This document shows positions 1-64,000 of a stretch of 64,000 bases of DNA, in pieces. Position numbers and translations under genes: made by a program. The first letter of the stretch is position 1. Every line of letters starts with the position of its first letter. The stretch covers positions 930,001-994,000 of the forward strand of contig NZ_CP045488.1 in assembly GCF_009392895.1 (NCBI RefSeq). The letters are read 5' to 3'. This DNA comes from Natronorubrum aibiense (lineage in GTDB: Archaea; Halobacteriota; Halobacteria; Halobacteriales; Natrialbaceae). The notes under the pieces were generated by a model. That model saw nothing but the letters and a program-made list of their open reading frames with translations, searched no databases and was not told the DNA's origin.

Positions 1-1
1 C

Positions 2-85
2 TCGAGGGCCGACGACGCGCCGTTGCCGTCACGCGGTGACGACCGACTCTCGGTCGACGAAGACGACTGGGACGACGACCAGTAA
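2..85 (+). CDS. C-terminal end of an unidentified protein (5' truncated)
   Basis: The first bases read as 27 codons followed by TAA, with an acidic tail ending DDWDDDQ. A run of Asp/Glu at the C-terminus is typical of haloarchaeal proteins. The body of the gene lies left of the window, so no function can be given. The other two plus-strand frames look less protein-like here. Confidence 0.45.
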   Translation, partial: SRADDAPLPSRGDDRLSVDEDDWDDDQ

Positions 86-139
86 CTCACACGACGACCC
101 CACTCACAGGCCACGAGAGTCACGAGCCTCGAGCGAGTG

Positions 140-228
140 CTATCGTAGCCACTGGCCGTCACTGCACACCTGATCGTACCGATGATTGTGCGATCAGTGC
201 GTTACTCGATTCAGTTGGTACTCTATTG
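140..228. repeat. Degenerate copy of a palindromic MITE-like element
   Basis: The stretch begins CTATCGTAGCCACTG and ends near GGTACTCTAT. It aligns along its whole length, in inverted orientation, with the better preserved element at 34858-34943, sharing TGCACACC, GATCG.AC and TTGTGCGATC in the same order. It carries no ORF of its own. It lies between the end of the first gene and the small zinc-finger gene. Confidence 0.6.
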
Positions 229-251
229 CTGCCGACCAGCCCCACCGGTCG

Positions 252-485
252 CTACAGGCCGTGGCGCTGCCGACACGCCTCGCAGATCAACGCTCGAAAC
301 CACTTCCGTTCGCCACAGCCGTGACAAAGTTGGTACCACTCGAACTCGAGATCGATATCGTCGCTCGTCGATTCGTCGCGCGTATCGGAACTCGATCCAG
401 CCCGCGGAAGTCGCGCGTTCGGATCGATCCACGTAGTCGATACCTCTCCACTCCCCTCGGTCGGTACCCCCGGATCCGTTGCCAT
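252..485 (-). CDS. Small haloarchaeal zinc-ribbon protein
   Basis: The product is 77 residues. Its N-terminal two thirds is polar and probably disordered. The C-terminus has two CxxC knuckles (CHGC and CEAC, about 12 residues apart) typical of a single treble-clef or zinc-ribbon fold. The ATG at 485 was preferred to an upstream ATG because a TTATAG box lies roughly 27 bases upstream (about 511-520), which fits a leaderless transcript. Small two-CxxC proteins are common in haloarchaea and often unstudied, and no specific role can be assigned. The reading frame could still be spurious, but the knuckle spacing argues against that. Confidence 0.6.
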   Translation of the reverse strand: MATDPGVPTEGSGEVSTTWIDPNARLPRAGSSSDTRDESTSDDIDLEFEWYQLCHGCGERKWFRALICEACRQRHGL

Positions 486-759
486 CCCGAGTCGGGAATG
501 TGTTCTATCGCCTATAAGTACGATCCCCATACCGACTCGAGATAGTGAATAAACAGTCTGTTACGCGCGATCAGCCGCGCTGAAACCGGTGGTTGACTCC
601 ACCAAGCGGATGTGCCACCCGGTTGCTGTCGGAGTCGAACCGCCAGCGTCGGAATCGAACCGGTAACTGCCGGCGGTTCATACAGTCTGCTGTGCCGATG
701 TACCGCCGACCACCAGCGGCGGGTCGGAGATCGGCGGGACGTGACAACAGCAGTCCGTA

Positions 760-2451
760 TCAGTCGTCCGCCGGCGTGCCGGTCACGCCCCCCTCCGCGA
801 GTCGCTCGGCGGGGACGGTGCCGTCGTCGTTCCAGCCACGTTCGTCGTAGTACGCGGCGAGGCCGTCGTCGAAGCCGGGGATCTCGTAGGGAAGTTGGTC
901 GTCGTCGCGGTCGAAGCCGCGCTGGTTGTTGAAGTGGCGCTCGAGCGAGACGACGGTGCCACCGAGCTCGAGTAGGTCCTCGTAGTCGGCGTCGAGCAGC
1001 GTCTCGAGGCGCTCGGGGGTGACGAAGTCACGCGAGAACTTACAGAGGACGCCGCTGTCTTTGATGACGTTGACGTTCTCGAGTTCAACGACCTTCGGTG
1101 GCTTGTCGTCGAGACCCTGTTTGTCGAAGGCTCGATCTGCGTCGACGAGCGGGTACTCGTAGGGGTAGAACTCGGCGTACATGTGGTCGGCCCCGCGGTT
1201 CGAGGTGGCGAAGGCGAGCCCCTGACCGTTGAGCGCGCGGCCGTCGTGAGCGGGGAACTCCATACCTTTGACCGTCCAGTTGTCGACGCCGAGTTCCTCG
1301 TGGATTCGGTCGACACCTTCTGCGAGTGTGTCGCCGACGCCCTCGCGGTGGGCGATCTTCTCGACGAGGTCGTGAATGAGCTCGACGTTGCCGAACTCGT
1401 CTTCGCTCGCGAGGTAGGCGGCAACGGTGTCACCGGCAGAGATCGTGTCGATCCCGTACTCGTCACAGAGCTTGTTCGATTTCATCACGTCGACGATGTC
1501 GTCGACGCCCGAGTTCGAGCCAAAGGCCATCACGGTCTCGTACTCGGGGCCTTCGGTCTCGAGGCCGCTTTCCTCGTCTCTGGTCGGCAGTTTGCAGGCG
1601 AAGGCACACGCCGAGCAGGTGCCTTTCTTGTACTTTTTCTCCTCGACGCGGTCTCCGCTGATGCCTTCAGCACCCTCGAACGAGAGGTCGGAGAAGTACC
1701 GCGTTGGCAGGGCCTCGACCTCGTTTGCGTACTCTGTCATCGACGAGGTGCCCTGTCGTTTCATGATGTGGTCGGACTGGGCAGCTTCGCCGTGGATCTC
1801 CATCTGCAGCGGCGGGATCTCGACCTCGCGGGTCGAGTCGCCGTCGAAGGTGATCGCCTTGATGTTTTTCGACCCGAGGACGGCTCCGAGGCCGCCGCGA
1901 CCGAACGCCCGCTCCTCAGACGTCATGATCGAGGCGAAGCGAACCTGATTCTCGCCGGCCGGGCCGATCACGACGGTGTGTTCGGACTCGAGGCCGTGTT
2001 CGTCCTCGATGTACTCGCAGGTCTCGGGGACGGTTGCTTCCTCGAGGTCGGGGACGGGTTCGAACTCGACGCCCTCGTCGGTGACGTGGACGATGACGAG
2101 TTCGTCGCTCGCGCCGGTGAGCTCGACGGCGCTGTAGCCAGTGCCGGTGAAGTTCCGCGAGAGGAAGCCACCGGCGTTCGAGGAGAGCAGGCCGTCGGTC
2201 AGCGGCGAGAGACTCGTCGCCGACATCCGACCGGTGAAACTCATCGTCGAGTGTTGCAGCGGGCCTGTCGCGAGAAAGAGGCTGTTTTCGGCACCTAACG
2301 GGTCGGCATCGAACGGCACCCGGTCGTACGCGAGTTTCGTTCCGAGCGCACGCCCGCCGATGAACGACTCGAGGAGGTCGTCGATCGACTCCGTCTCGGC
2401 GGTTCGATCGCCGACATCGACCGTACACAGCGGTCCCTGGACGTGTTTCAT
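760..2451 (-). CDS. Aldehyde ferredoxin oxidoreductase (tungsten/molybdopterin, AOR family)
   Basis: The 563-residue protein is full length for AOR-family enzymes, which oxidise aldehydes to carboxylic acids with ferredoxin through a tungstopterin and one 4Fe-4S cluster. The N-terminal domain has the family signatures GGRALG and LFLATGP and the glycine-rich GRGGLGAVLGSKNIKAI stretch. The cluster ligands are C279, C282, C286 (CxxCxxxC) and C470 (GVLCKFS). The ATG at 2451 is used: 22 residues encoded further upstream look nothing like the family. The gene stands alone, divergent from the membrane protein at 2659, and no ferredoxin or molybdopterin gene is adjacent. The physiological aldehyde is unknown. 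Confidence 0.93.
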   Translation of the reverse strand: MKHVQGPLCTVDVGDRTAETESIDDLLESFIGGRALGTKLAYDRVPFDADPLGAENSLFLATGPLQHSTMSFTGRMSATSLSPLTDGLLSSNAGGFLSRNFTGTGYSAVELTGASDELVIVHVTDEGVEFEPVPDLEEATVPETCEYIEDEHGLESEHTVVIGPAGENQVRFASIMTSEERAFGRGGLGAVLGSKNIKAITFDGDSTREVEIPPLQMEIHGEAAQSDHIMKRQGTSSMTEYANEVEALPTRYFSDLSFEGAEGISGDRVEEKKYKKGTCSACAFACKLPTRDEESGLETEGPEYETVMAFGSNSGVDDIVDVMKSNKLCDEYGIDTISAGDTVAAYLASEDEFGNVELIHDLVEKIAHREGVGDTLAEGVDRIHEELGVDNWTVKGMEFPAHDGRALNGQGLAFATSNRGADHMYAEFYPYEYPLVDADRAFDKQGLDDKPPKVVELENVNVIKDSGVLCKFSRDFVTPERLETLLDADYEDLLELGGTVVSLERHFNNQRGFDRDDDQLPYEIPGFDDGLAAYYDERGWNDDGTVPAERLAEGGVTGTPADD

Positions 2452-2658
2452 ATGCGATGTACTCGCATCCGTGGCTGCAAAATGGTACCGGTTCCTGTTG
2501 TACAGCTGTCGACTCACACCGGTAGCTGTGGCAGGTGTGGCGCTCTTCGGCGGTCAGTGTCCCGTCCGATGGGCCGAACAGCGCCGTGTCGGACACGAGT
2601 GAGCGACCCCTGTCACCCGGCGACAGTGTATATACGGCCACAGTGTGAGAGGCGGCGT

Positions 2659-3228
2659 ATGGCACGGTCGACAGGGTCGATCGACGAGACGACGATGGAC
2701 GACCTGTACGAACAACTCGAGACTCTTGCGGAGACAGTCGACGATCCCGAGGAGCGAACCGAGGTCCGGCGAACGATGCGACTGGCCGATCGGCTCTCAC
2801 AGAACGGAATGGTCGGTCGGGTGATCACCGAGTTTACGAGCAAGGACAAAGCGGAGGCGTTCGTCGGCAGCGTCGTGGTCGGACTCCCCTTGCTCGTCGA
2901 GGATGGCGTCCTCGAGATCGGTGAATTTCTCGCGGCGACGCCGGCGTTTTTCGTCGTGAACCTCGCACTTGCCGTCGCGTTGGTCATCGGCATCCTCTAC
3001 GTCGCAGACTTCCGTGAGGTCCAGATCCACAACCCGTACTTCGGTGTGCTTCCGCGCCGGCCAGTGTGGGTCGTTGGCATTGCGTTTACGACCGCAGCAG
3101 CGATGATGACGCTGTGGGGACGGGTCACGTGGGACGAGCCCTGGATCACCCTCTGTCAGGTGTCGGTGATCGCCACCGCGATGGCGATCGGCGGCTCGCT
3201 GGGTGATATCATTCCCGGCGAGGAGTAA
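2659..3228 (+). CDS. DUF2391-type integral membrane protein
   Basis: The 189-residue protein has a polar N-terminal region of about 60 residues rich in Glu and Arg. Four hydrophobic segments follow (about 70-90, 95-115, 135-155 and 160-185). The arrangement resembles the DUF2391/TIGR02587 family of putative integral membrane proteins, function unknown. The chosen ATG follows a TATATACGG box at about 2630. The longer ORF upstream would overlap the divergent AOR promoter and lacks membrane-protein character. Family assignment is by overall pattern only. Confidence 0.75.
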   Translation: MARSTGSIDETTMDDLYEQLETLAETVDDPEERTEVRRTMRLADRLSQNGMVGRVITEFTSKDKAEAFVGSVVVGLPLLVEDGVLEIGEFLAATPAFFVVNLALAVALVIGILYVADFREVQIHNPYFGVLPRRPVWVVGIAFTTAAAMMTLWGRVTWDEPWITLCQVSVIATAMAIGGSLGDIIPGEE

Positions 3229-3247
3229 CTCGACCCGGGCGAGACGA

Positions 3248-3880
3248 TCAGGCATCCGTCACTCGAATCGTGATGCCGTCGTCGCCCCAGAGCGCTATTC
3301 GAACGGTCTCGGTTCGAAGCGTTACGCTGGTCTCCGAGACAGCGTCAGAGCGAAACAGCGTGTTGAGCGAGTTGGGATCGAGTTCGTCACACAGGTCGAA
3401 ATCGCTCCAGCGGAACTCGTCTCCCCGGTGGTCGGCGACCGCAGCCAGTATCGCATCGGTCAGCGACCGCTCCTGTTCGTCCCGATACTCCGCTCGAGTC
3501 GCGGTCGCCGGAGCCGGCCCGGCAGCCGACGTGGACATCGGCTCGAGTCGCTGCCCGCGCTCGACGGTCGCCACCGCGTTGAGAAGCGCCTGTGCGGTGT
3601 CGTCTCGGAGGGCGACCCGCCTGTCACGGTAGTCGAGAACCCCAGCATCGGCCAGTTTCGGCAGATGGATATGGCGAAGCTCGGTCGCGATCCGCGCCGT
3701 CGAGCCTTCGGTCCGACCCTCGGTCTCCCGCTCGTATCGCTCGAGTGCCGTGGCGAGCTCGGCGCTGTCGACCGGCTCGTCGCGCTCAGCAAGTACGCCG
3801 ACTACGAAGCGTCGCCGATACTCTGCGAGACTTTTCAAAACGGGATCGAGTGCCGGGTTCGGGGCGTTTTCGCTTCTCAT
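3248..3880 (-). CDS. DUF7344-type winged helix with HalOD1 output domain
   Basis: The 210-residue protein has two parts. Residues about 15-100 look like the haloarchaeal DUF7344 winged helix-turn-helix (RRFVVGVL, then HIHLPKLADAGVLDY). The C-terminal part, about 137-210, resembles the HalOD1 output domain (SLTDAILAAVA, then DELDPNSLNTLF, then a beta-rich end). Such proteins are taken to be one-component or orphan output regulators. It is transcribed with or after the HTH gene at 3955-4614 on the same strand, 74 bases downstream of it. No receiver domain is present, so the input signal is unknown. Confidence 0.8.
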   Translation of the reverse strand: MRSENAPNPALDPVLKSLAEYRRRFVVGVLAERDEPVDSAELATALERYERETEGRTEGSTARIATELRHIHLPKLADAGVLDYRDRRVALRDDTAQALLNAVATVERGQRLEPMSTSAAGPAPATATRAEYRDEQERSLTDAILAAVADHRGDEFRWSDFDLCDELDPNSLNTLFRSDAVSETSVTLRTETVRIALWGDDGITIRVTDA

Positions 3881-3954
3881 CGGTCGAAACTCGGAGTACT
3901 ATCGCCGTAAGGGTCCGTCTTGTTGTGACTATGCCGTTAAGTCACTGCGGTCGG

Positions 3955-4614
3955 TCACACGGTTTCGAGTGCTGACAGCGAGTCGACGAGCACCTGCTGA
4001 ACACCGCGGCGAATCCGATCCGAGAGCGCCTGTTGGCTGATCTCGAGGTCGGCGGCGAGTTCGTCGAGCGTCACCTCACGCGGTGTCTCGAAGTACCCCC
4101 GATCGATTGCCAACACGAGCGCCTCGCGTTGTTCCGGCGAGAGGTCGAACACCGGTCCTCGACGAGGGGGGTGGCTCAGCGGGAACACCCGCTCGACGTG
4201 AATTCGAATCTCGTGGTCCGTACAGTACGTATAAAACTGCGTAAGTAGGTCGTGTGCTGGAAATCGAATGCGAAAGAGCCATCGCTCCCCGTGGTGGGCC
4301 TCGAGGAGTGTGGCGTTCGCGTCGACAAGTCCGTCGATCAGCTGATTTGGCGGATCGACGGCCCACTCGATGCGATACAGTCCGTGTCGGTCGATCACGC
4401 CGAACTGATCGAGCGCGGCGACGGCCGGCTGGGTCCGCACGCTCCGTTCGAACGTCTCGAAATCGTCGGCGACCACCCAAAGAAACGGAATACTCTGGTT
4501 CCCAAGTGGAATGACACGTTCGAGTTCGATCAGTTCGACACCAGTTGCCTGCTCGAGCGTCCCGCCGAGTAAGAACTCCGCCGCATCGACAGTGAATTCG
4601 AGGATGACTGCCAT
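3955..4614 (-). CDS. HTH_10 (bacterio-opsin activator type) transcriptional regulator
   Basis: The 219-residue protein has an N-terminal alpha/beta region of about 150 residues. The C-terminal HTH_10 domain (about 158-210) begins with LSPEQREAL, continues with GYFETPREVTLDELA and ends with SQQALSDRIRRG. This Bat-type domain is found in many haloarchaeal regulators; the N-terminal region probably senses a ligand or partner. It is divergent from the mgtE pair at 4746 with a 131-base shared promoter region, so it may regulate that transporter (inference from position only). Confidence 0.88.
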   Translation of the reverse strand: MAVILEFTVDAAEFLLGGTLEQATGVELIELERVIPLGNQSIPFLWVVADDFETFERSVRTQPAVAALDQFGVIDRHGLYRIEWAVDPPNQLIDGLVDANATLLEAHHGERWLFRIRFPAHDLLTQFYTYCTDHEIRIHVERVFPLSHPPRRGPVFDLSPEQREALVLAIDRGYFETPREVTLDELAADLEISQQALSDRIRRGVQQVLVDSLSALETV

Positions 4615-4745
4615 ACTGAACAGAGGCCACCCAGCGAGATATAGTATCGGAGCGCCTCAGACAGTCTGTCGAACGATCACGAGCCACCGCTTCGCTCGTC
4701 GTCGTTCACGAACGCTTACCACCTCGGAGACGTATCTTGGGGTAG

Positions 4746-5318
4746 ATGGTGCGCCACGACTCCGCCCTCGACGTCTACAAACAGGCGTTGCCGGTCATTC
4801 TCGTCAGTCTCGTGGCAGGATTGTTCGCAGGAACGTTGCTCGGTACCGATACGATGCGCGACGGGATCGAGAGCGTCCCGGGGGTCCTGCTGTTGCTCCC
4901 CGCCTTTCTCGCGACGCGTGGCGGCGTGTACGGCTCCCTCGGAGCCCGGCTCTCGAGCGGCCTCCATCAGGGGCTGATCGATCCACAGTTCAAGTGGAAC
5001 GACCGCCTTCGAAACGCGATCGTCGCCTCGTTTCTCAACGGGATGATCGTCTCGATATTTATCGCGGTGCTCGCGTGGAGCGTCTTGTTGGTGCTCGGCC
5101 GCGATGGGAATCTGCTCGAATTGCTCATCATCATGGTGATCGCGGCGCTGTTGAGCGCGTTTGCGATGCTCGGCGTGTTGCTCACCGTGATCTTCAAGGG
5201 GTATCGTCGGGGACTCGACCCGGACAACGTCATCGGCCCGGTCGTAACGACCGTCGGCGACGTCTTCGGCGTCGCGTTCTTGCTGATCGGTATCACCGTC
5301 GCGGGGGCACTCCTGTGA
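4746..5318 (+). CDS. MgtE/SLC41-type divalent cation transporter, first half-protein
   Basis: The 190-residue membrane protein has five hydrophobic segments and matches the first repeat of an MgtE membrane domain. The signature LLLLPAFLATRGGVYGSLG is followed by LSSGLHQGL, and later GPVVTTVGD, the conserved metal-path motif. It lacks the N-terminal cytosolic and CBS domains of bacterial MgtE. Its stop overlaps the GTG of the second half-gene, so both halves should be made together and assemble into one Mg2+ or other divalent-cation channel. Split MgtE halves are known in archaea. Confidence 0.87.
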   Translation: MVRHDSALDVYKQALPVILVSLVAGLFAGTLLGTDTMRDGIESVPGVLLLLPAFLATRGGVYGSLGARLSSGLHQGLIDPQFKWNDRLRNAIVASFLNGMIVSIFIAVLAWSVLLVLGRDGNLLELLIIMVIAALLSAFAMLGVLLTVIFKGYRRGLDPDNVIGPVVTTVGDVFGVAFLLIGITVAGALL

Positions 5319-5926
5319 GCGCCGGGAGCGACGTCCTCCACGGCGAGGACTTGGACGACGACGAGGGCGACCAGCTTACGGAGTGGACTGTCGGCAACAT
5401 CGTCTCGACGCTCGTGCCCTTGCTCATCGCCCTCTCGATCCTGCAGATGGTCTCGGGGACCGTCCTCGAGACGTTCGAAGAACAGCTGCTCGAGCATCCG
5501 TCGCTTTTGATCCTCGTGCCGGTGATGATCGGCACCGCCGGCAATCTCGGCTCGATCATGTGCTCGCGACTCTCCACGCAGCTTCACCTGGGGACCCTCG
5601 AGTTCTCTCCGTCGAACCCGAACATTCGGGCGAACGTCGGCGCGATCATGGGACTCGCCGCGACCGTCTTCGTGCTGCTCGGCGTCGCCTCGTGGGCGAT
5701 CGGTTCCATTCTCGATGGAACGCTGGGGCTCGGCACGCTGCTGTTCATTACGATCGTCAGCGGGATGTTGCTCGCCGTCTGGGTCGTCATCGTCAGCACC
5801 GTCGCGGTGTACGCCTCCTACAGACTCGGCTACGATCCAGACGATACGACGATCCCCATCGTGACCAACGTCAGCGACATCACGGGCGTTCTCATCCTCT
5901 TTGGCGTGGTCTGGGTCGTCCTCTGA
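5315..5926 (+). CDS. MgtE/SLC41-type divalent cation transporter, second half-protein
   Basis: The 203-residue protein starts at a GTG in a GTGA overlap with the preceding stop. An acidic leader of about 25 residues precedes five hydrophobic segments. The second-repeat signature LVPVMIGTAGNLGSIMCSRL is present, then LHLGTLE, then IPIVTNVSDITGV, the counterpart of the TTVGD motif in the first half. The longer in-frame ORF upstream overlaps the first half-gene entirely and is rejected. The pair together supplies the two pseudo-symmetric repeats of one transporter. Confidence 0.88.
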   Translation: MSAGSDVLHGEDLDDDEGDQLTEWTVGNIVSTLVPLLIALSILQMVSGTVLETFEEQLLEHPSLLILVPVMIGTAGNLGSIMCSRLSTQLHLGTLEFSPSNPNIRANVGAIMGLAATVFVLLGVASWAIGSILDGTLGLGTLLFITIVSGMLLAVWVVIVSTVAVYASYRLGYDPDDTTIPIVTNVSDITGVLILFGVVWVVL

Positions 5927-5965
5927 TCGGGAGTCGACGAGGCCGGCGGCTCGAGGGAACGGGAT

Positions 5966-7912
5966 CTACGCGTCTGCGTAGATCCGGTCGACGCGGTCTT
6001 CGAACTCATCGAGGATGACGCGGCGTTTCTTCTTCATCGTCGGCGTCAGCATCTCGTTTTCCTCGGTGAACTCCCGTGGGACGAGTTCGAATCGCTTGAT
6101 CGTCTCGTGTTTCTCGAAGTTCTCGTTGATCCGGTCGACCTCTTGCTGGATGTACTCCCGGACGTGCTCGTCATCACACATCGCCTGCGGGTCATCGGGA
6201 AGGTCGATCCCCTCGGTTTCGGCCCACTCGCGAAGGTGATCCGAGTTGGGAACCAGCAACGCGCCGATGAACTTCTCGCCGTCGCCGACGACCATACACT
6301 GTTCGATGATCTCGCTGGCCGCGAAGGCGTCCTCGATCGGACCGGGAGCGACGTTTTTCCCCGTCGAGAGCACCATGATCTGCTTTGCCCGATCGCGGAA
6401 TTCGAGGTAGCCGTCGGGTCGCACGTGGATGATGTCGCCGGTTCGGAACCATCCGTCTTCGGTGAACGCCCCCGTCGTCGCGCCGGGTCTGTTCCAGTAG
6501 CCCGGCGTGACGTTCGGCCCCTTGACGAGGAGTTCGCCGACCTCGCCGGGGTCGTCAGCGAACGCCGCTTGATCGGCGACGCTCTCGTCGACGCGGACCT
6601 CGACGCCGGGCAGCGGCGGACCGATCGTGCCGATCTCGACCGCTTCGGGCGGGTTCGTCGAGACGACTGGCGCAGTTTCGGTCAACCCGTAGCCCTCGTA
6701 GATCGGTAGCCCCATCGCGTGGTAGAGTTGACAGAGTTCCGGCGAGAGACTACCGCCGCCGCTGATCAGCAGTTCGATCTCGCCGCCGAGTGCCTCCCGA
6801 ACCGTCGAGAAGACGAGTCTGTCCGCCAGTTTCTGTTTGGCACGCAGGACCGGGCCGGGCGAATCCGCCTGCTGATACGTGACGCCGACGTCGGTCGCCC
6901 ACTCGAAGATTCGCTTTTTTGCCCCGGATTCGCTTGCCTGGTCTCGAATCGCGTCGTAGATTTTCTCGTACACCCGCGGGACGCTCGTCGCCGTCGTCGG
7001 CTGAACGGCACCGAAGTCCTCCTGCAGTGTGTCCGGGTCCTCCGCGTACGCGACACAGGCCCCGCTTGCGAACAGGACGAAGTGGCCGGCCGTCCGCTCG
7101 AAGACGTGCGCGAGCGGAAGGTACGACACCGCAAGCGACTCCTCGTCGAGCGACGGAACGCCAGCCGGTTTGTCCGGCCGCGGCGCAAAGCGTTTCCGAA
7201 CCGCGTTGACGTTCGACCGGAAGTTCCAGTGGGTGAGCTGGACGCCTTTCGGCTTGCCCGTCGTTCCGCTCGTGTAGATCAGACTCGCCAGATCGTCCAG
7301 TTCGGGCGCGTCGACGCGCTCCTGATAGGCCTCGAGGTCGAACACCTCGCCGCCGAGTTCGTAGATTTCGTCCAGCGTATAGATGTCGTCGCGGTCGTCG
7401 TATCCCGAAAGCTCGTCCATCGAGACGATGAACTCGAGCTCGAGTTCGTCCTCGACCTCGAGTACCCGCTCGAGAAGGGCTTCGTTCTCGACGACGACGG
7501 CGGACGCATCGGGGTCGTCGAGCAGGTACTCGACCTGACTGGGCGAGGAGCTTCGGTAGACCGTCGTGATGACGGCCCCGGCAGCGAGCAAGGCGAAGTC
7601 ACACTGGGCCCACTCCATTCGGGTGTCAGCGAAGATGCCGATGCGATCGCCCTGATCGACGCCGAGGTCGTGAAAGCCCGCCGAGAGGTTGCGGACGATG
7701 TCGCGCATCTCGAGGTAGGAGATCGGCCGGAACTCGCCGGGCGACGCGGCCGGCAGCACCGACGGCGTCAGCGATCGATCGTAGACCCCACCCTTGTACA
7801 TCTGAGCCGGTCGGTTGGCGTTTCGCTCGACCGTCTCCTCGAACAGCCGTCCGAGCGTCGTCCGCCCGATGACCTCGTCGTCGTAATCTCGCTCGGCATC
7901 CTGCCAGTCCAT
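5966..7912 (-). CDS. Long-chain fatty-acid--CoA ligase (AMP-forming)
   Basis: The 648-residue enzyme activates fatty acids to acyl-CoA through an acyl-adenylate. The P-loop-like motif LIYTSGTTGKPKGVQLTH is at about residue 211. Other adenylation signatures follow: YEGYGLTE, the GWFRTGD motif, and the hinge region FRDRAKQIMVLSTGKNV. The length fits long-chain acyl-CoA synthetases, which are larger than acetyl-CoA synthetase-like paralogues with a short C-terminus. The ATG at 7912 precedes the conserved N-terminus; upstream codons are dissimilar. Haloarchaeal membranes are isoprenoid, so the likely role is fatty acid degradation. Confidence 0.92.
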   Translation of the reverse strand: MDWQDAERDYDDEVIGRTTLGRLFEETVERNANRPAQMYKGGVYDRSLTPSVLPAASPGEFRPISYLEMRDIVRNLSAGFHDLGVDQGDRIGIFADTRMEWAQCDFALLAAGAVITTVYRSSSPSQVEYLLDDPDASAVVVENEALLERVLEVEDELELEFIVSMDELSGYDDRDDIYTLDEIYELGGEVFDLEAYQERVDAPELDDLASLIYTSGTTGKPKGVQLTHWNFRSNVNAVRKRFAPRPDKPAGVPSLDEESLAVSYLPLAHVFERTAGHFVLFASGACVAYAEDPDTLQEDFGAVQPTTATSVPRVYEKIYDAIRDQASESGAKKRIFEWATDVGVTYQQADSPGPVLRAKQKLADRLVFSTVREALGGEIELLISGGGSLSPELCQLYHAMGLPIYEGYGLTETAPVVSTNPPEAVEIGTIGPPLPGVEVRVDESVADQAAFADDPGEVGELLVKGPNVTPGYWNRPGATTGAFTEDGWFRTGDIIHVRPDGYLEFRDRAKQIMVLSTGKNVAPGPIEDAFAASEIIEQCMVVGDGEKFIGALLVPNSDHLREWAETEGIDLPDDPQAMCDDEHVREYIQQEVDRINENFEKHETIKRFELVPREFTEENEMLTPTMKKKRRVILDEFEDRVDRIYADA

Positions 7913-8099
7913 ATATGTGTGACAGTATCTCCCGTTCGATAAATCATGATGAAACCGCAGACATCTGGGACCGCGTTTATTCGCTATATCTCGCCGACTG
8001 GGACGACACGACGGGACGCAGACGGACAACTGTCCGTCAGTTCCGGTGCACTTGCGCTCGTCCTGCAGTTGCACCGGTACATCGGGACAGCAGCCCGTT

Positions 8100-9026
8100 T
8101 CACTCGCGGCTGTCGAGATAGCCGAGCACGCCGCGCGTGTTCATGATCGCTTCGGCGCGTGCCTTACGTTCGCCCCAGACGTCGGCTTTGTCCGTCGTCT
8201 CGGCGAAGTACTGCATCACGGCCTCGTCGTCCTCGAGTTCGGCGCGTTTGGTTTCGACGGCCTCGACCCACTCGCTGAGGACGTCAGCGTATTCGTCGAG
8301 CGCCGCGGCGGCGTCGTCGCCGACCGCCCGCGGCCCGAAGTGTGTATAGAGGAGGACGTCCGGATCGATCGTTTTCAGGGTCTCGACGTCCTCGAGACAC
8401 TCCTCGAGATTGAAATCCGACGGCGGCGACGTCTCGGTCACCGTCTCGGTTTCGGGTATCCAAATCCCCGCGGCGTCGCCGACGAAGACGGCATCGTTTC
8501 TGGGGTCCTCGAAGACGACCTGGTGGAACGCGTGACCGGGCGCTGCGTGCACGTGGAGGTCGTGCTCACCGAGACTGATTCGGTCGCCGTCTTCGATCTC
8601 GACGACTCGGTCCTCGGGGAGCGGCTTTGGGTCGACGTAGAACTCCCACTGGTCGCCGACGGCGTTTTTGGTGCCCTCGACCAGTCGCGTCGGATCGATG
8701 AGCAGCCCTGCGCCGGCGGCCGGGACGTAGACATCGGCGTTCGGACACGCCTCGGCGAGCAGTCCGGCCCCGCCGGCGTGATCGAGGTGGATGTGTGTCA
8801 CGGCGATCGTCGCGAGGTCGTCGCGGTCGATCCCGAGGTCGTCGAGCGCCTCGAGGATCAGTTCGTGATTGGTTCCGAGTCCGGTTTCGATGACCGCGGG
8901 TCGGTCGTCGTCGAGAATGTAGACCGCACCGTACCCCTCGGTATCGTACATATTCACGTCGAGATAGTAACAGTCCGTACAGTCGCCAGCGGTGACTTCT
9001 TGCACCGCTCCGAGATCCGTTGCCAT
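8100..9026 (-). CDS. MBL-fold metallo-hydrolase
   Basis: The 308-residue protein has the metallo-beta-lactamase metal motif THIHLDHAGG (HxHxDH) at about residue 82. Later metal ligands are the His of HAAPGHAFHQ and the Asp of VFVGDAAG. A C-terminal His is in LLYTHFGPRA. A helical tail with HTH-like length follows. The ATG at 9026 was chosen because the preceding 24 codons do not resemble the family. It is on the same strand as, but 187 bases from, the acyl-CoA ligase. Substrate unknown; glyoxalase II-like, lactonase or quorum-quenching-type hydrolases share this fold. Confidence 0.87.
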   Translation of the reverse strand: MATDLGAVQEVTAGDCTDCYYLDVNMYDTEGYGAVYILDDDRPAVIETGLGTNHELILEALDDLGIDRDDLATIAVTHIHLDHAGGAGLLAEACPNADVYVPAAGAGLLIDPTRLVEGTKNAVGDQWEFYVDPKPLPEDRVVEIEDGDRISLGEHDLHVHAAPGHAFHQVVFEDPRNDAVFVGDAAGIWIPETETVTETSPPSDFNLEECLEDVETLKTIDPDVLLYTHFGPRAVGDDAAAALDEYADVLSEWVEAVETKRAELEDDEAVMQYFAETTDKADVWGERKARAEAIMNTRGVLGYLDSRE

Positions 9027-9215
9027 ACCGGTAGGCCCGTTGGCAGATGGGATAAAAGCTACGTCACCGCACCGCACACCGACTCCGACTGCTGCCATCG
9101 GTGCTTATACTGCCAGACAACAGTCAGTAAACGCCCGATCGCGTCTCACGGCTCGTCGCCGGAGGCGACGACCGTTCGCGTGCAATCGGTGGGTGAATCG
9201 TTTCGTCCGACAGTA

Positions 9216-10121
9216 TTACTGCTCGTCCGGACAGTCCTTCCACTCGCCGATCCCCGACGGATCGAGATGGACGTGTGCATCACCGACATCCTCGAGTGCA
9301 CGGAGACGATTGATGAGCGTTGATTCGACATCGTGAGCCCGTCGAAACGGCATGTCGCCGTCGACTTCGACGTGCACTTCGACCTCGAGGACGGGACCGT
9401 CGTAGAAGACGGCCAGATCGTGGACGCCCCGAACCTCGGGATGGGAGCGCAGCGTCTCGGTGATCTCGGCTCGCGTCGCCGGATCGGGAGCCGCGCCGAT
9501 GAGGTAATCGACGTTCTCGCGGCCGATTTCGACACCCTGGTAGACGACCAGCAGACTGACGAGCGCGCCGGCGAGCGGATCGAGCAGGGGATAGCCGAGC
9601 AAGACGCCGAGGACGCCGACGACGGCCGCGACGGAGGTGTAGATGTCGTTCAGACAGTCAGTTGCGAGCGCCCTGAGTGCGGTCGAATCGAGCCGCTCGT
9701 TGATCCGCGTGGTGTACCAGTAGAGCAGATACATATCGACGATCGCAAACGCCAACGCGGCGAGTAACAGCGGACTGAAGTGGACGTCGACGCCGTAGAG
9801 CAGCCCCTGTGCGGATTCGTACAGGAGGTTCAACCCGAGCAACGCGATGACGCTCCCGACGAACAGCGCCGTCAACGGCTCGATTCGCTCGTGGCCGTGT
9901 GGATGGGTGGAGTCCGGTTTCTCGTACGAACTCCGGCCCCAGAACAACACGACGACGCTGGCAACGAGGTCGGCGACCGAGTGGGCCGCGTCGGCGAGTA
10001 GGGCAACGCTGCCGAAGGCGAGCCCCGCGGCCCCCTCGACGATGATCTTCACTGCGTTACCGAGGACGTTCACCCCCGCCGCTCGCATGAACCCGCGTCG
10101 TTCGCCCTCGGCATCTGTCAT
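9216..10121 (-). CDS. Cation diffusion facilitator (CDF) metal efflux transporter
   Basis: The 301-residue protein has six hydrophobic segments. The CDF metal site is visible in AHSVADLVAS (first half) and ATDCLNDIYTSVA (second half, with a D/N variation). The C-terminal cytosolic ferredoxin-like domain runs from about 205 (SHPEVRGVHDLAVF) to the end with EVHVEVDGDMP and DAHVHLDP. The internal His/Asp pattern HPHGHERIEP lies in the cytosolic loop. The ATG at 10121 is chosen because the longer ORF adds a non-conserved basic extension. Likely exports Zn2+, Fe2+, Mn2+ or a similar ion; the specific metal cannot be read from the sequence. Confidence 0.92.
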   Translation of the reverse strand: MTDAEGERRGFMRAAGVNVLGNAVKIIVEGAAGLAFGSVALLADAAHSVADLVASVVVLFWGRSSYEKPDSTHPHGHERIEPLTALFVGSVIALLGLNLLYESAQGLLYGVDVHFSPLLLAALAFAIVDMYLLYWYTTRINERLDSTALRALATDCLNDIYTSVAAVVGVLGVLLGYPLLDPLAGALVSLLVVYQGVEIGRENVDYLIGAAPDPATRAEITETLRSHPEVRGVHDLAVFYDGPVLEVEVHVEVDGDMPFRRAHDVESTLINRLRALEDVGDAHVHLDPSGIGEWKDCPDEQ

Positions 10122-10230
10122 ACCTTCGTTTAGAGCCAATCTAAACTTGGGTCTTTTCCTTCTCCCCGCCCGGTGTGAGACGCTGCCGTATCGCAATTCT
10201 CATGACGGTTCTGCGTGAACCACGGCGTAT

Positions 10231-10296
10231 CCGGGCGATGGGGCCCGCCCGACCCAACTACCCGACCGCGAGGGGAGGCTGACGGTCCCTGTCCGT
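10231..10296 (+). promoter_or_regulatory. Fluoride riboswitch (crcB motif RNA)
   Basis: The RNA GGGCGAUGGGGCCCGCCC at 10233-10250 matches the conserved 5' half of the crcB motif: stem GGGCG/CGCCC closing a loop with AUGGGGCC. The 3' part GGCUGACGGUCCC at about 10277-10289 matches the conserved CUGAUGGCCUC region. The loop GGGGCC pairs with GGUCCC (one G-U) to form the expected pseudoknot. A second stem lies between the two parts. It sits immediately upstream of two crcB genes, the expected target. Fluoride binding should permit expression of the exporter. Confidence 0.85.
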
Positions 10297-10306
10297 GGCC
10301 AGATCC

Positions 10307-10717
10307 ATGACAGCAGCCCACCCCCTCGTTCGACTCGAGACGCTCGCACTGATCGCCGTCGGCGGCTTCGCCGGCTCGAACCTCCGGTATTTCATGATGG
10401 GCCTGCTCGAGGACATTCAGGCCGTCGTATTGGTCAACGTCCTTGGCTGTTTCGCCCTCGGATTTCTCGTCTACGAAGCCGAATACACCGGTCTTATCGC
10501 ACGCGAGTCACGGCTCGTCTTTACGACTGGCTTTCTTTCCTCGTTGACGACCTACAGCACGTTCGCGATCCAGACCGCACTGGCAGCCGAGCCCCTGTTG
10601 CTCGTCGCCATCGTCGCCAGCAACTACGGGCTCGGGTTCACCGGCGTGCTCGCGAGTCGGCGTCTCGCCCGTCGACTCCGTGCATCAACGACACCAGCCG
10701 GAGGTGAGACGGTGTGA
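10307..10717 (+). CDS. crcB: Fluoride exporter CrcB/Fluc, first of a pair
   Basis: The product is 136 residues from the ATG at 10307; a GTG at 10295 would add four residues but overlaps the riboswitch 3' end. Family signatures are GGFAGSNLRYF near the N-terminus, LVNVLGCFALGF, and TTGFLSSLTTYSTF, where the central Thr/Ser and Phe residues line the fluoride pore. Four hydrophobic helices are present. Fluc channels are dual-topology dimers. The stop overlaps the GTG of the next crcB gene, which points to a heterodimer made from two genes. Confidence 0.93.
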   Translation: MTAAHPLVRLETLALIAVGGFAGSNLRYFMMGLLEDIQAVVLVNVLGCFALGFLVYEAEYTGLIARESRLVFTTGFLSSLTTYSTFAIQTALAAEPLLLVAIVASNYGLGFTGVLASRRLARRLRASTTPAGGETV

Positions 10718-11169
10718 GCCTCGAGTTGGTCGCGTTTGAACAGGGACTCGAGGTCCTCCTCGCCGTTCTGGCGCTGCTCGGTCCCGACGCCGTCGCGAGC
10801 GTGACGTTCGATCCTGAACCTGCTCACGTCGTCGGTACCGGGGGTGCGATCGGCGCGGTCGGTCGCCATCTAGTCTACCGTCGGTTCTCGAGCGAGCGGT
10901 TCCCGTGGCCGACGCTGTTCGTCAACGTCGTCGGCAGTTTCGGTTTCGGCCTCGCGGTGTTCGTAGGCGTCAGCGAATCGACACTCATCCTCGTCGGCAC
11001 CGGGATCTGTGGCTCGTTGACGACGTTCTCGTCGTTTTCCGTCGAAACCGTCCAACTGTACGAACGCGGTGATCGGCTGCTCGCCGTCGCGAACGCGACG
11101 GGGAATCTCGCACTCTCGCTTTCGGCGATCGGGTTCGCGTGGCTGGTCGTCGCGACAGGCTTGCTGTAG
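10714..11169 (+). CDS. crcB: Fluoride exporter CrcB/Fluc, second of a pair
   Basis: The 151-residue product starts at a GTG overlapping the previous stop (GTGA). The family pattern is complete: VGTGGAIGAVGRHLVYR, LFVNVVGSFGFGLAV, then GICGSLTTFSSFSVET. An extra N-terminal stretch of about 38 residues precedes the first conserved helix, so translation could also start internally. The expected partner is the preceding CrcB with inverted topology in the membrane. Both genes lie under the fluoride riboswitch. Confidence 0.93.
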   Translation: MSLELVAFEQGLEVLLAVLALLGPDAVASVTFDPEPAHVVGTGGAIGAVGRHLVYRRFSSERFPWPTLFVNVVGSFGFGLAVFVGVSESTLILVGTGICGSLTTFSSFSVETVQLYERGDRLLAVANATGNLALSLSAIGFAWLVVATGLL

Positions 11170-11231
11170 TCGACAGTTGGGTTTTCGTTCGGTCTCGGTA
11201 TGTTTACCATCGAACTGGCTTCTCAGCTGAC

Positions 11232-11720
11232 ATGAGCGTTCGCAGGGCTGTGTGGACGATCTATCGCTAAACGGTTCCGATCCTGTTCGTCGCGCTCGGT
11301 GGTGGGCGCTTCGCTGGCGTGGTTCTCGAGGGTGGCCTCGAGAGCGTCGATCGGTTTCCGAGCCTGCTCGTGATGGTGCCGGTGTTTCTGGCGACACGAG
11401 GGAACGTCTACGGGGCGCTCGGCGGGCGGATCTCGAGTGAATTCCACTGGGGGCTAATCGAACAGCTTCGGGTGGAGCGAGCGACTCGTCAACGCTGTGA
11501 CGGCGTCGTTTATCAACGGGATCGGCATCTCCGTCGAGTCGACATGAGCGGGAATCTCGGTGCGAGCTTGAGTTCGCGGCTCTCGACGCGGTTGCATCTC
11601 GGAACGGCACAGATCGATCTGCGTGATCGGGAGCTGTGGGCTAACGTCGCGGCGATTCTGGCGCTGGTAATGACGATGCGCATTTTCATCGGCATCTCAG
11701 CGCTGGTCTTTGGCCTCTGA
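11232..11720 (+). pseudogene. Decayed MgtE-type transporter relic
   Basis: The ATG at 11232 begins a short frame that stops after 12 codons (TAA). An in-register continuation then reads LLVMVPVFLATRGNVYGALG and FHWGLIEQL, clearly the first MgtE repeat. A frameshift follows: NAVTASFINGIGIS is readable in another frame. The text then jumps to MSGNLGASLSSRLSTRLHLG, equivalent to the second repeat, and ends after about 45 more residues. The relic is therefore an internally deleted, frameshifted copy of a pair like that at 4746-5926. Confidence 0.85.
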
Positions 11721-11882
11721 CGGTCTCATATTCCGTTCGAAACCGCCGTCATCGCCATGTCTGTCGGACGTCTGACTGAATTTCAAGTATCACGACGATG
11801 GCGAACAGAGTATGTCGTCCGAACCGGCTCACCACCGCGCTCGAGATCGCCAGTCCACAACCCAACCGAGGCGAGCGACCCA

Positions 11883-12023
11883 ATGATCGAACTCCTTCAA
11901 ACGAGACGGGTTCGAGAGCCCAAACACACGCTCGTGCCGTTCGTCCTCGCCATCGCCGTCGCCGTGCTCGGGGCGTTCGTCTACCTCGAACTCGTCGGCA
12001 TCTTACTCGAGGTCGTCGGCTAA
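11883..12023 (+). CDS. Small single-pass membrane protein (46 aa)
   Basis: The 46-residue ORF has a basic N-terminus (QTRRVREPKHT) and one clear transmembrane helix (FVLAIAVAVLGAFVYLEL). It ends 28 bases before the convergent stop of the PhoU/TrkA-C gene. The longer in-frame ORF from 11757 adds a non-hydrophobic Arg/Ser/Pro-rich region and is not favoured. No family is recognised. A role as a small subunit of a membrane complex is conceivable but not shown. Confidence 0.5.
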   Translation: MIELLQTRRVREPKHTLVPFVLAIAVAVLGAFVYLELVGILLEVVG

Positions 12024-12051
12024 CCGAACGAGCAGGGCATCTCGCGGCTGG

Positions 12052-13260
12052 TCATCCCTGAGACAGCTCTTCGAACGCAGCCGCCGCCGTTCGCGTCCCT
12101 TTCGAGATGAGCACGTCGCCACCCCGAAGATCGGCGTCGGAGTCGGCCACGAGCAGCCAGCCCTCGTCAGGTCGGCGGATGGCGATCACCGACATCGTCG
12201 ATTCGACGTCGGGAACGCCGTTCGTGATCGCCGTCCCGTCGAGTTCGCTCCCCGGTTCGACCTCGACGCGCGTGATGATCTCGTCGCTCTCTTGGACCGC
12301 CAGCTGCACGACTGGGTGGACGTCGATATCCCGCAGGACGCCCTCGCTGATATCGATCGCCGCGTCGCTGATCTCCTCCGTACTGGTCGCCAGTCGAATG
12401 AGTCCGCGCAAGGCGACCGGGTCCTCCGCGTCGGCGGCCGCCCGCAGCGTCCACGCTTCGAACCGCGACTGTAACGCGTCGACTTCGATCTCGAGGTTTC
12501 GGACCTCTTCGGCCAGCTTCGCGCTGTCGAACAACACGCTACTGTAGGCCAAATCGACCGCCAGCTCCGAGAGGTTCTTCATGTGGATGATCGTGTCCAC
12601 CGCCCGCTCTAAATCCTCGATACCGGGATCCTCGATGCTTGGCGTCTCGTAGCGTTTGCCGGTCAGTTCCTCGAAGACCTCGCCGATCGCCGGATCCGGG
12701 CCACGGAGCAACGCGACGTCGTCCGCCTCGACCGTCGTTTCCGGGCCGGGGTTCAACAGCCAGTCGTCCCCGCGTCGAAGGGCAATCACCCGCACTCCCG
12801 TCTCGGACTCGAGGTCGATATCCTTGAGCGTTCGATCCGCGTACGCCGAGCCGGGGTCGACGACGCCGCGAACGAGCGTCTCGGCGGCTTCGGGCAGCGC
12901 CGCGCGCATGGCGTCCGGCAGCCCCATCTCCTCTAAAATGATCTTCGCGATGTCGCCCGCGGCGTCGCTGATCTCGTCGGCCGCGGCGACGATCCCCAAC
13001 ACGGGGGCGAGTTCCTCCGCGTCGTCGGGTTTCCGAACGGCCATCATGAGGCTCATTCGCGCTCGAAGTTCGAGGACGTCCATTCGCTGTTCGAGCCGAA
13101 GCACCTCGTGTGCGAGGGCTTCGTTCCGGTGGAGGACTGCCGAGTACGAGAGGTCGATCAGTAGCTCCGACGTGTCTTTCATCTCGACGAGTACGTCCTT
13201 GACACTGACGGGCTCGTACTCGACCGATACCGACGACGCTTCGCCCTCGAGCGGGTCCAT
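12052..13260 (-). CDS. PhoU/TrkA-C tandem domain protein (potassium transport regulator-like)
   Basis: The 402-residue soluble protein is a duplicated PhoU-like helical domain plus TrkA_C domain. PhoU-like helices run at about 15-105 (KDVLVEMKDTSELLIDL) and about 212-300 (HMKNLSELAVDLAYSS). TrkA_C domains run at about 110-200 (RVIALRRGDDWLLNP) and about 320-400 (SVIAIRRPDEGWLLV). No transmembrane helix or channel pore is present, so it is probably a cytosolic regulatory subunit that binds nucleotide through TrkA_C. Haloarchaeal homologues are often labelled potassium channel family protein. Confidence 0.87.
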   Translation of the reverse strand: MDPLEGEASSVSVEYEPVSVKDVLVEMKDTSELLIDLSYSAVLHRNEALAHEVLRLEQRMDVLELRARMSLMMAVRKPDDAEELAPVLGIVAAADEISDAAGDIAKIILEEMGLPDAMRAALPEAAETLVRGVVDPGSAYADRTLKDIDLESETGVRVIALRRGDDWLLNPGPETTVEADDVALLRGPDPAIGEVFEELTGKRYETPSIEDPGIEDLERAVDTIIHMKNLSELAVDLAYSSVLFDSAKLAEEVRNLEIEVDALQSRFEAWTLRAAADAEDPVALRGLIRLATSTEEISDAAIDISEGVLRDIDVHPVVQLAVQESDEIITRVEVEPGSELDGTAITNGVPDVESTMSVIAIRRPDEGWLLVADSDADLRGGDVLISKGTRTAAAAFEELSQG

Positions 13261-13394
13261 GTGCCGAACACGGTTCCCCGTCGAAAAAAACGTTTCTTGC
13301 GATGGCCGAGATCGGGTCGTTGGACGATGAGGCCGCGATCACCCGACGCAGCCTTCCGACACGGTTTTGGACGGGCACAAAGAAGGAACGAGCA

Positions 13395-14774
13395 ATGCTC
13401 GACCGGACCTATCTGCGCGAAAACGCTGACGAGGTACGCGACGCCCTCGACAACCGTGGGGCTGACGTCGATCTCGACGAAATCCTCGAGATCGACGACC
13501 GCTGGCGAGAGCTCAAAGCCCGTGGCGACGATCTGCGCCACGAGCGCAACGAGATCACCAAGCAGATCGGAAAGCTCGTCGCCGCAGGCAAAGACGAGGA
13601 ACGCGAGGAGGCGATTGCCCGCTCGAAAGAGCTCAAAGCCGACATCGAAGACGTCGAAAACGAGGCCGCCGAGCTCAAAGCCGACCTCGAGCAGCGACTC
13701 CTCGAAGTGCCACAGGTCCCCCACGAGAGCGTGCCGCTGGGACTCGACGAGCGCCACAACGTCGAGGATCGGCGCTGGGGCTTCGACGACCTGCGCGAAT
13801 TGCCCGACGAGGTGACACCCCACTACGACCTCGGCGAGGAACTGGACATCATCGACGAGGAACGCGCCGCGAAGACGACGGGCTCGGGCTATTACTTCCT
13901 CAAAGGAGAGGGCGCACAACTGGAACACGCCCTGATCCAGTTCATGATGGATATCCACCGCGAACAGGGCTACGTCGATCTCTTCCCGCCGATCCCGGTC
14001 AAAAGCGCCTCGATGCGCGGGACTGGACAGCTCCCGAAGTTCGCCGACGACGCCTACCGACTGGGTGGGAAAAACGAAAACGAGTACGACGACGACGATC
14101 TCTGGCTCTGTCCCACCGCGGAGGTTCCAGTGACCAACATGTACGCCGACGAAATCCTCTTGGACGAGGACCTCCCGCTCAAACACCAGGCCTACACGCC
14201 GAACTTTCGCCGTGAGGCCGGCGAGCACGGTACCGAGACGCGCGGGATCGTCCGTGTCCACCAGTTCAACAAGGTCGAACTCGTCAACTTCGTCGAACCC
14301 GACGAGAGCTACGACCGCCTCGAGGGACTGCTCTCGGAAGCCGAGGAAGTCCTCCAGCAACTCGGCCTTCCCTACCGCATCCTCGAACTCTGTACCGGCG
14401 ACCTCACCTTCGCGAGCGCGAAGACCTACGACATCGAGGTCTGGGCCCCCGGCGACGACATGGACGACGGCCCCGAGGAAGGCGGCCGCTGGCTCGAGGT
14501 CTCGAGCGCGTCGAACTTCGAGGACTTTCAAGCCCGCCGCGCCGGCCTGCGCTACCGGCCAGAACGCCACGAATCGGCCGAGTACCTCCACACCCTGAAC
14601 GCCTCCGGCCTCGCGCTCCCGCGCGTGATGGTGGCGATCCTCGAGTACTATCAGAACGACGACGGCACGGTGACGATTCCCGAGGCCCTGCGGCCGTACA
14701 TGGGCGATAAAGAAGTCATCGAGGGCCACGAGAAGGTCGGCGAATCGGCGCTGGGTGCTGGCGAGCGCGAGTAA
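13395..14774 (+). CDS. serS: Serine--tRNA ligase
   Basis: The 459-residue enzyme charges tRNA-Ser. The N-terminal long antiparallel coiled-coil tRNA-binding arm spans about 1-105 (Glu/Lys/Arg-rich heptads ending LLEVPQVPHESVPLG). The class II catalytic core follows: TGSGYYFLKGEGAQLEHAL, motif 2 region TPNFRREAGEHGTETRGI, then FNKVELV, and motif 3 GLALPRVMVAILE. Length and domain order match the standard (non-methanogenic) archaeal and bacterial type. The ATG at 13395 precedes the conserved LDRTYLREN start; an upstream ATG adds an unrelated 31 residues. Confidence 0.97.
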   Translation: MLDRTYLRENADEVRDALDNRGADVDLDEILEIDDRWRELKARGDDLRHERNEITKQIGKLVAAGKDEEREEAIARSKELKADIEDVENEAAELKADLEQRLLEVPQVPHESVPLGLDERHNVEDRRWGFDDLRELPDEVTPHYDLGEELDIIDEERAAKTTGSGYYFLKGEGAQLEHALIQFMMDIHREQGYVDLFPPIPVKSASMRGTGQLPKFADDAYRLGGKNENEYDDDDLWLCPTAEVPVTNMYADEILLDEDLPLKHQAYTPNFRREAGEHGTETRGIVRVHQFNKVELVNFVEPDESYDRLEGLLSEAEEVLQQLGLPYRILELCTGDLTFASAKTYDIEVWAPGDDMDDGPEEGGRWLEVSSASNFEDFQARRAGLRYRPERHESAEYLHTLNASGLALPRVMVAILEYYQNDDGTVTIPEALRPYMGDKEVIEGHEKVGESALGAGERE

Positions 14775-15093
14775 CGAACTCGGCATCGGTCGCTGGCGCT
14801 GTCGTCACCTCGAGTCGTTGGTGGAACAGATAGCACGACTGATCGGTCAGTAACCAGTACGATACCGTATATTTCTATTGTCCGATAACAACGCGTCCAT
14901 CCACAGCCGTCCGTGACAGCGAGCCAGTAGCAACTGCGTGATCGCACAACGGCTGTGCGATGGATCTAAATGTCATGCATGATCTACTCCGTTTATCTTA
15001 TTCATCAAATGAATATCTAGATATACTGAAATAATAACGATGGAGTAGAAGTATTTACGGCGAATAATTTGTGTATCTACAACTAGTGATACC
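14775..15093. other. AT-rich intergenic region with stacked palindromes
   Basis: The region is far richer in A+T than its neighbours and contains no ORF worth naming. It holds the partial MITE-like repeat, then an inverted repeat TATTCAT-CAA-ATGAATA at 14999-15015, overlapped by the 12-base palindrome ATATCTAGATAT at 15013-15024. A TATA-like GTATTTACGG lies at about 15049-15058, about 40 bases before the GTG of the next gene. The palindromes are candidate operators for that gene. Confidence 0.5.
14925..14988. repeat. Partial copy of the palindromic MITE-like element
   Basis: The centre at 14941-14961 is an exact 21-base match to the core of the element at 34858-34943 (ATCGCACA-ACGGC-TGTGCGAT). 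The left flank CAGTAGCAAC and right end CTACT resemble the element ends, but the intervening arms differ, so this copy is either deleted or strongly diverged. Confidence 0.5.
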
Positions 15094-15306
15094 GTGTCAG
15101 AGACGACGTTAGAGACGATCGAACAACTACTGGAAGGGGCTGTCGAGGAGACGACGAACGCAGAAGTCAGGTACAAACTCAACAGTGCCCGACAGTTGCT
15201 GAAAGTCCTCGAGCATCGCGATGACGTGTTTGATGAAACCGTCCACGCCGTCGTCGATGACGAGGAGGTCGTAGCACAGTTGCGCGAGTTAGGCTATCTC
15301 GAGTAA
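15094..15306 (+). CDS. Conserved-type small helical protein (70 aa), unknown function
   Basis: The 70-residue acidic product starts at GTG. Secondary-structure pattern is helical, with amphipathic segments LETIEQLLEGAVEE and NSARQLLKVLEHR. It has no Cys and no membrane helix. A TATA-like box lies about 40 bases upstream. I do not recognise a named family. Codon choice is normal for the genome and the stop is followed by ordinary intergenic sequence, so it looks like a real gene. Confidence 0.6.
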   Translation: MSETTLETIEQLLEGAVEETTNAEVRYKLNSARQLLKVLEHRDDVFDETVHAVVDDEEVVAQLRELGYLE

Positions 15307-15482
15307 GTCAGTTCCGGAGAGATCGCAGATCGTGGTCCCGCCGGCAAACCGTTACAACAGACCGTCTGAGAGCGACGCAATTCGCTACCACGCGCCAACA
15401 GTGCGCTGTCGCTCACAGTCGTGTCGAAAGAAAACCTGAAACCGCTCGTAGGTGACAGACTCGAGCCCGTCGAGTCGACTGC

Positions 15483-17669
15483 TTAGATGTAGTCGATGCT
15501 TGGTGGCAGTTCGAGCTTCATGCCCTTGCGCTCGCGGATCTCCATGATCTTCTCACGCTGGAGGGAGTCGGACATGACCTCGAAGCCGGCGTTCTCGGTG
15601 TTCCAGGCGGCTCGACCTTCGGTCGCGGAGCGAATGTCGCTCGCGAAGCCGATCATCTCGTCGACGGGTGCGATACCCTCGACGACCATGAGGTCACCCT
15701 CCTGGTACATGTCGTCGACGCGGCCACGACGACCCTGGATCTCGCCGGAGGCGGCACCCATGTGGTCGTTCGGCACGTCGATACGGACGTCCTGCATCGG
15801 CTCGAGCATCTTGATCTTCCCGTCGATCAGCGCCTTGTGGACTGCCTCGCGGGTCGCGGGGATGACCTGTGCCGGACCGCGGTGGATGGTGTCCTCGTGG
15901 AGTTTGGCGTCGTGCAGTCGGATGAGCGACCCCTGCACTGGTTCGTTGGCGAGTGGACCGTTGTCGAGCGCTTCCTCGAGCCCTTCGATGACGAGTTCCA
16001 TCGTCTCGTTCAGGTGCTGGATACCCTTCGTGTCGTCGATGAGGATGTTGGTCCCGTGGATGTGCTCGACGTTCTGAGACGTGTCCTTGTCCATCCCGGC
16101 GTCCTGCAGGGCTTCGCGGCGTTCCTGCTCGGGCATGTCCATCGACGCCTCGCCGAGCTTGATCGTGTCGACGAGTTCGTCCGTCATCGGCTCGACGGAG
16201 ATGTAGAAGCGGTTGTGGCGGTTTGGCGAGATGCCTTCGACCTCGTCGCTTGGCTCCTGTGGCTGCTCGCGGTAGACGACGATCGGCTCACCGGTGTTGA
16301 CCGGGATACCCTGATTCTTCTCGATACGCTGGGTGATGACCTCGAGGTGAAGCTCACCCTGCCCGGAGATCAGGTGCTCGCCGGTGTCCTCGTTGATCGT
16401 AATCTGGATCGTCGGATCCTCTTTCGAGACCTGACGCAGCGTCTCGATGAGCTTTGGCAGGTCGTCCATCGTCTGTGCCTCGACGCTCTTGGTGATGACC
16501 GGCTCCGAGATGTGCTCGATCGACTCGAAGGGGGTCATCTCCGTGCTCGAGACGGTCGAGCCGGCGATGGCGTCTTTGAGACCGGTGACGGCAGCGATGT
16601 TCCCGGCGGGAACTTCTTCGACTTCCTCGCGCTCGCCACCCATGTAGATCCCGACGGACTGGACGCGGTTTTTGCCCGCAGTGCCCGAAACATACAGCTC
16701 CTGGCCCTTCTCGAGGGTACCCGAGAAGACACGACCGGAGGCAACTTCGCCCGCGTGGGGGTCCATCGCGATGTCTGTGACCATGAAGACGACTTCGCCG
16801 TCTTCGTCGACGAGGCGCATCCCTTCGGCGAGGTCGCTCTCGGCGTCACCGCGCCAGATGCGTGGGATACGGCGGGGCTGTGCGTCGACAGGGTTCGGGA
16901 AGTGCTCACAGACCATGTCGAGGACGACGTCCGACAGGGGCGTCCGCTCGTGGAGTTCCTGGCGCTTGTCGGCGCGCTCGAGTTCCATGATCTCGCCGAA
17001 GTCCATGCCGGTGCGCTGCATCGACGGCATCGAGACACCCCACTTGTACAGTGCGGAGCCGAAACCGACGGTACCGTCTTCGACGGAGACCGTCCAGTCT
17101 TCGATGTCGTCCATCTCCTCAGTCATGCCACGGATGAGTTCGTTGACGTCGTGGATGACCGCAAGCAGTCGCTCCTGCATCTCTTCGGGTCCTTCCTGGA
17201 GCTCCGAGATGAGGCGGTCGACTTTGTTGATGAACAGCGTCGGCTTGACGCCCTCGCGCAGTGCCTGTCGCAGAACCGTCTCAGTCTGAGGCATTGCGCC
17301 CTCGACGGCGTCGACGACGACGAGTGCGCCGTCTACAGCTCGCATCGCACGCGTGACGTCGCCACCGAAGTCGACGTGGCCCGGCGTGTCGATGAGGTTG
17401 ATGAGGTGGTTGGTGCCCTCGTACTCGTGGGTCATCGAGACGTTTGCCGCGTCGATGGTGATCCCACGTTCCTGCTCGTCTTCCTCCGTGTCCATCGCGA
17501 GCTGTTCGCCGGCTGTCTCGTCGGAGATCATGCCAGCACCAGCAAGGAGGTTGTCAGAAAGGGTCGTTTTTCCGTGGTCGACGTGAGCGGCGATGGCGAT
17601 GTTCCGGATGTGTTCCGGTTCGTCCATCAGCCGTTCACACTCTTGGACGATCTTTTTGCGTCGGCCCAT
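15483..17669 (-). CDS. fusA: Translation elongation factor 2 (aEF-2)
   Basis: The 728-residue GTPase catalyses ribosomal translocation. G1 is AHVDHGKT at about residue 28, the [10 protein letters not shown] box follows, and NKVD is G4. The domain IV tip contains the diphthamide site: H596 in DTIHRGPAQ. The protein ends at the usual short archaeal C-terminus. The ATG at 17669 starts MGRRKKI, the canonical haloarchaeal N-terminus. It normally follows rpsL-rpsG directly; here about 7 kb of other genes intervene. Confidence 0.98.
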
Positions 17670-17972
17670 ATACGCACCTTTACCGGTAGCGGGGTCAAAA
17701 GGGTAGTGTTTCGTCGCGGCTGGAATCCGTCGAATATCCCGGTTTTTACGCCGGAATTTCCAGTTTGCGTGAGTGAATGCCACGCAACAGCCTAGCCGGG
17801 ACCGACCGAGACGCCTCTCGTCTCGTTTCAGTTGTAACTAGCGTTCGATTGCCGTTGTCACCTCCGATTTCCCAGGTCTTCAGTCCTCACTCCCCCGTGC
17901 TCGTCCGCGTAATCGCGGTCAGCGAAACCGGGCGCAAGAGACATACACTCCCAGTACTTGGTAGTGATACGC
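17670..17972. other. Intergenic region between fusA and DUF5781 gene, nothing further seen
   Basis: The 303 bases hold the divergent promoters of fusA and the gene at 17973. Short ORFs here are low-complexity and not convincing. No repeat, tRNA or strong hairpin is seen. Confidence 0.5.
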
Positions 17973-18728
17973 ATGGATCTCCGAATACAGGGTTCCGGCC
18001 CCACCTCTCCGTTCCTCAGCGCTCGTGATCTCTTCGAAACCGAACACGATCTGTCGCTGCCCGTGTACGTCCAGCTCCGGGACGACCCCGACGAGCGAAC
18101 CTGGGCCGCCCATTACGACGACCGCCATGTGCTGAACATCTCGAGACAGGCCGCCTCGAGCGCGATGGCTCGCGAACTCGCCCTCCACGAGTTCTCCCAT
18201 ATGGTCAGACACGAGCAGGAACATCCCTCACACATCCAGTCGACCGAAGAAGTACTCTACCTCGCGCTGGCCGGCAAGCGCGTCGAACGGCGAAAGCTCT
18301 CACATTGTTACCAGATCGCAAATCACATGAAAGACATCTACGCCGACGACATCACGCTCGCAGTCGGCCCCGGCCAGAAACTGCTCTCCTTTCTCGAGTC
18401 GAGCCTCGCGATGGCACTCGCCGATCGCCCCGAGACACTCTCACGACCCGGCCTCGAACGCCTCTCTCCGAGTGCAGACCCGGAGATTACGGCGGTGAAC
18501 GCAGCGTTCGCGCTTGCACTTGCCGAACGTCACGACCTCATCGACGACGATCACCGCCTGTACGACCTCACACACGCGGCCGCAATGGACGCCCCTGACG
18601 TGGATTTCGACGGGTTCAAACACCGATTTCGGGAACTCGCTCGCGATCCCGACTCGAGTACGTATCGGCAAATCCTCGTCGATGCAACCCGGGCATACGT
18701 CGGTGGTGACGGGCCGGCAGCGGATTGA
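17973..18728 (+). CDS. DUF5781 family protein with HExxH-like motif
   Basis: The 251-residue protein looks like the haloarchaeal DUF5781 family. Residues around 72-76 read HEFSHMV, a zinc-metalloprotease-type HExxH motif (H-E-F-S-H), followed by a further helical region with MKDIYADD. No signal peptide or membrane helix is present, so it would be cytosolic. Proteolytic activity is inference from the motif. The gene is divergent from fusA and lies upstream of the DUF7504/CHAT cluster on the same strand. Confidence 0.75.
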   Translation: MDLRIQGSGPTSPFLSARDLFETEHDLSLPVYVQLRDDPDERTWAAHYDDRHVLNISRQAASSAMARELALHEFSHMVRHEQEHPSHIQSTEEVLYLALAGKRVERRKLSHCYQIANHMKDIYADDITLAVGPGQKLLSFLESSLAMALADRPETLSRPGLERLSPSADPEITAVNAAFALALAERHDLIDDDHRLYDLTHAAAMDAPDVDFDGFKHRFRELARDPDSSTYRQILVDATRAYVGGDGPAAD

Positions 18729-18839
18729 CCGGGATACACCGGCGTGCGGTCGAGCAACACAGACGACGGATGTGGCTCTCGGATGCGCTTCGGCCCGAAC
18801 ATTTAATGTTTGACGCATCGATGTCTGAAACATATAGTG

Positions 18840-19565
18840 ATGGATTCTCGTACTGACCTGGGAGAGGAGTCGAGCGAGGAGCGGTTCTCCGATGGACTCG
18901 CCCAACTGAAACGGCAGGGAGCCAGCGTCCTCGTCGTCGGCTCCGTTCGGGCAGCCCAGCGTCAAAGCATCTGTCGCCGGCTGTTGGGTCAGGCGACAGC
19001 ACGAGTACGGCGACGCGTTCTGGTTTCGACGACCGGCGAGAGCGACGACATCTCCGACCTGCTCGAGACGGACCCCGACACCGACACGTCGCTGACATGC
19101 GTCCGCTACGCGACACAGGCCCGCAGCGCTGCCGCGAGCAGCGCTCACACGAGTTCGATGGAGCCCGACGCACCCTCGATCGACGGGTCGCCGATGACGA
19201 CCACCACGCTCTCAGAACTCGGAATCGCCATTGCGAGCGCGATCGATTCGTTCGAAGCCGAGTCTGATGGACTCGAGCCTGCAGAACTCCGCGTCGGCGT
19301 CGACTCGCTGGTTCCCCTGCTCGAGGCATACGACACCGAACGCGTCTTCAAATTCCTCCACCTGACCAACGGCCGGGTGCGTGATTCAGACGGGATGGTT
19401 CACTACCACCTTCCGATGGATCGGGACTCGGACGTCGTCACAGTGTTGGCACCGCTGTTCGACATCATTATCGAACTCCGGGACCGAGACGGCGTTGCGC
19501 AGGAACGCTGGTCGATCGACGATGGCGACCTTCGCTCCGGCTGGGTCTCCGCCACCCAGCCGTAA
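18840..19565 (+). CDS. DUF7504 family protein (RecA/KaiC-like fold without Walker A)
   Basis: The 241-residue protein has the haloarchaeal DUF7504 pattern: an initial strand SVLVVGSV, a middle variable part, then the conserved ELRVGVDSLVPLLEAY and HYHLPMDRDSDVV. The overall order resembles RecA-superfamily ATPases, but the position of the P-loop reads GSVRAAQR, so no GKT/S is present and ATP binding is doubtful. A TATA-like TTTAATG inside a perfect AACATT-T-AATGTT repeat (18798-18810) lies just upstream of the ATG. It is 70 bases before the first CHAT gene and probably co-transcribed with it. Confidence 0.8.
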   Translation: MDSRTDLGEESSEERFSDGLAQLKRQGASVLVVGSVRAAQRQSICRRLLGQATARVRRRVLVSTTGESDDISDLLETDPDTDTSLTCVRYATQARSAAASSAHTSSMEPDAPSIDGSPMTTTTLSELGIAIASAIDSFEAESDGLEPAELRVGVDSLVPLLEAYDTERVFKFLHLTNGRVRDSDGMVHYHLPMDRDSDVVTVLAPLFDIIIELRDRDGVAQERWSIDDGDLRSGWVSATQP

Positions 19566-19635
19566 CGCCGCCCGCGTGCTCGGGGGATGACGTGTCTTCT
19601 CCCTGATGACCGCACCTTCGCCCCCTCTCTACGCA

Positions 19636-21711
19636 ATGAACCCAACTTTCGAATCGACTACCGACGGCCTAGAAATCGTCGATCCGATCGAGCGTCACCG
19701 GTATCGACTCACGACGCACGAACCGGTCTCGCTCGAGTCAGTGGTGACAGATCAGCTACAGTATCCCGTCGATGCCGCCGTCGGTCTGACGACAGCGATG
19801 ATTACGTTACCGACGAGTACGACCGTCTACGTTCGCGACCGCGACGGATCGATGGTCGCAGAAGTCCGACCCAGCGAACAAGTCTCGTTCCCGCAAGCGC
19901 AGTACATCCTCGATTTGTCCGGCCCGCTCAAGGTGTACGCTCGGCTCGAGAGTTCGGTACAGATTTACTCCGACACCGATCGGACATACGTTTCACTCGA
20001 TGACTCGACGACCGTGCATCTCGGCGCTCGCTCCTACCATCGACGACCTGCGGGCACAATTACGACGACCATCGAGCCGGCCGACATGATGCAGGCGGTT
20101 TCAGCGTTCGGCTCGGCACTGAAGACGACGACGCCCGAACGTTCGTATCCAACACTCCGTGGCCATCCGCCCACGGTCGAGTTGGGTACGGAGTTACAGC
20201 TCCCGTCGCGATTCGTCCCTCCAAAAACAGGCGTTCGGATCGAAATCCCAGAAACGATACGACACGTATTCGTCGTCGCACCGCTTGCGTACTACCTCGG
20301 TGCGACGGTCGTCCCCGGACCGACGCCGCAACTCGTTACGGAAGCCGGTTTTACCTACGCACTCGGCAACGGTGACGACTTCGAATCGACCGTCGAACAG
20401 GTTCTGAAACACGTCTTCTATCTCGATTGTATCGTCCGAACCGAGGGGACAACGCCGTTGCCCTTACACGAACGAGACGTGATCGAACCGGCCCTCCCGT
20501 TCGACCTCGAGCACGCCTACGAACGCTCACTATCCGACCGCCTTGAAACGTACCTCAGCGACGTGCCCTTTGCAACCGTCGATCGGCAGCTACCCGACTG
20601 GAGCCTCGAGACGTACCTCCAGCCGGACCCGGAATTCGTCGAGTTTCTCCCCTTTATTACCAACAACCTCTCGACCGTGCGTATTCAGGACGAACAAACA
20701 CAGTCAGCCTCGTCGACACAGGAACAGACACAGGCGATCGAAGAATTCGTTCGCGGGGATTTCGTCCGGGCTACCAGTTCGACCCGTGGTACGACGACGT
20801 CGGAGCCGACTGGGAACGCGTCGATTCCGACGATCGAACAGCGGTGGGATACAAGCGAGTCAACACCGATTACGAGCCGGACTCCGCTGTCGGCATTCCA
20901 CAATAATCTCGGTCGTCAACCGAGAGCGAATCCGATCGAAATCGAGGTCGTCTGTAACGATTCGGAGATGCGAGATGAACTCGAGGCGGTCGACGGCGTG
21001 TATGGAACTCGCGAAGAACTTCCGTTCGACGTATCCGTCCATTACGAACTGTCGACGGACGAACTCGAGGCCGTTCTGGCATCCGAAACCGACTTTCTGC
21101 ACTTTATCGGCCACATCGATACCGACGGAATGCGGTGTTGCGATGGAATCGTCGACGCATCGTCACTCGAAACGTCGGGCGCGAAGGCGTTTCTATTAAA
21201 CGGCTGTCAATCACACGATCAGGGACTCCACCTCGTCGACGCTGGCAGCGTTGGCGGAATCGTCACGCTCGACGACGTTGTGAACAGCGGTGCAGTGAGC
21301 GTCGGGAGTACGATTGCGCGGTTGTTGAACCGAGGGTATCCGCTGTACGCTGCAGTGGAAATCGCTCGCAAGAAAAACGTAGTCGGTCAACAGTATCGAA
21401 TTGTTGGAGATGGTATAACAACGATCGCACAATCAAGTATGGGATCGCCAAATATCTGCTCAATAACCAACAGCAATGACGATATCGTGGTGAATATGTA
21501 TGCGTATATGTCTGTTGGATTAGAAACCGGGGGAGTGTATATCCCACAAATAGATGATGTTGGGTCATATTTTCTTATTCCAGGAAGAACCGGTCCGATT
21601 TCGGTAACACGAGATCAATTGCGGAAGCTATTCAGTTTAGATAAAATTCCTGTCCTTATCAACAATGAGGTCAAATGGAGCGATACTATCGACGTAACAC
21701 AGGTCGTATGA
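19636..21711 (+). CDS. CHAT-domain (caspase-like) putative protease, paralogue 1
   Basis: The 691-residue protein is of a haloarchaeal type with no assigned role. Residues about 1-150 are beta-rich, then a conserved block (DMMQAVSAFGSALKTT, RSYPTLRGHPP) and a helical middle. The region about 430-600 reads as a CHAT domain: FLHFIGHID with H493, LLNGCQSHDQG with C524, then DAGSVGGIVTLDDV and STIARLLNRGYPLYAAVEIAR. H493 and C524 would form the caspase-type His-Cys dyad. The last 90 residues are encoded by AT-richer DNA and differ from paralogue 2. The ATG at 19636 aligns with the start of paralogue 2. Protease activity is inferred from motifs only. Confidence 0.75.
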   Translation: MNPTFESTTDGLEIVDPIERHRYRLTTHEPVSLESVVTDQLQYPVDAAVGLTTAMITLPTSTTVYVRDRDGSMVAEVRPSEQVSFPQAQYILDLSGPLKVYARLESSVQIYSDTDRTYVSLDDSTTVHLGARSYHRRPAGTITTTIEPADMMQAVSAFGSALKTTTPERSYPTLRGHPPTVELGTELQLPSRFVPPKTGVRIEIPETIRHVFVVAPLAYYLGATVVPGPTPQLVTEAGFTYALGNGDDFESTVEQVLKHVFYLDCIVRTEGTTPLPLHERDVIEPALPFDLEHAYERSLSDRLETYLSDVPFATVDRQLPDWSLETYLQPDPEFVEFLPFITNNLSTVRIQDEQTQSASSTQEQTQAIEEFVRGDFVRATSSTRGTTTSEPTGNASIPTIEQRWDTSESTPITSRTPLSAFHNNLGRQPRANPIEIEVVCNDSEMRDELEAVDGVYGTREELPFDVSVHYELSTDELEAVLASETDFLHFIGHIDTDGMRCCDGIVDASSLETSGAKAFLLNGCQSHDQGLHLVDAGSVGGIVTLDDVVNSGAVSVGSTIARLLNRGYPLYAAVEIARKKNVVGQQYRIVGDGITTIAQSSMGSPNICSITNSNDDIVVNMYAYMSVGLETGGVYIPQIDDVGSYFLIPGRTGPISVTRDQLRKLFSLDKIPVLINNEVKWSDTIDVTQVV

Positions 21712-21712
21712 A

Positions 21713-21838
21713 TTACGGGCCGGCGAAGGCGCTATTGGTTGCTGCAACCGTGCTCGCCTGCGACAGTACCAGCAGAATCGTAAACAGTGCGCCGATCATT
21801 CGTGGGTGGTTCTTCAGGTGTTGGGTTAGGTCGTCCAT
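21713..21838 (-). CDS. DUF7503 family microprotein (41 aa)
   Basis: The 41-residue product reads MDDLTQHLKNHPRMIGALF and continues through a hydrophobic segment LLVLSQAS to a short Ala-rich end. This matches the haloarchaeal DUF7503 pattern: a short basic N-terminus with the near-invariant HPRMIG, then one membrane-associated helix. The gene is convergent with CHAT paralogue 1, whose stop lies one base away. DUF7503 and DUF7504 genes are often found near each other in haloarchaea (recollection, not checked). Function unknown. Confidence 0.75.
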   Translation of the reverse strand: MDDLTQHLKNHPRMIGALFTILLVLSQASTVAATNSAFAGP

Positions 21839-22002
21839 GGTCCATCTAATACGTACCACCGCATTAATATAAATTTATTTTAATATAACATATAAATAGA
21901 TAGTAGTGATATTCCTCGAATAAATTGTTTAAAAGTACAGTGCTGGCGCTGCCCCAAACAGATAACGGCTGATATCAGAGTACCCGTGCGAATCTGGCTG
22001 GT

Positions 22003-22572
22003 TTACTCGTCGAGTAACTGCCGCAGTGACTGATCGAATTCGTCACTCGAGAGCGCATCGCGAATCGCGGCTGCTCGCTTACGGGACTCATAGAGATTAC
22101 AGACGACGGATTGATAGCGATCAGCAGCGTCGATGCCGGACTGGAGTTCGTTTTCGAGCAGTGCACGCTCGGTCGAGAGTCTGAAAAATTCGTCCATCGC
22201 CTCCTCGTAGGCTCGTTGCAGGAGAAGACGTTCGATAGTCGAGTACAATGTCTCGTCCGAGTACGGTTCGACGAGGAGTTCATCAGCCCCACGGTCGACT
22301 GGATCGTCGGCAGGAACGTCCTCAGCGAGAACGAGAATTTGTGCCTCCGGTGCGCTCTGTCGGAACGCGTCGAGGACGCCACGAGCATCCGGTGTCTCGA
22401 GTTCCCAATCGAGAAGGAGGAGGTCGTATTCGTGGTCGAGCTGTTCCAGAATGGACCGGTCAAAATCGGCCCTGTGAACGCCGACAGTGACTCGGCACCG
22501 ATCGACATCCATCGAAGGGAAAGAGAGCGTCGGGTGGACGACGAATAGCTGGGACGGAGAGTTCAACAACAC
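22003..22572 (-). CDS. HalX-domain response-regulator-like protein with degenerate receiver
   Basis: The 189-residue protein is the usual length of HalX regulators. The first 120 residues look like a receiver: LFVVHPT as strand 1, DLLLLDWE with the phosphorylatable-type Asp, and ELLVEPYSD where the conserved Lys should be. The acidic pair of strand 1 is missing and the Lys is replaced, so normal phosphorylation is doubtful. The C-terminal HalX helices follow (DEFFRLSTERALLENEL, then SRKRAAAIRDAL). GTG at 22572 is preferred to ATG at 22512 because it restores strand 1 and fits the TATA-like box at 22601-22610. Confidence 0.75.
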   Translation of the reverse strand: MLLNSPSQLFVVHPTLSFPSMDVDRCRVTVGVHRADFDRSILEQLDHEYDLLLLDWELETPDARGVLDAFRQSAPEAQILVLAEDVPADDPVDRGADELLVEPYSDETLYSTIERLLLQRAYEEAMDEFFRLSTERALLENELQSGIDAADRYQSVVCNLYESRKRAAAIRDALSSDEFDQSLRQLLDE

Positions 22573-22600
22573 GCTCGTACTACTACACCTCTGGTAGATA

Positions 22601-22610
22601 CTATTAAATG
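22601..22610 (-). promoter_or_regulatory. TATA-like box of the HalX gene
   Basis: On the minus strand this reads CATTTAATAG, placed to give transcription start a few bases before the GTG at 22572. Confidence 0.4.
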
Positions 22611-22688
22611 TGGTCAGGAACGAACAGAAAGCTACAACAATTACACATGTTAGGAAAGATATCAAACGATACGCAATTCGGCCATAAC

Positions 22689-22698
22689 GTATATTTTT
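22689..22698 (+). promoter_or_regulatory. TATA-like box of CHAT paralogue 2
   Basis: GTATATTTTT lies about 75 bases upstream of the ATG at 22769, so the mRNA would have a leader of about 45 bases. It is divergent from the HalX promoter, so the two genes share one control region. Confidence 0.4.
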
Positions 22699-22768
22699 AC
22701 CGACTTGCATATCTTGTATAAGAAACGAGACTGGCAACGACCAGCCCATCACTTCCCGTTCGGCGCTG

Positions 22769-24772
22769 ATGAACCCGAAATTCAAATCAACTCAAGACGG
22801 TGTAGTAATTATCGATCCGATCGAGCGCAAGCAGTATCGGATCGAGACGAACACGCCAGTGGCGCCGACACCTGTCGCCACCGATCGGATACCGTATCCG
22901 ATAGATACGACTGTCGAAATCACGACCGACGGCTTTAGAGTACTGAGTGATAATTCGATTTACGTTCGTGATTCAACCGGCTCGTTGCTTACTGAGGTCC
23001 AAGCAAACGAACGATCGGACCTCCCGCATGCGGAATACGTTCTCGATATCTCCGGTCCACTAAAAGTCTACGTAACCGTCGAAAGCGCGGTTCACGTGGA
23101 TGCAGGCGTTGGCCGAGCAGAGATTGCGTTCGCCGAACCGACATCGGCGATATTCGGCGCACGGTCGTATCACACGTCGCCGAGGGGGACGATCACGACG
23201 ACCACCGAACCGACCGACATGATGCAAGCGGTTTCGATGTTCGGGTCGGCACTGAAGACGACATCGCCTGAACGATCGTACCCGACGCTTCGTGGCCATC
23301 CACCGGCGATCGAGTTGGCCGATGAACTCGACGTACCCAAGACGCTGTGTCGACCGGAGACAGGCATCCGAATTGAAATCCCGCCGACGCTCGAACAGAT
23401 CCTCGTCGTCGCACCGCTTGCGTACTATCTCGCCGCAGCGGTCGTCCCCGGATCGACGCCACAGCTCGCTACGGAAACGGGATACACGTATTCACTCGAG
23501 GATGAAGCGAGATTCGAACGGACGGTCGATCAGACGCTCAAACAGCTCTTTCTACTCGATTGTATCGTTCGGACCGAAGGGGAGACACCACTTCCGTTGT
23601 ACGAACGGCAGGCGATCGAACCGGCGCTCGATTTCGACATCGCGCACCTGTACGACCGGCCAATAGCCGAGCAACTCGAAACCTATCTCGAGGTCCCGTT
23701 CGAAACAGTTCAATCGCAACTTCCCGACTGGCAGTTCGAGACTCGACTCGAGGCGCGTCCGGATTCTCTCGAGATTCTGCCGTTCCTTACGAACTACCTC
23801 CCGACGATCACCGTCGCAACCGATGCACGTCCCTTGGCTCGAACGCCGCAAGCGGGAATTCGAACGACCGACACCGATCCCGAGTCAGCCCTCCCGCTCA
23901 CGCAGCAAGTCTGGGGCGACGAGGAAATCGAGATAACGGGAACCGGAACGCTGCCAGCGTTCTGGAACGGTATCACACAGTCACCGCGAGACGGCCCGCT
24001 CGAGATCGACGTCATCTGTAACGATCCGGACATGGGAACGGAGTTTGCGACAGTCCATAGCGCATACCGTGATCGAAACGATCTCCCACTCGAAGTTACC
24101 GTCCACTTCGATCTTACGACCGCCGAACTCGAGGACGTCTTCGCTCGAGAGAGCGACTTCGTTCACTATATCGGTCATATCGATGCCGACGGATTTCGGT
24201 GTTCAGATGGGACGTTAGACGCAGCGGACATCGAAACGGTCGGCACGAAAGCGTTCGTTCTCAACGCGTGTCGCTCCTACGAACAAGGGCTTCACCTCCT
24301 CGAAGCGGGGGCAATCGGAGGAATCGTCACGTTCGACGAAATCGAAAACGCGACCGCTGTCACCGCCGGAAGCACGATCGCTCGCCTGTTGAACGTTGGA
24401 TTACCGCTTTATGCCACATTACACATCCTACAAAAACTCGGTTACGTTAATCAACAGTACCATATCGTGGGTGATGGGACAGTATCGGTGGTTCAGACTA
24501 ATCAAGGGCTACCAACAGCCGGTCTAATACCTCGAGATAGAAGTGAAGCGGCTATTCGTTTGATTATCTATCCGACCTCTTACCAGAAGATGGGTGGTGT
24601 CTATAACCTGGCTACGAAATCAGCTGACTTATATCGATTAGCGTTTGGAACGTTAAATCTGCAATTAGAGTCAACGGCGGAACTCGTGGAATATCTCAAC
24701 GCAGAATCGTTTCCTGTGTTACTGAATGGTGAACTTCGCTGGAGTACTGACGTCAAGACGTACGAACTGTAA
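22769..24772 (+). CDS. CHAT-domain (caspase-like) putative protease, paralogue 2
   Basis: The 667-residue protein is collinear with paralogue 1 (19636-21711) over about the first 580 residues: both start MNPxF, share IDPIER, GTITTT, DMMQAVS.FGSALKTT and RSYPTLRGHPP. The CHAT region retains the dyad: H470 in FVHYIGHIDADG and C501 in VLNACRSYEQG, again 31 residues apart, then EAGAIGGIVTFDEI and STIARLLNVGLPLYA. The last 90 residues are AT-rich and unlike paralogue 1 except for GGVY and a final FPVLLNGELRWS. Its 3' end faces rpsG. Probable cysteine protease, substrate unknown. Confidence 0.75.
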   Translation: MNPKFKSTQDGVVIIDPIERKQYRIETNTPVAPTPVATDRIPYPIDTTVEITTDGFRVLSDNSIYVRDSTGSLLTEVQANERSDLPHAEYVLDISGPLKVYVTVESAVHVDAGVGRAEIAFAEPTSAIFGARSYHTSPRGTITTTTEPTDMMQAVSMFGSALKTTSPERSYPTLRGHPPAIELADELDVPKTLCRPETGIRIEIPPTLEQILVVAPLAYYLAAAVVPGSTPQLATETGYTYSLEDEARFERTVDQTLKQLFLLDCIVRTEGETPLPLYERQAIEPALDFDIAHLYDRPIAEQLETYLEVPFETVQSQLPDWQFETRLEARPDSLEILPFLTNYLPTITVATDARPLARTPQAGIRTTDTDPESALPLTQQVWGDEEIEITGTGTLPAFWNGITQSPRDGPLEIDVICNDPDMGTEFATVHSAYRDRNDLPLEVTVHFDLTTAELEDVFARESDFVHYIGHIDADGFRCSDGTLDAADIETVGTKAFVLNACRSYEQGLHLLEAGAIGGIVTFDEIENATAVTAGSTIARLLNVGLPLYATLHILQKLGYVNQQYHIVGDGTVSVVQTNQGLPTAGLIPRDRSEAAIRLIIYPTSYQKMGGVYNLATKSADLYRLAFGTLNLQLESTAELVEYLNAESFPVLLNGELRWSTDVKTYEL

Positions 24773-24833
24773 CCTGCACTCGAGTCAGAGTACCGCCGCT
24801 CTCGAGCCGCGAAACCGAAAGAAAACGTGGTGC

Positions 24834-25442
24834 TTAGCGTGCAGCTGCCGCGACGCGCTCTTTCTCTTCTTTCTGACTGACCGCGTAGGTCTGGACGTCG
24901 TAGTTGGCCGCGCCGGTAAGCTGGCTGGCGATGGCCTCTGCGACGGGCGTCGAGGTCTTGAACGAGTCGTTGTAGACACCTTCGGCGAGGAACTTCAGGG
25001 CCTGGTCGACACGACGCTGGGGTGCGACGTCGACGGCCTTGGGGACCGAGATGCCACCGTATTTGAGGCGGACGGTCTCCTCACGTGGGGCTGCGTTCTC
25101 GACGGCGGTGACGAGCACCTGAATCGGGTTCTCGTCGGTGCGCTCGTGGATGAGTTCGAACGCATCACGCACGTGGTTGAGCGTCTGCTGTTTCTTGCCC
25201 GTGTTCTCTTCGGTCTGCATCAAGCGGTTGATGAAGCGCTCGACGATCGAGATCTGGGACTTCTTGAACTGCTTGCTGGCGTGGCGACCGGCGGTGTGGG
25301 CGACCGGCGTCACCGTAATGTAGCGTTCGGTGGATGGATCGTTGTACGCGATCTCGTCGATCTCCCACGTGCCGAACAGTTTCGCACCGACGTCTGCGCC
25401 ACCTGCGGGGGCGTCTGGATCCGGTTGGTCTTCTGCAGCCAT
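24834..25442 (-). CDS. rpsG: 30S ribosomal protein S7
   Basis: The 202-residue protein is uS7, which nucleates assembly of the 30S head. Archaeal signature regions are visible: ERYITVTPVAHTAGRHASKQ, VERFINRLMQTEEN, and the C-terminal PQRRVDQALKFLAEGV. An acidic, Pro/Asp-rich N-terminal extension of about 20 residues is typical of haloarchaea. It starts two bases after the rpsL stop and is the last gene of the RNA polymerase/ribosomal operon in this arrangement. Confidence 0.97.
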   Translation of the reverse strand: MAAEDQPDPDAPAGGADVGAKLFGTWEIDEIAYNDPSTERYITVTPVAHTAGRHASKQFKKSQISIVERFINRLMQTEENTGKKQQTLNHVRDAFELIHERTDENPIQVLVTAVENAAPREETVRLKYGGISVPKAVDVAPQRRVDQALKFLAEGVYNDSFKTSTPVAEAIASQLTGAANYDVQTYAVSQKEEKERVAAAAR

Positions 25443-25444
25443 GA

Positions 25445-25873
25445 TTATCGCACCGGTTTCTCTGCGTTGCCGCGAACCAGTTCTTTCAGTGCAACACCGT
25501 TGACCTTGTCAACCTTGTAGTTGACACCGGAGAGGTCACCCATCGCACGACCCTTTGCCCCACCGATACCAGCGATGGTGACTTCGTCGTGTTCGTCGAT
25601 GAAGCTAATTGCTCCGTCGCCGGGACAGAACGCGGTGACCTGTTTCCCGTTTTTGATCAGCTGCACTCGGACACACTTCCGAATTGCCGAGTTGGGCTGT
25701 TTTGCTTCGATACCGACTTTTTCCAGTACGATCCCTCGAGCCTGCGGTGCACCCTCGAGTGGGTCGGACTTCTCGCGAAGTCCACGGGCGCGGCGCGCGT
25801 AGTCAGAGTCGGACCACCGCTGGTTCTGGCGGTCCTTCTTGAGCTTGCGCGCGGCATACTTGCCGTTTGCCAT
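25445..25873 (-). CDS. rpsL: 30S ribosomal protein S12
   Basis: The 142-residue protein is uS12 of the decoding centre. Signatures include [16 protein letters not shown], the [20 protein letters not shown] core with the conserved KxPNSA loop, and a C-terminal region [17 protein letters not shown] at 25873 is the canonical start; the longer frame adds 12 residues encoded in the promoter region. The 268 bases upstream, before the nusA-like stop, contain no gene and probably the rpsL-rpsG promoter. Confidence 0.97.
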
Positions 25874-26141
25874 AGTACCTGTCGCTATCCGACGAAGGCA
25901 CTTAAGCATCCCTGTTTCGAGTTGTCGTTACGCCACGAGAGTCCTCGAGGGGGCCCGCTAGACGGATCTGAGCGCGTTTCGCTATTTGAGTTACGGATAG
26001 AGAACGGCCTAGCGCACCTCGGCGGGCGCGAGGAAGCCGAACTGCGTGGTGACAACAGTAGGGCCGATGAACGTAGACGACGAACTCGAGAACGAGCACC
26101 GTCTCGAATCCAGTCGTCTCGCGAGCAGACGGTGACAGCGA

Positions 26142-26591
26142 TCAGATCAACTGTACGTCGTCGATCCCGAAGTGGCGCTCGGCGAGAGTCCGTGCGGCAT
26201 CGATCGTTCGGCCGTTCGTTCCGATCGCAACACCGCGATCGGAGTCGGCAACTTCGACGTAAGCGACGGTATCGTCGTTTTCGCTGATCGTGACGTTGTA
26301 CACCGCTGCTGGAGCGAGCGTGTTCGCGACGAACGTCTCGGGATCGTCGGCGTCTTCGACGAGTCTAACCGGAAGGCCGACACGCTCTTCGTACTGGTGG
26401 ACGGTTCGCCCGCCGGGCCCGATCGCCTTGCTCATTCGCCCGCTCGAGACGACGACGAGTAGCCGCTTCGGTTCGGTTTCGTCGTCGTCGTCGGCAGTCT
26501 CGATGACGAGGCAATCTTGACCGTCCACCCCGGTCACGTCCTCGAAGGCAGCGAGATACTGTCGGGCGTCGTCGTCGAGGGTAACACCCAT
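26142..26591 (-). CDS. NusA-like KH-domain transcription factor
   Basis: The 149-residue protein is the short archaeal NusA homologue consisting of two KH domains only. The first KH has LLVVVSSGRMSKAIGPGG, the second DSDRGVAIGTNGRTID, each with a GxxG loop. It lacks the bacterial N-terminal and S1 domains. It begins 3 bases after rpoA2 and is the usual next gene in archaeal rpo operons. Likely RNA-binding role in elongation or termination. Confidence 0.93.
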   Translation of the reverse strand: MGVTLDDDARQYLAAFEDVTGVDGQDCLVIETADDDDETEPKRLLVVVSSGRMSKAIGPGGRTVHQYEERVGLPVRLVEDADDPETFVANTLAPAAVYNVTISENDDTVAYVEVADSDRGVAIGTNGRTIDAARTLAERHFGIDDVQLI

Positions 26592-26594
26592 CGA

Positions 26595-27794
26595 TTAGTC
26601 TGCCTGACCGCTTCCGGAACTGGCGTTCGTCGACCCCATCCGGAGGTCGACGTCACCGGTGCCGAGCTTGATCGGTTTGCCGACGATGACGTTCTCCGTC
26701 ACGCCGTCTAAGTCGTCGACCTCGCCGTGGATTGCGGCGTTGAGCAGGTGGTTGACAGTCACTTCGAACGCCGCACGGGCCAGCACGGACTCTTTCGAAC
26801 CCGAGATACCGTGTCGACCGATCGACTCGATCTCGCCACGGTTGGTCATCATATCGGCGACCAACATCAAGTGGCGAACGTTCACGTCGTCGAGCCCCTG
26901 TTCGGCCAGCGTGTTGTTCGTCTCCTCGATGATGGCCTCACGGGCGGCCTCGATACCGAGGTTGCGGTGGATCTCGTGGATGTTGTTACACGTCGTTCGC
27001 GAGGCGTCGACGCCCTCGATCTCGAGGGCGTCACCGAAGGCCGATCCCTCGGTGTAGAGGACGAACTCCTCACCGTCTTCGAGTTCTTCGCGTCGGATAA
27101 CGACGCGGGAGATCTCTTCGATACCCTTGAACGTGATGTCACGCAGCTCTTCGACGAGTTGGAGCAAGTCGCGGTAGGACGGCTCCTCGGGGCCGAACTG
27201 GATCTCGGTTCCCTGCTGGATCGTGCTCACGCCGAGGTTGTCCTCGATGATCGAGGCGACCTCTTCGGGCGTGATCATGCGCTCTTTGAGGGTGTCCTCG
27301 TTGAGCGAGATCTGTACGCGCATGTCCGCGACGTTCGTCGAGACATCGCCCAGCGCGAGGATCTTCGTCGCCTCCAAGTTCCAGACGACCTCGTGGGCGC
27401 GTTCGCGCTCGGTGGCGTACTCGTCCTCGAGGTAGACGGTCATCATCGGCGTGTCCGGGGTCTTCCGAGCGTCGACCAGTTCGATCAGTCGTGGCAGCCC
27501 CTGAGTCACGTCGATCTCTGCGACACCGGCGTAGTGGAACGTGTTCATCGTTAGCTGCGTTCCGGGTTCGCCGATCGACTGGGCAGACACGGTCCCGACG
27601 GGGTCGAGCGGATCGACCCGCGTATCGAGATAGCGGGCCTCGACGGCCTTTGCGATGGCATCTGTGTCGTCGATGGTGACGTCATCGCGGCCCTCGAGTG
27701 TCTCGTAGACGTTGTCCTTGAGACGACGGGGAAGGTCGGTGTCCTCGACGACAGCGATCATGTCGTCGGTGACGTCGTAGTGGACCTCAGTCAT
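26595..27794 (-). CDS. rpoA2: DNA-directed RNA polymerase subunit A''
   Basis: The 399-residue protein is the C-terminal part of the largest subunit. The trigger-loop region is clear: [22 protein letters not shown], followed by [15 protein letters not shown]. The C-terminal end [21 protein letters not shown] matches subunit A''. It overlaps the end of rpoA1 by 8 bases, as expected for the archaeal A'/A'' split. Confidence 0.98.
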
Positions 27795-30708
27795 CGGAGG
27801 TCACCTCCGTTCCCTCGACGACTCGACTATCCGCGTGCTCGGAGAGGTTCGTCGGTGCCGGTTTTCTGGTGACGAACGCTTCTCGTGCCTCCTCGGAGTC
27901 GAACTCGGCCTCGAGCACTTGATCGGCGATCGACTCGACGTCGATGTCGTTGTCGTCACCGGAGGACACCTTGACTGGCGAGGTACCGTCCTCGCCGAAC
28001 TCGAACTGGACGATCGTATCCGAGGTGTCCCGGACAGTGCCGTCGTACTGGGTCTCGAGTTCCGAGAGAGCGTTGATCAGTCGGCGCTGCAGGTAGCCGG
28101 ACTTGGAGGTTCGGACTGCAGTGTCGACCAGTCCCTCGCGCCCACCCATCGCGTGGAAGAAGAACTCCCGCGGGGTGAGGCCGCTGGTATAGGAGTTCTC
28201 GACGAAACCGTGGGCCTCGGCCGAGAGATCGTTCGGCTTGTAGTGGCTGAGCGTTCGGTCCTCGTATCCACGATTGATTCGTTCTCCCCGAACTGCCTGC
28301 TGGCCGACAGCACCGGCCATCTGAGTCAGGTTAAGCATCGATCCGCGGGCACCAGAGTTTGCCATGACCACTGCCGGATTGTCGTTGGCGAAGTGCTCGT
28401 CGGCGATGTTCCCCGCGTTGTCACGGGCTCGGGACAGCGTCTGCATGATCTTCATCTCGAGGGTCTCGTCGATCGTCCGACCCGGCAGGGACTCGAGTTC
28501 CCCCCGTTCGTAGGCCTCGATGAGTTCCTCGACGCGGTCGTTGGCGTCCTCGATCGTCTCGTCGATGCGAGCCTGTGCCTCGCTGGGAATCGTCTCGTCG
28601 TCGATCCCGATCGAGAACCCGAAGTGCATGATCGCACGCATCGCCAGCGTCGAAACCTCGTTGACGAAGATTCGGGCGCGAGTGTTGCCGTAGACTTTCG
28701 TGATCGTGTCGACGATCTCGCCACCGAACTCGCCGACCTCGTCTTCCGCGATAGTGCCTTCGATCAGCTGGCCGTCCTCGATGACGACCTCGTCTCCGAC
28801 GGTGCCGGTGAACTCGAGGTTCAGGTCGTCGGGCAGCAGTTCGGAGAAGACGTCGTAGCCGGTCCAGAACGGCTCGCCCTCGTCGTCGATGCCACTGGGT
28901 TCTGGCAGTTCGTCGATTCGAGTCGCTCGAAGCAGGTCGAGCGCCTGCGTCTCGTTGAATCGTGGGTTGTCGTGGGTGAGCAGGTACGTCCCCGAGATGT
29001 GGTCCTGAATGGCGCCGATGATGTTCTCGCCGAAGCGGGGCGAGAGCATCTGTTCTTGAACACGCATGAGCACGCGTGCCTCGGCGCGTGCCTCCTCGTT
29101 CTGGAGGGCGTGCATGTTCATCTCGTCGCCGTCGAAGTCGGCGTTGTACGGCGGGCAGACGACGGTGTTCAGACGGAACGTCTTGTACGGCATGACCACG
29201 ACCTCGTGGGCCATAATCGACATCCGGTGCAGCGACGGCTGGCGGTTGAAAATAACGATGTCACCGTCGATGAGGTGGCGGTTGACCTCCCACCCGGCCT
29301 CGACCTTCTCGGCGAGCTGTTCGCAGTTCTTTTCGGTGACCTTCAGTCGCCGGCCGTCCGGACGACGGACGTAGTTCGCGCCGGGATGGCCCTCGGGACC
29401 GTTCGAGACGAACCGACGGGCCTCCTCGAGGTTGCGCTCGGTGACGTTCATCGTCTGGGTCATCTCCTTTGCGACCCGGTCCGGAACCCCGACCTCGTTG
29501 AGCGAGAGCGTCGGGTCCGGCGAGATGACGGTCCGAGCCGAGAAGTTCACACGCTTGCCGGACAGCGAGCCACGGAAGCGGCCTTCCTTCCCCTTGAGTC
29601 GCTGGGAGAGGGTCTTGAGCGGCCGTCCAGAGCGGTGACGGGCGGGTGGCGTCCCCGAAATCTCGTTGTCCATGAACGTCGTCACGTGATACTGGAGCAG
29701 TTCCCAGAGGTCCTCGATGATCAGCTGTGGGGCACCGGCCTCGCGGTTCTCCATGAACCGCTGGTTGATCCGAATGATGTCGACCAGTTTGTGAGTCAGG
29801 TCGTCTTCGGAGCGCTGCCCGTTGTCGAGCGTGATCGACGGCCGCGCCGTGACCGGCGGGACCGGGAGCACTGTCAGGATCATCCACTCCGGCCGGGAAC
29901 GCTCGGAGTTGATACCGAGCACTTCGATGTCCTCGTCGGGGATGGCTTCGAACCAGTCCCGGATATCGGAGGGCATCAGCTTGTTCGTGTCCTCCTCCGT
30001 CAGGTCGATACCGAGCGCCTTCTCGATGGACTTGCGCTGGCTCTCACGCGGGCGGAACGAGCCCGAGAGGATTTCGTTGATCCGGGTGAGCTCGATGTCG
30101 GTCTCCTCGGCGAGTTCGTCCGGCGACATCCGCTCCCCATCTTCGCCACCCTGCATCGCAGCGGCGATACGCTGGGAGTACTCGCTGGTGAGGACCTGCT
30201 GGACCTCGTAGTACGTGGTCGGCTTTTCGTGGTCGATGTCGTACTGGATCTCGCCACAGTGAGGACAGCGGTCCTTTTTGCGCGCCTGCCGGATCGCCGC
30301 CTTAGTCACGTCGTTTAAGTCACGGCTGAGTTTGCGCGACTCCGTGATCTGGTCGCGGAACTCATCGCGTTCGTCCTCCGTCAGCAGGAGCTTCGAACAC
30401 TCCCGACACGTGCCACGAAGCAGCCGCCGAATGAGCTTCGTAAAGCCGACGTGGATCACGGGTGCAGCGAGTTCGATATGGCCGAAGTGGCCGTTACACG
30501 AACCCGAGTGTTGTCCGCAAGTCTTACACTCGAGGCCGGGGTCGATCACGCCGAGTCGAGGGTCCATCAGTCCCATGTCGATGGGGAACCCGTCGTCGTC
30601 GTAGGTGTCGGCGGTGATGATCTTCGTCGCGCTCATCTCCCGGTACTCTTCGGGCTCCATGAGCCCGAAGTTGATCGCTCCGATGTCTTTTGGTGTGCTG
30701 TGTTGCAT
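27787..30708 (-). CDS. rpoA1: DNA-directed RNA polymerase subunit A'
   Basis: The 973-residue protein carries the catalytic magnesium site [10 protein letters not shown] with D524, D526 and D528. The N-terminal zinc-binding region is [17 protein letters not shown], and a second CRECSKLL...CPHCG pair follows. Between about 155 and 270 there is a helix-rich haloarchaeal insertion with an HTH-like stretch ([16 protein letters not shown]). It ends with the bridge-helix part and overlaps rpoA2. Confidence 0.98.
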
Positions 30709-30711
30709 GGT

Positions 30712-32541
30712 TTAGACGGCGTCTGCCAGTTCGAGTCGTGGTGCGATACCCAGTGCCTTCATCTCGTCCAACAGGAGCTTGAAGGCGTAGCTCATCTCGA
30801 TTTCGTGGATATCGGTCTCCTCGTCACAGTTCGGACAGTAGACACGCCGTTGTTCGACGTTCTCGACCGCGCTCATCCCACACTGCCCACAGACGTGGAT
30901 GAACTCGCGGTCGGACTCGTCTAGCAGTCGTTCTTTCAGCGTCATCGCGGCCCCGTGGCCGATGAACACGTCCCGTTCCATCTCCCCGATACGAAGCCCA
31001 CCTTCGCGAGCACGACCCTCCGTTGGCTGGCGGGTCAGCACCTGCACCGGCCCGCGCGAACGGGCGTGCAGTTTGTTCGAGACCATGTGGTAGAGCTTCT
31101 GGTAGAAAATGATCCCAACGAAGATCTCGGCCTCGATCTTCTCGCCGGTGACGCCGGAGTACATGACCTCCTTGCCCGCGGAGTTGAAGCCAGCGTCCTC
31201 GAGTCCCCCTCGAAGCTCGGATTCGTCTTCGCCGAGGAACGGCGTGCCGTCGACACGACGGCCCTCCATCGCACCGAGTTTGCCACCGATCATCTCGAGG
31301 ATGTGGCCGACGGTCATCCGCGACGGTAGGGCGTGTGGGTTGAGAACAAGGTCGGGGACGACGCCGTCCTGCGTAAACGGCATGTCTTCCTGGGGTGCGA
31401 GGTGGCCGACGACACCCTTCTGACCGTGTCGGCTTGCGAACTTGTCGCCGAGTTCGGGGATCCGTTCGTCACGTACGGACACCTTCGAGAGCTTCGAGCC
31501 GTCTTCGCCTTCCATCAGTGTGACGGTGTCGACGACACCGGATTCGCCCGAGCGCATCGTCACCGACGTCTCGCGGCGTTTCTGTGGCGAGAGGCCACCC
31601 ATGTCGTCGGGTTCTTCGAGGAAGCGTGGCGGCGACGTCTTGCCGAGCAACACCGAGTTCTCGTCAACTTTGGTTTCGGGGTTAACGAGACCGTCGTCGT
31701 CGAGATGCGCGTAGGCTTCCTCACCACGTGCTCCACGAACGTCCTGACTCGGGATCTCGAAGCGGTCTTCCTGTCCACCGGGGTACCGTCGCTCCTCTCC
31801 CTCGTAGGTCCGGAAGAAGTGCGAGCGAGCGAGCGCGCGCTCGACGCTGGCTTTGTTCATGACCAGCGCGTCTTCGATGTTGAACCCTTCGTAACTCATC
31901 ACGGCGACGACGAAGTTCTGTGCGGCGGGTCGGTCGTCGAAGCCGATCTGCTCGGTCGTCTGGGTCTTGACCATCGAGAGCTGCGGGTAGTGCAGCAGGT
32001 GCTGGCGCGTGTCCGGCCGGATTCGGTAGTTCGCACTCGGGAGTCCGAGCGACTGTTTGACCATCCCTGCACCCATCGTAATACGCGGGCTGGCGTTGTG
32101 TTCGGGGTACGGAATCATCCCGGCACCGATCCCGAAGATCAGCGAGGGATCGATCTCGAGGTGCGTGTGCTCTTCGCTGACGTCGTCCTCGTCGACAGCG
32201 ACGTAGATGTCCTCTTCTTCCTCCGCGTCGATGAACTCGATGTAGCCGTGGTCGACGAGGTCCTCGAACTCGAGGTCCCCCTGTCGAAGTGCCTCGATCT
32301 CCTGGTCGGAGATCCGGGGCTCGCCGTCTTCGACGACCAGCAGCGGACGCCGTGCACGCCCGGCATCGGCGTTGACGATTACTTCGCGAGTGCGCTCTTT
32401 GACCGAGACGTTGACCATCTCGCTGACGTCGCCGATTCGTCGCGCTTCGCGGATCTGTTCTGCGAGTTCGTGCGGATCGGGGTGCGTGCCGACCAGCGAT
32501 CCGTTGACGTAGACCTTGGCTTCTCGTTGTTGGCTGCTCAT
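30712..32541 (-). CDS. rpoB1: DNA-directed RNA polymerase subunit B'
   Basis: The 609-residue protein is the C-terminal half of the second largest subunit. Recognisable parts include [14 protein letters not shown]-type text ([19 protein letters not shown]), the [10 protein letters not shown] motif, and the terminal zinc ribbon [22 protein letters not shown]. Its stop is three bases before the A' start. Split of B into B' and B'' is standard in halobacteria. Confidence 0.98.
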
Positions 32542-32545
32542 TGTA

Positions 32546-34126
32546 TTAGTCGTCTGCCGTCGATGTCGATCGTTCGATGCCCTCGAGGCCTGGAATGCCC
32601 TCGACGCCCATCGATGCCAGTTCGCGTTTGAGGTCCTGTTCGTCCTCGACGTTCTGGGAGAGTTCCATCGCCTGCGCGAAGTTCTTCACCAGCCCACAGT
32701 TGGGCCCTTCGGGCGTCTCGGAGGGACAGATACGACCCCACTGGGTCGCGTGGAGGTCCCGTGCCTCGAAGTGGGGCTGACTGCGCGACAGCGGCGATCG
32801 GAGGCGCCGGAGGTGTGACAGCACGCCCATGAAGTCCGTCCGGTCGACCAGCTGGCTCACGCCGGAGCGGCCACCGACCCAGTTCCCCGTCGCGATCGGA
32901 TGCTCGAGGCGTTCGGTAAGCACGTCCGAGCGAACAACCGTCGAGACCGACAGATTCCGGTTTCGCATGTTCGCACGCTCGAGCTGGTATTTGACGTCCC
33001 GTGCCAGCTTGTTCAGCGCGGTCCGGAACAGGTCTTTCATCAGGTCGCCGCTGACCTTCAGGCGTTTGTTGGCGTAGTGGTCCTTGTCGTCGGCCTCGCG
33101 TCGGTTGAGCGCAAGTTCGAAACAGGCCTCGGCCATCCGACAGAGGTAGTGGGCCTTGTTGATCCGGACGGCCTCTTCCTCGACACCGTCTTCGTGGAGG
33201 TGTGGCAGGAGGTAGCGGTCGATGACGTAGTTCGCCCGTTTGAGCTGGTAGTTTTTCCCCTGGCCCGAGGCGACCCGTTTCCCGAGTGCCTCGATAGCCT
33301 CTTCCTCAGTCTGGACTTCCGCTTCCTCCAGATTCTCGAGCATGTACTTGACGACCTCGGGGTCGTTCGAGACCTTGTGGACGATCTCCTCGTCCGACTC
33401 GAGGCCCAGCGCGCGCACGAGCGTGACGAAGTTGATCGAACCCGACACGGACGGGAACGAGACCTCGAGCAAGCCGTCTCGAGTTCGCTCACACAGTACC
33501 AGTGCGCGGTAGCCACGGCGCTGGGAGAAGGTCTTGGCGACCTGAATCTCGTCGCCGTACTTGGTGTCGTACTCGGCGAGAATCTTGTTCGGCGCGAGGT
33601 CCTCGCTGGTCATCAGGACTCGCTCGGAGCCGTTGACGATGAAGTAGCCTCCGGGGTCGGCGGGGTCTTCACCGATCTCGATTAGTTCCTCGTCGGAGAA
33701 GCCGGCGATGTTACACTTATCCGAGCCGACCATGATCGGCATCCGGCCGATCTTCGTTTCGGTCGAGTCGACGACCCGCTGGTCGCCTTCTTCGCCTTTG
33801 ACGATGGACATCTCCATGAAGACAGGCGCGGAGTAGGTGATGTTGCGAAGTCGGGCCTCCTGTGGATAGAGGAGCTCCTCCGATCCGTCGGCTTCGCGCA
33901 CACGCGGCGTGACGACACGGACGTCGCCGAGTTCGACGTGGACCGGTTCCTCGCCCTCTTTGTCGCCGATGTCTGTGTCGATCGTTGCTTTCTCGTCGAC
34001 GACCTCCTGCATCCCCCGGTTGAGGAAGGCGTTGAACGATCGGTAGTGGTGCTCGGCGAGTCGTTCCCTCGAGAAGTATTCGCGCGAAATGTCGCGTCGT
34101 TTGGTTCGGTCGAGTTCTGTTGCCAT
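32546..34126 (-). CDS. rpoB2: DNA-directed RNA polymerase subunit B''
   Basis: The 526-residue protein is the N-terminal half of subunit B. It has the lobe and protrusion domains with [22 protein letters not shown], and the fork-loop region near its end, [21 protein letters not shown]-type text ([20 protein letters not shown]). It starts directly after the rpoH stop. Its end at 32546 is four bases before rpoB1. Confidence 0.98.
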
Positions 34127-34354
34127 TTATTCCACCACAAGTCGATAGATAACCGCCTGATCGGTCGTCCGCGAGTTCCGAACGATCTTGATGACGTCGC
34201 CGGCTTCCGCTTCGTCCGGCAGTGCGGCATCTGTCCGTTTGATTTTCGGCAGGTCTGTGCGATCGATGTCGTACTCCGAAAGTACCTCCTCGAGGACGTC
34301 CTCCTCGAGAACGGTGTGCTCCGGAACGAGTTCGTGTTGGCTTACGTCTACCAT
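34127..34354 (-). CDS. rpoH: DNA-directed RNA polymerase subunit H
   Basis: The 75-residue protein is archaeal RpoH, the counterpart of the C-terminal half of eukaryotic RPB5. It begins [15 protein letters not shown] and ends with the conserved [17 protein letters not shown]. It is the first gene of the rpo operon and abuts rpoB2. Confidence 0.97.
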
Positions 34355-34670
34355 GTGTTGAGTTTGATGTGCGTGTGGGCTATCGGGAAAGAAGCGGCTG
34401 TCACGAGATACTACAGGCAGATACCGGTGGGACGCATTTAACGGTTACTAACTCGAACGGGAGCAACAGCTACTCGGCCTGGCAAACCTGACCGGAGGTG
34501 CCGATCACACTCGATACTAACCGAGTATCAGTTAAATTCCTTGTGGAGTCTGTGAACTGGTGACACAGAACTGCCTCGAACGAGGGTTTTCGTGGCCCGA
34601 TTCACCGTACCATACGGCATTCGATTGGAAAGCCTTAAGAAGTTCACCGGGAAAGGAAGAGTTGCAGGAA
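34355..34670. other. Leader and promoter region of the rpo operon and of tRNA-Asp
   Basis: These 316 bases separate the divergent rpoH gene and the first tRNA-Asp. No ORF is convincing. A TATA-like box for the rpo operon lies at 34435-34442 and a TTAAGAA box for the tRNA at about 34635-34641. Confidence 0.5.
34435..34442 (-). promoter_or_regulatory. Probable TATA box of the rpo operon
   Basis: The minus strand reads GTTAAATG about 80 bases before the rpoH ATG, implying an untranslated leader of roughly 55 bases. No closer TATA-like sequence was found. Confidence 0.4.
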
Positions 34671-34743
34671 GCCCGGGTGGTGTAGTGGCCCATCATACAA
34701 CCCTGTCACGGTTGTGACGCGGGTTCAAATCCCGCCTCGGGCG
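34671..34743 (+). tRNA. tRNA-Asp (GTC), copy 1
   Basis: The cloverleaf is complete: acceptor GCCCGGG pairs with CTCGGGC, discriminator G, anticodon stem CAACC/GGTTG with loop CTGTCAC giving GTC, and T arm GCGGG-TTCAAAT-CCCGC. No intron and no encoded CCA. A TTAAGAA promoter element lies about 35 bases upstream, in a leader duplicated before copy 2. Confidence 0.97.
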
Positions 34744-34857
34744 CTTCTTCAATACTCAACTTCTCGAAGAGCCAGTGTACTGTGTTGTATCCTTCTGGAC
34801 CTCGAGGGCCACAGTTCTATCTTCAAAACACTGCGCTGGAGAACGCCCAATGTCCCT

Positions 34858-34943
34858 CTATAGTAACAACGGAAACGGTTTATACACCGATCGCACAACG
34901 GCTGTGCGATCGGGTGTGCACTGACTTTCAGTGGCTACTATAG
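34858..34943. repeat. Palindromic MITE-like element (86 bp)
   Basis: The element begins CTATAGTA and ends TACTATAG, so its termini are inverted repeats. Its centre is a near-perfect palindrome (CGATCGCACA-ACGGC-TGTGCGATCG at 34888-34912). A secondary hairpin CACTGACTTTCAGTG lies in the right arm. It has no coding capacity. A diverged full-length relative lies at 140-228 and a core copy at 14941-14961. It lies between the two tRNA-Asp genes. Confidence 0.65.
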
Positions 34944-35152
34944 CATCCGTGGACAGAAATCACTTATTTCGAACTCGCAGCAGCTCACCGATCGAGGTAA
35001 ACAGTAACTGACATGATGTGAAATGGCTACCCTCAAACAAAATCTCCCATCGGCGACAGACTAAATCTGTCTGCACTAGATGGTAAACAGTCTGGCAAAT
35101 ATCTATAACACAACCCTTAAGAAGTTCACCGGGAAAGAAAGAGTTGCAGGAA

Positions 35153-35225
35153 GCCCGGGTGGTGTAGTGGCCCATCATACGACCCTGTCACGGTCGTGAC
35201 GCGGGTTCAAATCCCGCCTCGGGCG
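35153..35225 (+). tRNA. tRNA-Asp (GTC), copy 2
   Basis: It is identical to copy 1 except for one compensated base pair in the anticodon stem (CGACC/GGTCG instead of CAACC/GGTTG). The 38-base leader with the TTAAGAA element is also duplicated, with a single difference, as is the GCTTCTT stretch just after the gene. Anticodon GTC, discriminator G, no intron. Confidence 0.97.
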
Positions 35226-35268
35226 CTTCTTTGATTTCTAACCAGAGAGTGACCGATTTTGCTGCGTT

Positions 35269-35467
35269 TTGCAGGTTGTAACTTCACGAAGCATCGACGA
35301 GAAATTTGAAAGCGAGTTGTATCTCCGAACAACGCGTTGTACTGTACGATCGGCCGACTCTGACGGTAACAGAGCTCGAAATTGACTACCCAAGTATAGA
35401 CTATCTCACATATCGGTTCGACAAACGACTCCCGGAATACAAACCCAGCGAGTCAGAACGTAACTGA
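35269..35467 (+). pseudogene. Possible decayed gene remnant, unidentified
   Basis: Two adjacent frames read like protein. The first gives VVTSRSIDEKFESELYL; after a shift the next gives RVVLYDRPTLTVTELEID, then YLTYRFDKRLPEYKP to a TGA at 35465-35467. No start codon with a promoter is visible and the family is not recognised. This may be the tail of a gene destroyed by the rearrangements that duplicated the tRNA. Confidence 0.3.
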
Positions 35468-35609
35468 TTCAGATGAATCAGGCCCACAAACACGAATTCG
35501 GCAATAATATTGCATGGCAGGTTCGACCAAAATACTAATTATTTAGTATCCACTTAGTTTTTACCTGAAAAACGGCTCCAAGTTCCAGATTTACTTTCCT
35601 CTAGGTATT

Positions 35610-37715
35610 ATGACTCCACCGATCTCAGTTCTTATCGTCGACAACGAACCGGGATTCGCCGACCTCGTCGGCGAAATGCTCGAGCGCGAACACGACTCGA
35701 TCGTCGCCGACTCAGCGCTGAACGCCACCGAGGCGCTTTCGATTCTCGAGGAGCGGTCGGTCGACTGCATCGTCAGCGATTACGAGATGCCGAAGATGAC
35801 GGGACTCGAGTTGCTCGAGCGGATTCGTGAAGACGACCCGGAACTCCCGTTTATCCTCTTTACTGGCCGTGGATCAGAAGAACTCGCCAGTGACGCGATC
35901 GCTGCGGGCGTGACCCAGTATCTCCAGAAAGAGTCCGGGAAGAAGCAGTACGCGCTGCTCGCAAACCAGATCACGAACGCCGTCTCGCAGTACCGGACCG
36001 AAACGGAACTCCGTGAGAGCGAGCGGCGGTACGAACGGACCTTGACGACGTTACACGAGACGACGCGCGATCTGATGCGTGCAAGTACGAAAGACGAGAT
36101 CTATCGTGCAGCGGTCGAGACCGCGGGTGAGATCCTCGACGTTCCAGTCGCTGCGGCCTACACGTTCGAGCCGACAGACGGAGTACTTGAGCACGCCGCA
36201 TCGACACAGGAATCACGGAACGTCGCCGAGCCGAAGCCACAGTTCGAGCACGGTTCGGGCCGTATCTGGGACGTCTTTTCCGACGGCGAGAGCGCCTATT
36301 ACGAGGACGTCACTCGAGAGTCGACTCTCGCAAAGACGGAGAGTCGAAGCGAACTGCTCGTTCCACTGGGAACCCACGGGGTGTTGATCGCGGGGGCGAA
36401 CGAGGTCGACGGCATCGACGAGCCGATGACTGAATTGCTGCACATTCTGGCGGCGAACACGGAAGCGGCGCTCGATCGAGCGGAGCGCGAGCAGTTACTG
36501 CGGGAGAACGATCGAACGCTCACCCGACAAAACGAGGAGTTGACGCGGCTCAATCACACGAACGAGATCGTTCGGGAGATCAATCATGGCGTCACACAGG
36601 CATCCACGCGTGACGAAATCGAGACGCGCGTGTGTGAGCGGCTGGCCGATACCGAGCGCTACTGTTTCGCCTGGATCGCCTCGAGCGATACTCGCCCGCC
36701 GGAACCGAGTTCGTGGGCCGGTGTCGACGGAGCGTACATCGATCAGATCCGCGAGAGCGGGGCAGCGGCCCCCGAACGACAGCTTATCAGCGCGACGCTC
36801 GAAGAAGAACGCGTCCAGGTCATCCGAAACGTTCTCGAGGCCGACGGCTGGGATCAGCGTCGAAAAGCGGCGTTGACCTACGGCTACCAGACGATACTCG
36901 CGGTTCCGCTGACGGACGACGACCGACGATACGGTGTGTTACTCGTCCACGTGTCGGGAGTCGACTCCATCGGGGAGAGCGAACAGGAGGTGCTCGGTGA
37001 ACTCGGCGAGACGATCGGCCACGCGATCCGATCGGTCGAACGGACGCGGGCGATACTCACCGACAGTCGGCTCGAACTCGAGCTTGCATGTCACGACTCG
37101 CGACTGTTACTGAACCGACTCGCCGAGCGCGCCGAGGGGCAAGTCGCTATCGAGGGTGTCCTCGAGCGAGACGACGAAGTCGTCGTCTTCCTCAGTGCGC
37201 CGGTGGACACGGAGTTTGCGACACTCGAGCAGTGGGCGTCAGTCGAGCGGGTTTCGATCGTCTCAGAGGGCGACAGCAGCCTTTTACTCGAGTTAACCGT
37301 TTCCTCGTCGCCGTTTTTAGAGATCCTCCGGACGTACGATATCCAGTTGCGGACCGCAACGGCCCAGAACGGGACGGCGATGCTCGTGCTCGAAGTCCCA
37401 CAGCAGGTCGAAACCCGGTCGGTGGTCGAGACGATCAGAGAACGGTATCCGGAGACAGAGCTAGAAGCACGACGCGAAACGACCAGTGCGCGCTCGACTC
37501 GACGACTCGATACGCAACTCGAGGAGGTGCTGACGGACCGACAGTTCGAGGCATTGCAGGCGGCTCACTACAGCGGCTTCTTCGAGTGGCCTCGTGAGAG
37601 CACCGGTGAAGAGCTCGCGGCGGTCCTCGATGTCTCCGCACCGACGTACCATTATCACTTGCGAGCGGCCGAACGGAAACTCGTTACGCTCGCGTTCGAT
37701 CGGAACGTCGGGTGA
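35610..37715 (+). CDS. Receiver-GAF-GAF-HTH_10 sensory regulator (bacterio-opsin activator type)
   Basis: The 701-residue protein has an N-terminal receiver domain (about 4-120) with D57 in CIVSDYEMP and a Lys near 111. A first GAF domain covers about 160-290 and a coiled coil about 295-325. A second GAF domain covers about 325-475. A Bat-type associated domain spans about 490-630, and HTH_10 spans about 640-695 (LTDRQFEALQAAHYSGFFEWPR, GEELAAVLDVSAPTYHYHLRAAE). It should bind DNA in response to a histidine kinase and ligands or redox sensed by GAF. No kinase gene is adjacent. Confidence 0.92.
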   Translation: MTPPISVLIVDNEPGFADLVGEMLEREHDSIVADSALNATEALSILEERSVDCIVSDYEMPKMTGLELLERIREDDPELPFILFTGRGSEELASDAIAAGVTQYLQKESGKKQYALLANQITNAVSQYRTETELRESERRYERTLTTLHETTRDLMRASTKDEIYRAAVETAGEILDVPVAAAYTFEPTDGVLEHAASTQESRNVAEPKPQFEHGSGRIWDVFSDGESAYYEDVTRESTLAKTESRSELLVPLGTHGVLIAGANEVDGIDEPMTELLHILAANTEAALDRAEREQLLRENDRTLTRQNEELTRLNHTNEIVREINHGVTQASTRDEIETRVCERLADTERYCFAWIASSDTRPPEPSSWAGVDGAYIDQIRESGAAAPERQLISATLEEERVQVIRNVLEADGWDQRRKAALTYGYQTILAVPLTDDDRRYGVLLVHVSGVDSIGESEQEVLGELGETIGHAIRSVERTRAILTDSRLELELACHDSRLLLNRLAERAEGQVAIEGVLERDDEVVVFLSAPVDTEFATLEQWASVERVSIVSEGDSSLLLELTVSSSPFLEILRTYDIQLRTATAQNGTAMLVLEVPQQVETRSVVETIRERYPETELEARRETTSARSTRRLDTQLEEVLTDRQFEALQAAHYSGFFEWPRESTGEELAAVLDVSAPTYHYHLRAAERKLVTLAFDRNVG

Positions 37716-38223
37716 GAGGCGTCGTTCCGCCGGAACACGGCTCCAACGTCTCTACTGTCCGACACCGAGAAGTCACACGGCACATAGAGACACGACCGTC
37801 GTTATCGGCAAGGTGCCACGAGTGGACGGTCACAGCTAATGTCGAACGATCGGGCAGCGTCAGCGCCGGCAGCCTCGAGTCGCCTGCCGCAGTCATTCGG
37901 GGTTACCAGTCACGTGGCACCGAACCGAGCGGTGATCGTCTAGTGGCCGCAATCGGTGCGTCGATTTCCGAGAGGCACTAATCAATTAGGGTGACGATTC
38001 ACGACACACTAATTAATTAGAAATCACATTTAACCCCGGTCAGACCTTATGCCTAAATGGCGATCTGCGATAACCTGTCGCCACCCCCCAATCCCCCCAC
38101 CCCCACTTTTCACAGACGACTGGCCAGTGAGCGGATGGTATCCGAGAGAAAACGGTGCGCGTACCGGCACAGCGAGACGAGGGACGGCCACCAGCTGCGA
38201 TGATGACGACACCCGTCGTTCAG
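37716..38223. other. Gene-free region with AT palindromes and a C-rich tract
   Basis: No convincing ORF lies in these 508 bases. Two 12-base palindromes, CTAATCAATTAG at 37978-37989 and CTAATTAATTAG at 38009-38020, are 31 bases apart centre to centre, about three helical turns. A TTTAA box follows at about 38026. The C-rich tract at 38081-38105 gives runs of five to six G on the minus strand, a possible G-quadruplex beyond the 3' end of the PCMT gene. Confidence 0.5.
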
Positions 38224-38973
38224 TTACTGCGGGCCGATCGACTCTTCCCACTCGATCCAGTCCAGTTCCCAGCCTCGGCGGGATTCGGCGCGACGGATCG
38301 CGTGTTCGAGATCCTCGCGAGCCGTTCGGTTGCGTTCGATGGTTCCCGACTGTTCGCCCTCGACCAACAATGGGTCGAAGGAGACAGCGTCAAACCGAGT
38401 CCGGTCGCCGGTAGCCGACATCGCCTCGAGTCGCTGGTGCTGCGTTCCGCGGGGGAAGACGAGTCGTCCATCAGCCGTCAGCTGCTCGCGTAACGCCCGC
38501 GGCGGTTCGACAGTCGCGGCCTCGAGCAGGATACGATCGAATGGGGCGTACTCGGGGAACCCGCGTGCTCCGTCGCGGCGATCGACGAGTACGCCGTCGT
38601 AGCCCGCTCGCTCGAGGTTCTGTCTCGCTTCGATGACGAGCGGTCGGGAGATGTCGATGGCGTGGACGTTCGTTTCGCCGACGAGCTCCGCGGCAACGGC
38701 AGCCGTGTAGCCGACACCGGCCCCGACGATCAGAACTTCGTCGTCGTCCTCGAGCGCGAGCGCTTGCAACATGCGTGCGACCGTACTCGGCGCGAGGACG
38801 CGGGTCCCGAGCACCTCGTGTTCGCGATCCGCGTACGCCAGTCGATCGTCGTCGACGAACTCGTGACGCGGGACGTCACGCATCGCAACGGCGACAGACT
38901 CATTCTGGAGAACGTCCTTGACGGCGGACTCGAGGCTGTCGACCATATCCTCCCGCAGTACCGCGAGATCCAT
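38224..38973 (-). CDS. Protein-L-isoaspartate O-methyltransferase family protein
   Basis: The 249-residue protein follows the PCMT pattern: REDMVDSLE start, AMRDVPRHEFV, LGTRVLAPSTVARMLQAL, then the SAM-binding motif VLIVGAGVGYTAAVAAEL and the acidic HAIDIS. The family transfers methyl to isoaspartyl residues of damaged proteins. A C-terminal extension of about 50 residues beyond the core is rich in charged residues. Haloarchaea usually carry two such paralogues; which one this is cannot be told here. ATG at 38973 is chosen because 20 upstream codons lack similarity. Confidence 0.9.
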   Translation of the reverse strand: MDLAVLREDMVDSLESAVKDVLQNESVAVAMRDVPRHEFVDDDRLAYADREHEVLGTRVLAPSTVARMLQALALEDDDEVLIVGAGVGYTAAVAAELVGETNVHAIDISRPLVIEARQNLERAGYDGVLVDRRDGARGFPEYAPFDRILLEAATVEPPRALREQLTADGRLVFPRGTQHQRLEAMSATGDRTRFDAVSFDPLLVEGEQSGTIERNRTAREDLEHAIRRAESRRGWELDWIEWEESIGPQ

Positions 38974-39068
38974 ACTCGGAGCTATCGCTCCAGTTGTTAT
39001 CAATGGCGCGCTTGCGCTACTCGGTGAACCCACGGAAGAAACAACAAGCCGACTGTCGTGTCGAGGCG

Positions 39069-39728
39069 TTACCAGGCCGACCAGGCGCTGCTCTGTTCGT
39101 CGTAAGCGTAGACTCGTTTGGTATCCTTCGCGAAGATCGTATCGCCGGGTTCCTCGTAGCGATCACGGCGGTAGCCGGAGGCGTCCTTGCGAACGACGAA
39201 GGCGTCGATTTCGAACTCGTCGTCGCCGAACGTCTCGGTCGCGCCGACCTCGAACTCGTAGTCGCCGGGGACGTGGACCGTGATGCTGCGACTGTCGTTT
39301 CGCGACCCGTCCTGTGGGTGAACGGTGACGTTGACCGCGACGTTGTCGACTTCGCGGGTCCAGACGGTCTCGATCTCGTCCGCGCTGGCCTCGTCGACGC
39401 GTTTCTGCCCGTCGAGTTCGAGACTCGTGACGCGGACCGTCGAGAGCACTTCCTCGGTCTCGAGAATGAACTCGTCGCCGACTTCGATGGTCTCGTCCTC
39501 TGGCGTCGTCACGTTCGCCGTGAAGGACTCGCCGTCTTGAGAGACGACGACGTCGAGCGTCACCTCACGCTCGCGTTCGGGCTGGATCTTGTGGACGTGG
39601 CTACACTCGCTACAGCGAACCGTGACGGTGCCGCCGCCTTCGGTCGTCGTCAACACCTCGTGGACCGTCTCGAGGTCCGGCGAACAGGACGGACATGGCG
39701 TCGGAACGCGGTCCGGAATATCGTTCAT
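39069..39728 (-). CDS. HVO_0476-type zinc finger protein
   Basis: The 219-residue protein has an N-terminal zinc ribbon with C-P-S-C (residues about 12-15) and C-S-E-C (about 39-42). The rest is rich in beta strands (TVRVTSLELDGQKR, ADEIETVWTREVDNVAVNVTV) and resembles an OB- or KOW-like region. It ends with KRVYAYDEQSSAW. Conserved in haloarchaea, molecular function unknown. The pattern was recognised by eye. Confidence 0.85.
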   Translation of the reverse strand: MNDIPDRVPTPCPSCSPDLETVHEVLTTTEGGGTVTVRCSECSHVHKIQPEREREVTLDVVVSQDGESFTANVTTPEDETIEVGDEFILETEEVLSTVRVTSLELDGQKRVDEASADEIETVWTREVDNVAVNVTVHPQDGSRNDSRSITVHVPGDYEFEVGATETFGDDEFEIDAFVVRKDASGYRRDRYEEPGDTIFAKDTKRVYAYDEQSSAWSAW

Positions 39729-39835
39729 AATACCGTCTATACGCTACGTCCGTAAAAGGCGATTGAACCTGCTATCGATACTTGCCGCTCGAGGCAGGTT
39801 CTCTGGCCGTCACGAATTGCGTGGCGACGACCGCG

Positions 39836-40786
39836 CTACTCGGTCTGTGGTAGTTCCACGTCGACACCGTCGGCAGCCACCGTTGGCTCCCGAAGGATGC
39901 CGTCGAGGTGGATCGGCGCTTCCGTTTCGCCGCCGATCCCGGCGTTGTCGCCGATCGCGATGTGGACGGTGCCGGCGGCTTTTTCGTCTAAGAGTACAGA
40001 GCCGACGAGTTCAGTGACGGCGACGTTGGTCCCGATACCGAGTTCCGCGAGGTTGTACGCGGCGTCGCCGACGTCTTCGGCAGCACCCTCGACCGTCTCT
40101 CGGATCTCGTCGTCTGAGATGTGTGTGACGAGGCCGTCCTCGACCTCGAACGTGAGCTGGTGGCCGTCCTCGAGCAGCCCGTGGGGTCGCATCGTGCCGT
40201 CGACGACGAACGTGCCGTCGGCGCTTTCGGGACTGACAAACACCTCGCCTGCGGGGAGGTTCGACATCTGACCGGGTTCGTGGACGATCCCGGTGTCGGA
40301 GAGCCACTCTCGGTCACCGATTTCGAACGAGATGTCGGTGCCGGCAGGTGTCGTCACGTGGATATCGTCGGCGTCTGCGACCTGCTCTATAACGTCTTCG
40401 CAGTGGGCCGCGATCGACTCGTAGTCGGCGTCGAGGCCGGTGGTGAAGACCTCCTCGGTGATCCCCGGCAGCGTCGCGACGCGGGCTCCGGCGTCGTTTG
40501 CCTCGGTTCGGGCGCGCGTGTGACTCAGGCTCTTGGTCGTCGGTGCGAGAACGACGTCCGCGCCAGCCATCGCTGCTGCGACGGGTGCCGGCGGCTCGCT
40601 ACCGTGGGTTTCCCCTGGTGGGTAGCGGACGATAACCGCGTCGTCGGTAATTTCGCTGGCGACATCATACAGTGCGGTGCCGATCGGCTCGCGTTTGTCG
40701 TCGGTCACGATCGCACAGGACTCGTCGGCCTCGAGGGCCAGACACTGGCGGACTGCCGTCTCGGACGCGTCACGAAGGTCGGACAT
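39836..40786 (-). CDS. M29-like aminopeptidase (thermophilic-metalloprotease family)
   Basis: The 316-residue protein shows the order of short archaeal M29-type aminopeptidases. An N-terminal alpha/beta domain (AMAGADVVLAPTTKSLSHT) is followed by a catalytic half with SNLPAGEVFVSPESADGTFV, DGLVTHI, and the metal-site region AELGIGTN with GTVHIAIGDNAGIGG. The protein is shorter than the classical 410-residue enzyme. Cobalt or zinc dependence is known for the family. Downstream is the zinc-finger gene on the same strand, 107 bases away. Confidence 0.85.
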   Translation of the reverse strand: MSDLRDASETAVRQCLALEADESCAIVTDDKREPIGTALYDVASEITDDAVIVRYPPGETHGSEPPAPVAAAMAGADVVLAPTTKSLSHTRARTEANDAGARVATLPGITEEVFTTGLDADYESIAAHCEDVIEQVADADDIHVTTPAGTDISFEIGDREWLSDTGIVHEPGQMSNLPAGEVFVSPESADGTFVVDGTMRPHGLLEDGHQLTFEVEDGLVTHISDDEIRETVEGAAEDVGDAAYNLAELGIGTNVAVTELVGSVLLDEKAAGTVHIAIGDNAGIGGETEAPIHLDGILREPTVAADGVDVELPQTE

Positions 40787-41217
40787 ATCCGTATGTACTC
40801 GAGGGGGCCGAAAGCTGTTATCTTTGACCGGCTCGCTGTCGAGTGGCGAACAGGTTCGTCGGGGGTTTCACTGGGAGGACACAACCCGCACGAGACACGG
40901 AGGCAGTCAGGTGGCCCTACTACCCGGGCCAACGAACAGGATACCGACACCGAGAAGCAACACGTTCGAAAAGCACAGCAGACGAGACGGAAGACACACG
41001 CTGTCAGCATCGAGTGCCGCTCGTCGCACCGGTTCAACGTCTCGAGTCGGTTGAGGACATGCATGCCGCGGTTTGCATCCGTCTTTGTATGTAACCGTCA
41101 GCAAGGGCCGCTCTGTTCGAACTGATAACGAGCATCCGTGTAAAACTCGTTTTCGAGTTACAATCGACCGTAAAGCCTCGAAACGGTTATCCCCCTCGGT
41201 AGTGGATTGCCGGACAT
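40787..41217. other. Intergenic region upstream of gapB
   Basis: The 431 bases contain no gene that I can support. A minus-strand frame with a hydrophobic end (LLLGVGILFVGPGS, about 40910-40970) is too weak to call. The gapB control region lies at the right end. Confidence 0.45.
41144..41159. promoter_or_regulatory. TrmB-like palindromic site upstream of gapB
   Basis: AACTCG-TTTT-CGAGTT is a perfect inverted repeat. Read as ACT-N7-GAGT it is close to the published Halobacterium TrmB site TACT-N7-8-GAGTA. It lies about 60 bases upstream of the gapB ATG and upstream of the probable TATA region, where an activator would bind. TrmB controls gluconeogenic genes including gapB. Confidence 0.5.
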
Positions 41218-42231
41218 ATGATCCAGGTCGCGATCAACGGCTACGGCACGATCGGTAAACGCGTCGCAGACGCCGTCCGACAACAACCAGATATGGAAGT
41301 CCTTGGCGTCGCCAAGACGCGGCCGAATTTCGAGGCCGAGACGGCTATCGACAAAGGGTTCCCGCTCTATGCAGCCATCGAAGAGCGCGCCGATCAGTTC
41401 GCCGAGGCGGGCCTCGAGATCGCCGGTCCCGTCGAGGATCTCATCGATGAAGCGGATATCGTCGTCGACGCCACACCGTCGGGAATCGGCGCGGAGAACA
41501 AGGCACTGTACGAGGAGTACGAGACGCCGGCGCTCTATCAGGGCGGCGAAGACGCTGCTCTCGTCGACACCAGCTTCAACGCGCGCTCGAACTTCGAGGA
41601 CGCTGTCGATGCGGACCACGTCCGCGTCGTCTCCTGTAACACGACCGGCCTCTCTCGCGTCATCGCCCCGCTGCGCGAAGCGTACGGCGTCGAAAAGGTC
41701 CGCGCGACCCTCGTTCGCCGCGGCGGTGACCCCGGACAGACCGGTCGCGGTCCGATCAACGATATCCTGCCGAACCCGGTCACCATTCCGTCCCACCACG
41801 GCCCCGACGTCGAGACCATCTTCGACGACCTCGACATCGACACGCTCGGGATGAAAGTGCCCGCGACGCTGATGCACATGCACAGCCTGAACGTCACCTT
41901 AGCGGAGGAGGTCGACGCCGACGAGGTCCGTGAGCTGTTCGCCGACGAGTCGCGGCTATTCTTGATCCCCGAACACATGGATATCGACGGCAGCGGCAAG
42001 CTCAAAGAGTACGCGATGGACGTCGGTCGCCCGCGCGCAGACATCTGGGAGAACTGCATCTGGGAGGAGTCCATCTCCACTGTCGGCTCGGATCTCTATC
42101 TCTTCCAGGGCATCCACCAGGAAAGTGACGTCGTGCCGGAGAACGTCGACGCGATCCGCGCAGTGCTTGGCGAAGCCGACGCCGAAGCAAGTATCGAGAC
42201 GACGAACGAGGCGCTCGGCATCGGTCTGTAA
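41218..42231 (+). CDS. gapB: Type II glyceraldehyde-3-phosphate dehydrogenase (phosphorylating)
   Basis: The 337-residue protein matches archaeal type [24 protein letters not shown] as the nucleotide-binding fold, [13 protein letters not shown], and the catalytic C140 in [12 protein letters not shown]. The C-terminal part GILPNPVT-like ([19 protein letters not shown]) and [12 protein letters not shown] are typical. In haloarchaea this enzyme mainly serves gluconeogenesis, and its expression depends on TrmB. ATG at 41218 directly precedes the conserved fold. Confidence 0.95.
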
Positions 42232-42327
42232 GCTGGCAGTTCGACTCGCCATCCCTTTCGAGTCCTGTCGTCGCGAACAACTAGTGACGACAGAAAGTTT
42301 TTGCCGTGCGGCCCACTACGCATTCGC

Positions 42328-42729
42328 ATGCGCCGAGACGACCGCGACGAACCCTTCGACGACCTGTTTCGAGAGATCGAGCGGATGATGAACGAAATGA
42401 TGAACGGAGCCGACGGCAACGTCGACTTCAACTCCTCGAGTAACGTCGACAACGGCTTCGGGATGGACACCCACGTCGACATCCACGAGACCGACGACGA
42501 AATCCGTGTGATCGCCGACCTACCAGGTGTCGAGAAAGACAACATCGAACTCGAGTGTGACGGCAAGACGCTGACGATCTCCGCCTCGAGCGACCACCGC
42601 GAGTACGACGAACGCGTCTCGCTCCCCCAGCGCGTCAACGAACACACGGCGTCCGCGACGTACAACAACGGCATCCTCGAAGTCGTCTTCGATCCCGCAG
42701 ACCAGTCCTCGGGGATCAGTCTCGAATAA
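42328..42729 (+). CDS. Hsp20/alpha-crystallin small heat shock protein
   Basis: The 133-residue chaperone has a helical Met-rich N-terminus (FREIERMMNEMM). The alpha-crystallin domain starts at about 48 (VDIHETDDEIRVIADLPGVEK) and runs through ELECDGKTLTISA, ending with a C-terminal tail. An A-x-x-x-n-G-I/V-L signature is visible in SATYNNGILEVVF. It holds unfolded proteins in soluble form. Confidence 0.92.
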   Translation: MRRDDRDEPFDDLFREIERMMNEMMNGADGNVDFNSSSNVDNGFGMDTHVDIHETDDEIRVIADLPGVEKDNIELECDGKTLTISASSDHREYDERVSLPQRVNEHTASATYNNGILEVVFDPADQSSGISLE

Positions 42730-42830
42730 GGCAGTCACGTCGCGGTCGAGGACAGGGCCAGTTTCGGGAACCGACAGTCAAAAATCGCATCGTCTGATCG
42801 ACGCGAGCGGCACTCGCTGTGAAACGCTGG

Positions 42831-43718
42831 CTACGCGATGGCTTTTGCACCCGCCCAGCCAACCATCATTCCTCCCAGAACAGCGCTACCGAGCAACAGC
42901 GTGGCGTTTACCAGCCCGTTCGAAACGAAGACCGGAATCTCTCCGTTGGAGATGACCACCACCGTGATCCCGATGAGGCCGATAATCCCACCGATCGCGG
43001 CCACTGTTGGCGGATCGACCGACGCGTCCGTGGACGACTCGGCTGTCGACTCCGTTGAGGACGCCGTTGTCGCAGTTGAATCCAACGCCGCTTCTGCCGC
43101 AGTCGTGGCGTCGGCGTCCGTCTCCGTTTCGGACTCCGGTTCCGGGGGTGATGTCGTCGCGTCGTCGGTTGCCGACTCGGGAACTGTATCGGTTCCCGTC
43201 GGGACATCGACGTCGTCCGTCCGCTCGACCGTTTTCGGCTCGTCGCCCGTGTCGGATGTTGGATCGACAGAGAGCGAGAGTTCCGACACCGCAACGTCCG
43301 TTGCGGTTGTCGGGCGTTCCGCGATCCAGTTTCGTCCCTCCGTGACGTCGTCGGTAATCAGCCGCTCGATGTCGTCATCGACCTGCTCCATGACGCTGTC
43401 GACGGACATCTTCGCGATAACTGACTCTGGATAGACGATTACGAGGGCATCGAGCCCCGCTGCATCCGCCTGCGTCGCCCACTCGGTGATCGACCACAGT
43501 TTATCCTCCTCACTGATTGCCCCCTGATCACGTGCATCAGCGTACATTTTGTTAGCCCCGGTGGCCTCGAGCAACTCGATACAGAGACGCATATGTTCTC
43601 GAAAGCTCTCGCTGGTTGCGAACCCGTGCCATCGGAGCAAAACAGCATCGAGTTCGTCATCCCACCCGACCGTCCCAGCGTCCGTTCGACGATAGACGTT
43701 CTCTTGTACGAGAGTCAT
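42831..43718 (-). CDS. Membrane-anchored protein with STAS/SpoIIAA-like N-terminus
   Basis: The 295-residue protein starts with an alpha/beta domain (about 1-130) containing NKMYADARDQGAISEED, which resembles SpoIIAA/STAS-like folds, though this is tentative. A long linker very rich in Thr, Asp, Ser and Pro follows (about 150-230), as in secreted or surface-exposed haloarchaeal stalks. Two transmembrane helices close the protein (about 235-257 VAAIGGIIGLIGITVVVIS and 265-290). ATG at 43718 fits; the longer ORF starts in promoter AT-rich DNA. Function unknown. Confidence 0.75.
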   Translation of the reverse strand: MTLVQENVYRRTDAGTVGWDDELDAVLLRWHGFATSESFREHMRLCIELLEATGANKMYADARDQGAISEEDKLWSITEWATQADAAGLDALVIVYPESVIAKMSVDSVMEQVDDDIERLITDDVTEGRNWIAERPTTATDVAVSELSLSVDPTSDTGDEPKTVERTDDVDVPTGTDTVPESATDDATTSPPEPESETETDADATTAAEAALDSTATTASSTESTAESSTDASVDPPTVAAIGGIIGLIGITVVVISNGEIPVFVSNGLVNATLLLGSAVLGGMMVGWAGAKAIA

Positions 43719-43875
43719 ATTGACTGTTACCAAACCTATATAAATATATCTACGCCAGGCTATCAAACATAATAACGAGAAAATAGGGGACTGAAAGGCG
43801 ATATATAATATGAATCTAACTAGATGTAACCTATATCAACGGAAGGTTGATATTCAAGCTGTTTGATACAGAACC

Positions 43876-44655
43876 ATGAACTCTGTACTCGACGGCGAGA
43901 CGGCAGTTGTCACGGGTGCCGCAAGTGGAATCGGTCGCGCAATCGCACTGACGTTTGCAGACGCAGGCGCAGACGTCGTCGTCGCAGACCTTCGCGAGGA
44001 ACCACGCCAGGGCGGTGTTCCGACACACGAACGGATCGCCGAGGAGACCGACGCCGAAGCGACGTATGTCGACTGCGACGTCACCGATCCGAGTGCACTC
44101 GAGGCAGCGATCGACGCTGCAGACGAGTTCGGTGGCCTCAGCATCATGGTGAACAACGCGGGCGTGTTCGGGCCGATGGGATCGATCACGGAAATTTCCG
44201 TCGAGGACTACCGCGACCTGATGGCGATCAACCTCGACAGCGTCTTTATCGGCTCGAAACTCGCCGCCGAGAAACTGATCGAGCAAGGCGACGGTGGGGC
44301 AATCGTGAACATCTCGAGTCTCGCCGGGCTGCAGGGATACGGCGAAATCGCCCCGTACTGCACGGCGAAAGCGGGGGTGCGAAATCTCACCTACTCGCTG
44401 GCCGACGATCTCGGCCCGCACGGCATTCGGGTTAACGCTATCCACCCCGGCGAAGTCGAGACGGCACTGACGACTGATGACTTCCCGATCGTCGGCACCG
44501 AGCAGGAGGAGGCACTCAAACAGATGATCCCGCTCCAGAAACTCGCACAGCCCGAGGACGTCGCCAACGCAGCGCTCTTCCTCGCAAGCGATATGGCCGG
44601 TCACATCACGGCAGAGTCACTGCTCGTCGACGGTGGCACGCGCAACACCAGCTGA
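43876..44655 (+). CDS. SDR family oxidoreductase
   Basis: The 259-residue protein is a classical short-chain dehydrogenase: VVTGAASGIGRAI at the start (TGxxxGIG), VNNAGVFGP, Ser in IVNISSLAG and the catalytic Y161xxxK165 in YCTAKAG. The D at the end of strand 2 (VVADL) suggests NAD(H) preference. The end GHITAESLLVDGGT matches 3-oxoacyl-ACP reductase or glucose dehydrogenase-like members. Substrate unknown. Confidence 0.9.
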   Translation: MNSVLDGETAVVTGAASGIGRAIALTFADAGADVVVADLREEPRQGGVPTHERIAEETDAEATYVDCDVTDPSALEAAIDAADEFGGLSIMVNNAGVFGPMGSITEISVEDYRDLMAINLDSVFIGSKLAAEKLIEQGDGGAIVNISSLAGLQGYGEIAPYCTAKAGVRNLTYSLADDLGPHGIRVNAIHPGEVETALTTDDFPIVGTEQEEALKQMIPLQKLAQPEDVANAALFLASDMAGHITAESLLVDGGTRNTS

Positions 44656-44659
44656 TTTT

Positions 44660-45529
44660 TCACTGCCTGCGGGTGCGTATCGCTGCTGCCAACCGATCGT
44701 AAAAGTTCGGTTCGTACTTCGTTTCATCGTCGATCGTCGGCCGAGCGTTCGTCTCATTGACGACGAGCCGATCATCGGTCTCGAGGAGGTCAACACCGAG
44801 AAACGGGATCTCGAGTTCGGCAGCGACCGCCTCTGCGAGGTTGCGTGATCGGTCGGGGAGATCGACGCCGGTCGCCTCTGCGCCGCGGTGGACGTTGTGT
44901 TTCCACTGGCCCTCCGCAACCGCGTCAGCGGGGAGTCGGCGCTCGACCGCACCGACGCACTCACCCTCGAGAACCATCACCCGGTAGTCGGTCGCGTCGG
45001 GGAGGTACTCCTGGACGAGAAACGACCGGTCGCCGGTCGCGCGGTAGTCGTGAACCAGCGAGAGGTAGTCACAGATCCCCAGAAACGAATCGAGGTCGTG
45101 GGCCTTCGCAACGCCGACGCCGCGCGTCGTCGAGTTGGGCTTAACGACGACCGGGGGGTCGAATCGCTCGAAGACGGCGGCCAGGTCGGCTTCCCTGACA
45201 TCGTTTGAGACGTAGACCGACTTCGGGACTGGCAGGTCGGCTCGACCGAGGCGAGCGAGCACTTCGGCTTTGTTCCGCGAAGTGAGCACGGCCGTGTGGT
45301 CGTTGAGCCACGGCACCTCGAGCAAGGCGTCGGCGACCCCACCTTCCATCAGTCGGCCGGGATAGACGTAGCCGACGTCGTACTCGTCCGCCGACCACGG
45401 TTCGTCCGCGCCCAACGACACGACACGCTCGCTCGCGGGAACGTGATGGGCCCGTATCCCCTGCTCGGCCAGCGGCTCACGCATCCGCCGGAACGTCTCC
45501 TGGTCGTTTGCGACCGCGAGATCGATCAT
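44660..45529 (-). CDS. RimK-type ATP-grasp ligase
   Basis: The 289-residue protein has an N-terminal preATP-grasp part and the ATP-grasp fold: NDHTAVLTSRNKAEVLARL, PPVVVKPNSTTRGVGVAK (ATP-binding lysine), SFLVQEYLPDATDYRVMVL, and the C-terminal metal site LGVDLLETDDRLVVNETNAR. RimK-family members add glutamate or other amino acids to carboxyl groups of proteins or small metabolites. It is convergent with the SDR gene (4 bases apart). The acceptor cannot be predicted. Confidence 0.88.
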   Translation of the reverse strand: MIDLAVANDQETFRRMREPLAEQGIRAHHVPASERVVSLGADEPWSADEYDVGYVYPGRLMEGGVADALLEVPWLNDHTAVLTSRNKAEVLARLGRADLPVPKSVYVSNDVREADLAAVFERFDPPVVVKPNSTTRGVGVAKAHDLDSFLGICDYLSLVHDYRATGDRSFLVQEYLPDATDYRVMVLEGECVGAVERRLPADAVAEGQWKHNVHRGAEATGVDLPDRSRNLAEAVAAELEIPFLGVDLLETDDRLVVNETNARPTIDDETKYEPNFYDRLAAAIRTRRQ

Positions 45530-45690
45530 ACGCGACCGTCGGGCGGGAGCAGGCAAAAAGGTGCTCGAGACTCGCTACGGGGAGACGACTGCGGAAACCA
45601 CGCATCGCTCAGCGACGAGGGAACGGAGAGAGGAGTGGTACTCGATTGCTCGCGTCGGGTCGGTGACCGACCCGCAACGCACCGGTCTGC

Positions 45691-46221
45691 TTATGCGATG
45701 AGTTTCTCTTCGCCCTTCTCGACGACGATACGGCACGGCGGCGAGATCTTGTTGTAGGAGCGACGGAGCGCGTCTTTGGCGAACTCGGCGTCGTCGACGT
45801 CACACCAGATCGTGAAGATACGCTCGCCAGCGCCGATTCGTGCGGCGGTGCCGACGATCTTCCCGAAGGACTGTCGCATCCCGTCGGAAACACGGTCTGC
45901 ACCCGCACCCGTTGCCTGCTTGTTCTCTCGGATGACGTGGTGGGGGAACTTCCGGAGGATCATCTTGTAGTTGCCCTCACCGGCGTTTTTCAGCATGTGA
46001 CGGTTGGCCGAGAGACGCGAGGCCTCGAGGGAGCCGTGTCGAATCTGAACCTCTTCTTCGGTGATGAGGCTGATCTGGACGGGGTAGTCCTCTGGGTCGG
46101 CGCTGATGTCGCCCATCTTGTGCTGTGCGATCTTCGAACCCGGGATCCCAGTAATGTATTCGCGGCGCGTGTAGGCCGGCTTACTGATTTCCCGATACAT
46201 TGAGGCGGGTTTATCGGACAT
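45691..46221 (-). CDS. rpl10e: 50S ribosomal protein L16 (archaeal L10e)
   Basis: The 176-residue protein is uL16. It begins [20 protein letters not shown], contains [20 protein letters not shown] and [20 protein letters not shown], and ends in a lysine-rich tail with SRIVVEKG-like text ([11 protein letters not shown]). It lies near the A- and P-site tRNAs. It is on its own, with 289 bases of non-coding DNA upstream. Confidence 0.97.
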
Positions 46222-46510
46222 GGTTGTGGTTACTTACGAAAACGCAGGCCTACCGTGCGGATAAAGGCTTCGAAGCACGCGTTAGGAGAACCAGCCGACA
46301 GACCGGAAAACACCGGTCGCGTGAACGAACTGGCGGGACGACCTGTGTGACGTAATGGTTTCTCGTGCAGGTGCGTGATTGTGGTCGCTGGGCAGCTGCC
46401 CGCTGGGCGGCTATCTCGAGCCGGTGAGACGTCGAACGTGCTCTCGCGGCGACTCGGAAGGACGACATCAACGACGACGAAAACGACAGAACAGCGAGAG
46501 AGCCGCTAGA

Positions 46511-46741
46511 TCAGTTCCGCAGAACGTACTCGGCACCCTCCTTCCCGACTAACTCTTGAGTCGAAAGGGAGTTGAGGACGCTCAGGATCGCGATTTTCTT
46601 CATCGCCAGGAGTTCGCCGAGTTCGTCGACCGTCGCTCCACCGGTGGCGTCGAGTGAGAGGTAGACGAGTTTTCCCTGCGGGGACTTGATTTCGGTCGGG
46701 AGCGTGCTGATCTCGGCGTTGGCATGGGTCTGTTCCATCAT
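46511..46741 (-). CDS. Small TrmB/MarR-like winged-helix protein
   Basis: The 76-residue protein is essentially one winged helix-turn-helix: SPQGKLVYLSLDATGGATVDE, LGELLAMKKIAILSVLNSL, then a wing with GAEYVLRN. The ATG at 46741 is followed by a second ATG at 46738, either may be used. The longer ORF includes AT-rich promoter DNA. It resembles the DNA-binding part of TrmB-type regulators without the sugar-binding half. Confidence 0.75.
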   Translation of the reverse strand: MMEQTHANAEISTLPTEIKSPQGKLVYLSLDATGGATVDELGELLAMKKIAILSVLNSLSTQELVGKEGAEYVLRN

Positions 46742-47243
46742 TGTACTTCCACCGACAACGAACCCACATATAAATCTATGGTGTAGTGAGTGCATATTGA
46801 CTAACATATTGGTATGTGATTATATGTATTGTTGTGTGCTCTCATGAATGGCGGGCAGACGTCACGATGTGGTCTACTCGGTGTATGGGGACATCACCGT
46901 CCCGAAATCAGAACATTCGGTTCTGCCAGAATCTGGCACTGCTGGACGTGGTTCACGTGTTGACTTGAGTTACAGCGATCGAATCCGTCAACTGTCTTGG
47001 GAGGAGATGACAATCTTCGAAGGCGTTTCGCACCGTTCGCGACGCATATAATGTGTATTAACAGAGGGGCTCGAGCGAGTGGTCGACGGCGTCGTCGCGG
47101 CGTTCGCACGTATCGAGTTCCGAACTGATCGAAACGGATGATACATCGCTCAAGAGCGCTTAACGGGAGCGTTTCGACGACAGTACCGGCCGAATCGTCG
47201 GTTTGGCGGCGTATTTAAGGGTCTCGCACAGCTATAAGAAAGC
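46742..47243. other. Gene-free region with two overlapping hairpins
   Basis: No convincing gene is seen in these 502 bases. CAGAAC-ATTCG-GTTCTG at 46909-46925 is immediately followed and overlapped by TGCCAGA-A-TCTGGCA at 46924-46938. They could be an operator pair, part of a small RNA or an element end. Promoters for the flanking divergent genes lie here. Confidence 0.45.
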
Positions 47244-48476
47244 ATGATGAAGAGTTTCCGGATCGGCTCCTTGTTCGGGATTCCGATCAAGTTGGATCTC
47301 ACGTTCCTGCTGGTGTTGCCCCTGTTCGCCTATCTCATCGGCGCACGGATCGGCCCCGTCGTGGACATCTTGAACATCAGCATGAACGCCGGGATCGACG
47401 TCGGCGCACTCACAGCCGAGTGGTGGCTCCCGTACGTCGTCGGCCTCGCGGCGGCAATCGGATTGTTCGTCGGCGTCGTCTTACACGAACTCGGACACTC
47501 GCTGACGGCACAGCGGTACGGATTCCCGATCGACTCGATTACGCTCTGGCTGTTCGGCGGCATCGCCGCGCTCTCGGAGATGCCCGAAGACTGGAAACAG
47601 GAGTTCAACATCGCCATCGCCGGCCCGATCGTCTCCGTCCTGGTCGGCGTGGGGTCGTACGCCCTCTTCGTGCTCACACCCGTCTCGTTCAACGGTGCCC
47701 GATTCGTCCTCGGCTATCTGGCCGTGTTGAACGTTGCACTCGCCATCTTCAACATGATCCCCGCGTTCCCGATGGACGGCGGCCGCATTCTCCGCGCGCT
47801 GCTCGCTCGCAGTCAACCGTACGCGAAAGCGACTCAACAGGCCGCAAGCATCGGGAAACTGTTCGCGATCTTCATGGGGCTGTTCGGGCTGCTCTCGCTC
47901 AACATCATCCTCATCGGTGTCGCCTTCTTCGTCTACATCGCGGCCTCGAGCGAAGCCCAGCAGGTAACGATGAAAGCGGCCTTTCAGGACGTCACCGTCA
48001 ACGACATCATGACGCCGACCCGTGACTTACACACCGTCGAACCCGAAACGCCGATTTCAACGCTCATCCAGCGGATGTTTACCGAACGCCACACCGGGTA
48101 TCCAGTCATCGAGCGCAGCGGATTCGACGACGGTCGACTTGTCGGACTGGTGACTCTGTCGGACGCTCGCGGGATCGATCCGGTCGAGCGCGACGCCTAC
48201 ACGGTCGAAGACGTAATGACGACCGATCTACAGACGATTTCGCCGGATTCGGACGCGATGACGGCGATCGAACGAATGCAAAAACACGGTATCGGTCGCT
48301 TGCTCGTCGTCGAGAACGCGGCATACGATGGTGATGGACGTCTGAGCAGCGAACAACCGGCCGACGACGGTGACCTCGTCGGCCTCATTTCGCGGTCGGA
48401 CGTGATGACTGCGTTCGATATCGTTCAAAAAAGCGGCTCAGTCAGCCCGATCGGCCCGCCACAGGCCGCGGACTGA
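47244..48476 (+). CDS. Site-2 protease-type M50 metalloprotease with CBS pair
   Basis: The 410-residue membrane protein has six hydrophobic segments in its first 230 residues. The zinc motif is HELGH at H81-E82-H85, and the third ligand is D178 in NMIPAFPMDGG. Two CBS domains occupy about 250-400 (VNDIMTPTRDLHTVEPETP, VEDVMTTDLQTISPDSDAM), which probably bind adenine nucleotides. It cleaves membrane-spanning segments of regulators. A second ATG at codon 2 is an alternative start. Confidence 0.93.
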   Translation: MMKSFRIGSLFGIPIKLDLTFLLVLPLFAYLIGARIGPVVDILNISMNAGIDVGALTAEWWLPYVVGLAAAIGLFVGVVLHELGHSLTAQRYGFPIDSITLWLFGGIAALSEMPEDWKQEFNIAIAGPIVSVLVGVGSYALFVLTPVSFNGARFVLGYLAVLNVALAIFNMIPAFPMDGGRILRALLARSQPYAKATQQAASIGKLFAIFMGLFGLLSLNIILIGVAFFVYIAASSEAQQVTMKAAFQDVTVNDIMTPTRDLHTVEPETPISTLIQRMFTERHTGYPVIERSGFDDGRLVGLVTLSDARGIDPVERDAYTVEDVMTTDLQTISPDSDAMTAIERMQKHGIGRLLVVENAAYDGDGRLSSEQPADDGDLVGLISRSDVMTAFDIVQKSGSVSPIGPPQAAD

Positions 48477-48566
48477 TCCGGCGTGAACCGGCAAGAAGGG
48501 CCGTAACGGGCGCTTCGGACGCCGAGACCAACATTCTTAACCGCAGTCGGGGCTGACGCTTCGTCG

Positions 48567-49577
48567 ATGCCACCGGCCATAGAGACCGTCGATCTCGTCA
48601 AGGAGTATGGTGATTTGCGTGCCCTGCAGGAACTCTCGTTGACCGTCGAAGAGGGCGAGTTCTTCGGGCTCCTCGGCCCAAACGGCGCGGGCAAGACGAC
48701 GTTCATCAACACGCTGGTCGGACTGGTCCGCAAGACCGGCGGCGAGGCGCGGGTCTTCGGCTACGACGTCGAGGACGACTACCAGCAGGCCCGCGACGCG
48801 ATCGGCGTGGCACCACAGGAGTTCAACGTCGATCGGTTCTTCCCGATCCGGGAAGTTCTCGAGCACAAGGCCGGCTATCACGGCATTCCTGCAGACGAAG
48901 CCGCCGAGCGTGCCGACGAGGTGCTCAAACGCGTCGGCATCTACGACAAGCGAAACGAACGCTTCGACTGGCTCTCCGGTGGGATGAAACGCCGCCTGCT
49001 GCTCGCTCGAGCCCTCGTCACCGACCCGGATCTGTTGATCCTGGACGAACCGACCGCCGGTGTCGACGTCCAACTTCGACACGACCTCTGGGATCTCGTC
49101 ACCGAACTCAACGAGGAGGGGACGACGATCTTGCTGACGACCCACTACATCGAGGAGGCCGAACGCCTCTGTGATCGCGTCGCGATCATGAACGAAGGGC
49201 AGAAGATCACCGTCGCGACCCCGGACGAACTGAAACAGCGCGGAACCGACACGATCGCAGTAGGACTCGAGTCCACGCCGGCCGTCGCACCCGATCTCAA
49301 GGCCTACGCACACGAAACGACGGTCGACGGGGATCGCCTCGAGGTGCGCGTCGACGACGGCGGCTCGATCGCACCCCGCCTGCTCAACGACCTCGAGGCG
49401 ATGGGCTACGAGATTACTGATCTCGAAATCACTCGAACGTCGCTCGAAGAGATCTTCGTCGACCTGACCGAGCGCGACGATCGAACCGTCACCCGATCGT
49501 CGGCCGACAGCGCGGACGACGAGCCACCGGCGAGCCGTGAACGCGACCAAGAGCGAGAACAGGAGGGGGTTGCCTGA
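48567..49577 (+). CDS. ABC transporter ATP-binding protein (ABC-2 exporter type)
   Basis: The 336-residue protein has Walker A GPNGAGKTT at about 38-46, signature LSGGMKRRLLLARAL, Walker B LLILDEPTAGVD, and switch His in LLTTHY. The DrrA-type C-terminal region (about 220-310) is followed by a charged tail. Its last base overlaps the first base of the permease gene. With the permease it would form a homodimer-based exporter, substrate unknown. Confidence 0.93.
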   Translation: MPPAIETVDLVKEYGDLRALQELSLTVEEGEFFGLLGPNGAGKTTFINTLVGLVRKTGGEARVFGYDVEDDYQQARDAIGVAPQEFNVDRFFPIREVLEHKAGYHGIPADEAAERADEVLKRVGIYDKRNERFDWLSGGMKRRLLLARALVTDPDLLILDEPTAGVDVQLRHDLWDLVTELNEEGTTILLTTHYIEEAERLCDRVAIMNEGQKITVATPDELKQRGTDTIAVGLESTPAVAPDLKAYAHETTVDGDRLEVRVDDGGSIAPRLLNDLEAMGYEITDLEITRTSLEEIFVDLTERDDRTVTRSSADSADDEPPASRERDQEREQEGVA

Positions 49578-50380
49578 TGCTGTCGGTCGGCTTCCGCGCG
49601 CTCTTCCGGCGCGAAATATTGCGGTTCGTCCGTCGGCCCAAAAACACGTTCATGCCGCCGGCGATCACGAACGTGCTTTACTTCGCCGTCTTCGGGGTGA
49701 TCCTGGGCAACCGGATCGACGAAATCGCTGGCTACCCGTACATCCTCTTTATCGTCCCCGGACTCATCGTGCTGGGAGCGATTTCCAACGCCTTCGAGAA
49801 CGCCTCGTTCTCGATCTTCCACGGCAGATGGAACGAGTACATCCACGAGACGCTGACCTCGCCGCTGTCGTACGTCGAGATGGTCGTCGCCTACGTCGGT
49901 GCCAGCGCCGTTCGCGGCCTCGTCGTCGGCGCCATCATCGCCGCCGTCGGCCGGCTGTTCGTCCCGATCGGGTTCGAACACGGCGTCTATCTCATTACGA
50001 CGATGGTCGTCGTGACGTCGCTGTTCGCCGGCCTCGGTATCATCGGTGGGCTCGTCGCTCGAGACTTCGACGACCTGACCGTGATGAACCAATTCATCCT
50101 CCGACCGCTGGTGTTCTTCGGCGCGGTCTTCTACTCGCTCGAGACGTTCGAGCAGGCCTGGCAGGTAAACCTCTCGCTGCTGAATCCGATGGTCTACATG
50201 GTCGACAGCGTCCGGTACGGCCTGTTGGGCCACTCGGATTTGATCGGCGTTGGCATCTTGCCCAGCCCGTACACTGATCTCGCGCCGCTGTTCTCGCTTG
50301 CGGTGCTCACGGCGGGGACGTTTCTCGTCTTGGCAATCGACGTCTACCTGTTCAAGACCGGCTACGGGCTGACGGACTGA
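49577..50380 (+). CDS. ABC-2 type transporter permease
   Basis: The 267-residue protein has six hydrophobic segments and the ABC-2 signature region around LLNPMVYMVDSVRYGLLG. An amphipathic N-terminus (FRALFRREILRFVRR) precedes the first helix. Its ATG overlaps the stop of the ATPase gene, so the two are co-translated. The family exports drugs, lipids or polysaccharides. Confidence 0.92.
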   Translation: MLSVGFRALFRREILRFVRRPKNTFMPPAITNVLYFAVFGVILGNRIDEIAGYPYILFIVPGLIVLGAISNAFENASFSIFHGRWNEYIHETLTSPLSYVEMVVAYVGASAVRGLVVGAIIAAVGRLFVPIGFEHGVYLITTMVVVTSLFAGLGIIGGLVARDFDDLTVMNQFILRPLVFFGAVFYSLETFEQAWQVNLSLLNPMVYMVDSVRYGLLGHSDLIGVGILPSPYTDLAPLFSLAVLTAGTFLVLAIDVYLFKTGYGLTD

Positions 50381-50816
50381 ACAGCGACGTTCGACCGAAG
50401 TGTTCGATAGCTGTGACGGTGATTTTACAACGGTGTCGTCTTTGATTTTGGTCCGGCACTATATTATCTACGGGCGATAACGTTCCGTCACGATGAACGA
50501 ACACTGTTAATACTGCGGCGCGGCGCTCGCGCCCGATTCACAGTTCTGCAGCGAGTGTGGCGAGGCAGTAGCCGAGTCTGACGAGTGGGGAAGCGGGGGC
50601 ATGGACGCGAGCGAGCGTCCGGCCCAACAGCCCATACGACACATCAAATGGATACGACGTTCGCCGCAATCACACACGTTCTGGGACGATTGACGTGGAT
50701 CGTCGGCCCGCTGATCGTCCTCCTCGTGACCGAGGACGAGTTCGTCGAGGAGAACGCGAGAAATGCGTTGAACTGGCAGCTCATGTTCACGATCTACAGA
50801 AAAAGCAGGCCGAGTG

Positions 50817-50837
50817 CCTCGGGGCTTGACCCCGAGG
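50817..50837. repeat. Left subterminal hairpin of the IS
   Basis: Palindrome with arms CCTCGGGG and CCCCGAGG around a short loop, identical to the copy near the right end at 53316-53336. Confidence 0.8.
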
Positions 50838-50856
50838 GTGAAGGCCGTAGTCTCGA

Positions 50857-51255
50857 TTATACGTGTTCCGTGCACTCGATATACCGTTCAATCGTTTCAC
50901 TCGAAACCGTTCCTGCCGTTCCAACGTAGTACGACTCCTCCCAGAACTCACCGCCCCACAAGTAGTTCTCCAAGAACGATTCGTGCTGCTCCCACATCTC
51001 CCGTGCTGTGATGCTCTTGACTGTCCGTACAATCTCACTCGGCGCGTGTTTCGGATGTGCGGATAGGAACAAGTGTACGTGGTCGGGCGATATGTGTAAC
51101 GATTGTAGGTCATAGCCGTACTCGTTACACACCCCGTGGAAACACTCATCCAACGAATCCTCAGTTGGCTCCAGTATCGCGTGGCGGTATTTTGGACATC
51201 AAACAAGGTGGTAGTTAACATTATGCACTATGTGGTTCGACCGCTTCTCCCCCAT
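50857..51255 (-). pseudogene. tnpA: IS200/IS605 Y1 transposase TnpA with in-frame stop
   Basis: From ATG at 51255 the frame reads MGEKRSNHIVHNVNYHLV, then TGA at 51199-51201 where family members have the Trp of WCPKYRH, then CPKYRHAILEPTED onward without further interruption. The HUH motif HVHLF and the Tyr region ESYYVGTAG are present. The open part could be translated from an internal Met (51153), but this lacks the first strand. A single base change would restore the gene, so the loss looks recent. Confidence 0.85.
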
Positions 51256-51308
51256 ACTTGTCACACCACACCGACACACTTAGGTATATACAAAGGATAT
51301 ACACAAGT

Positions 51309-51464
51309 ATGGCGAATCGCTTTGAAATCGACGGCGAAGAAGTCCTCGACGGTGAGGTTAAACCGTTCGGGAACAGCGCCCACGTCACTGTCCCCAAACG
51401 CTGGCGAGGCGCAGACGTGAAAATCGTTCGAACCTCAGAACCCACCGAGGGGGCCGAAGAATGA
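51309..51464 (+). CDS. DUF2080 family transposon-associated protein
   Basis: The 51-residue protein has the pattern of the small AbrB/SpoVT-like DUF2080 proteins encoded in haloarchaeal IS elements: a short EIDGEEVLDGEVKPFGNSAH, then VTVPKRWRG. Its stop overlaps the next ATG (ATGA). The fold would bind DNA and could control the element promoter. Function has not been shown here. Confidence 0.8.
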   Translation: MANRFEIDGEEVLDGEVKPFGNSAHVTVPKRWRGADVKIVRTSEPTEGAEE

Positions 51465-52030
51465 GTGGTGAAACGAACGGTTCTGCACGAACCGCATCAC
51501 TCGTTCGAACACTCTGCGACGCAGAAGAGCGTGAGGTGGTGTTCCGATTCGATGGCCAGATGACCGCCCCTACGTCGAAATACAATGGGTCATCCTATCG
51601 CAGCGATACGCTACCCAAGGCAACGCTAAACGCGACCATCTGGAATGCCAGTATCGAAGACGCAGGCGAGACGCTCATGTGCTTCGCCAAAATCGATATG
51701 AAGGAACTTGACCGTGTAGGAATTGACCCTTCGGTTGTGTACACTGAACCAGTTGACGGGACGCCCGAATACTGTGTAGTTGATGTTAACGCCTCACGAC
51801 AATGGTGGTTAGATGAGTTCTCTGAACTCACCAGAGAGGAAGCAGAACAGGCAATCGAAGAAGGTCGTGAGGAAGACGTGCTTCCGCCGTGGGATGGCCT
51901 CCCCACCGTCACGGTAAACGTCGAACGAACTGAAGAGTGTCTTGAAAGGTCGTATAACACGGGATTCCATATTCAGTATGACCCTCCGACGCACGAAATT
52001 GGGGAAATAATCGACGTTCGAATAAAATGA
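51461..52030 (+). CDS. IS-borne accessory protein of unknown function (189 aa)
   Basis: The 189-residue protein lies between the DUF2080 gene and tnpB, each joined by a 4-base ATGA overlap, so it is translationally coupled. It is beta-rich (EVVFRFDGQMTAPTSKY, LMCFAKIDMKELDRVG) with a helical Glu-rich segment (LTREEAEQAIEEGREE) and a final beta part (GLPTVTVNVE). No Cys cluster, membrane helix or nuclease motif is seen. It is not a usual member of IS200/IS605 elements. I do not recognise a family. Confidence 0.75.
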   Translation: MSGETNGSARTASLVRTLCDAEEREVVFRFDGQMTAPTSKYNGSSYRSDTLPKATLNATIWNASIEDAGETLMCFAKIDMKELDRVGIDPSVVYTEPVDGTPEYCVVDVNASRQWWLDEFSELTREEAEQAIEEGREEDVLPPWDGLPTVTVNVERTEECLERSYNTGFHIQYDPPTHEIGEIIDVRIK

Positions 52031-53301
52031 CTGGAGCATCTCTCGTGAAGACACTGGACTTCCAACTCAACATCCAAAGTGACAACGAGAGTCTGCTCAA
52101 AGACGCCACCCTCGAAGCTCGCTGGGTATACAACGAAACCATCCGCCTCGCCAAAGAAGGCGTGGACTGGAACGATATTTCTCCTTGCCTCGAAGGCGAA
52201 GCCAACCTTATCAAGAACACGACGCAACGCATCGTCGCTAAGGCCCTCGAAGCGATGGAGAATTACTACGAGTACGACGACTACAACATCCCCAGCCACA
52301 CCAAAGACGGCGCGTACCCACTTCGAACAAACTACGAGGAAGGGTACAACCTCTCGCTCACCGATGATGACGAGGTGGCGTTTCGTATCAGCGCGAAACC
52401 CTACAATCACGTTAAAGGCGTTCTCAGAGGGAATGACGCTCACCTCGACTTGCTCAAGAACGCGCTCACGAGCGACGAGTGGAAAGTCACGACCAGCGAA
52501 GCCCTGTGGCGCGATGGAGAACCTGAACTCCACGTCAACATTCGCAACACCGAACGTACTGTCCGAGACAAGCAGGACTCTCGGACGGTCATCGGTGTGG
52601 ATGTGAACGAGGACAACGTAGCCCTCACTGCAGTCTCAGCGGATGGTGTTGAGGACACATTGATCATCGACTTCCCCGAAATCAAGTTCGAGCGCCACCG
52701 TTATTTCACGATGCGGAAGCGCGTTCAGAACGCGGGAAAAGACAGCATCCATGATGCACTGGAAGGACGTGAGGAACGGTTTGTCCGCGACCGACTCCAC
52801 AAAGTGTCTCGGCATATTGTGGAGTGGAGCCAGCAGTTTGAGAGGCCGTGCATCGTCTTTGAAGACCTCAAAGAGATGCGCGACAGTATTGATTATGGTA
52901 CTCGGATGAACCGACGCTTGCACCACTTGCCCTTCCGCGCCCTTCAGTTCTATACGTCGTACAAGGCTGCGTTCGAGGGGATTCCTTCGGATTCGATTGA
53001 CCCGTACAAGACGAGTCAGCGGTGTCCGATGTGCGGGCACGCTGAACGGGCGAACCGCAAGAAAAAGCGGTTCAAGTGCAAATCCTGTGGTCATCAAGAC
53101 CACAGTGACCGTGGTGCAAGCATGAACATCGCCGTGAAAGGCGTCGAGAAGTATATGAGTTGGAATGTGCCTGCTCTCAACAGCCTTCCCGTTGTTCGGA
53201 AGGTGCGACCGCAGGCATCGGGGTTCGTGGACAGCCCGACCGTGACCCACCCGACCGTTCGAGGCCACCCAGCCGATGATCAGTTGGGAGTGTCCGATTA
53301 A
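52027..53301 (+). CDS. tnpB: RNA-guided endonuclease TnpB
   Basis: The 424-residue protein has an N-terminal helical wedge-like region and a RuvC-type nuclease split around a zinc ribbon. Catalytic residues are D192 (GVDVNEDN), E279 (FEDLKEM) and D361 (DHSDRGA). The ribbon cysteines are C333, C336, C351 and C354. All are intact, so it is probably active. The end of the gene and the following 40 bases up to the right element end should encode the reRNA, with the guide taken from host DNA beyond 53344. Confidence 0.92.
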   Translation: MTGASLVKTLDFQLNIQSDNESLLKDATLEARWVYNETIRLAKEGVDWNDISPCLEGEANLIKNTTQRIVAKALEAMENYYEYDDYNIPSHTKDGAYPLRTNYEEGYNLSLTDDDEVAFRISAKPYNHVKGVLRGNDAHLDLLKNALTSDEWKVTTSEALWRDGEPELHVNIRNTERTVRDKQDSRTVIGVDVNEDNVALTAVSADGVEDTLIIDFPEIKFERHRYFTMRKRVQNAGKDSIHDALEGREERFVRDRLHKVSRHIVEWSQQFERPCIVFEDLKEMRDSIDYGTRMNRRLHHLPFRALQFYTSYKAAFEGIPSDSIDPYKTSQRCPMCGHAERANRKKKRFKCKSCGHQDHSDRGASMNIAVKGVEKYMSWNVPALNSLPVVRKVRPQASGFVDSPTVTHPTVRGHPADDQLGVSD

Positions 53302-53315
53302 ACCACGGGAAGAAG

Positions 53316-53336
53316 CCTCGGGGCTTGACCCCGAGG
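53316..53336. repeat. Right subterminal hairpin of the IS
   Basis: Identical to the left hairpin. It lies just downstream of tnpB and within the region expected to form the 3' part of the reRNA scaffold. Confidence 0.8.
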
Positions 53337-53544
53337 CGGTTCACATGATATTCTCGTTCGCGCTTACGTTCGTCCTCATCGGACTCGTGTTTCTGTTCCT
53401 CGTCCCGATCGTCGACCTGATCGTCTGTGTCCTCGCAGCGGTCAAAGCCAATGACGGGGAGGCATGGAAATATCCAGCCACGCCCGACCTCGTCTAACGA
53501 CGACCGATCACTTCAACTCGAGTTGAAGACACCGTCGACGACGA

Positions 53545-54561
53545 TCACTGCTCGTACTCCGCGACTTTGACCAGCTGTTTGCCGATGTTTTCACCCTTGA
53601 ACAGCCCCAGGAACGCGTCAGGGGCGTTTTCGAACCCCTCAACGACGTTTTCGCGGTACTCGAGGTCGCCATCACGGATGAACCTCGAGAGACGATGGAG
53701 GGCCTCGCCCCAGCGTCCCTCGTAGTCGCTGACGAGGAATCCTTCGACGCGGGCGCGACTCTCGATGAGTTTGCCGAGCTTTCGCGGTCCGGTGGGGACG
53801 TCGGTTTCGTTGTAGAGGGCGATCTGCCCGCAGACGGCGACGCGAGCGCGGACGTTCAGCCGGGGCCAGACCGCGTCCGTGATGGGGCCGCCGACGTTGT
53901 CGAAGTAGACGTCGATCCCGTCCAGACAGGCGTCGTCGACCGCACTCGAGAGGTCGTCAGTCGCGTTGTAGTTGATCGCGGCGTCGAAGCCGAGATCGTC
54001 GGTGAGCCACTCGACTTTCGCCTCGCTGCCGGCGGTGCCGACCACGCGCGCACCATTGAGTTGTGCGAGTTGACCGGCGACAGAGCCGACGGCACCGGCT
54101 GCAGCGGAGACGACGACCGTGTCGCCGGGCGTCGGCTCGGCGACGTCGAGCAGTCCGAAATAGGCTGTGACGCCGGGCATACCGAGGACCCCGAGGGCCG
54201 TCGAGATGGGACCGTGCTCGGGGTTTACGTGGCGGAGTTCGGACGCGTCAGCAACGGCGTGTTCCGCCCACAGGAGGTCTCCCGTGACGATATCGCCAGC
54301 CGAGAACGCCGCGGCGTTGGACGCTATGACTTCGCCAACGACGCCGGCTCGCATCGGCTCGCCGACGTCCCACGGTTCCGCGTACGACTCCGCATCGCGC
54401 ATCCGCCCGCGCATGTAGGGATCGACTGACTGATACAGCGTGCGGACGAGTACCTCGTTTGGCCCGGGTTCGGGGCGGTCGACGCTAACGAGGTCGAAAT
54501 TGTCCCGCGTCGGTTCGCCGACTGGACGGCTCGCGAGCCGCCACTGTCTGGTCATTGCCAT
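53545..54561 (-). CDS. NADP-dependent oxidoreductase (MDR family, CurA-like)
   Basis: The 338-residue protein is a zinc-independent medium-chain reductase. It has the N-terminal GroES-like domain (VSVDRPEPGPNEVLVRTL, SVDPYMRGRM) and a Rossmann domain with VVVSAAAGAVGSVAGQLAQL and VVGTAGSEAKVEWL. The NVGG motif near DVYFDNVGGPI and a C-terminal PRKLGKLIESRARVEGFLVSDY are typical of the leukotriene B4 12-hydroxydehydrogenase/CurA group. Start at 54561 (or 54555); the long ORF continuing upstream is antisense to the carbonic anhydrase gene and rejected. Confidence 0.92.
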   Translation of the reverse strand: MAMTRQWRLASRPVGEPTRDNFDLVSVDRPEPGPNEVLVRTLYQSVDPYMRGRMRDAESYAEPWDVGEPMRAGVVGEVIASNAAAFSAGDIVTGDLLWAEHAVADASELRHVNPEHGPISTALGVLGMPGVTAYFGLLDVAEPTPGDTVVVSAAAGAVGSVAGQLAQLNGARVVGTAGSEAKVEWLTDDLGFDAAINYNATDDLSSAVDDACLDGIDVYFDNVGGPITDAVWPRLNVRARVAVCGQIALYNETDVPTGPRKLGKLIESRARVEGFLVSDYEGRWGEALHRLSRFIRDGDLEYRENVVEGFENAPDAFLGLFKGENIGKQLVKVAEYEQ

Positions 54562-54711
54562 ACGCACGCATAGCCCGTCGGGACCGTGAAGATTCGGCTT
54601 CCGGAACCGGACGGCTTGGGTCCGGCGTCCGCGCCGACCGGCGACTCGAGCCACACCGAGGCACGTGCACAAAGAGCAACCGTTTTGATGACCATCCGCC
54701 ATGTCGTTGGT

Positions 54712-55413
54712 ATGGGCACAGATACCGACGTACTGGACGCGTTGCTCGCAGGAAACGAGCGCCACGTAACCGAGTTGCCGGACGACTACTTCGCCGCGGT
54801 GCAGGAGGGCCAACAGCCAGATGTCGTCTCCGTCTGCTGTTCCGACTCTCGTGTCCCACAGGAGCGCATGTGGGGCGTCGACGAACCGGGGACGGTCTTT
54901 ACCCCGAGCAACATCGGCAACCAGGTCTGGGACGACGACGACGGTGAGTTGATCGTCGACGGCGGGCTCCTGTACCCCATCGCCCACGCCGGCACCGATG
55001 TCGCGGCCGTCGTCGGCCACACCGGCTGTGGGGCCGTCACCGCCGCCTACGGAGCCGCGACCGACGGCGATCTCCCCGGTCCGCGAGGCGTCGACAAGTG
55101 GGTCGACCAGCTCGTGCCGGTCGTCGAAGACGGCCTCGAGAGCGACTTGGTCGACGCCGAGGCTGACGAGGAGATGGTGATCAACCAGCTCGTCGAGTAC
55201 AACGTCACCCGGCAGACGCAGTTCCTTCGCGACGCCGACGAGGTCCCTGACGACGTCGACGTCTACGGCTTCGTCTACGACTTCCAGGGAATCTACGGCG
55301 ACGATCCGGGCCGAACGTATCTGGTCGATGTCAACGGCGAGACGGACCCCGAGGCGATCGAAGCAGCGGTCCCCGATGAGTACGAGGGAGCGGTCAAGAG
55401 CCTGCTCCACTGA
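54712..55413 (+). CDS. Beta-class carbonic anhydrase
   Basis: The 233-residue enzyme has the zinc ligands C43 (CSDSRVP), H103 and C106 (GHTGCG), plus D45 and R47 of the Asp-Arg dyad. PSNIGNQV is close to the usual RNAGN loop but altered. The catalysed reaction is CO2 hydration. ATG at 54712 is preferred to the frame start at 54586, whose N-terminus is unlike the family; 54688 is another possible start. The gene is divergent from the oxidoreductase. Confidence 0.9.
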   Translation: MGTDTDVLDALLAGNERHVTELPDDYFAAVQEGQQPDVVSVCCSDSRVPQERMWGVDEPGTVFTPSNIGNQVWDDDDGELIVDGGLLYPIAHAGTDVAAVVGHTGCGAVTAAYGAATDGDLPGPRGVDKWVDQLVPVVEDGLESDLVDAEADEEMVINQLVEYNVTRQTQFLRDADEVPDDVDVYGFVYDFQGIYGDDPGRTYLVDVNGETDPEAIEAAVPDEYEGAVKSLLH

Positions 55414-55597
55414 GACGGATTCCGATCCGTCAGTTTCGGTGTACCCGCGACTGTCCTGAGAAGGTACCGGGAACTCGAGATCAGAGACCGCCTAACGACC
55501 TGCCGTAGCACGGTTTCGAGCTCCGCACGGCAGTGCGATTGTGTCGGCGAGCCGCCGTGTCGGTAGCGTTTTGGCGCTCGCGGCGAAACGGTTAGCT

Positions 55598-55819
55598 ATG
55601 CGAGCGTTCTTCGAGTCCGATACGGGATTTTACTACGTCATCGGACTCTTTACGATTGTGGTGTTTCTCGTGGGATTGGCAGCGCTTGCGGTGATCAACC
55701 CGAGCGGTATCGGGGCGGTCGAACTGGGTGGTCTCGTTGTTGGATTCTTGATCTTTATGCTCGTCTACTTCGTCTCGATTTCGGTCCACCGCCTCGAGGA
55801 GCGGGACGGTCCCGACTGA
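55598..55819 (+). CDS. Small two-helix membrane protein (73 aa)
   Basis: The 73-residue protein has a short polar start (MRAFFESDTGF) and two transmembrane helices (about 12-33 VIGLFTIVVFLVGLAALAV and about 42-62 GGLVVGFLIFMLVYFVSI), ending HRLEERDGPD. No known family is recognised. The reading frame has an upstream in-frame extension that is less hydrophobic and improbable. Confidence 0.65.
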   Translation: MRAFFESDTGFYYVIGLFTIVVFLVGLAALAVINPSGIGAVELGGLVVGFLIFMLVYFVSISVHRLEERDGPD

Positions 55820-55924
55820 TGGTGAAATCGGCGATATTGCCCCGAATACGCCAGTAGCACCCGATATCGGCATTTGAGGTGAGTCGCAGGGTTTATGAGT
55901 ATACGCCCACTCTCTTTAGAAGCA

Positions 55925-56119
55925 ATGGCGAAAGGAACCGTTGATTTCTTCAACGACACTGGCGGCTACGGATTCATCGAGACTGAGGACGCGGACGACG
56001 ACGTGTTCTTCCACATGGAAGACATCGGCGGCCCGGACCTTGAGGAAGGACAGGAGCTTGAGTTCGATATCGAGCAGGCCCCCAAAGGCCCGCGCGCGAC
56101 GAACGTCGAGCGCCTGTAA
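55925..56119 (+). CDS. cspA: Cold-shock domain protein
   Basis: The 64-residue protein is a single cold-shock OB fold: MAKGTVDFFNDTGGYGFIE with the RNP1 motif (GGYGFI), then DDDVFFHMEDI with RNP2 (VFFH). It binds single-stranded nucleic acid and acts as an RNA chaperone. A TATA-like box lies upstream, and the distance to the ATG suggests a short leader. Confidence 0.95.
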   Translation: MAKGTVDFFNDTGGYGFIETEDADDDVFFHMEDIGGPDLEEGQELEFDIEQAPKGPRATNVERL

Positions 56120-56234
56120 GGCGAATTCGCGGTAGTATCGGCACTTGATTGCAGTATTTTACACCGGTGAGTGACAGCGCTCGTCTCGCTCGAGGCCATT
56201 GAACGTTTAGTGGCTCCGCCGCCAATGTACGGGT

Positions 56235-56624
56235 ATGGCAACACCAACGTCTACACCCGAACCCGAGCCAGTGATCCGTCGCAGCGACGACATCGAGTAC
56301 GAATCCGTCAGCGCTGCCGACGGCCTCGAGAAAGGCGTCCTGATCGACGAAAGCGACGGCGCGCCGACGTTCGCGATCCGCCGGTTCGTCCTCGAGGCCG
56401 GCGCGGCGGTACCCGAACACACGAACGAGGTCGAACACGAGCAGTACGTCCTCGAGGGTGAGTATACGGTCGGCATCGGTGACGAGGAGTATACGGTCGA
56501 GGCGGGCGACTCGCTTCTGATCCCCGCCGGAACCGTTCACTGGTACCGCAACGAGAACGACCAAAACGGCGCGTTCCTCTGTGCCGTTCCCAACGGCGAC
56601 GACGAGATCGAATTGCTCGAGTAA
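56235..56624 (+). CDS. Cupin domain-containing protein
   Basis: The 129-residue protein is a small one-domain cupin. The first cupin motif is VPEHTNEVEHEQYVLEGEY with two His and a Glu as metal ligands; the second is SLLIPAGTVHWYRN with the remaining His. It would bind Fe, Mn or another metal. A Thr/Pro/Glu-rich start of about 12 residues precedes it. Function unknown. Confidence 0.9.
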   Translation: MATPTSTPEPEPVIRRSDDIEYESVSAADGLEKGVLIDESDGAPTFAIRRFVLEAGAAVPEHTNEVEHEQYVLEGEYTVGIGDEEYTVEAGDSLLIPAGTVHWYRNENDQNGAFLCAVPNGDDEIELLE

Positions 56625-56685
56625 CGACGTTCTTGGCACGGTTCGCCGGCGCTCGCCCGCCTCGAACCACAACTACTAAACGTCT

Positions 56686-56701
56686 TTTAGGCACACCTAA
56701 A
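56686..56701. promoter_or_regulatory. DtxR-type iron box 1, at the start of the permease gene
   Basis: TTTAGGCACACCTAAA has 6-base arms TTTAGG/CCTAAA around four bases. It matches the archaeal DtxR/SirR/Idr type of iron-dependent repressor operator (TTAGG.TTAGCCTAA-like). It ends 5 bases before the ATG of the permease, so binding would block initiation or early elongation. Confidence 0.75.
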
Positions 56702-56705
56702 TGCA

Positions 56706-57815
56706 ATGGGAGAAGCGAAGTCGATGGGTGAACACGCGTCTACCCGACAACGAGACGGATGGGTGACGGGGACGCTCGTCCTGTTTTGTCTGGCGAGTAC
56801 GGTCGTCACTGTCGTCGCCGGACTCGTGCAGGTGAGTTTCGGGGAGTACTCGATGACGTTCAGCGAGGCTTGGACGGCCGTGTTCAATCCCGCAGTGATC
56901 TTCAATCTCGATGCGTGGTCGGCGTTTCTGTTCGGCACCGATCTGCCGAAGATGGATACCGGGAGTATCGTCGTCTGGACGTTGCGGCTGCCGCGGGTGT
57001 TCGTCGGGATCATCGCCGGTGCGACGCTTGCGGTCTCCGGTGCGATCTTTCAGGCCGTGACGCGCAACGAACTGGCGAGTCCGTTCGTTCTGGGGGTGAG
57101 TTCCGGCGCTGGCTTCGCCGTTCTAGCAACGCTCGTCGTCTTCAGCGGTCTCGCGCCGTTTCTGCCACTGATCGCGGCACTGGGCGGGACGCTCGCGTTC
57201 GTGATCGTCTACACGATAGCCTGGAAAGGCGGAACGAGCCCGGTTCGCCTCGTACTCGCGGGTGTGATCGTCAACATGGTCTTCCAGTCGCTCCAGCAGG
57301 GCCTGTTTTTCTTCGCGGACGATCTGGGCGTCGTCCAGACGGCGATCGCCTGGCTCACGGGTTCGCTGACGGGAACTGGCTGGGACGAAGTCCGGATCGC
57401 CATCCTACCGGCGATCGTCGCACTCGCGATCGCACTTGCCGGTTCGAGACAGTTGAACGTCCTCATGCTCGGCGAGCAGACCGCCCGATCGCTCGGAATG
57501 CGGGTCGAGCGGGTTCGCTTTTCGCTCTCCGCCGTCGCGATTCTGGCCGCGAGCGTCGCGATCGCCGTCGCGGGGGTCGTGAGCTTCTTTGGCCTCGTCG
57601 TTCCCCACATCGTTCGGAACACGGTCGGCGGGGATTACCGGCGGCTGATGGTCGGCTGTCTGTTCGCCGGCCCGGCCTTGCTGGTCACTGCTGATGTCGG
57701 CGCGCGACTCGCACTGGACGGCGTCCAGATGCCCGTCGGCGTCGTCACTGGCCTGATCGGCGGCCCGTACTTCCTGTATCTGATGCGCAAACAGCAATCG
57801 ATGGGTGAACTCTAA
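56706..57815 (+). CDS. Iron-siderophore ABC transporter permease (FecCD family)
   Basis: The 369-residue protein has about ten hydrophobic segments. FecCD signatures are LRLPRVFVGIIAGATLAVSGAIFQAVTRN-like text (LRLPRVFVGIIAGATLAVS), ASPFVLGVSSGAGFAVL, and the coupling region LGMRVERVRFSLSAVA. The final part GGDYRRLMVGC and MPVGVVTGLIGGPYFLYLM are characteristic. It pairs with the downstream ATPase; their genes overlap by one base. An iron box covers its start region, so low iron should induce it. Confidence 0.94.
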   Translation: MGEAKSMGEHASTRQRDGWVTGTLVLFCLASTVVTVVAGLVQVSFGEYSMTFSEAWTAVFNPAVIFNLDAWSAFLFGTDLPKMDTGSIVVWTLRLPRVFVGIIAGATLAVSGAIFQAVTRNELASPFVLGVSSGAGFAVLATLVVFSGLAPFLPLIAALGGTLAFVIVYTIAWKGGTSPVRLVLAGVIVNMVFQSLQQGLFFFADDLGVVQTAIAWLTGSLTGTGWDEVRIAILPAIVALAIALAGSRQLNVLMLGEQTARSLGMRVERVRFSLSAVAILAASVAIAVAGVVSFFGLVVPHIVRNTVGGDYRRLMVGCLFAGPALLVTADVGARLALDGVQMPVGVVTGLIGGPYFLYLMRKQQSMGEL

Positions 57816-58675
57816 TGGCACGCACACAGCACGATACGGATCGAAACCGCGAACGCATCACCGACGAGGATGGCGTCGCCGTCGAAAGCGCCCTCGTCGG
57901 CGACGACCTCGAACTCAGCTATCCGACGAGCGAGGAAACGATCGTCGACTGTGCTCGCCTCGACGTTCCCGAGGGTGCGGTCACCGCGCTCGTCGGCCCG
58001 AACGGCAGCGGCAAGAGTACCCTCCTGAAGGCGCTCTCGAACCACCTTGAGCCCGAAGCAGGAACGGTGCGAATCCACGGCGAGGACCTCGAGTCGTTCA
58101 GCCGGAAGGAATTGGCGCGCGAACTGGGCGTCCTCTCGCAGGAAAACGACTCGCTCGGCTCAATCACCGTCGAGGACCTCGTTTATCACGGCCGCTATCC
58201 CCACCGTGGCTTTTTTGACGGTATCGGCGACGACGACCGTGAGGCGGTCGAACGCGCCATCGAGTTGGCGGGAATCGACGCGATCCGCGACACGGAACTC
58301 GGACAACTCAGCGGCGGCCAGAAACAACTCGCCTGGATCGCGATGGTGTTAGCACAGGAGACGGACGTACTGTTGCTCGACGAGCCGACGACATTTCTCG
58401 ACGTCCACCACCAGTTTCGCGTCCTCGAGACGATTCGCCAACTTAACGAGCAGAAAGGCGTCACGGTGGCCGTCATCCTCCACGACATCTCGCAGGCAGC
58501 CCGCTTTGCGGACTACCTGATCGCGATGTGCGACGGCGAACTGTACGACTGGGGGCCACCCGAGGAGGTGGTGACCGAGGCACTGCTCGCGGACGTCTTC
58601 GGCGTCGAGGCCACCGTCAGATACGAACCCGAGTTGCAGGTCCTGCCCAAGCGAGCGCTCCCGGATAGCAACTGA
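57815..58675 (+). CDS. Iron-siderophore ABC transporter ATP-binding protein
   Basis: The 286-residue ATPase has Walker A GPNGSGKST, signature LSGGQKQLAWIAM, Walker B VLLLDEPTTFLD and switch His in ILHDISQ. It is of the FecE/FepC/BtuD type that drives FecCD permeases. A polar N-terminal extension of about 35 residues precedes the first strand. It begins in the last base of the permease gene. Confidence 0.95.
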   Translation: MARTQHDTDRNRERITDEDGVAVESALVGDDLELSYPTSEETIVDCARLDVPEGAVTALVGPNGSGKSTLLKALSNHLEPEAGTVRIHGEDLESFSRKELARELGVLSQENDSLGSITVEDLVYHGRYPHRGFFDGIGDDDREAVERAIELAGIDAIRDTELGQLSGGQKQLAWIAMVLAQETDVLLLDEPTTFLDVHHQFRVLETIRQLNEQKGVTVAVILHDISQAARFADYLIAMCDGELYDWGPPEEVVTEALLADVFGVEATVRYEPELQVLPKRALPDSN

Positions 58676-58705
58676 AACGCTGGCATTTCGGAATGTTTTT
58701 GTTCA

Positions 58706-58721
58706 TTTAGGTAAACCTAAA
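58706..58721. promoter_or_regulatory. DtxR-type iron box 2
   Basis: TTTAGGTAAACCTAAA is a perfect inverted repeat of the same type. It lies downstream of the ATPase gene and overlaps the end of the minus-strand relic at 58717-58940, far from the next start (58973). It could act from a distance, or belong to a promoter of a lost gene. Confidence 0.7.
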
Positions 58722-58940
58722 TATCGACAGGGACCGACGCGACGGGGGCAAAAACGACCGCATCGTCGATGGTGGTGTTTCGTATCAGGTGAAAACCATC
58801 GATCACTTCCAACTCGAGTGGGGTGCACAGGGACTCTACCCCGAGTATTCAGTGGCGAAGCGCTGTTCGATCGCCAGCGAGTCGCCAATGTCGTCCTCGG
58901 TGACGGCTGAGATGGGCTCCTCGACGATGTACTTCGGAAC
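58717..58940 (-). pseudogene. Possible relic of a lost gene (C-terminal piece)
   Basis: On the minus strand the frame from 58940 reads VPKYIVEEPISAVTEDDI and GDSLAIEQRFATEYSG to a TAG. A second frame then continues CTPLELEVIDGFHLI, TTIDDAVVFAPVAS, to a TAG at 58717-58719. Both pieces look like coding sequence. The 5' part is gone, cut at the region with the iron boxes. The parent gene is not recognised. Confidence 0.4.
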
Positions 58941-58950
58941 ACTTTTATTA

Positions 58951-58968
58951 TTTTAGGTCGGCCTAAAA
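58951..58968. promoter_or_regulatory. DtxR-type iron box 3, just before the binding-protein gene
   Basis: TTTTAGG-TCGG-CCTAAAA has 7-base perfect arms. It is 4 bases before the ATG of the substrate-binding protein (58973), an arrangement like box 1. A TTTTATTATTT promoter element lies immediately upstream (about 58942-58952). Confidence 0.78.
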
Positions 58969-58972
58969 GTTG

Positions 58973-60088
58973 ATGAACGACCAACGGTGCTGGACGAGAC
59001 GGAACGTCCTTCGAATGGGTGGGGTGGCCGCCGTCGGTAGTGCGATGGCCGGCTGTCTCGACGATGGCGGGAGTGGCAACGGTGGTACATCGGACGACGA
59101 CGCCGGAACGATTTCGATGCCACCGGTCGGCGACGTCGAGTTCGACAGCGTGCCGGAGACGTGGGTGGCCAACAACGGAAGTTGGGCCGATATGGGGATC
59201 GCGCTGGGCCAGCAGCCGCCGGAAGCCGTCTGGATGCCCTCGCGGTACCACACCCACTACTACGACGACATTCCCGACGTCAGTGTCGATATCGACGAGG
59301 TCGACGCCCTGTACGAGAACAGCGACGGGGTCGATAAGGAGAAGTTCTACGAGTATCAGGCCGATGTCCACGTCATCGATCCCAACTTCCTGCAGAACCG
59401 ATTCGAAGGCTGGGACGAAGACGACATCGAGGACGTCGAACAGCTTGCCCCCTTCTTCGGCAACAGCATCTTCTCGCGGGGCTACCCGTGGCACGAAGAC
59501 TACGAGTACCTCACGCTATACGAGGCCTTCGAGAAGCTCTCGCAAGTGTTCCAGGAGGAAGACCGCTACGAGGCGTTCGAGACCCTCCATGATGAGTTCC
59601 AGTCGACGCTCGAGGACGTCGTGCCCGCCGAGGGCGAGCGACCGTCGGTCACTATCCTGTGGCCCAACGGCGACGGGACGTTCCTCCCGTACCTCATCGA
59701 CGAGGGGACGAGTTTCAAGCAGTGGCGCGACCTCGGCGTCATCGACGCGCTCGCCGAGACCGATGTCGACGACTTCCACAGCGGCCGCGGGCAAATCGAC
59801 TACGAGACGCTGCTCGAGATCGACCCCGACGTGATCCTGTGTCGTGGTCAGGAAGCAAAGAGTGCCCAGGAGTTCCAAGAGAGCGTCGTCGCGAACATGA
59901 ACGCAGACAACGCCGGCAGCCAGCTGACGGCCGTCGAAAACGGCGACGTCTACCGCGGCGGCCCGCTCTATCAGGGTCCGATCACGAACCTCGTCGTCAC
60001 CCAGCGCGCGGCCGAGCAGGTCTACGGCGTCGACGAGCAACTGTACGATCCACAAGACGTCAGCGATATCGTCAACGGATCGTTCTAG
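58973..60088 (+). CDS. Iron-siderophore ABC transporter substrate-binding lipoprotein
   Basis: The 371-residue protein has a twin-arginine start (WTRRNVLRMGG) with a lipobox A-G-C at about residues 26-28, then a Gly/Ser/Asp-rich spacer, typical of haloarchaeal Tat lipoproteins. The rest is a helical-backbone binding protein: WMPSRYHTHYYDDIPDV, FEGWDEDDIEDVEQL, LLEIDPDVILCRGQEAK. The ATG at 58973 is preferred to a TTG at 58970. It is transcribed separately from the permease/ATPase pair and has its own iron box. Confidence 0.9.
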   Translation: MNDQRCWTRRNVLRMGGVAAVGSAMAGCLDDGGSGNGGTSDDDAGTISMPPVGDVEFDSVPETWVANNGSWADMGIALGQQPPEAVWMPSRYHTHYYDDIPDVSVDIDEVDALYENSDGVDKEKFYEYQADVHVIDPNFLQNRFEGWDEDDIEDVEQLAPFFGNSIFSRGYPWHEDYEYLTLYEAFEKLSQVFQEEDRYEAFETLHDEFQSTLEDVVPAEGERPSVTILWPNGDGTFLPYLIDEGTSFKQWRDLGVIDALAETDVDDFHSGRGQIDYETLLEIDPDVILCRGQEAKSAQEFQESVVANMNADNAGSQLTAVENGDVYRGGPLYQGPITNLVVTQRAAEQVYGVDEQLYDPQDVSDIVNGSF

Positions 60089-60270
60089 ACGATCCGGTCT
60101 CTCACTGCTTCTGACTCGAGTGCGCTCGCGGTCGTTTCGAGTACGTTCTTCTATCGTCATGGCCGTTTTTTCGCACTCCGAACGAACTCTAATAGTCGCT
60201 CGCTGCCGACGGCCCGTCGCCGAGCAGTCGCCCGGCCAAGCGTTATGCCGACCCGTCTTGACCGTCCGAT

Positions 60271-60924
60271 ATGGGCGCGCTACAGGATACCGAGGCAACC
60301 CGACGCTGGTTCAATCTCCTCGCACCGGGCTACGACGCCGTCGTGCCGTCGCTGTTCTGGCCGGAGTCGCTCCAGCAGGCGGCGATCGATCGACTCGAGC
60401 TCGCGTCGGCAGACCGCGTGCTCGATATCGGCTGCGGGACCGGCGAGACGATCGACCACCTCCGTTCGGAGATTGCGGCGGTTCACGGGCTCGATCTGAG
60501 CCGGCCACAGCTCGAGACCGCCGCGGACAAAGCACACCTCGAGGATGCCAGGTTCGTTTGCGGGGATGCCTGTGCGCTCCCGTACGCGGACGAGACGTTC
60601 GACTGTGTGGTCTCGATCGGTTCGATCCTCTACTGGTCCGACCCTGTCGAGGCGCTCCGAGAGGCCCACCGGGTTACGAAACCGGGCGGCGAGCTACTGC
60701 TGCTCGGTTTCAATCGCCGATCGCCGTCGTGGTGGAACCCGGTCCAAAACGCGCAGGACGGCATCGCCGAGGCGCTGTTTTTCCGGTACGACCGCGAAGA
60801 GGGCACGACACTCGTTCGATCGGCCGGCTGGACCGACCCCACCCACGAGGTGACTGGGCCCGTCTGGGGGCCCGAACTCGTGCTCGCCACGACGGCACAG
60901 AAAGCCGAGTCCGGGAGCCACTGA
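60271..60924 (+). CDS. Class I SAM-dependent methyltransferase
   Basis: The 217-residue protein has the motif I VLDIGCGTGETI, the acidic residue in HGLDLSRPQ and motif post-I, then PYADETFDCVVSIGSIL. It resembles the UbiE/COQ5 group of small-molecule methyltransferases. The N-terminus (TRRWFNLLAPGYDAVVP) is like ubiquinone or menaquinone biosynthesis enzymes, but the substrate is unknown. It lies 69 bases upstream of the helicase gene on the same strand. Confidence 0.88.
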   Translation: MGALQDTEATRRWFNLLAPGYDAVVPSLFWPESLQQAAIDRLELASADRVLDIGCGTGETIDHLRSEIAAVHGLDLSRPQLETAADKAHLEDARFVCGDACALPYADETFDCVVSIGSILYWSDPVEALREAHRVTKPGGELLLLGFNRRSPSWWNPVQNAQDGIAEALFFRYDREEGTTLVRSAGWTDPTHEVTGPVWGPELVLATTAQKAESGSH

Positions 60925-60993
60925 CAGTCATCGCGATCCGCGGCGTTCGACGTTCCGAACCGCTCAAGTACGACGACCGATTATGCCCACCCA

Positions 60994-63060
60994 GTGTCGA
61001 AGCAGGTCCAGCAGGTCGAAACGATCTTTTGTCACGAACTCGGCGACGACTACCTGATCGTGGTCGAACGTGACGGACAGCGACTGTTCCGGGCGAAACT
61101 CGGGCTGTCGGAAACGTCGGCTGGTCCCCGGCCCGCGAAGTTCCGGCTCAAAGACGGCTCGAGCGAAGAACCACGCCAGCCCGACGAGTTTATCGAACTC
61201 GCCCGTCGAGCCAAACGGATCCGCATCTCCGAACAGACCTCACGGCAGGCGCGCGAGGAACTCATGGAGATGCTCAGCGGGTATCAACTCGAGGACAAGG
61301 CCAAGGCCGTTCGGACCTGTCGGTACTGTGCCTCCGCGGGTCGGTACTCGCCGATTACCACCGAAACGGCCGTCAAAGACGACAACGACTGGATCTGTCA
61401 GGATTGCGCGCGACAGGAACTCGAGCGCCAGCTATCTTTTTCGGGCGGCGGCGCGGTCACCGGCGCGGCCAAAGACCGCCTCGAGGAACTCATGCTCGAG
61501 GTGCAGGATTTAGAGCGGATCGTCAACCTACTCAAGGGACGGCTCGATCCCGATCTGACGAAGTTCGATACGATTTCGGCGACGACCGACGAGGTCGACC
61601 CCGTTCGGGTCGATTCGCTGAACCTGCATCCCGGCTTGCAGGGGCTGCTCGAGGACCGCTTCGAAACGCTGTTACCGGTCCAGAGTCTCGCGGTCGAGAA
61701 CGGGCTTTTTGATGGAGACGATCAGCTCGTGGTGTCGGCGACGGCGACCGGGAAGACCCTCGTTGGCGAGATGGCCGGCATTAATCGTGTGCTGAACGGC
61801 AAGGGGACGATGCTCTTTCTCGTCCCGCTCGTTGCGCTGGCTAACCAGAAGTACGAGGATTTCCAGGACGAGTACGGCCACCTCGTCGACGTCTCCATTC
61901 GAGTGGGCGCGAGTCGAATCAGTGACAACGGCAACCAGTTCAATCCCAACGCCGACGTCATCGTCGGCACCTACGAAGGGATCGACCACGCCCTCCGGAC
62001 GGGCAAAGACATGGGCGACATCGGGACCGTCGTCATCGACGAAGTCCACACGCTCAAAGAAGACGAGCGCGGCCACCGACTCGACGGGCTCATCTCGCGG
62101 CTCAAATACACCTGCGAGCAACGTGCGAAGCGCCGCGACGACTACAGCGGCGCACAGTGGGTCTACCTCTCGGCGACCGTCGGCAACCCCGAACAGCTCG
62201 GCGCAGCCCTCGAGTCGACGCTCATCGAGTTCGAGGAACGCCCAGTGCCGATCGAACGCCACGTCACGTTCGCAGACGGCCAGGAGAAGGTCCGCATCGA
62301 GAACAAACTCGTCAAACGCGAGTTCGATACCGAGTCCTCGAAGGGCTATCGCGGGCAGACGATCATCTTCACCAACTCGAGACGGCGGTGTCACGAGATC
62401 AGCCGGAAACTCGAGTACTCCGCCGCGCCGTATCACGCCGGCCTCGACTACAAGCGCCGCAAGGAGGTCGAACGCAAGTTCGGCGAACAGGAACTCTCCG
62501 CCGTCGTGACGACTGCTGCCCTCGCCGCAGGGGTCGACTTCCCGGCCTCGCAGGTGATCTTCGACTCGCTGGCGATGGGAATCGAGTGGCTCTCCGTCCA
62601 AGAGTTCCACCAGATGCTCGGGCGCGCGGGCCGGCCAGACTACCACGACAAGGGGACAGTGTACGTCCTCGTCGAACCAGACTGCGCCTACCACAACTCC
62701 ATGGAGATGAGCGAGGACGAGGTCGCGTTCAAACTCCTGAAAGGCGACATGGAGTCGGTGATGACCCACTACGACGAAGCCGCCGCCATCGAGGAAACGC
62801 TCGCAAACATCACCGTCGGCGGGAAAGCCGCAAAGGGGCTCAACGACCGCATGCTCGGCGATGTCCCGACGAAACACGCCATCGGGAAACTCCTCCAGTA
62901 CGACTTCATCGACGGCTTCGAACCCACGCCGCTGGGTCGCGTCGTGACCGAACACTTCTTAGAACCCAGCGAAGCGTTCACCCTCGTCGACGGCATCCGA
63001 AAAGACGCCCACCCCTACGAACTCGTCGCCGACATCGAACTCCGCGACGCGGATCTGTAA
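60994..63060 (+). CDS. DEAD/DEAH box helicase with N-terminal zinc fingers
   Basis: The 688-residue SF2 helicase starts at a GTG. An N-terminal region of about 200 residues contains a CxxC pair (CRYC and CQDC, about 25 residues apart) and a helical part. The core has Walker A TATGKT at about 250, DEVH in VIDEVHTL, SAT in YLSATV, then the second domain with FTNSRRRC, and the motif QMLGRAGR. The order resembles archaeal Hel308/Ski2-like helicases, yet the N-terminal zinc part differs. Likely role in DNA or RNA repair or processing. Confidence 0.9.
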   Translation: MSKQVQQVETIFCHELGDDYLIVVERDGQRLFRAKLGLSETSAGPRPAKFRLKDGSSEEPRQPDEFIELARRAKRIRISEQTSRQAREELMEMLSGYQLEDKAKAVRTCRYCASAGRYSPITTETAVKDDNDWICQDCARQELERQLSFSGGGAVTGAAKDRLEELMLEVQDLERIVNLLKGRLDPDLTKFDTISATTDEVDPVRVDSLNLHPGLQGLLEDRFETLLPVQSLAVENGLFDGDDQLVVSATATGKTLVGEMAGINRVLNGKGTMLFLVPLVALANQKYEDFQDEYGHLVDVSIRVGASRISDNGNQFNPNADVIVGTYEGIDHALRTGKDMGDIGTVVIDEVHTLKEDERGHRLDGLISRLKYTCEQRAKRRDDYSGAQWVYLSATVGNPEQLGAALESTLIEFEERPVPIERHVTFADGQEKVRIENKLVKREFDTESSKGYRGQTIIFTNSRRRCHEISRKLEYSAAPYHAGLDYKRRKEVERKFGEQELSAVVTTAALAAGVDFPASQVIFDSLAMGIEWLSVQEFHQMLGRAGRPDYHDKGTVYVLVEPDCAYHNSMEMSEDEVAFKLLKGDMESVMTHYDEAAAIEETLANITVGGKAAKGLNDRMLGDVPTKHAIGKLLQYDFIDGFEPTPLGRVVTEHFLEPSEAFTLVDGIRKDAHPYELVADIELRDADL

Positions 63061-63113
63061 GCCGCTCGAGAGTCGACCACTGTACCCGTTCTCTGCTTTG
63101 ACGCTATCGGACG

Positions 63114-63368
63114 CTATGGGACGAACGCAACGCCGAACAGCGAGAGCACGAGCACGATGATCGAGCCGGGCACGCCACCGAGGGCGACGATGCCGAGGAC
63201 GATCGGTGTCACGGCAACGGAGAGCCCGAAAACAGCCTGTGCGAGGAACAACAACACCAGTCCGACGACCGCGTTGATAATGAAGGGGCTGGCCGCACGG
63301 ATGAGGGCGGCCCCGACGAGGACGCCCACGAGGGCGAGGATCAATAGCAGGATCTCGATGCCAGTCAT
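63114..63368 (-). CDS. BofA-like small membrane protein
   Basis: The 84-residue protein has two or three hydrophobic helices: EILLLILALVGVLVGAALI, FIINAVVGLVLLFLAQAVFG, and a C-terminal LGGVPGSIIVLVLSLFGVAF. This resembles the BofA (pro-sigmaK processing inhibitor) family, which in archaea has unknown function. In Bacillus BofA inhibits a site-2 protease; the M50 protease in this window is about 15 kb away, so any connection is speculative. ATG at 63368 is used. Confidence 0.8.
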   Translation of the reverse strand: MTGIEILLLILALVGVLVGAALIRAASPFIINAVVGLVLLFLAQAVFGLSVAVTPIVLGIVALGGVPGSIIVLVLSLFGVAFVP

Positions 63369-63458
63369 GAAATTAGTTATAATACGTCCATCGGGAAAAA
63401 CGCTCGGCTCATAACGAAAGCCTTTAACTAATACACCTGCAAGTCGTAGATGCAGCAC

Positions 63459-63531
63459 GGGATCGTGGGTTAGCTTGGTATACTTCGGGCCTTGGGTGCC
63501 CGTGACCCCGGTTCAAATCCGGGCGATCCCA
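63459..63531 (+). tRNA. tRNA-Pro (TGG)
   Basis: Acceptor GGGATCG pairs with CGATCCC, discriminator A. Anticodon stem CGGGC/GCCCG encloses loop CTTGGGT, giving TGG (proline). T arm CCCGG-TTCAAAT-CCGGG is intact. No intron and no encoded CCA. A TTTAACTAATA promoter element lies upstream at about 63422. Confidence 0.96.
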
Positions 63532-63715
63532 TACTTCTGTTGTGATCAACGTCATGACCAGTGACAATTCGAGCAGCACTGGTTTTGGAGTCGATAAACG
63601 GACCGTCCAGAGCGCGGGGTCTCAAGTCAGTTGGCTCGAGTCGTTTGCTTCGAAACAGAGACTGAAGTCGGAGTGAGGTTCGAGCGCGAAACGTCAGTTG
63701 TCGCTGTCCGAGTTG

Positions 63716-64000
63716 CTAACAAACTGTTTCACTACTTTCAACATGGATTGTAGCGGTGTTACATGCTTCGCCGTTAATAACACCCGAAACGATTACGGCG
63801 TCGTTCTTGTTCCGCACTTTCAGATCGCGGGTAACAGTCCCAGTCGTGTCCGACAATTCCGCCTTCGCCTCATCTTCGAAGTTGTCGACTTCGGCGGCGA
63901 TTGCGATTTCGTTTTCACCGATTGGACCATTCAATTTGTACTCGAATACAACCCTCACTTCGTCGTCTTCGCCACCTGTGTTATCTTCATACTCATGAAC
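63716..64000 (-). CDS. Unidentified protein, 5' end outside the window
   Basis: The minus-strand frame reads through 94 codons to TAG. The text is beta-rich and acidic (VRVVFEYKLNGPIGENEIAI, DLKVRNKNDAVIVSGVI) with a final Cys after ESSETV. It looks like the end of an extracellular or Ig-like domain protein. The start lies beyond the right edge, so an ATG at about 63958 inside the frame need not be the true start. Confidence 0.6.
   Translation of the reverse strand, partial: VHEYEDNTGGEDDEVRVVFEYKLNGPIGENEIAIAAEVDNFEDEAKAELSDTTGTVTRDLKVRNKNDAVIVSGVINGEACNTATIHVESSETVC

Follow-up and report, generated by a model that had tools for sequence, protein, structure and literature searches.

A putative caspase-fold protease, its tandem duplicate and a convergent DUF7503 microprotein between fusA and rpsG in Natronorubrum aibiense

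Genes between fusA and rpsG

The window is a stretch of 64,000 nucleotides from Natronorubrum aibiense (contig NZ_CP045488.1, positions 930,001 to 994,000). Between the genes for EF-2 (fusA) and rpsG it encodes two related proteins, CHAT-A and CHAT-B (48% identity), for which searches of Pfam, NCBIfam and PADLOC gave no usable match, together with members of DUF5781, DUF7504, DUF7503 and HalX. The genes are listed by window position.

15483-17672, minus strand: EF-2 (fusA)
17973-18728, plus strand: DUF5781, zincin-like with a HEFSH motif (Pfam E 2.1e-131); neighbour of fusA/rpsG, outside the unit
about 18840-19565, plus strand: DUF7504 protein, KaiC/RecA-like, without the Walker A lysine in the window copy (Pfam E 1.8e-60)
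19636-21711, plus strand: CHAT-A, putative caspase-fold (CHAT-like) cysteine protease, 691 aa, H493/C524; the DUF7503-paired copy
21713-21838, minus strand: DUF7503, putative single-pass membrane microprotein, 41 aa (Pfam E 2.3e-19); convergent with CHAT-A
about 22003-22587, minus strand: HalX-domain response-regulator-like protein with a degenerate receiver (Pfam HalX E 1.2e-4); divergent from CHAT-B
22769-24772, plus strand: CHAT-B, putative caspase-fold (CHAT-like) cysteine protease, 667 aa, H470/C501; the tandem duplicate, lacking a DUF7503 gene
24834-25442, minus strand: rpsG, with rpsL next

Gene calls and the Pfam search bore out all gene positions given in an earlier note on this DNA, as well as the HEFSH motif that it had claimed in DUF5781. 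It gave the lengths of the two CHAT-like proteins as 690 and 667 residues; the second is exact, but CHAT-A has 691 residues with its ATG, so the first is one short. The same note had placed DUF5781 in an island that splits the rpsG-fusA junction. Where a genome has no CHAT gene or encodes it at another site, mostly only DUF5781 lies between fusA and rpsG, and DUF5781 is thus part of the ancestral junction rather than of the island. The junction is really split. The insertion, which in some Natrialbaceae brought the unit in between DUF5781 and rpsG, spans about 6 kb here (18729-24833). DUF5781 was also considered as a member of the unit and was ruled out because it sits at the fusA-rpsG junction without the insertion.

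In the tree, the junction copies all group together (29 rows, support 100). Nested among them is a clade of the 13 B rows, which evolve faster (1.15 versus 0.70 changes per site) and have no DUF7503 (0/13), and CHAT-A groups with the DUF7503-linked copies. CHAT-B thus arose by a tandem duplication specific to Natrialbaceae, evolves fast and has no DUF7503; what had been taken for a protease pair is this lineage-specific duplication. A third, more distant copy lies next to SHMT and further metabolic genes at another place in the genome (C1:2864257-2866233), with the partner genes of the unit not in view at that locus. Neither CHAT-B nor this third paralogue has a DUF7503 gene of its own, thus DUF7503 may not be required by every copy.

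Predicted fold and distribution of the CHAT-like family

The fold was assessed on a predicted AlphaFold2 model of CHAT-B, built from 58 relatives (pLDDT 89.2, pTM 0.90). The protein starts with a beta-sandwich, continues with a middle domain that is specific to the family and contains an invariant RGHPP motif, and ends in a CHAT-like domain with a His-Cys dyad. Using Foldseek, we found the best match of the model to be SAVED-CHAT (8tl0, E 2.4e-6), followed by DdvA, separase, TPR-CHAT and gingipain. A second aligner, VIA, gave Z scores of 15.9 for DdvA (anti-sigma factor according to its PDB title), 15.4 for separase, 14.6 for SAVED-CHAT and 14.4 for Craspase, with the best alignments covering about 165-185 residues at an rmsd of 2.5-3.1, and Z 9-10 for caspases. 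In the model, H470 follows the strand 462-468 and C501 the strand 493-499, which are the positions of the dyad in caspases. The caspase fold around the dyad, whose absence from a structure prediction would have spoken against the earlier note, is recovered by the AlphaFold2 model, Foldseek and VIA, and the C-terminal domain of CHAT-B is predicted to have the caspase/separase/CHAT fold.

The dyads assigned earlier to H493/C524 in CHAT-A and H470/C501 in CHAT-B proved invariant in the alignment, where all 95 relatives covering the site keep both residues while being 32-69% identical to CHAT-B. The surroundings of the dyad (IGH and LNxC) are nearly invariant among the relatives. The N-terminal 345 residues, modelled separately (pLDDT 93), resemble only common beta-sandwich arrangements (best Z 7.5, the YidC periplasmic domain and glycosidases). 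Residues 140-320, the RGHPP region, had no convincing structural match, which is not proof of a new fold.

At the sequence level, Pfam CHAT (PF12770) matches 10 of the 58 relatives at E<0.1 (best 7.2e-5). It does not match the window copies (best score in the genome 9.9 bits versus a cut-off of 24 bits), and no match above the cut-off was found in the Haloferax volcanii control. Peptidase_C14 (PF00656) likewise has no match in the genome of the window at E 1 and none in the H. volcanii control. A search of PDB sequences with the family profile found nothing, so the assignment rests on the structure and on the weak Pfam CHAT matches in relatives. Since fold and dyad are present and the Pfam profile is matched only in part, we classify the family as CHAT-like and not as a member of PF12770.

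The known CHAT proteases (PF12770; HetF, Csx29/TPR-CHAT and SAVED-CHAT) likewise have a caspase-like domain with the His-Cys dyad after consecutive strands, placed beside regulatory domains, and the Craspase and SAVED-CHAT chains reach Z 10-15 against the CHAT-B model. In contrast to them, the haloarchaeal family has unrelated N-terminal domains, was not seen with a TPR, SAVED or CRISPR partner, and is near-universal in one archaeal class, with a dedicated convergent microprotein. Separase (clan CD, C50) matches the model no less well than CHAT does (Z 15.4, 184 residues, rmsd 3.0), but the haloarchaeal protein has another N-terminal architecture and no cohesin-related context was seen. Metacaspases and orthocaspases (Peptidase_C14) share the clan CD fold and the dyad, but PF00656 does not match in the genome of the window. 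A survey from 2012 detected metacaspases in 5 of 114 archaeal genomes (PMC3501461). The failure of both Pfam profiles in this genome and in the H. volcanii control would account for the family having escaped earlier surveys.

We detected the CHAT-like family in 223 of the 242 sampled haloarchaeal genomes (92%), with 1-6 copies each and mostly at sites unrelated to rpsG-fusA; with this distribution it is a core haloarchaeal family and not an accessory defence island. It is also carried by 25 haloarchaeal plasmids, where most annotations read hypothetical, one CHAT and one caspase family. Beyond Halobacteria, four genomes contained it among 110 sampled from the phylum, all four from one family. 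DUF7503 is absent from all three of these four loci that were read, and the dyad is broken in one of them (L148). No relatives were found in the viral contigs searched, PADLOC models did not match the five larger proteins of the locus at E 1, and no paper mentioning a CHAT domain together with an HVO gene was found in the literature searched.

DUF7503 and the other neighbours

The DUF7503 protein of the window is a clear member of its family (PF24335; 69.1 bits versus a cut-off of 27), and 1 bp separates its stop codon from that of CHAT-A. All 29 loci fetched by DUF7503 alone, from many genera, have a CHAT gene tail-to-tail with it. A convergent DUF7503 lies beside 72 of 95 CHAT genes, with a stop-to-stop gap of -17 to 101 bp that is at most 13 bp in 62 of the 72 pairs. 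DUF7503 was identified in 204 of the 242 haloarchaeal genomes and in none of the 19 CHAT-negative ones (Fisher p 4.5e-18, uncorrected for shared ancestry). The pairing of DUF7503 with the protease gene is obligate and convergent, absolute in the loci tested, and no report of it was found in the literature searched. The two genes face each other and are therefore not one operon. The 100 bases upstream of DUF7503 are AT-rich with a drop at about -25, a base composition that suggests a dedicated promoter-like region near the start codon, as expected in haloarchaea.

The microprotein has one hydrophobic helix that is conserved residue by residue among the 72 copies (P12, F19 and R/K13 in 72, Q27 in 69 and G29 in 68). 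Its most conserved feature ahead of the helix is N/H-P-R/K. The helix ends in V/A-A-A and is followed by 6-8 uncharged residues, variable except for the Gly-Pro at their end, which nearly all copies with the tail have.

DUF7504, for which the window protein scores 204.9 bits (Pfam cut-off 27), is encoded in 61 of 80 CHAT loci, mostly directly upstream of the protease gene. It is a multicopy family, with 1-15 copies in each of 39 genomes out of 39, and of 29 loci retrieved with DUF7504 as the starting point, only 4 adjoin CHAT. DUF7504 is thus mostly encoded away from CHAT and the link is one-way. The DUF7504 profile matches KaiC alone in the PDB, and weakly (E 0.035). One branch keeps a P-loop-like GPPxxGKR, but the CHAT-linked branch lacks the loop lysine, with Walker A (GxxxxGK[ST]) absent from its copies and GPPxxGKR confined to other branches. 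No mention of DUF7504 was found in the literature searched.

The HalX protein of the window, one of only three HalX genes in the genome, is a borderline match (22.8 bits versus a cut-off of 23.2 as protein, 24.0 in the genome search). Aligned with an intact Haloferax version, its receiver has lost the acidic pair and the conserved Lys, while Haloferax encodes intact, normal response regulators at this position. HalX follows DUF7503 mainly in Natrialbaceae and Haloferacaceae. The survey of CHAT neighbourhoods upheld the expected linkage for DUF7503 and DUF7504, and for HalX in these two families but not in others, the window copy being without its receiver residues. Across many lineages, no further gene was repeatedly found next to the unit, and defence genes do not recur there either.

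A regulated protease with a membrane partner and alternative readings

We consider it about an even chance that the locus holds a version, duplicated specifically in Natrialbaceae, of a unit that is core to haloarchaea and is composed of a regulated caspase-fold cysteine protease and DUF7503 as its membrane partner. In favour of such a core protease are the near-universality of the family, the recurrence of the geometry and the absence of defence signals. For this unit we infer proteolytic activity, a membrane topology, physical interaction of the partners and regulation. The most likely mechanism would be limited, regulated proteolysis at or near the membrane by a soluble protease that is kept inactive by its N-terminal domains, and DUF7503 would be dedicated to it as a partner in the membrane, in the role of anchor, inhibitor or substrate. 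The tail-to-tail arrangement would set the CHAT and DUF7503 transcripts against each other, and DUF7504, plus HalX in two families, may tune activity or expression. The N/H-P-R/K motif ahead of the DUF7503 helix is a possible cut site, given the preference of several clan CD enzymes for basic residues at P1. By analogy, a comparable logic may be seen in HetF of Anabaena, a CHAT protein that belongs to the divisome and without which heterocysts do not develop (PMC8406250), and in Craspase, where the CHAT protein cuts one dedicated partner once (PMC10028731).

The alternatives differ mainly in what the protease and the microprotein would do. Bacterial immunity employs known CHAT proteases such as Craspase (PMC10028731) and SAVED-CHAT (8tl0), the membrane microprotein would be an attractive effector, and the family occurs in several copies per genome and on plasmids in 25 records. 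These points are consistent with a module for defence or programmed death, in which infection switches on the protease and the cell is killed, for example when the microprotein is cleaved or released to permeabilise the membrane in a gasdermin-like manner. A special defence island, as suggested earlier, is not supported, given the presence of the family in 92% of the sampled haloarchaeal genomes, the lack of PADLOC matches and of copies in the viral contigs searched, and the lack of a recurring defence gene beside the unit. We therefore regard a defence function as unlikely, and the pair looks more like a core unit for regulated proteolysis than like an optional island for defence. It is quite improbable that the protein has kept the fold but works in signalling or as a scaffold, with its His and Cys put to some other use. 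Catalysis is a prediction, the distant relative outside Halobacteria (L148) lacks the dyad and the best match by Z, DdvA, carries an anti-sigma factor title, but both residues persist in all 95 members despite their divergence, within nearly invariant IGH and LNxC surroundings.

DUF7503 could also be a signal-peptide-like precursor of a short exported peptide, physically unconnected to the protease, which would respond to the peptide together with HalX and DUF7504. The hydrophobic helix, the AxA-like site and the short uncharged tail, variable except for the terminal GP, are in line with this. The residue-specific conservation of the hydrophobic segment (F19, Q27, G29) is unusual for signal peptides, however, and no receptor or exporter gene is conserved beside DUF7503, which makes this reading decidedly improbable. 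That the locus is an ordinary accessory insertion without a functional unit, its neighbours travelling together by chance, is hardly credible. The flanking genes do vary among lineages and only some Natrialbaceae have the unit at rpsG-fusA, but the CHAT-DUF7503 geometry recurs in 29 of 29 loci from many genera.

Through the tail-to-tail pairing with this previously overlooked haloarchaeal family, the anonymous DUF7503 gains a partner and a testable role. Strong caspase-like activity was described in extracts of H. volcanii, with no gene assigned and archaea said to be without caspase homologues (PMC3615174). Since no gene was assigned, many Haloferax species carry the family and DUF7503 is present in H. 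volcanii, the family may be proposed as the gene behind this activity; it would then be a core archaeal caspase-fold protease, unnoticed as standard caspase and CHAT profiles miss it, and would act in salt stress or regulated death via the membrane microprotein. We hold this to be rather unlikely; as a counterpoint, similar activity was reported in archaea beyond the known range of the family, and the substrates of the activity end in Asp, whereas the data on the CHAT-like family gave no sign of an Asp preference. A near-universal caspase-fold family with an invariant dyad, found in many Haloferax species, makes the origin of the activity directly testable. The evidence from H. volcanii itself consists of the control matches to DUF7503, DUF7504, HalX and DUF5781.

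Divergent relatives of the protease family

The N. aibiense genome encodes a third, divergent member of the CHAT-like protease family (L005:6156-8258, corresponding to C1:2864155-2866257). Its neighbours are SHMT, FolD and a RuBisCO large-chain gene, and both DUF7503 and DUF7504 are absent beside it at this locus. Outside Halobacteria, the His-Cys dyad is substituted (IGR...CTD) in the relative at L148:5043-7106, apparently a pseudoprotease, whereas the relatives at L149 and L150 retain the dyad.

DUF7503 and HalX arrangements

Two copies of DUF7503, the membrane microprotein, are encoded in tandem behind a single protease gene in genome G012 (L116:1279-1626). The HalX gene that precedes DUF7503 in Haloferax elongans has a gene for a TrmB-type regulator immediately upstream on the same strand (L034:12353-14165), which suggests that they form an operon.

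DUF5781

DUF5781 (window:17973-18728), a conserved neighbour of fusA in haloarchaea, is possibly a translation-linked zincin: the region surrounding its HEFSH motif also weakly matches Peptidase_M78 (IrrE-like, E 0.001).
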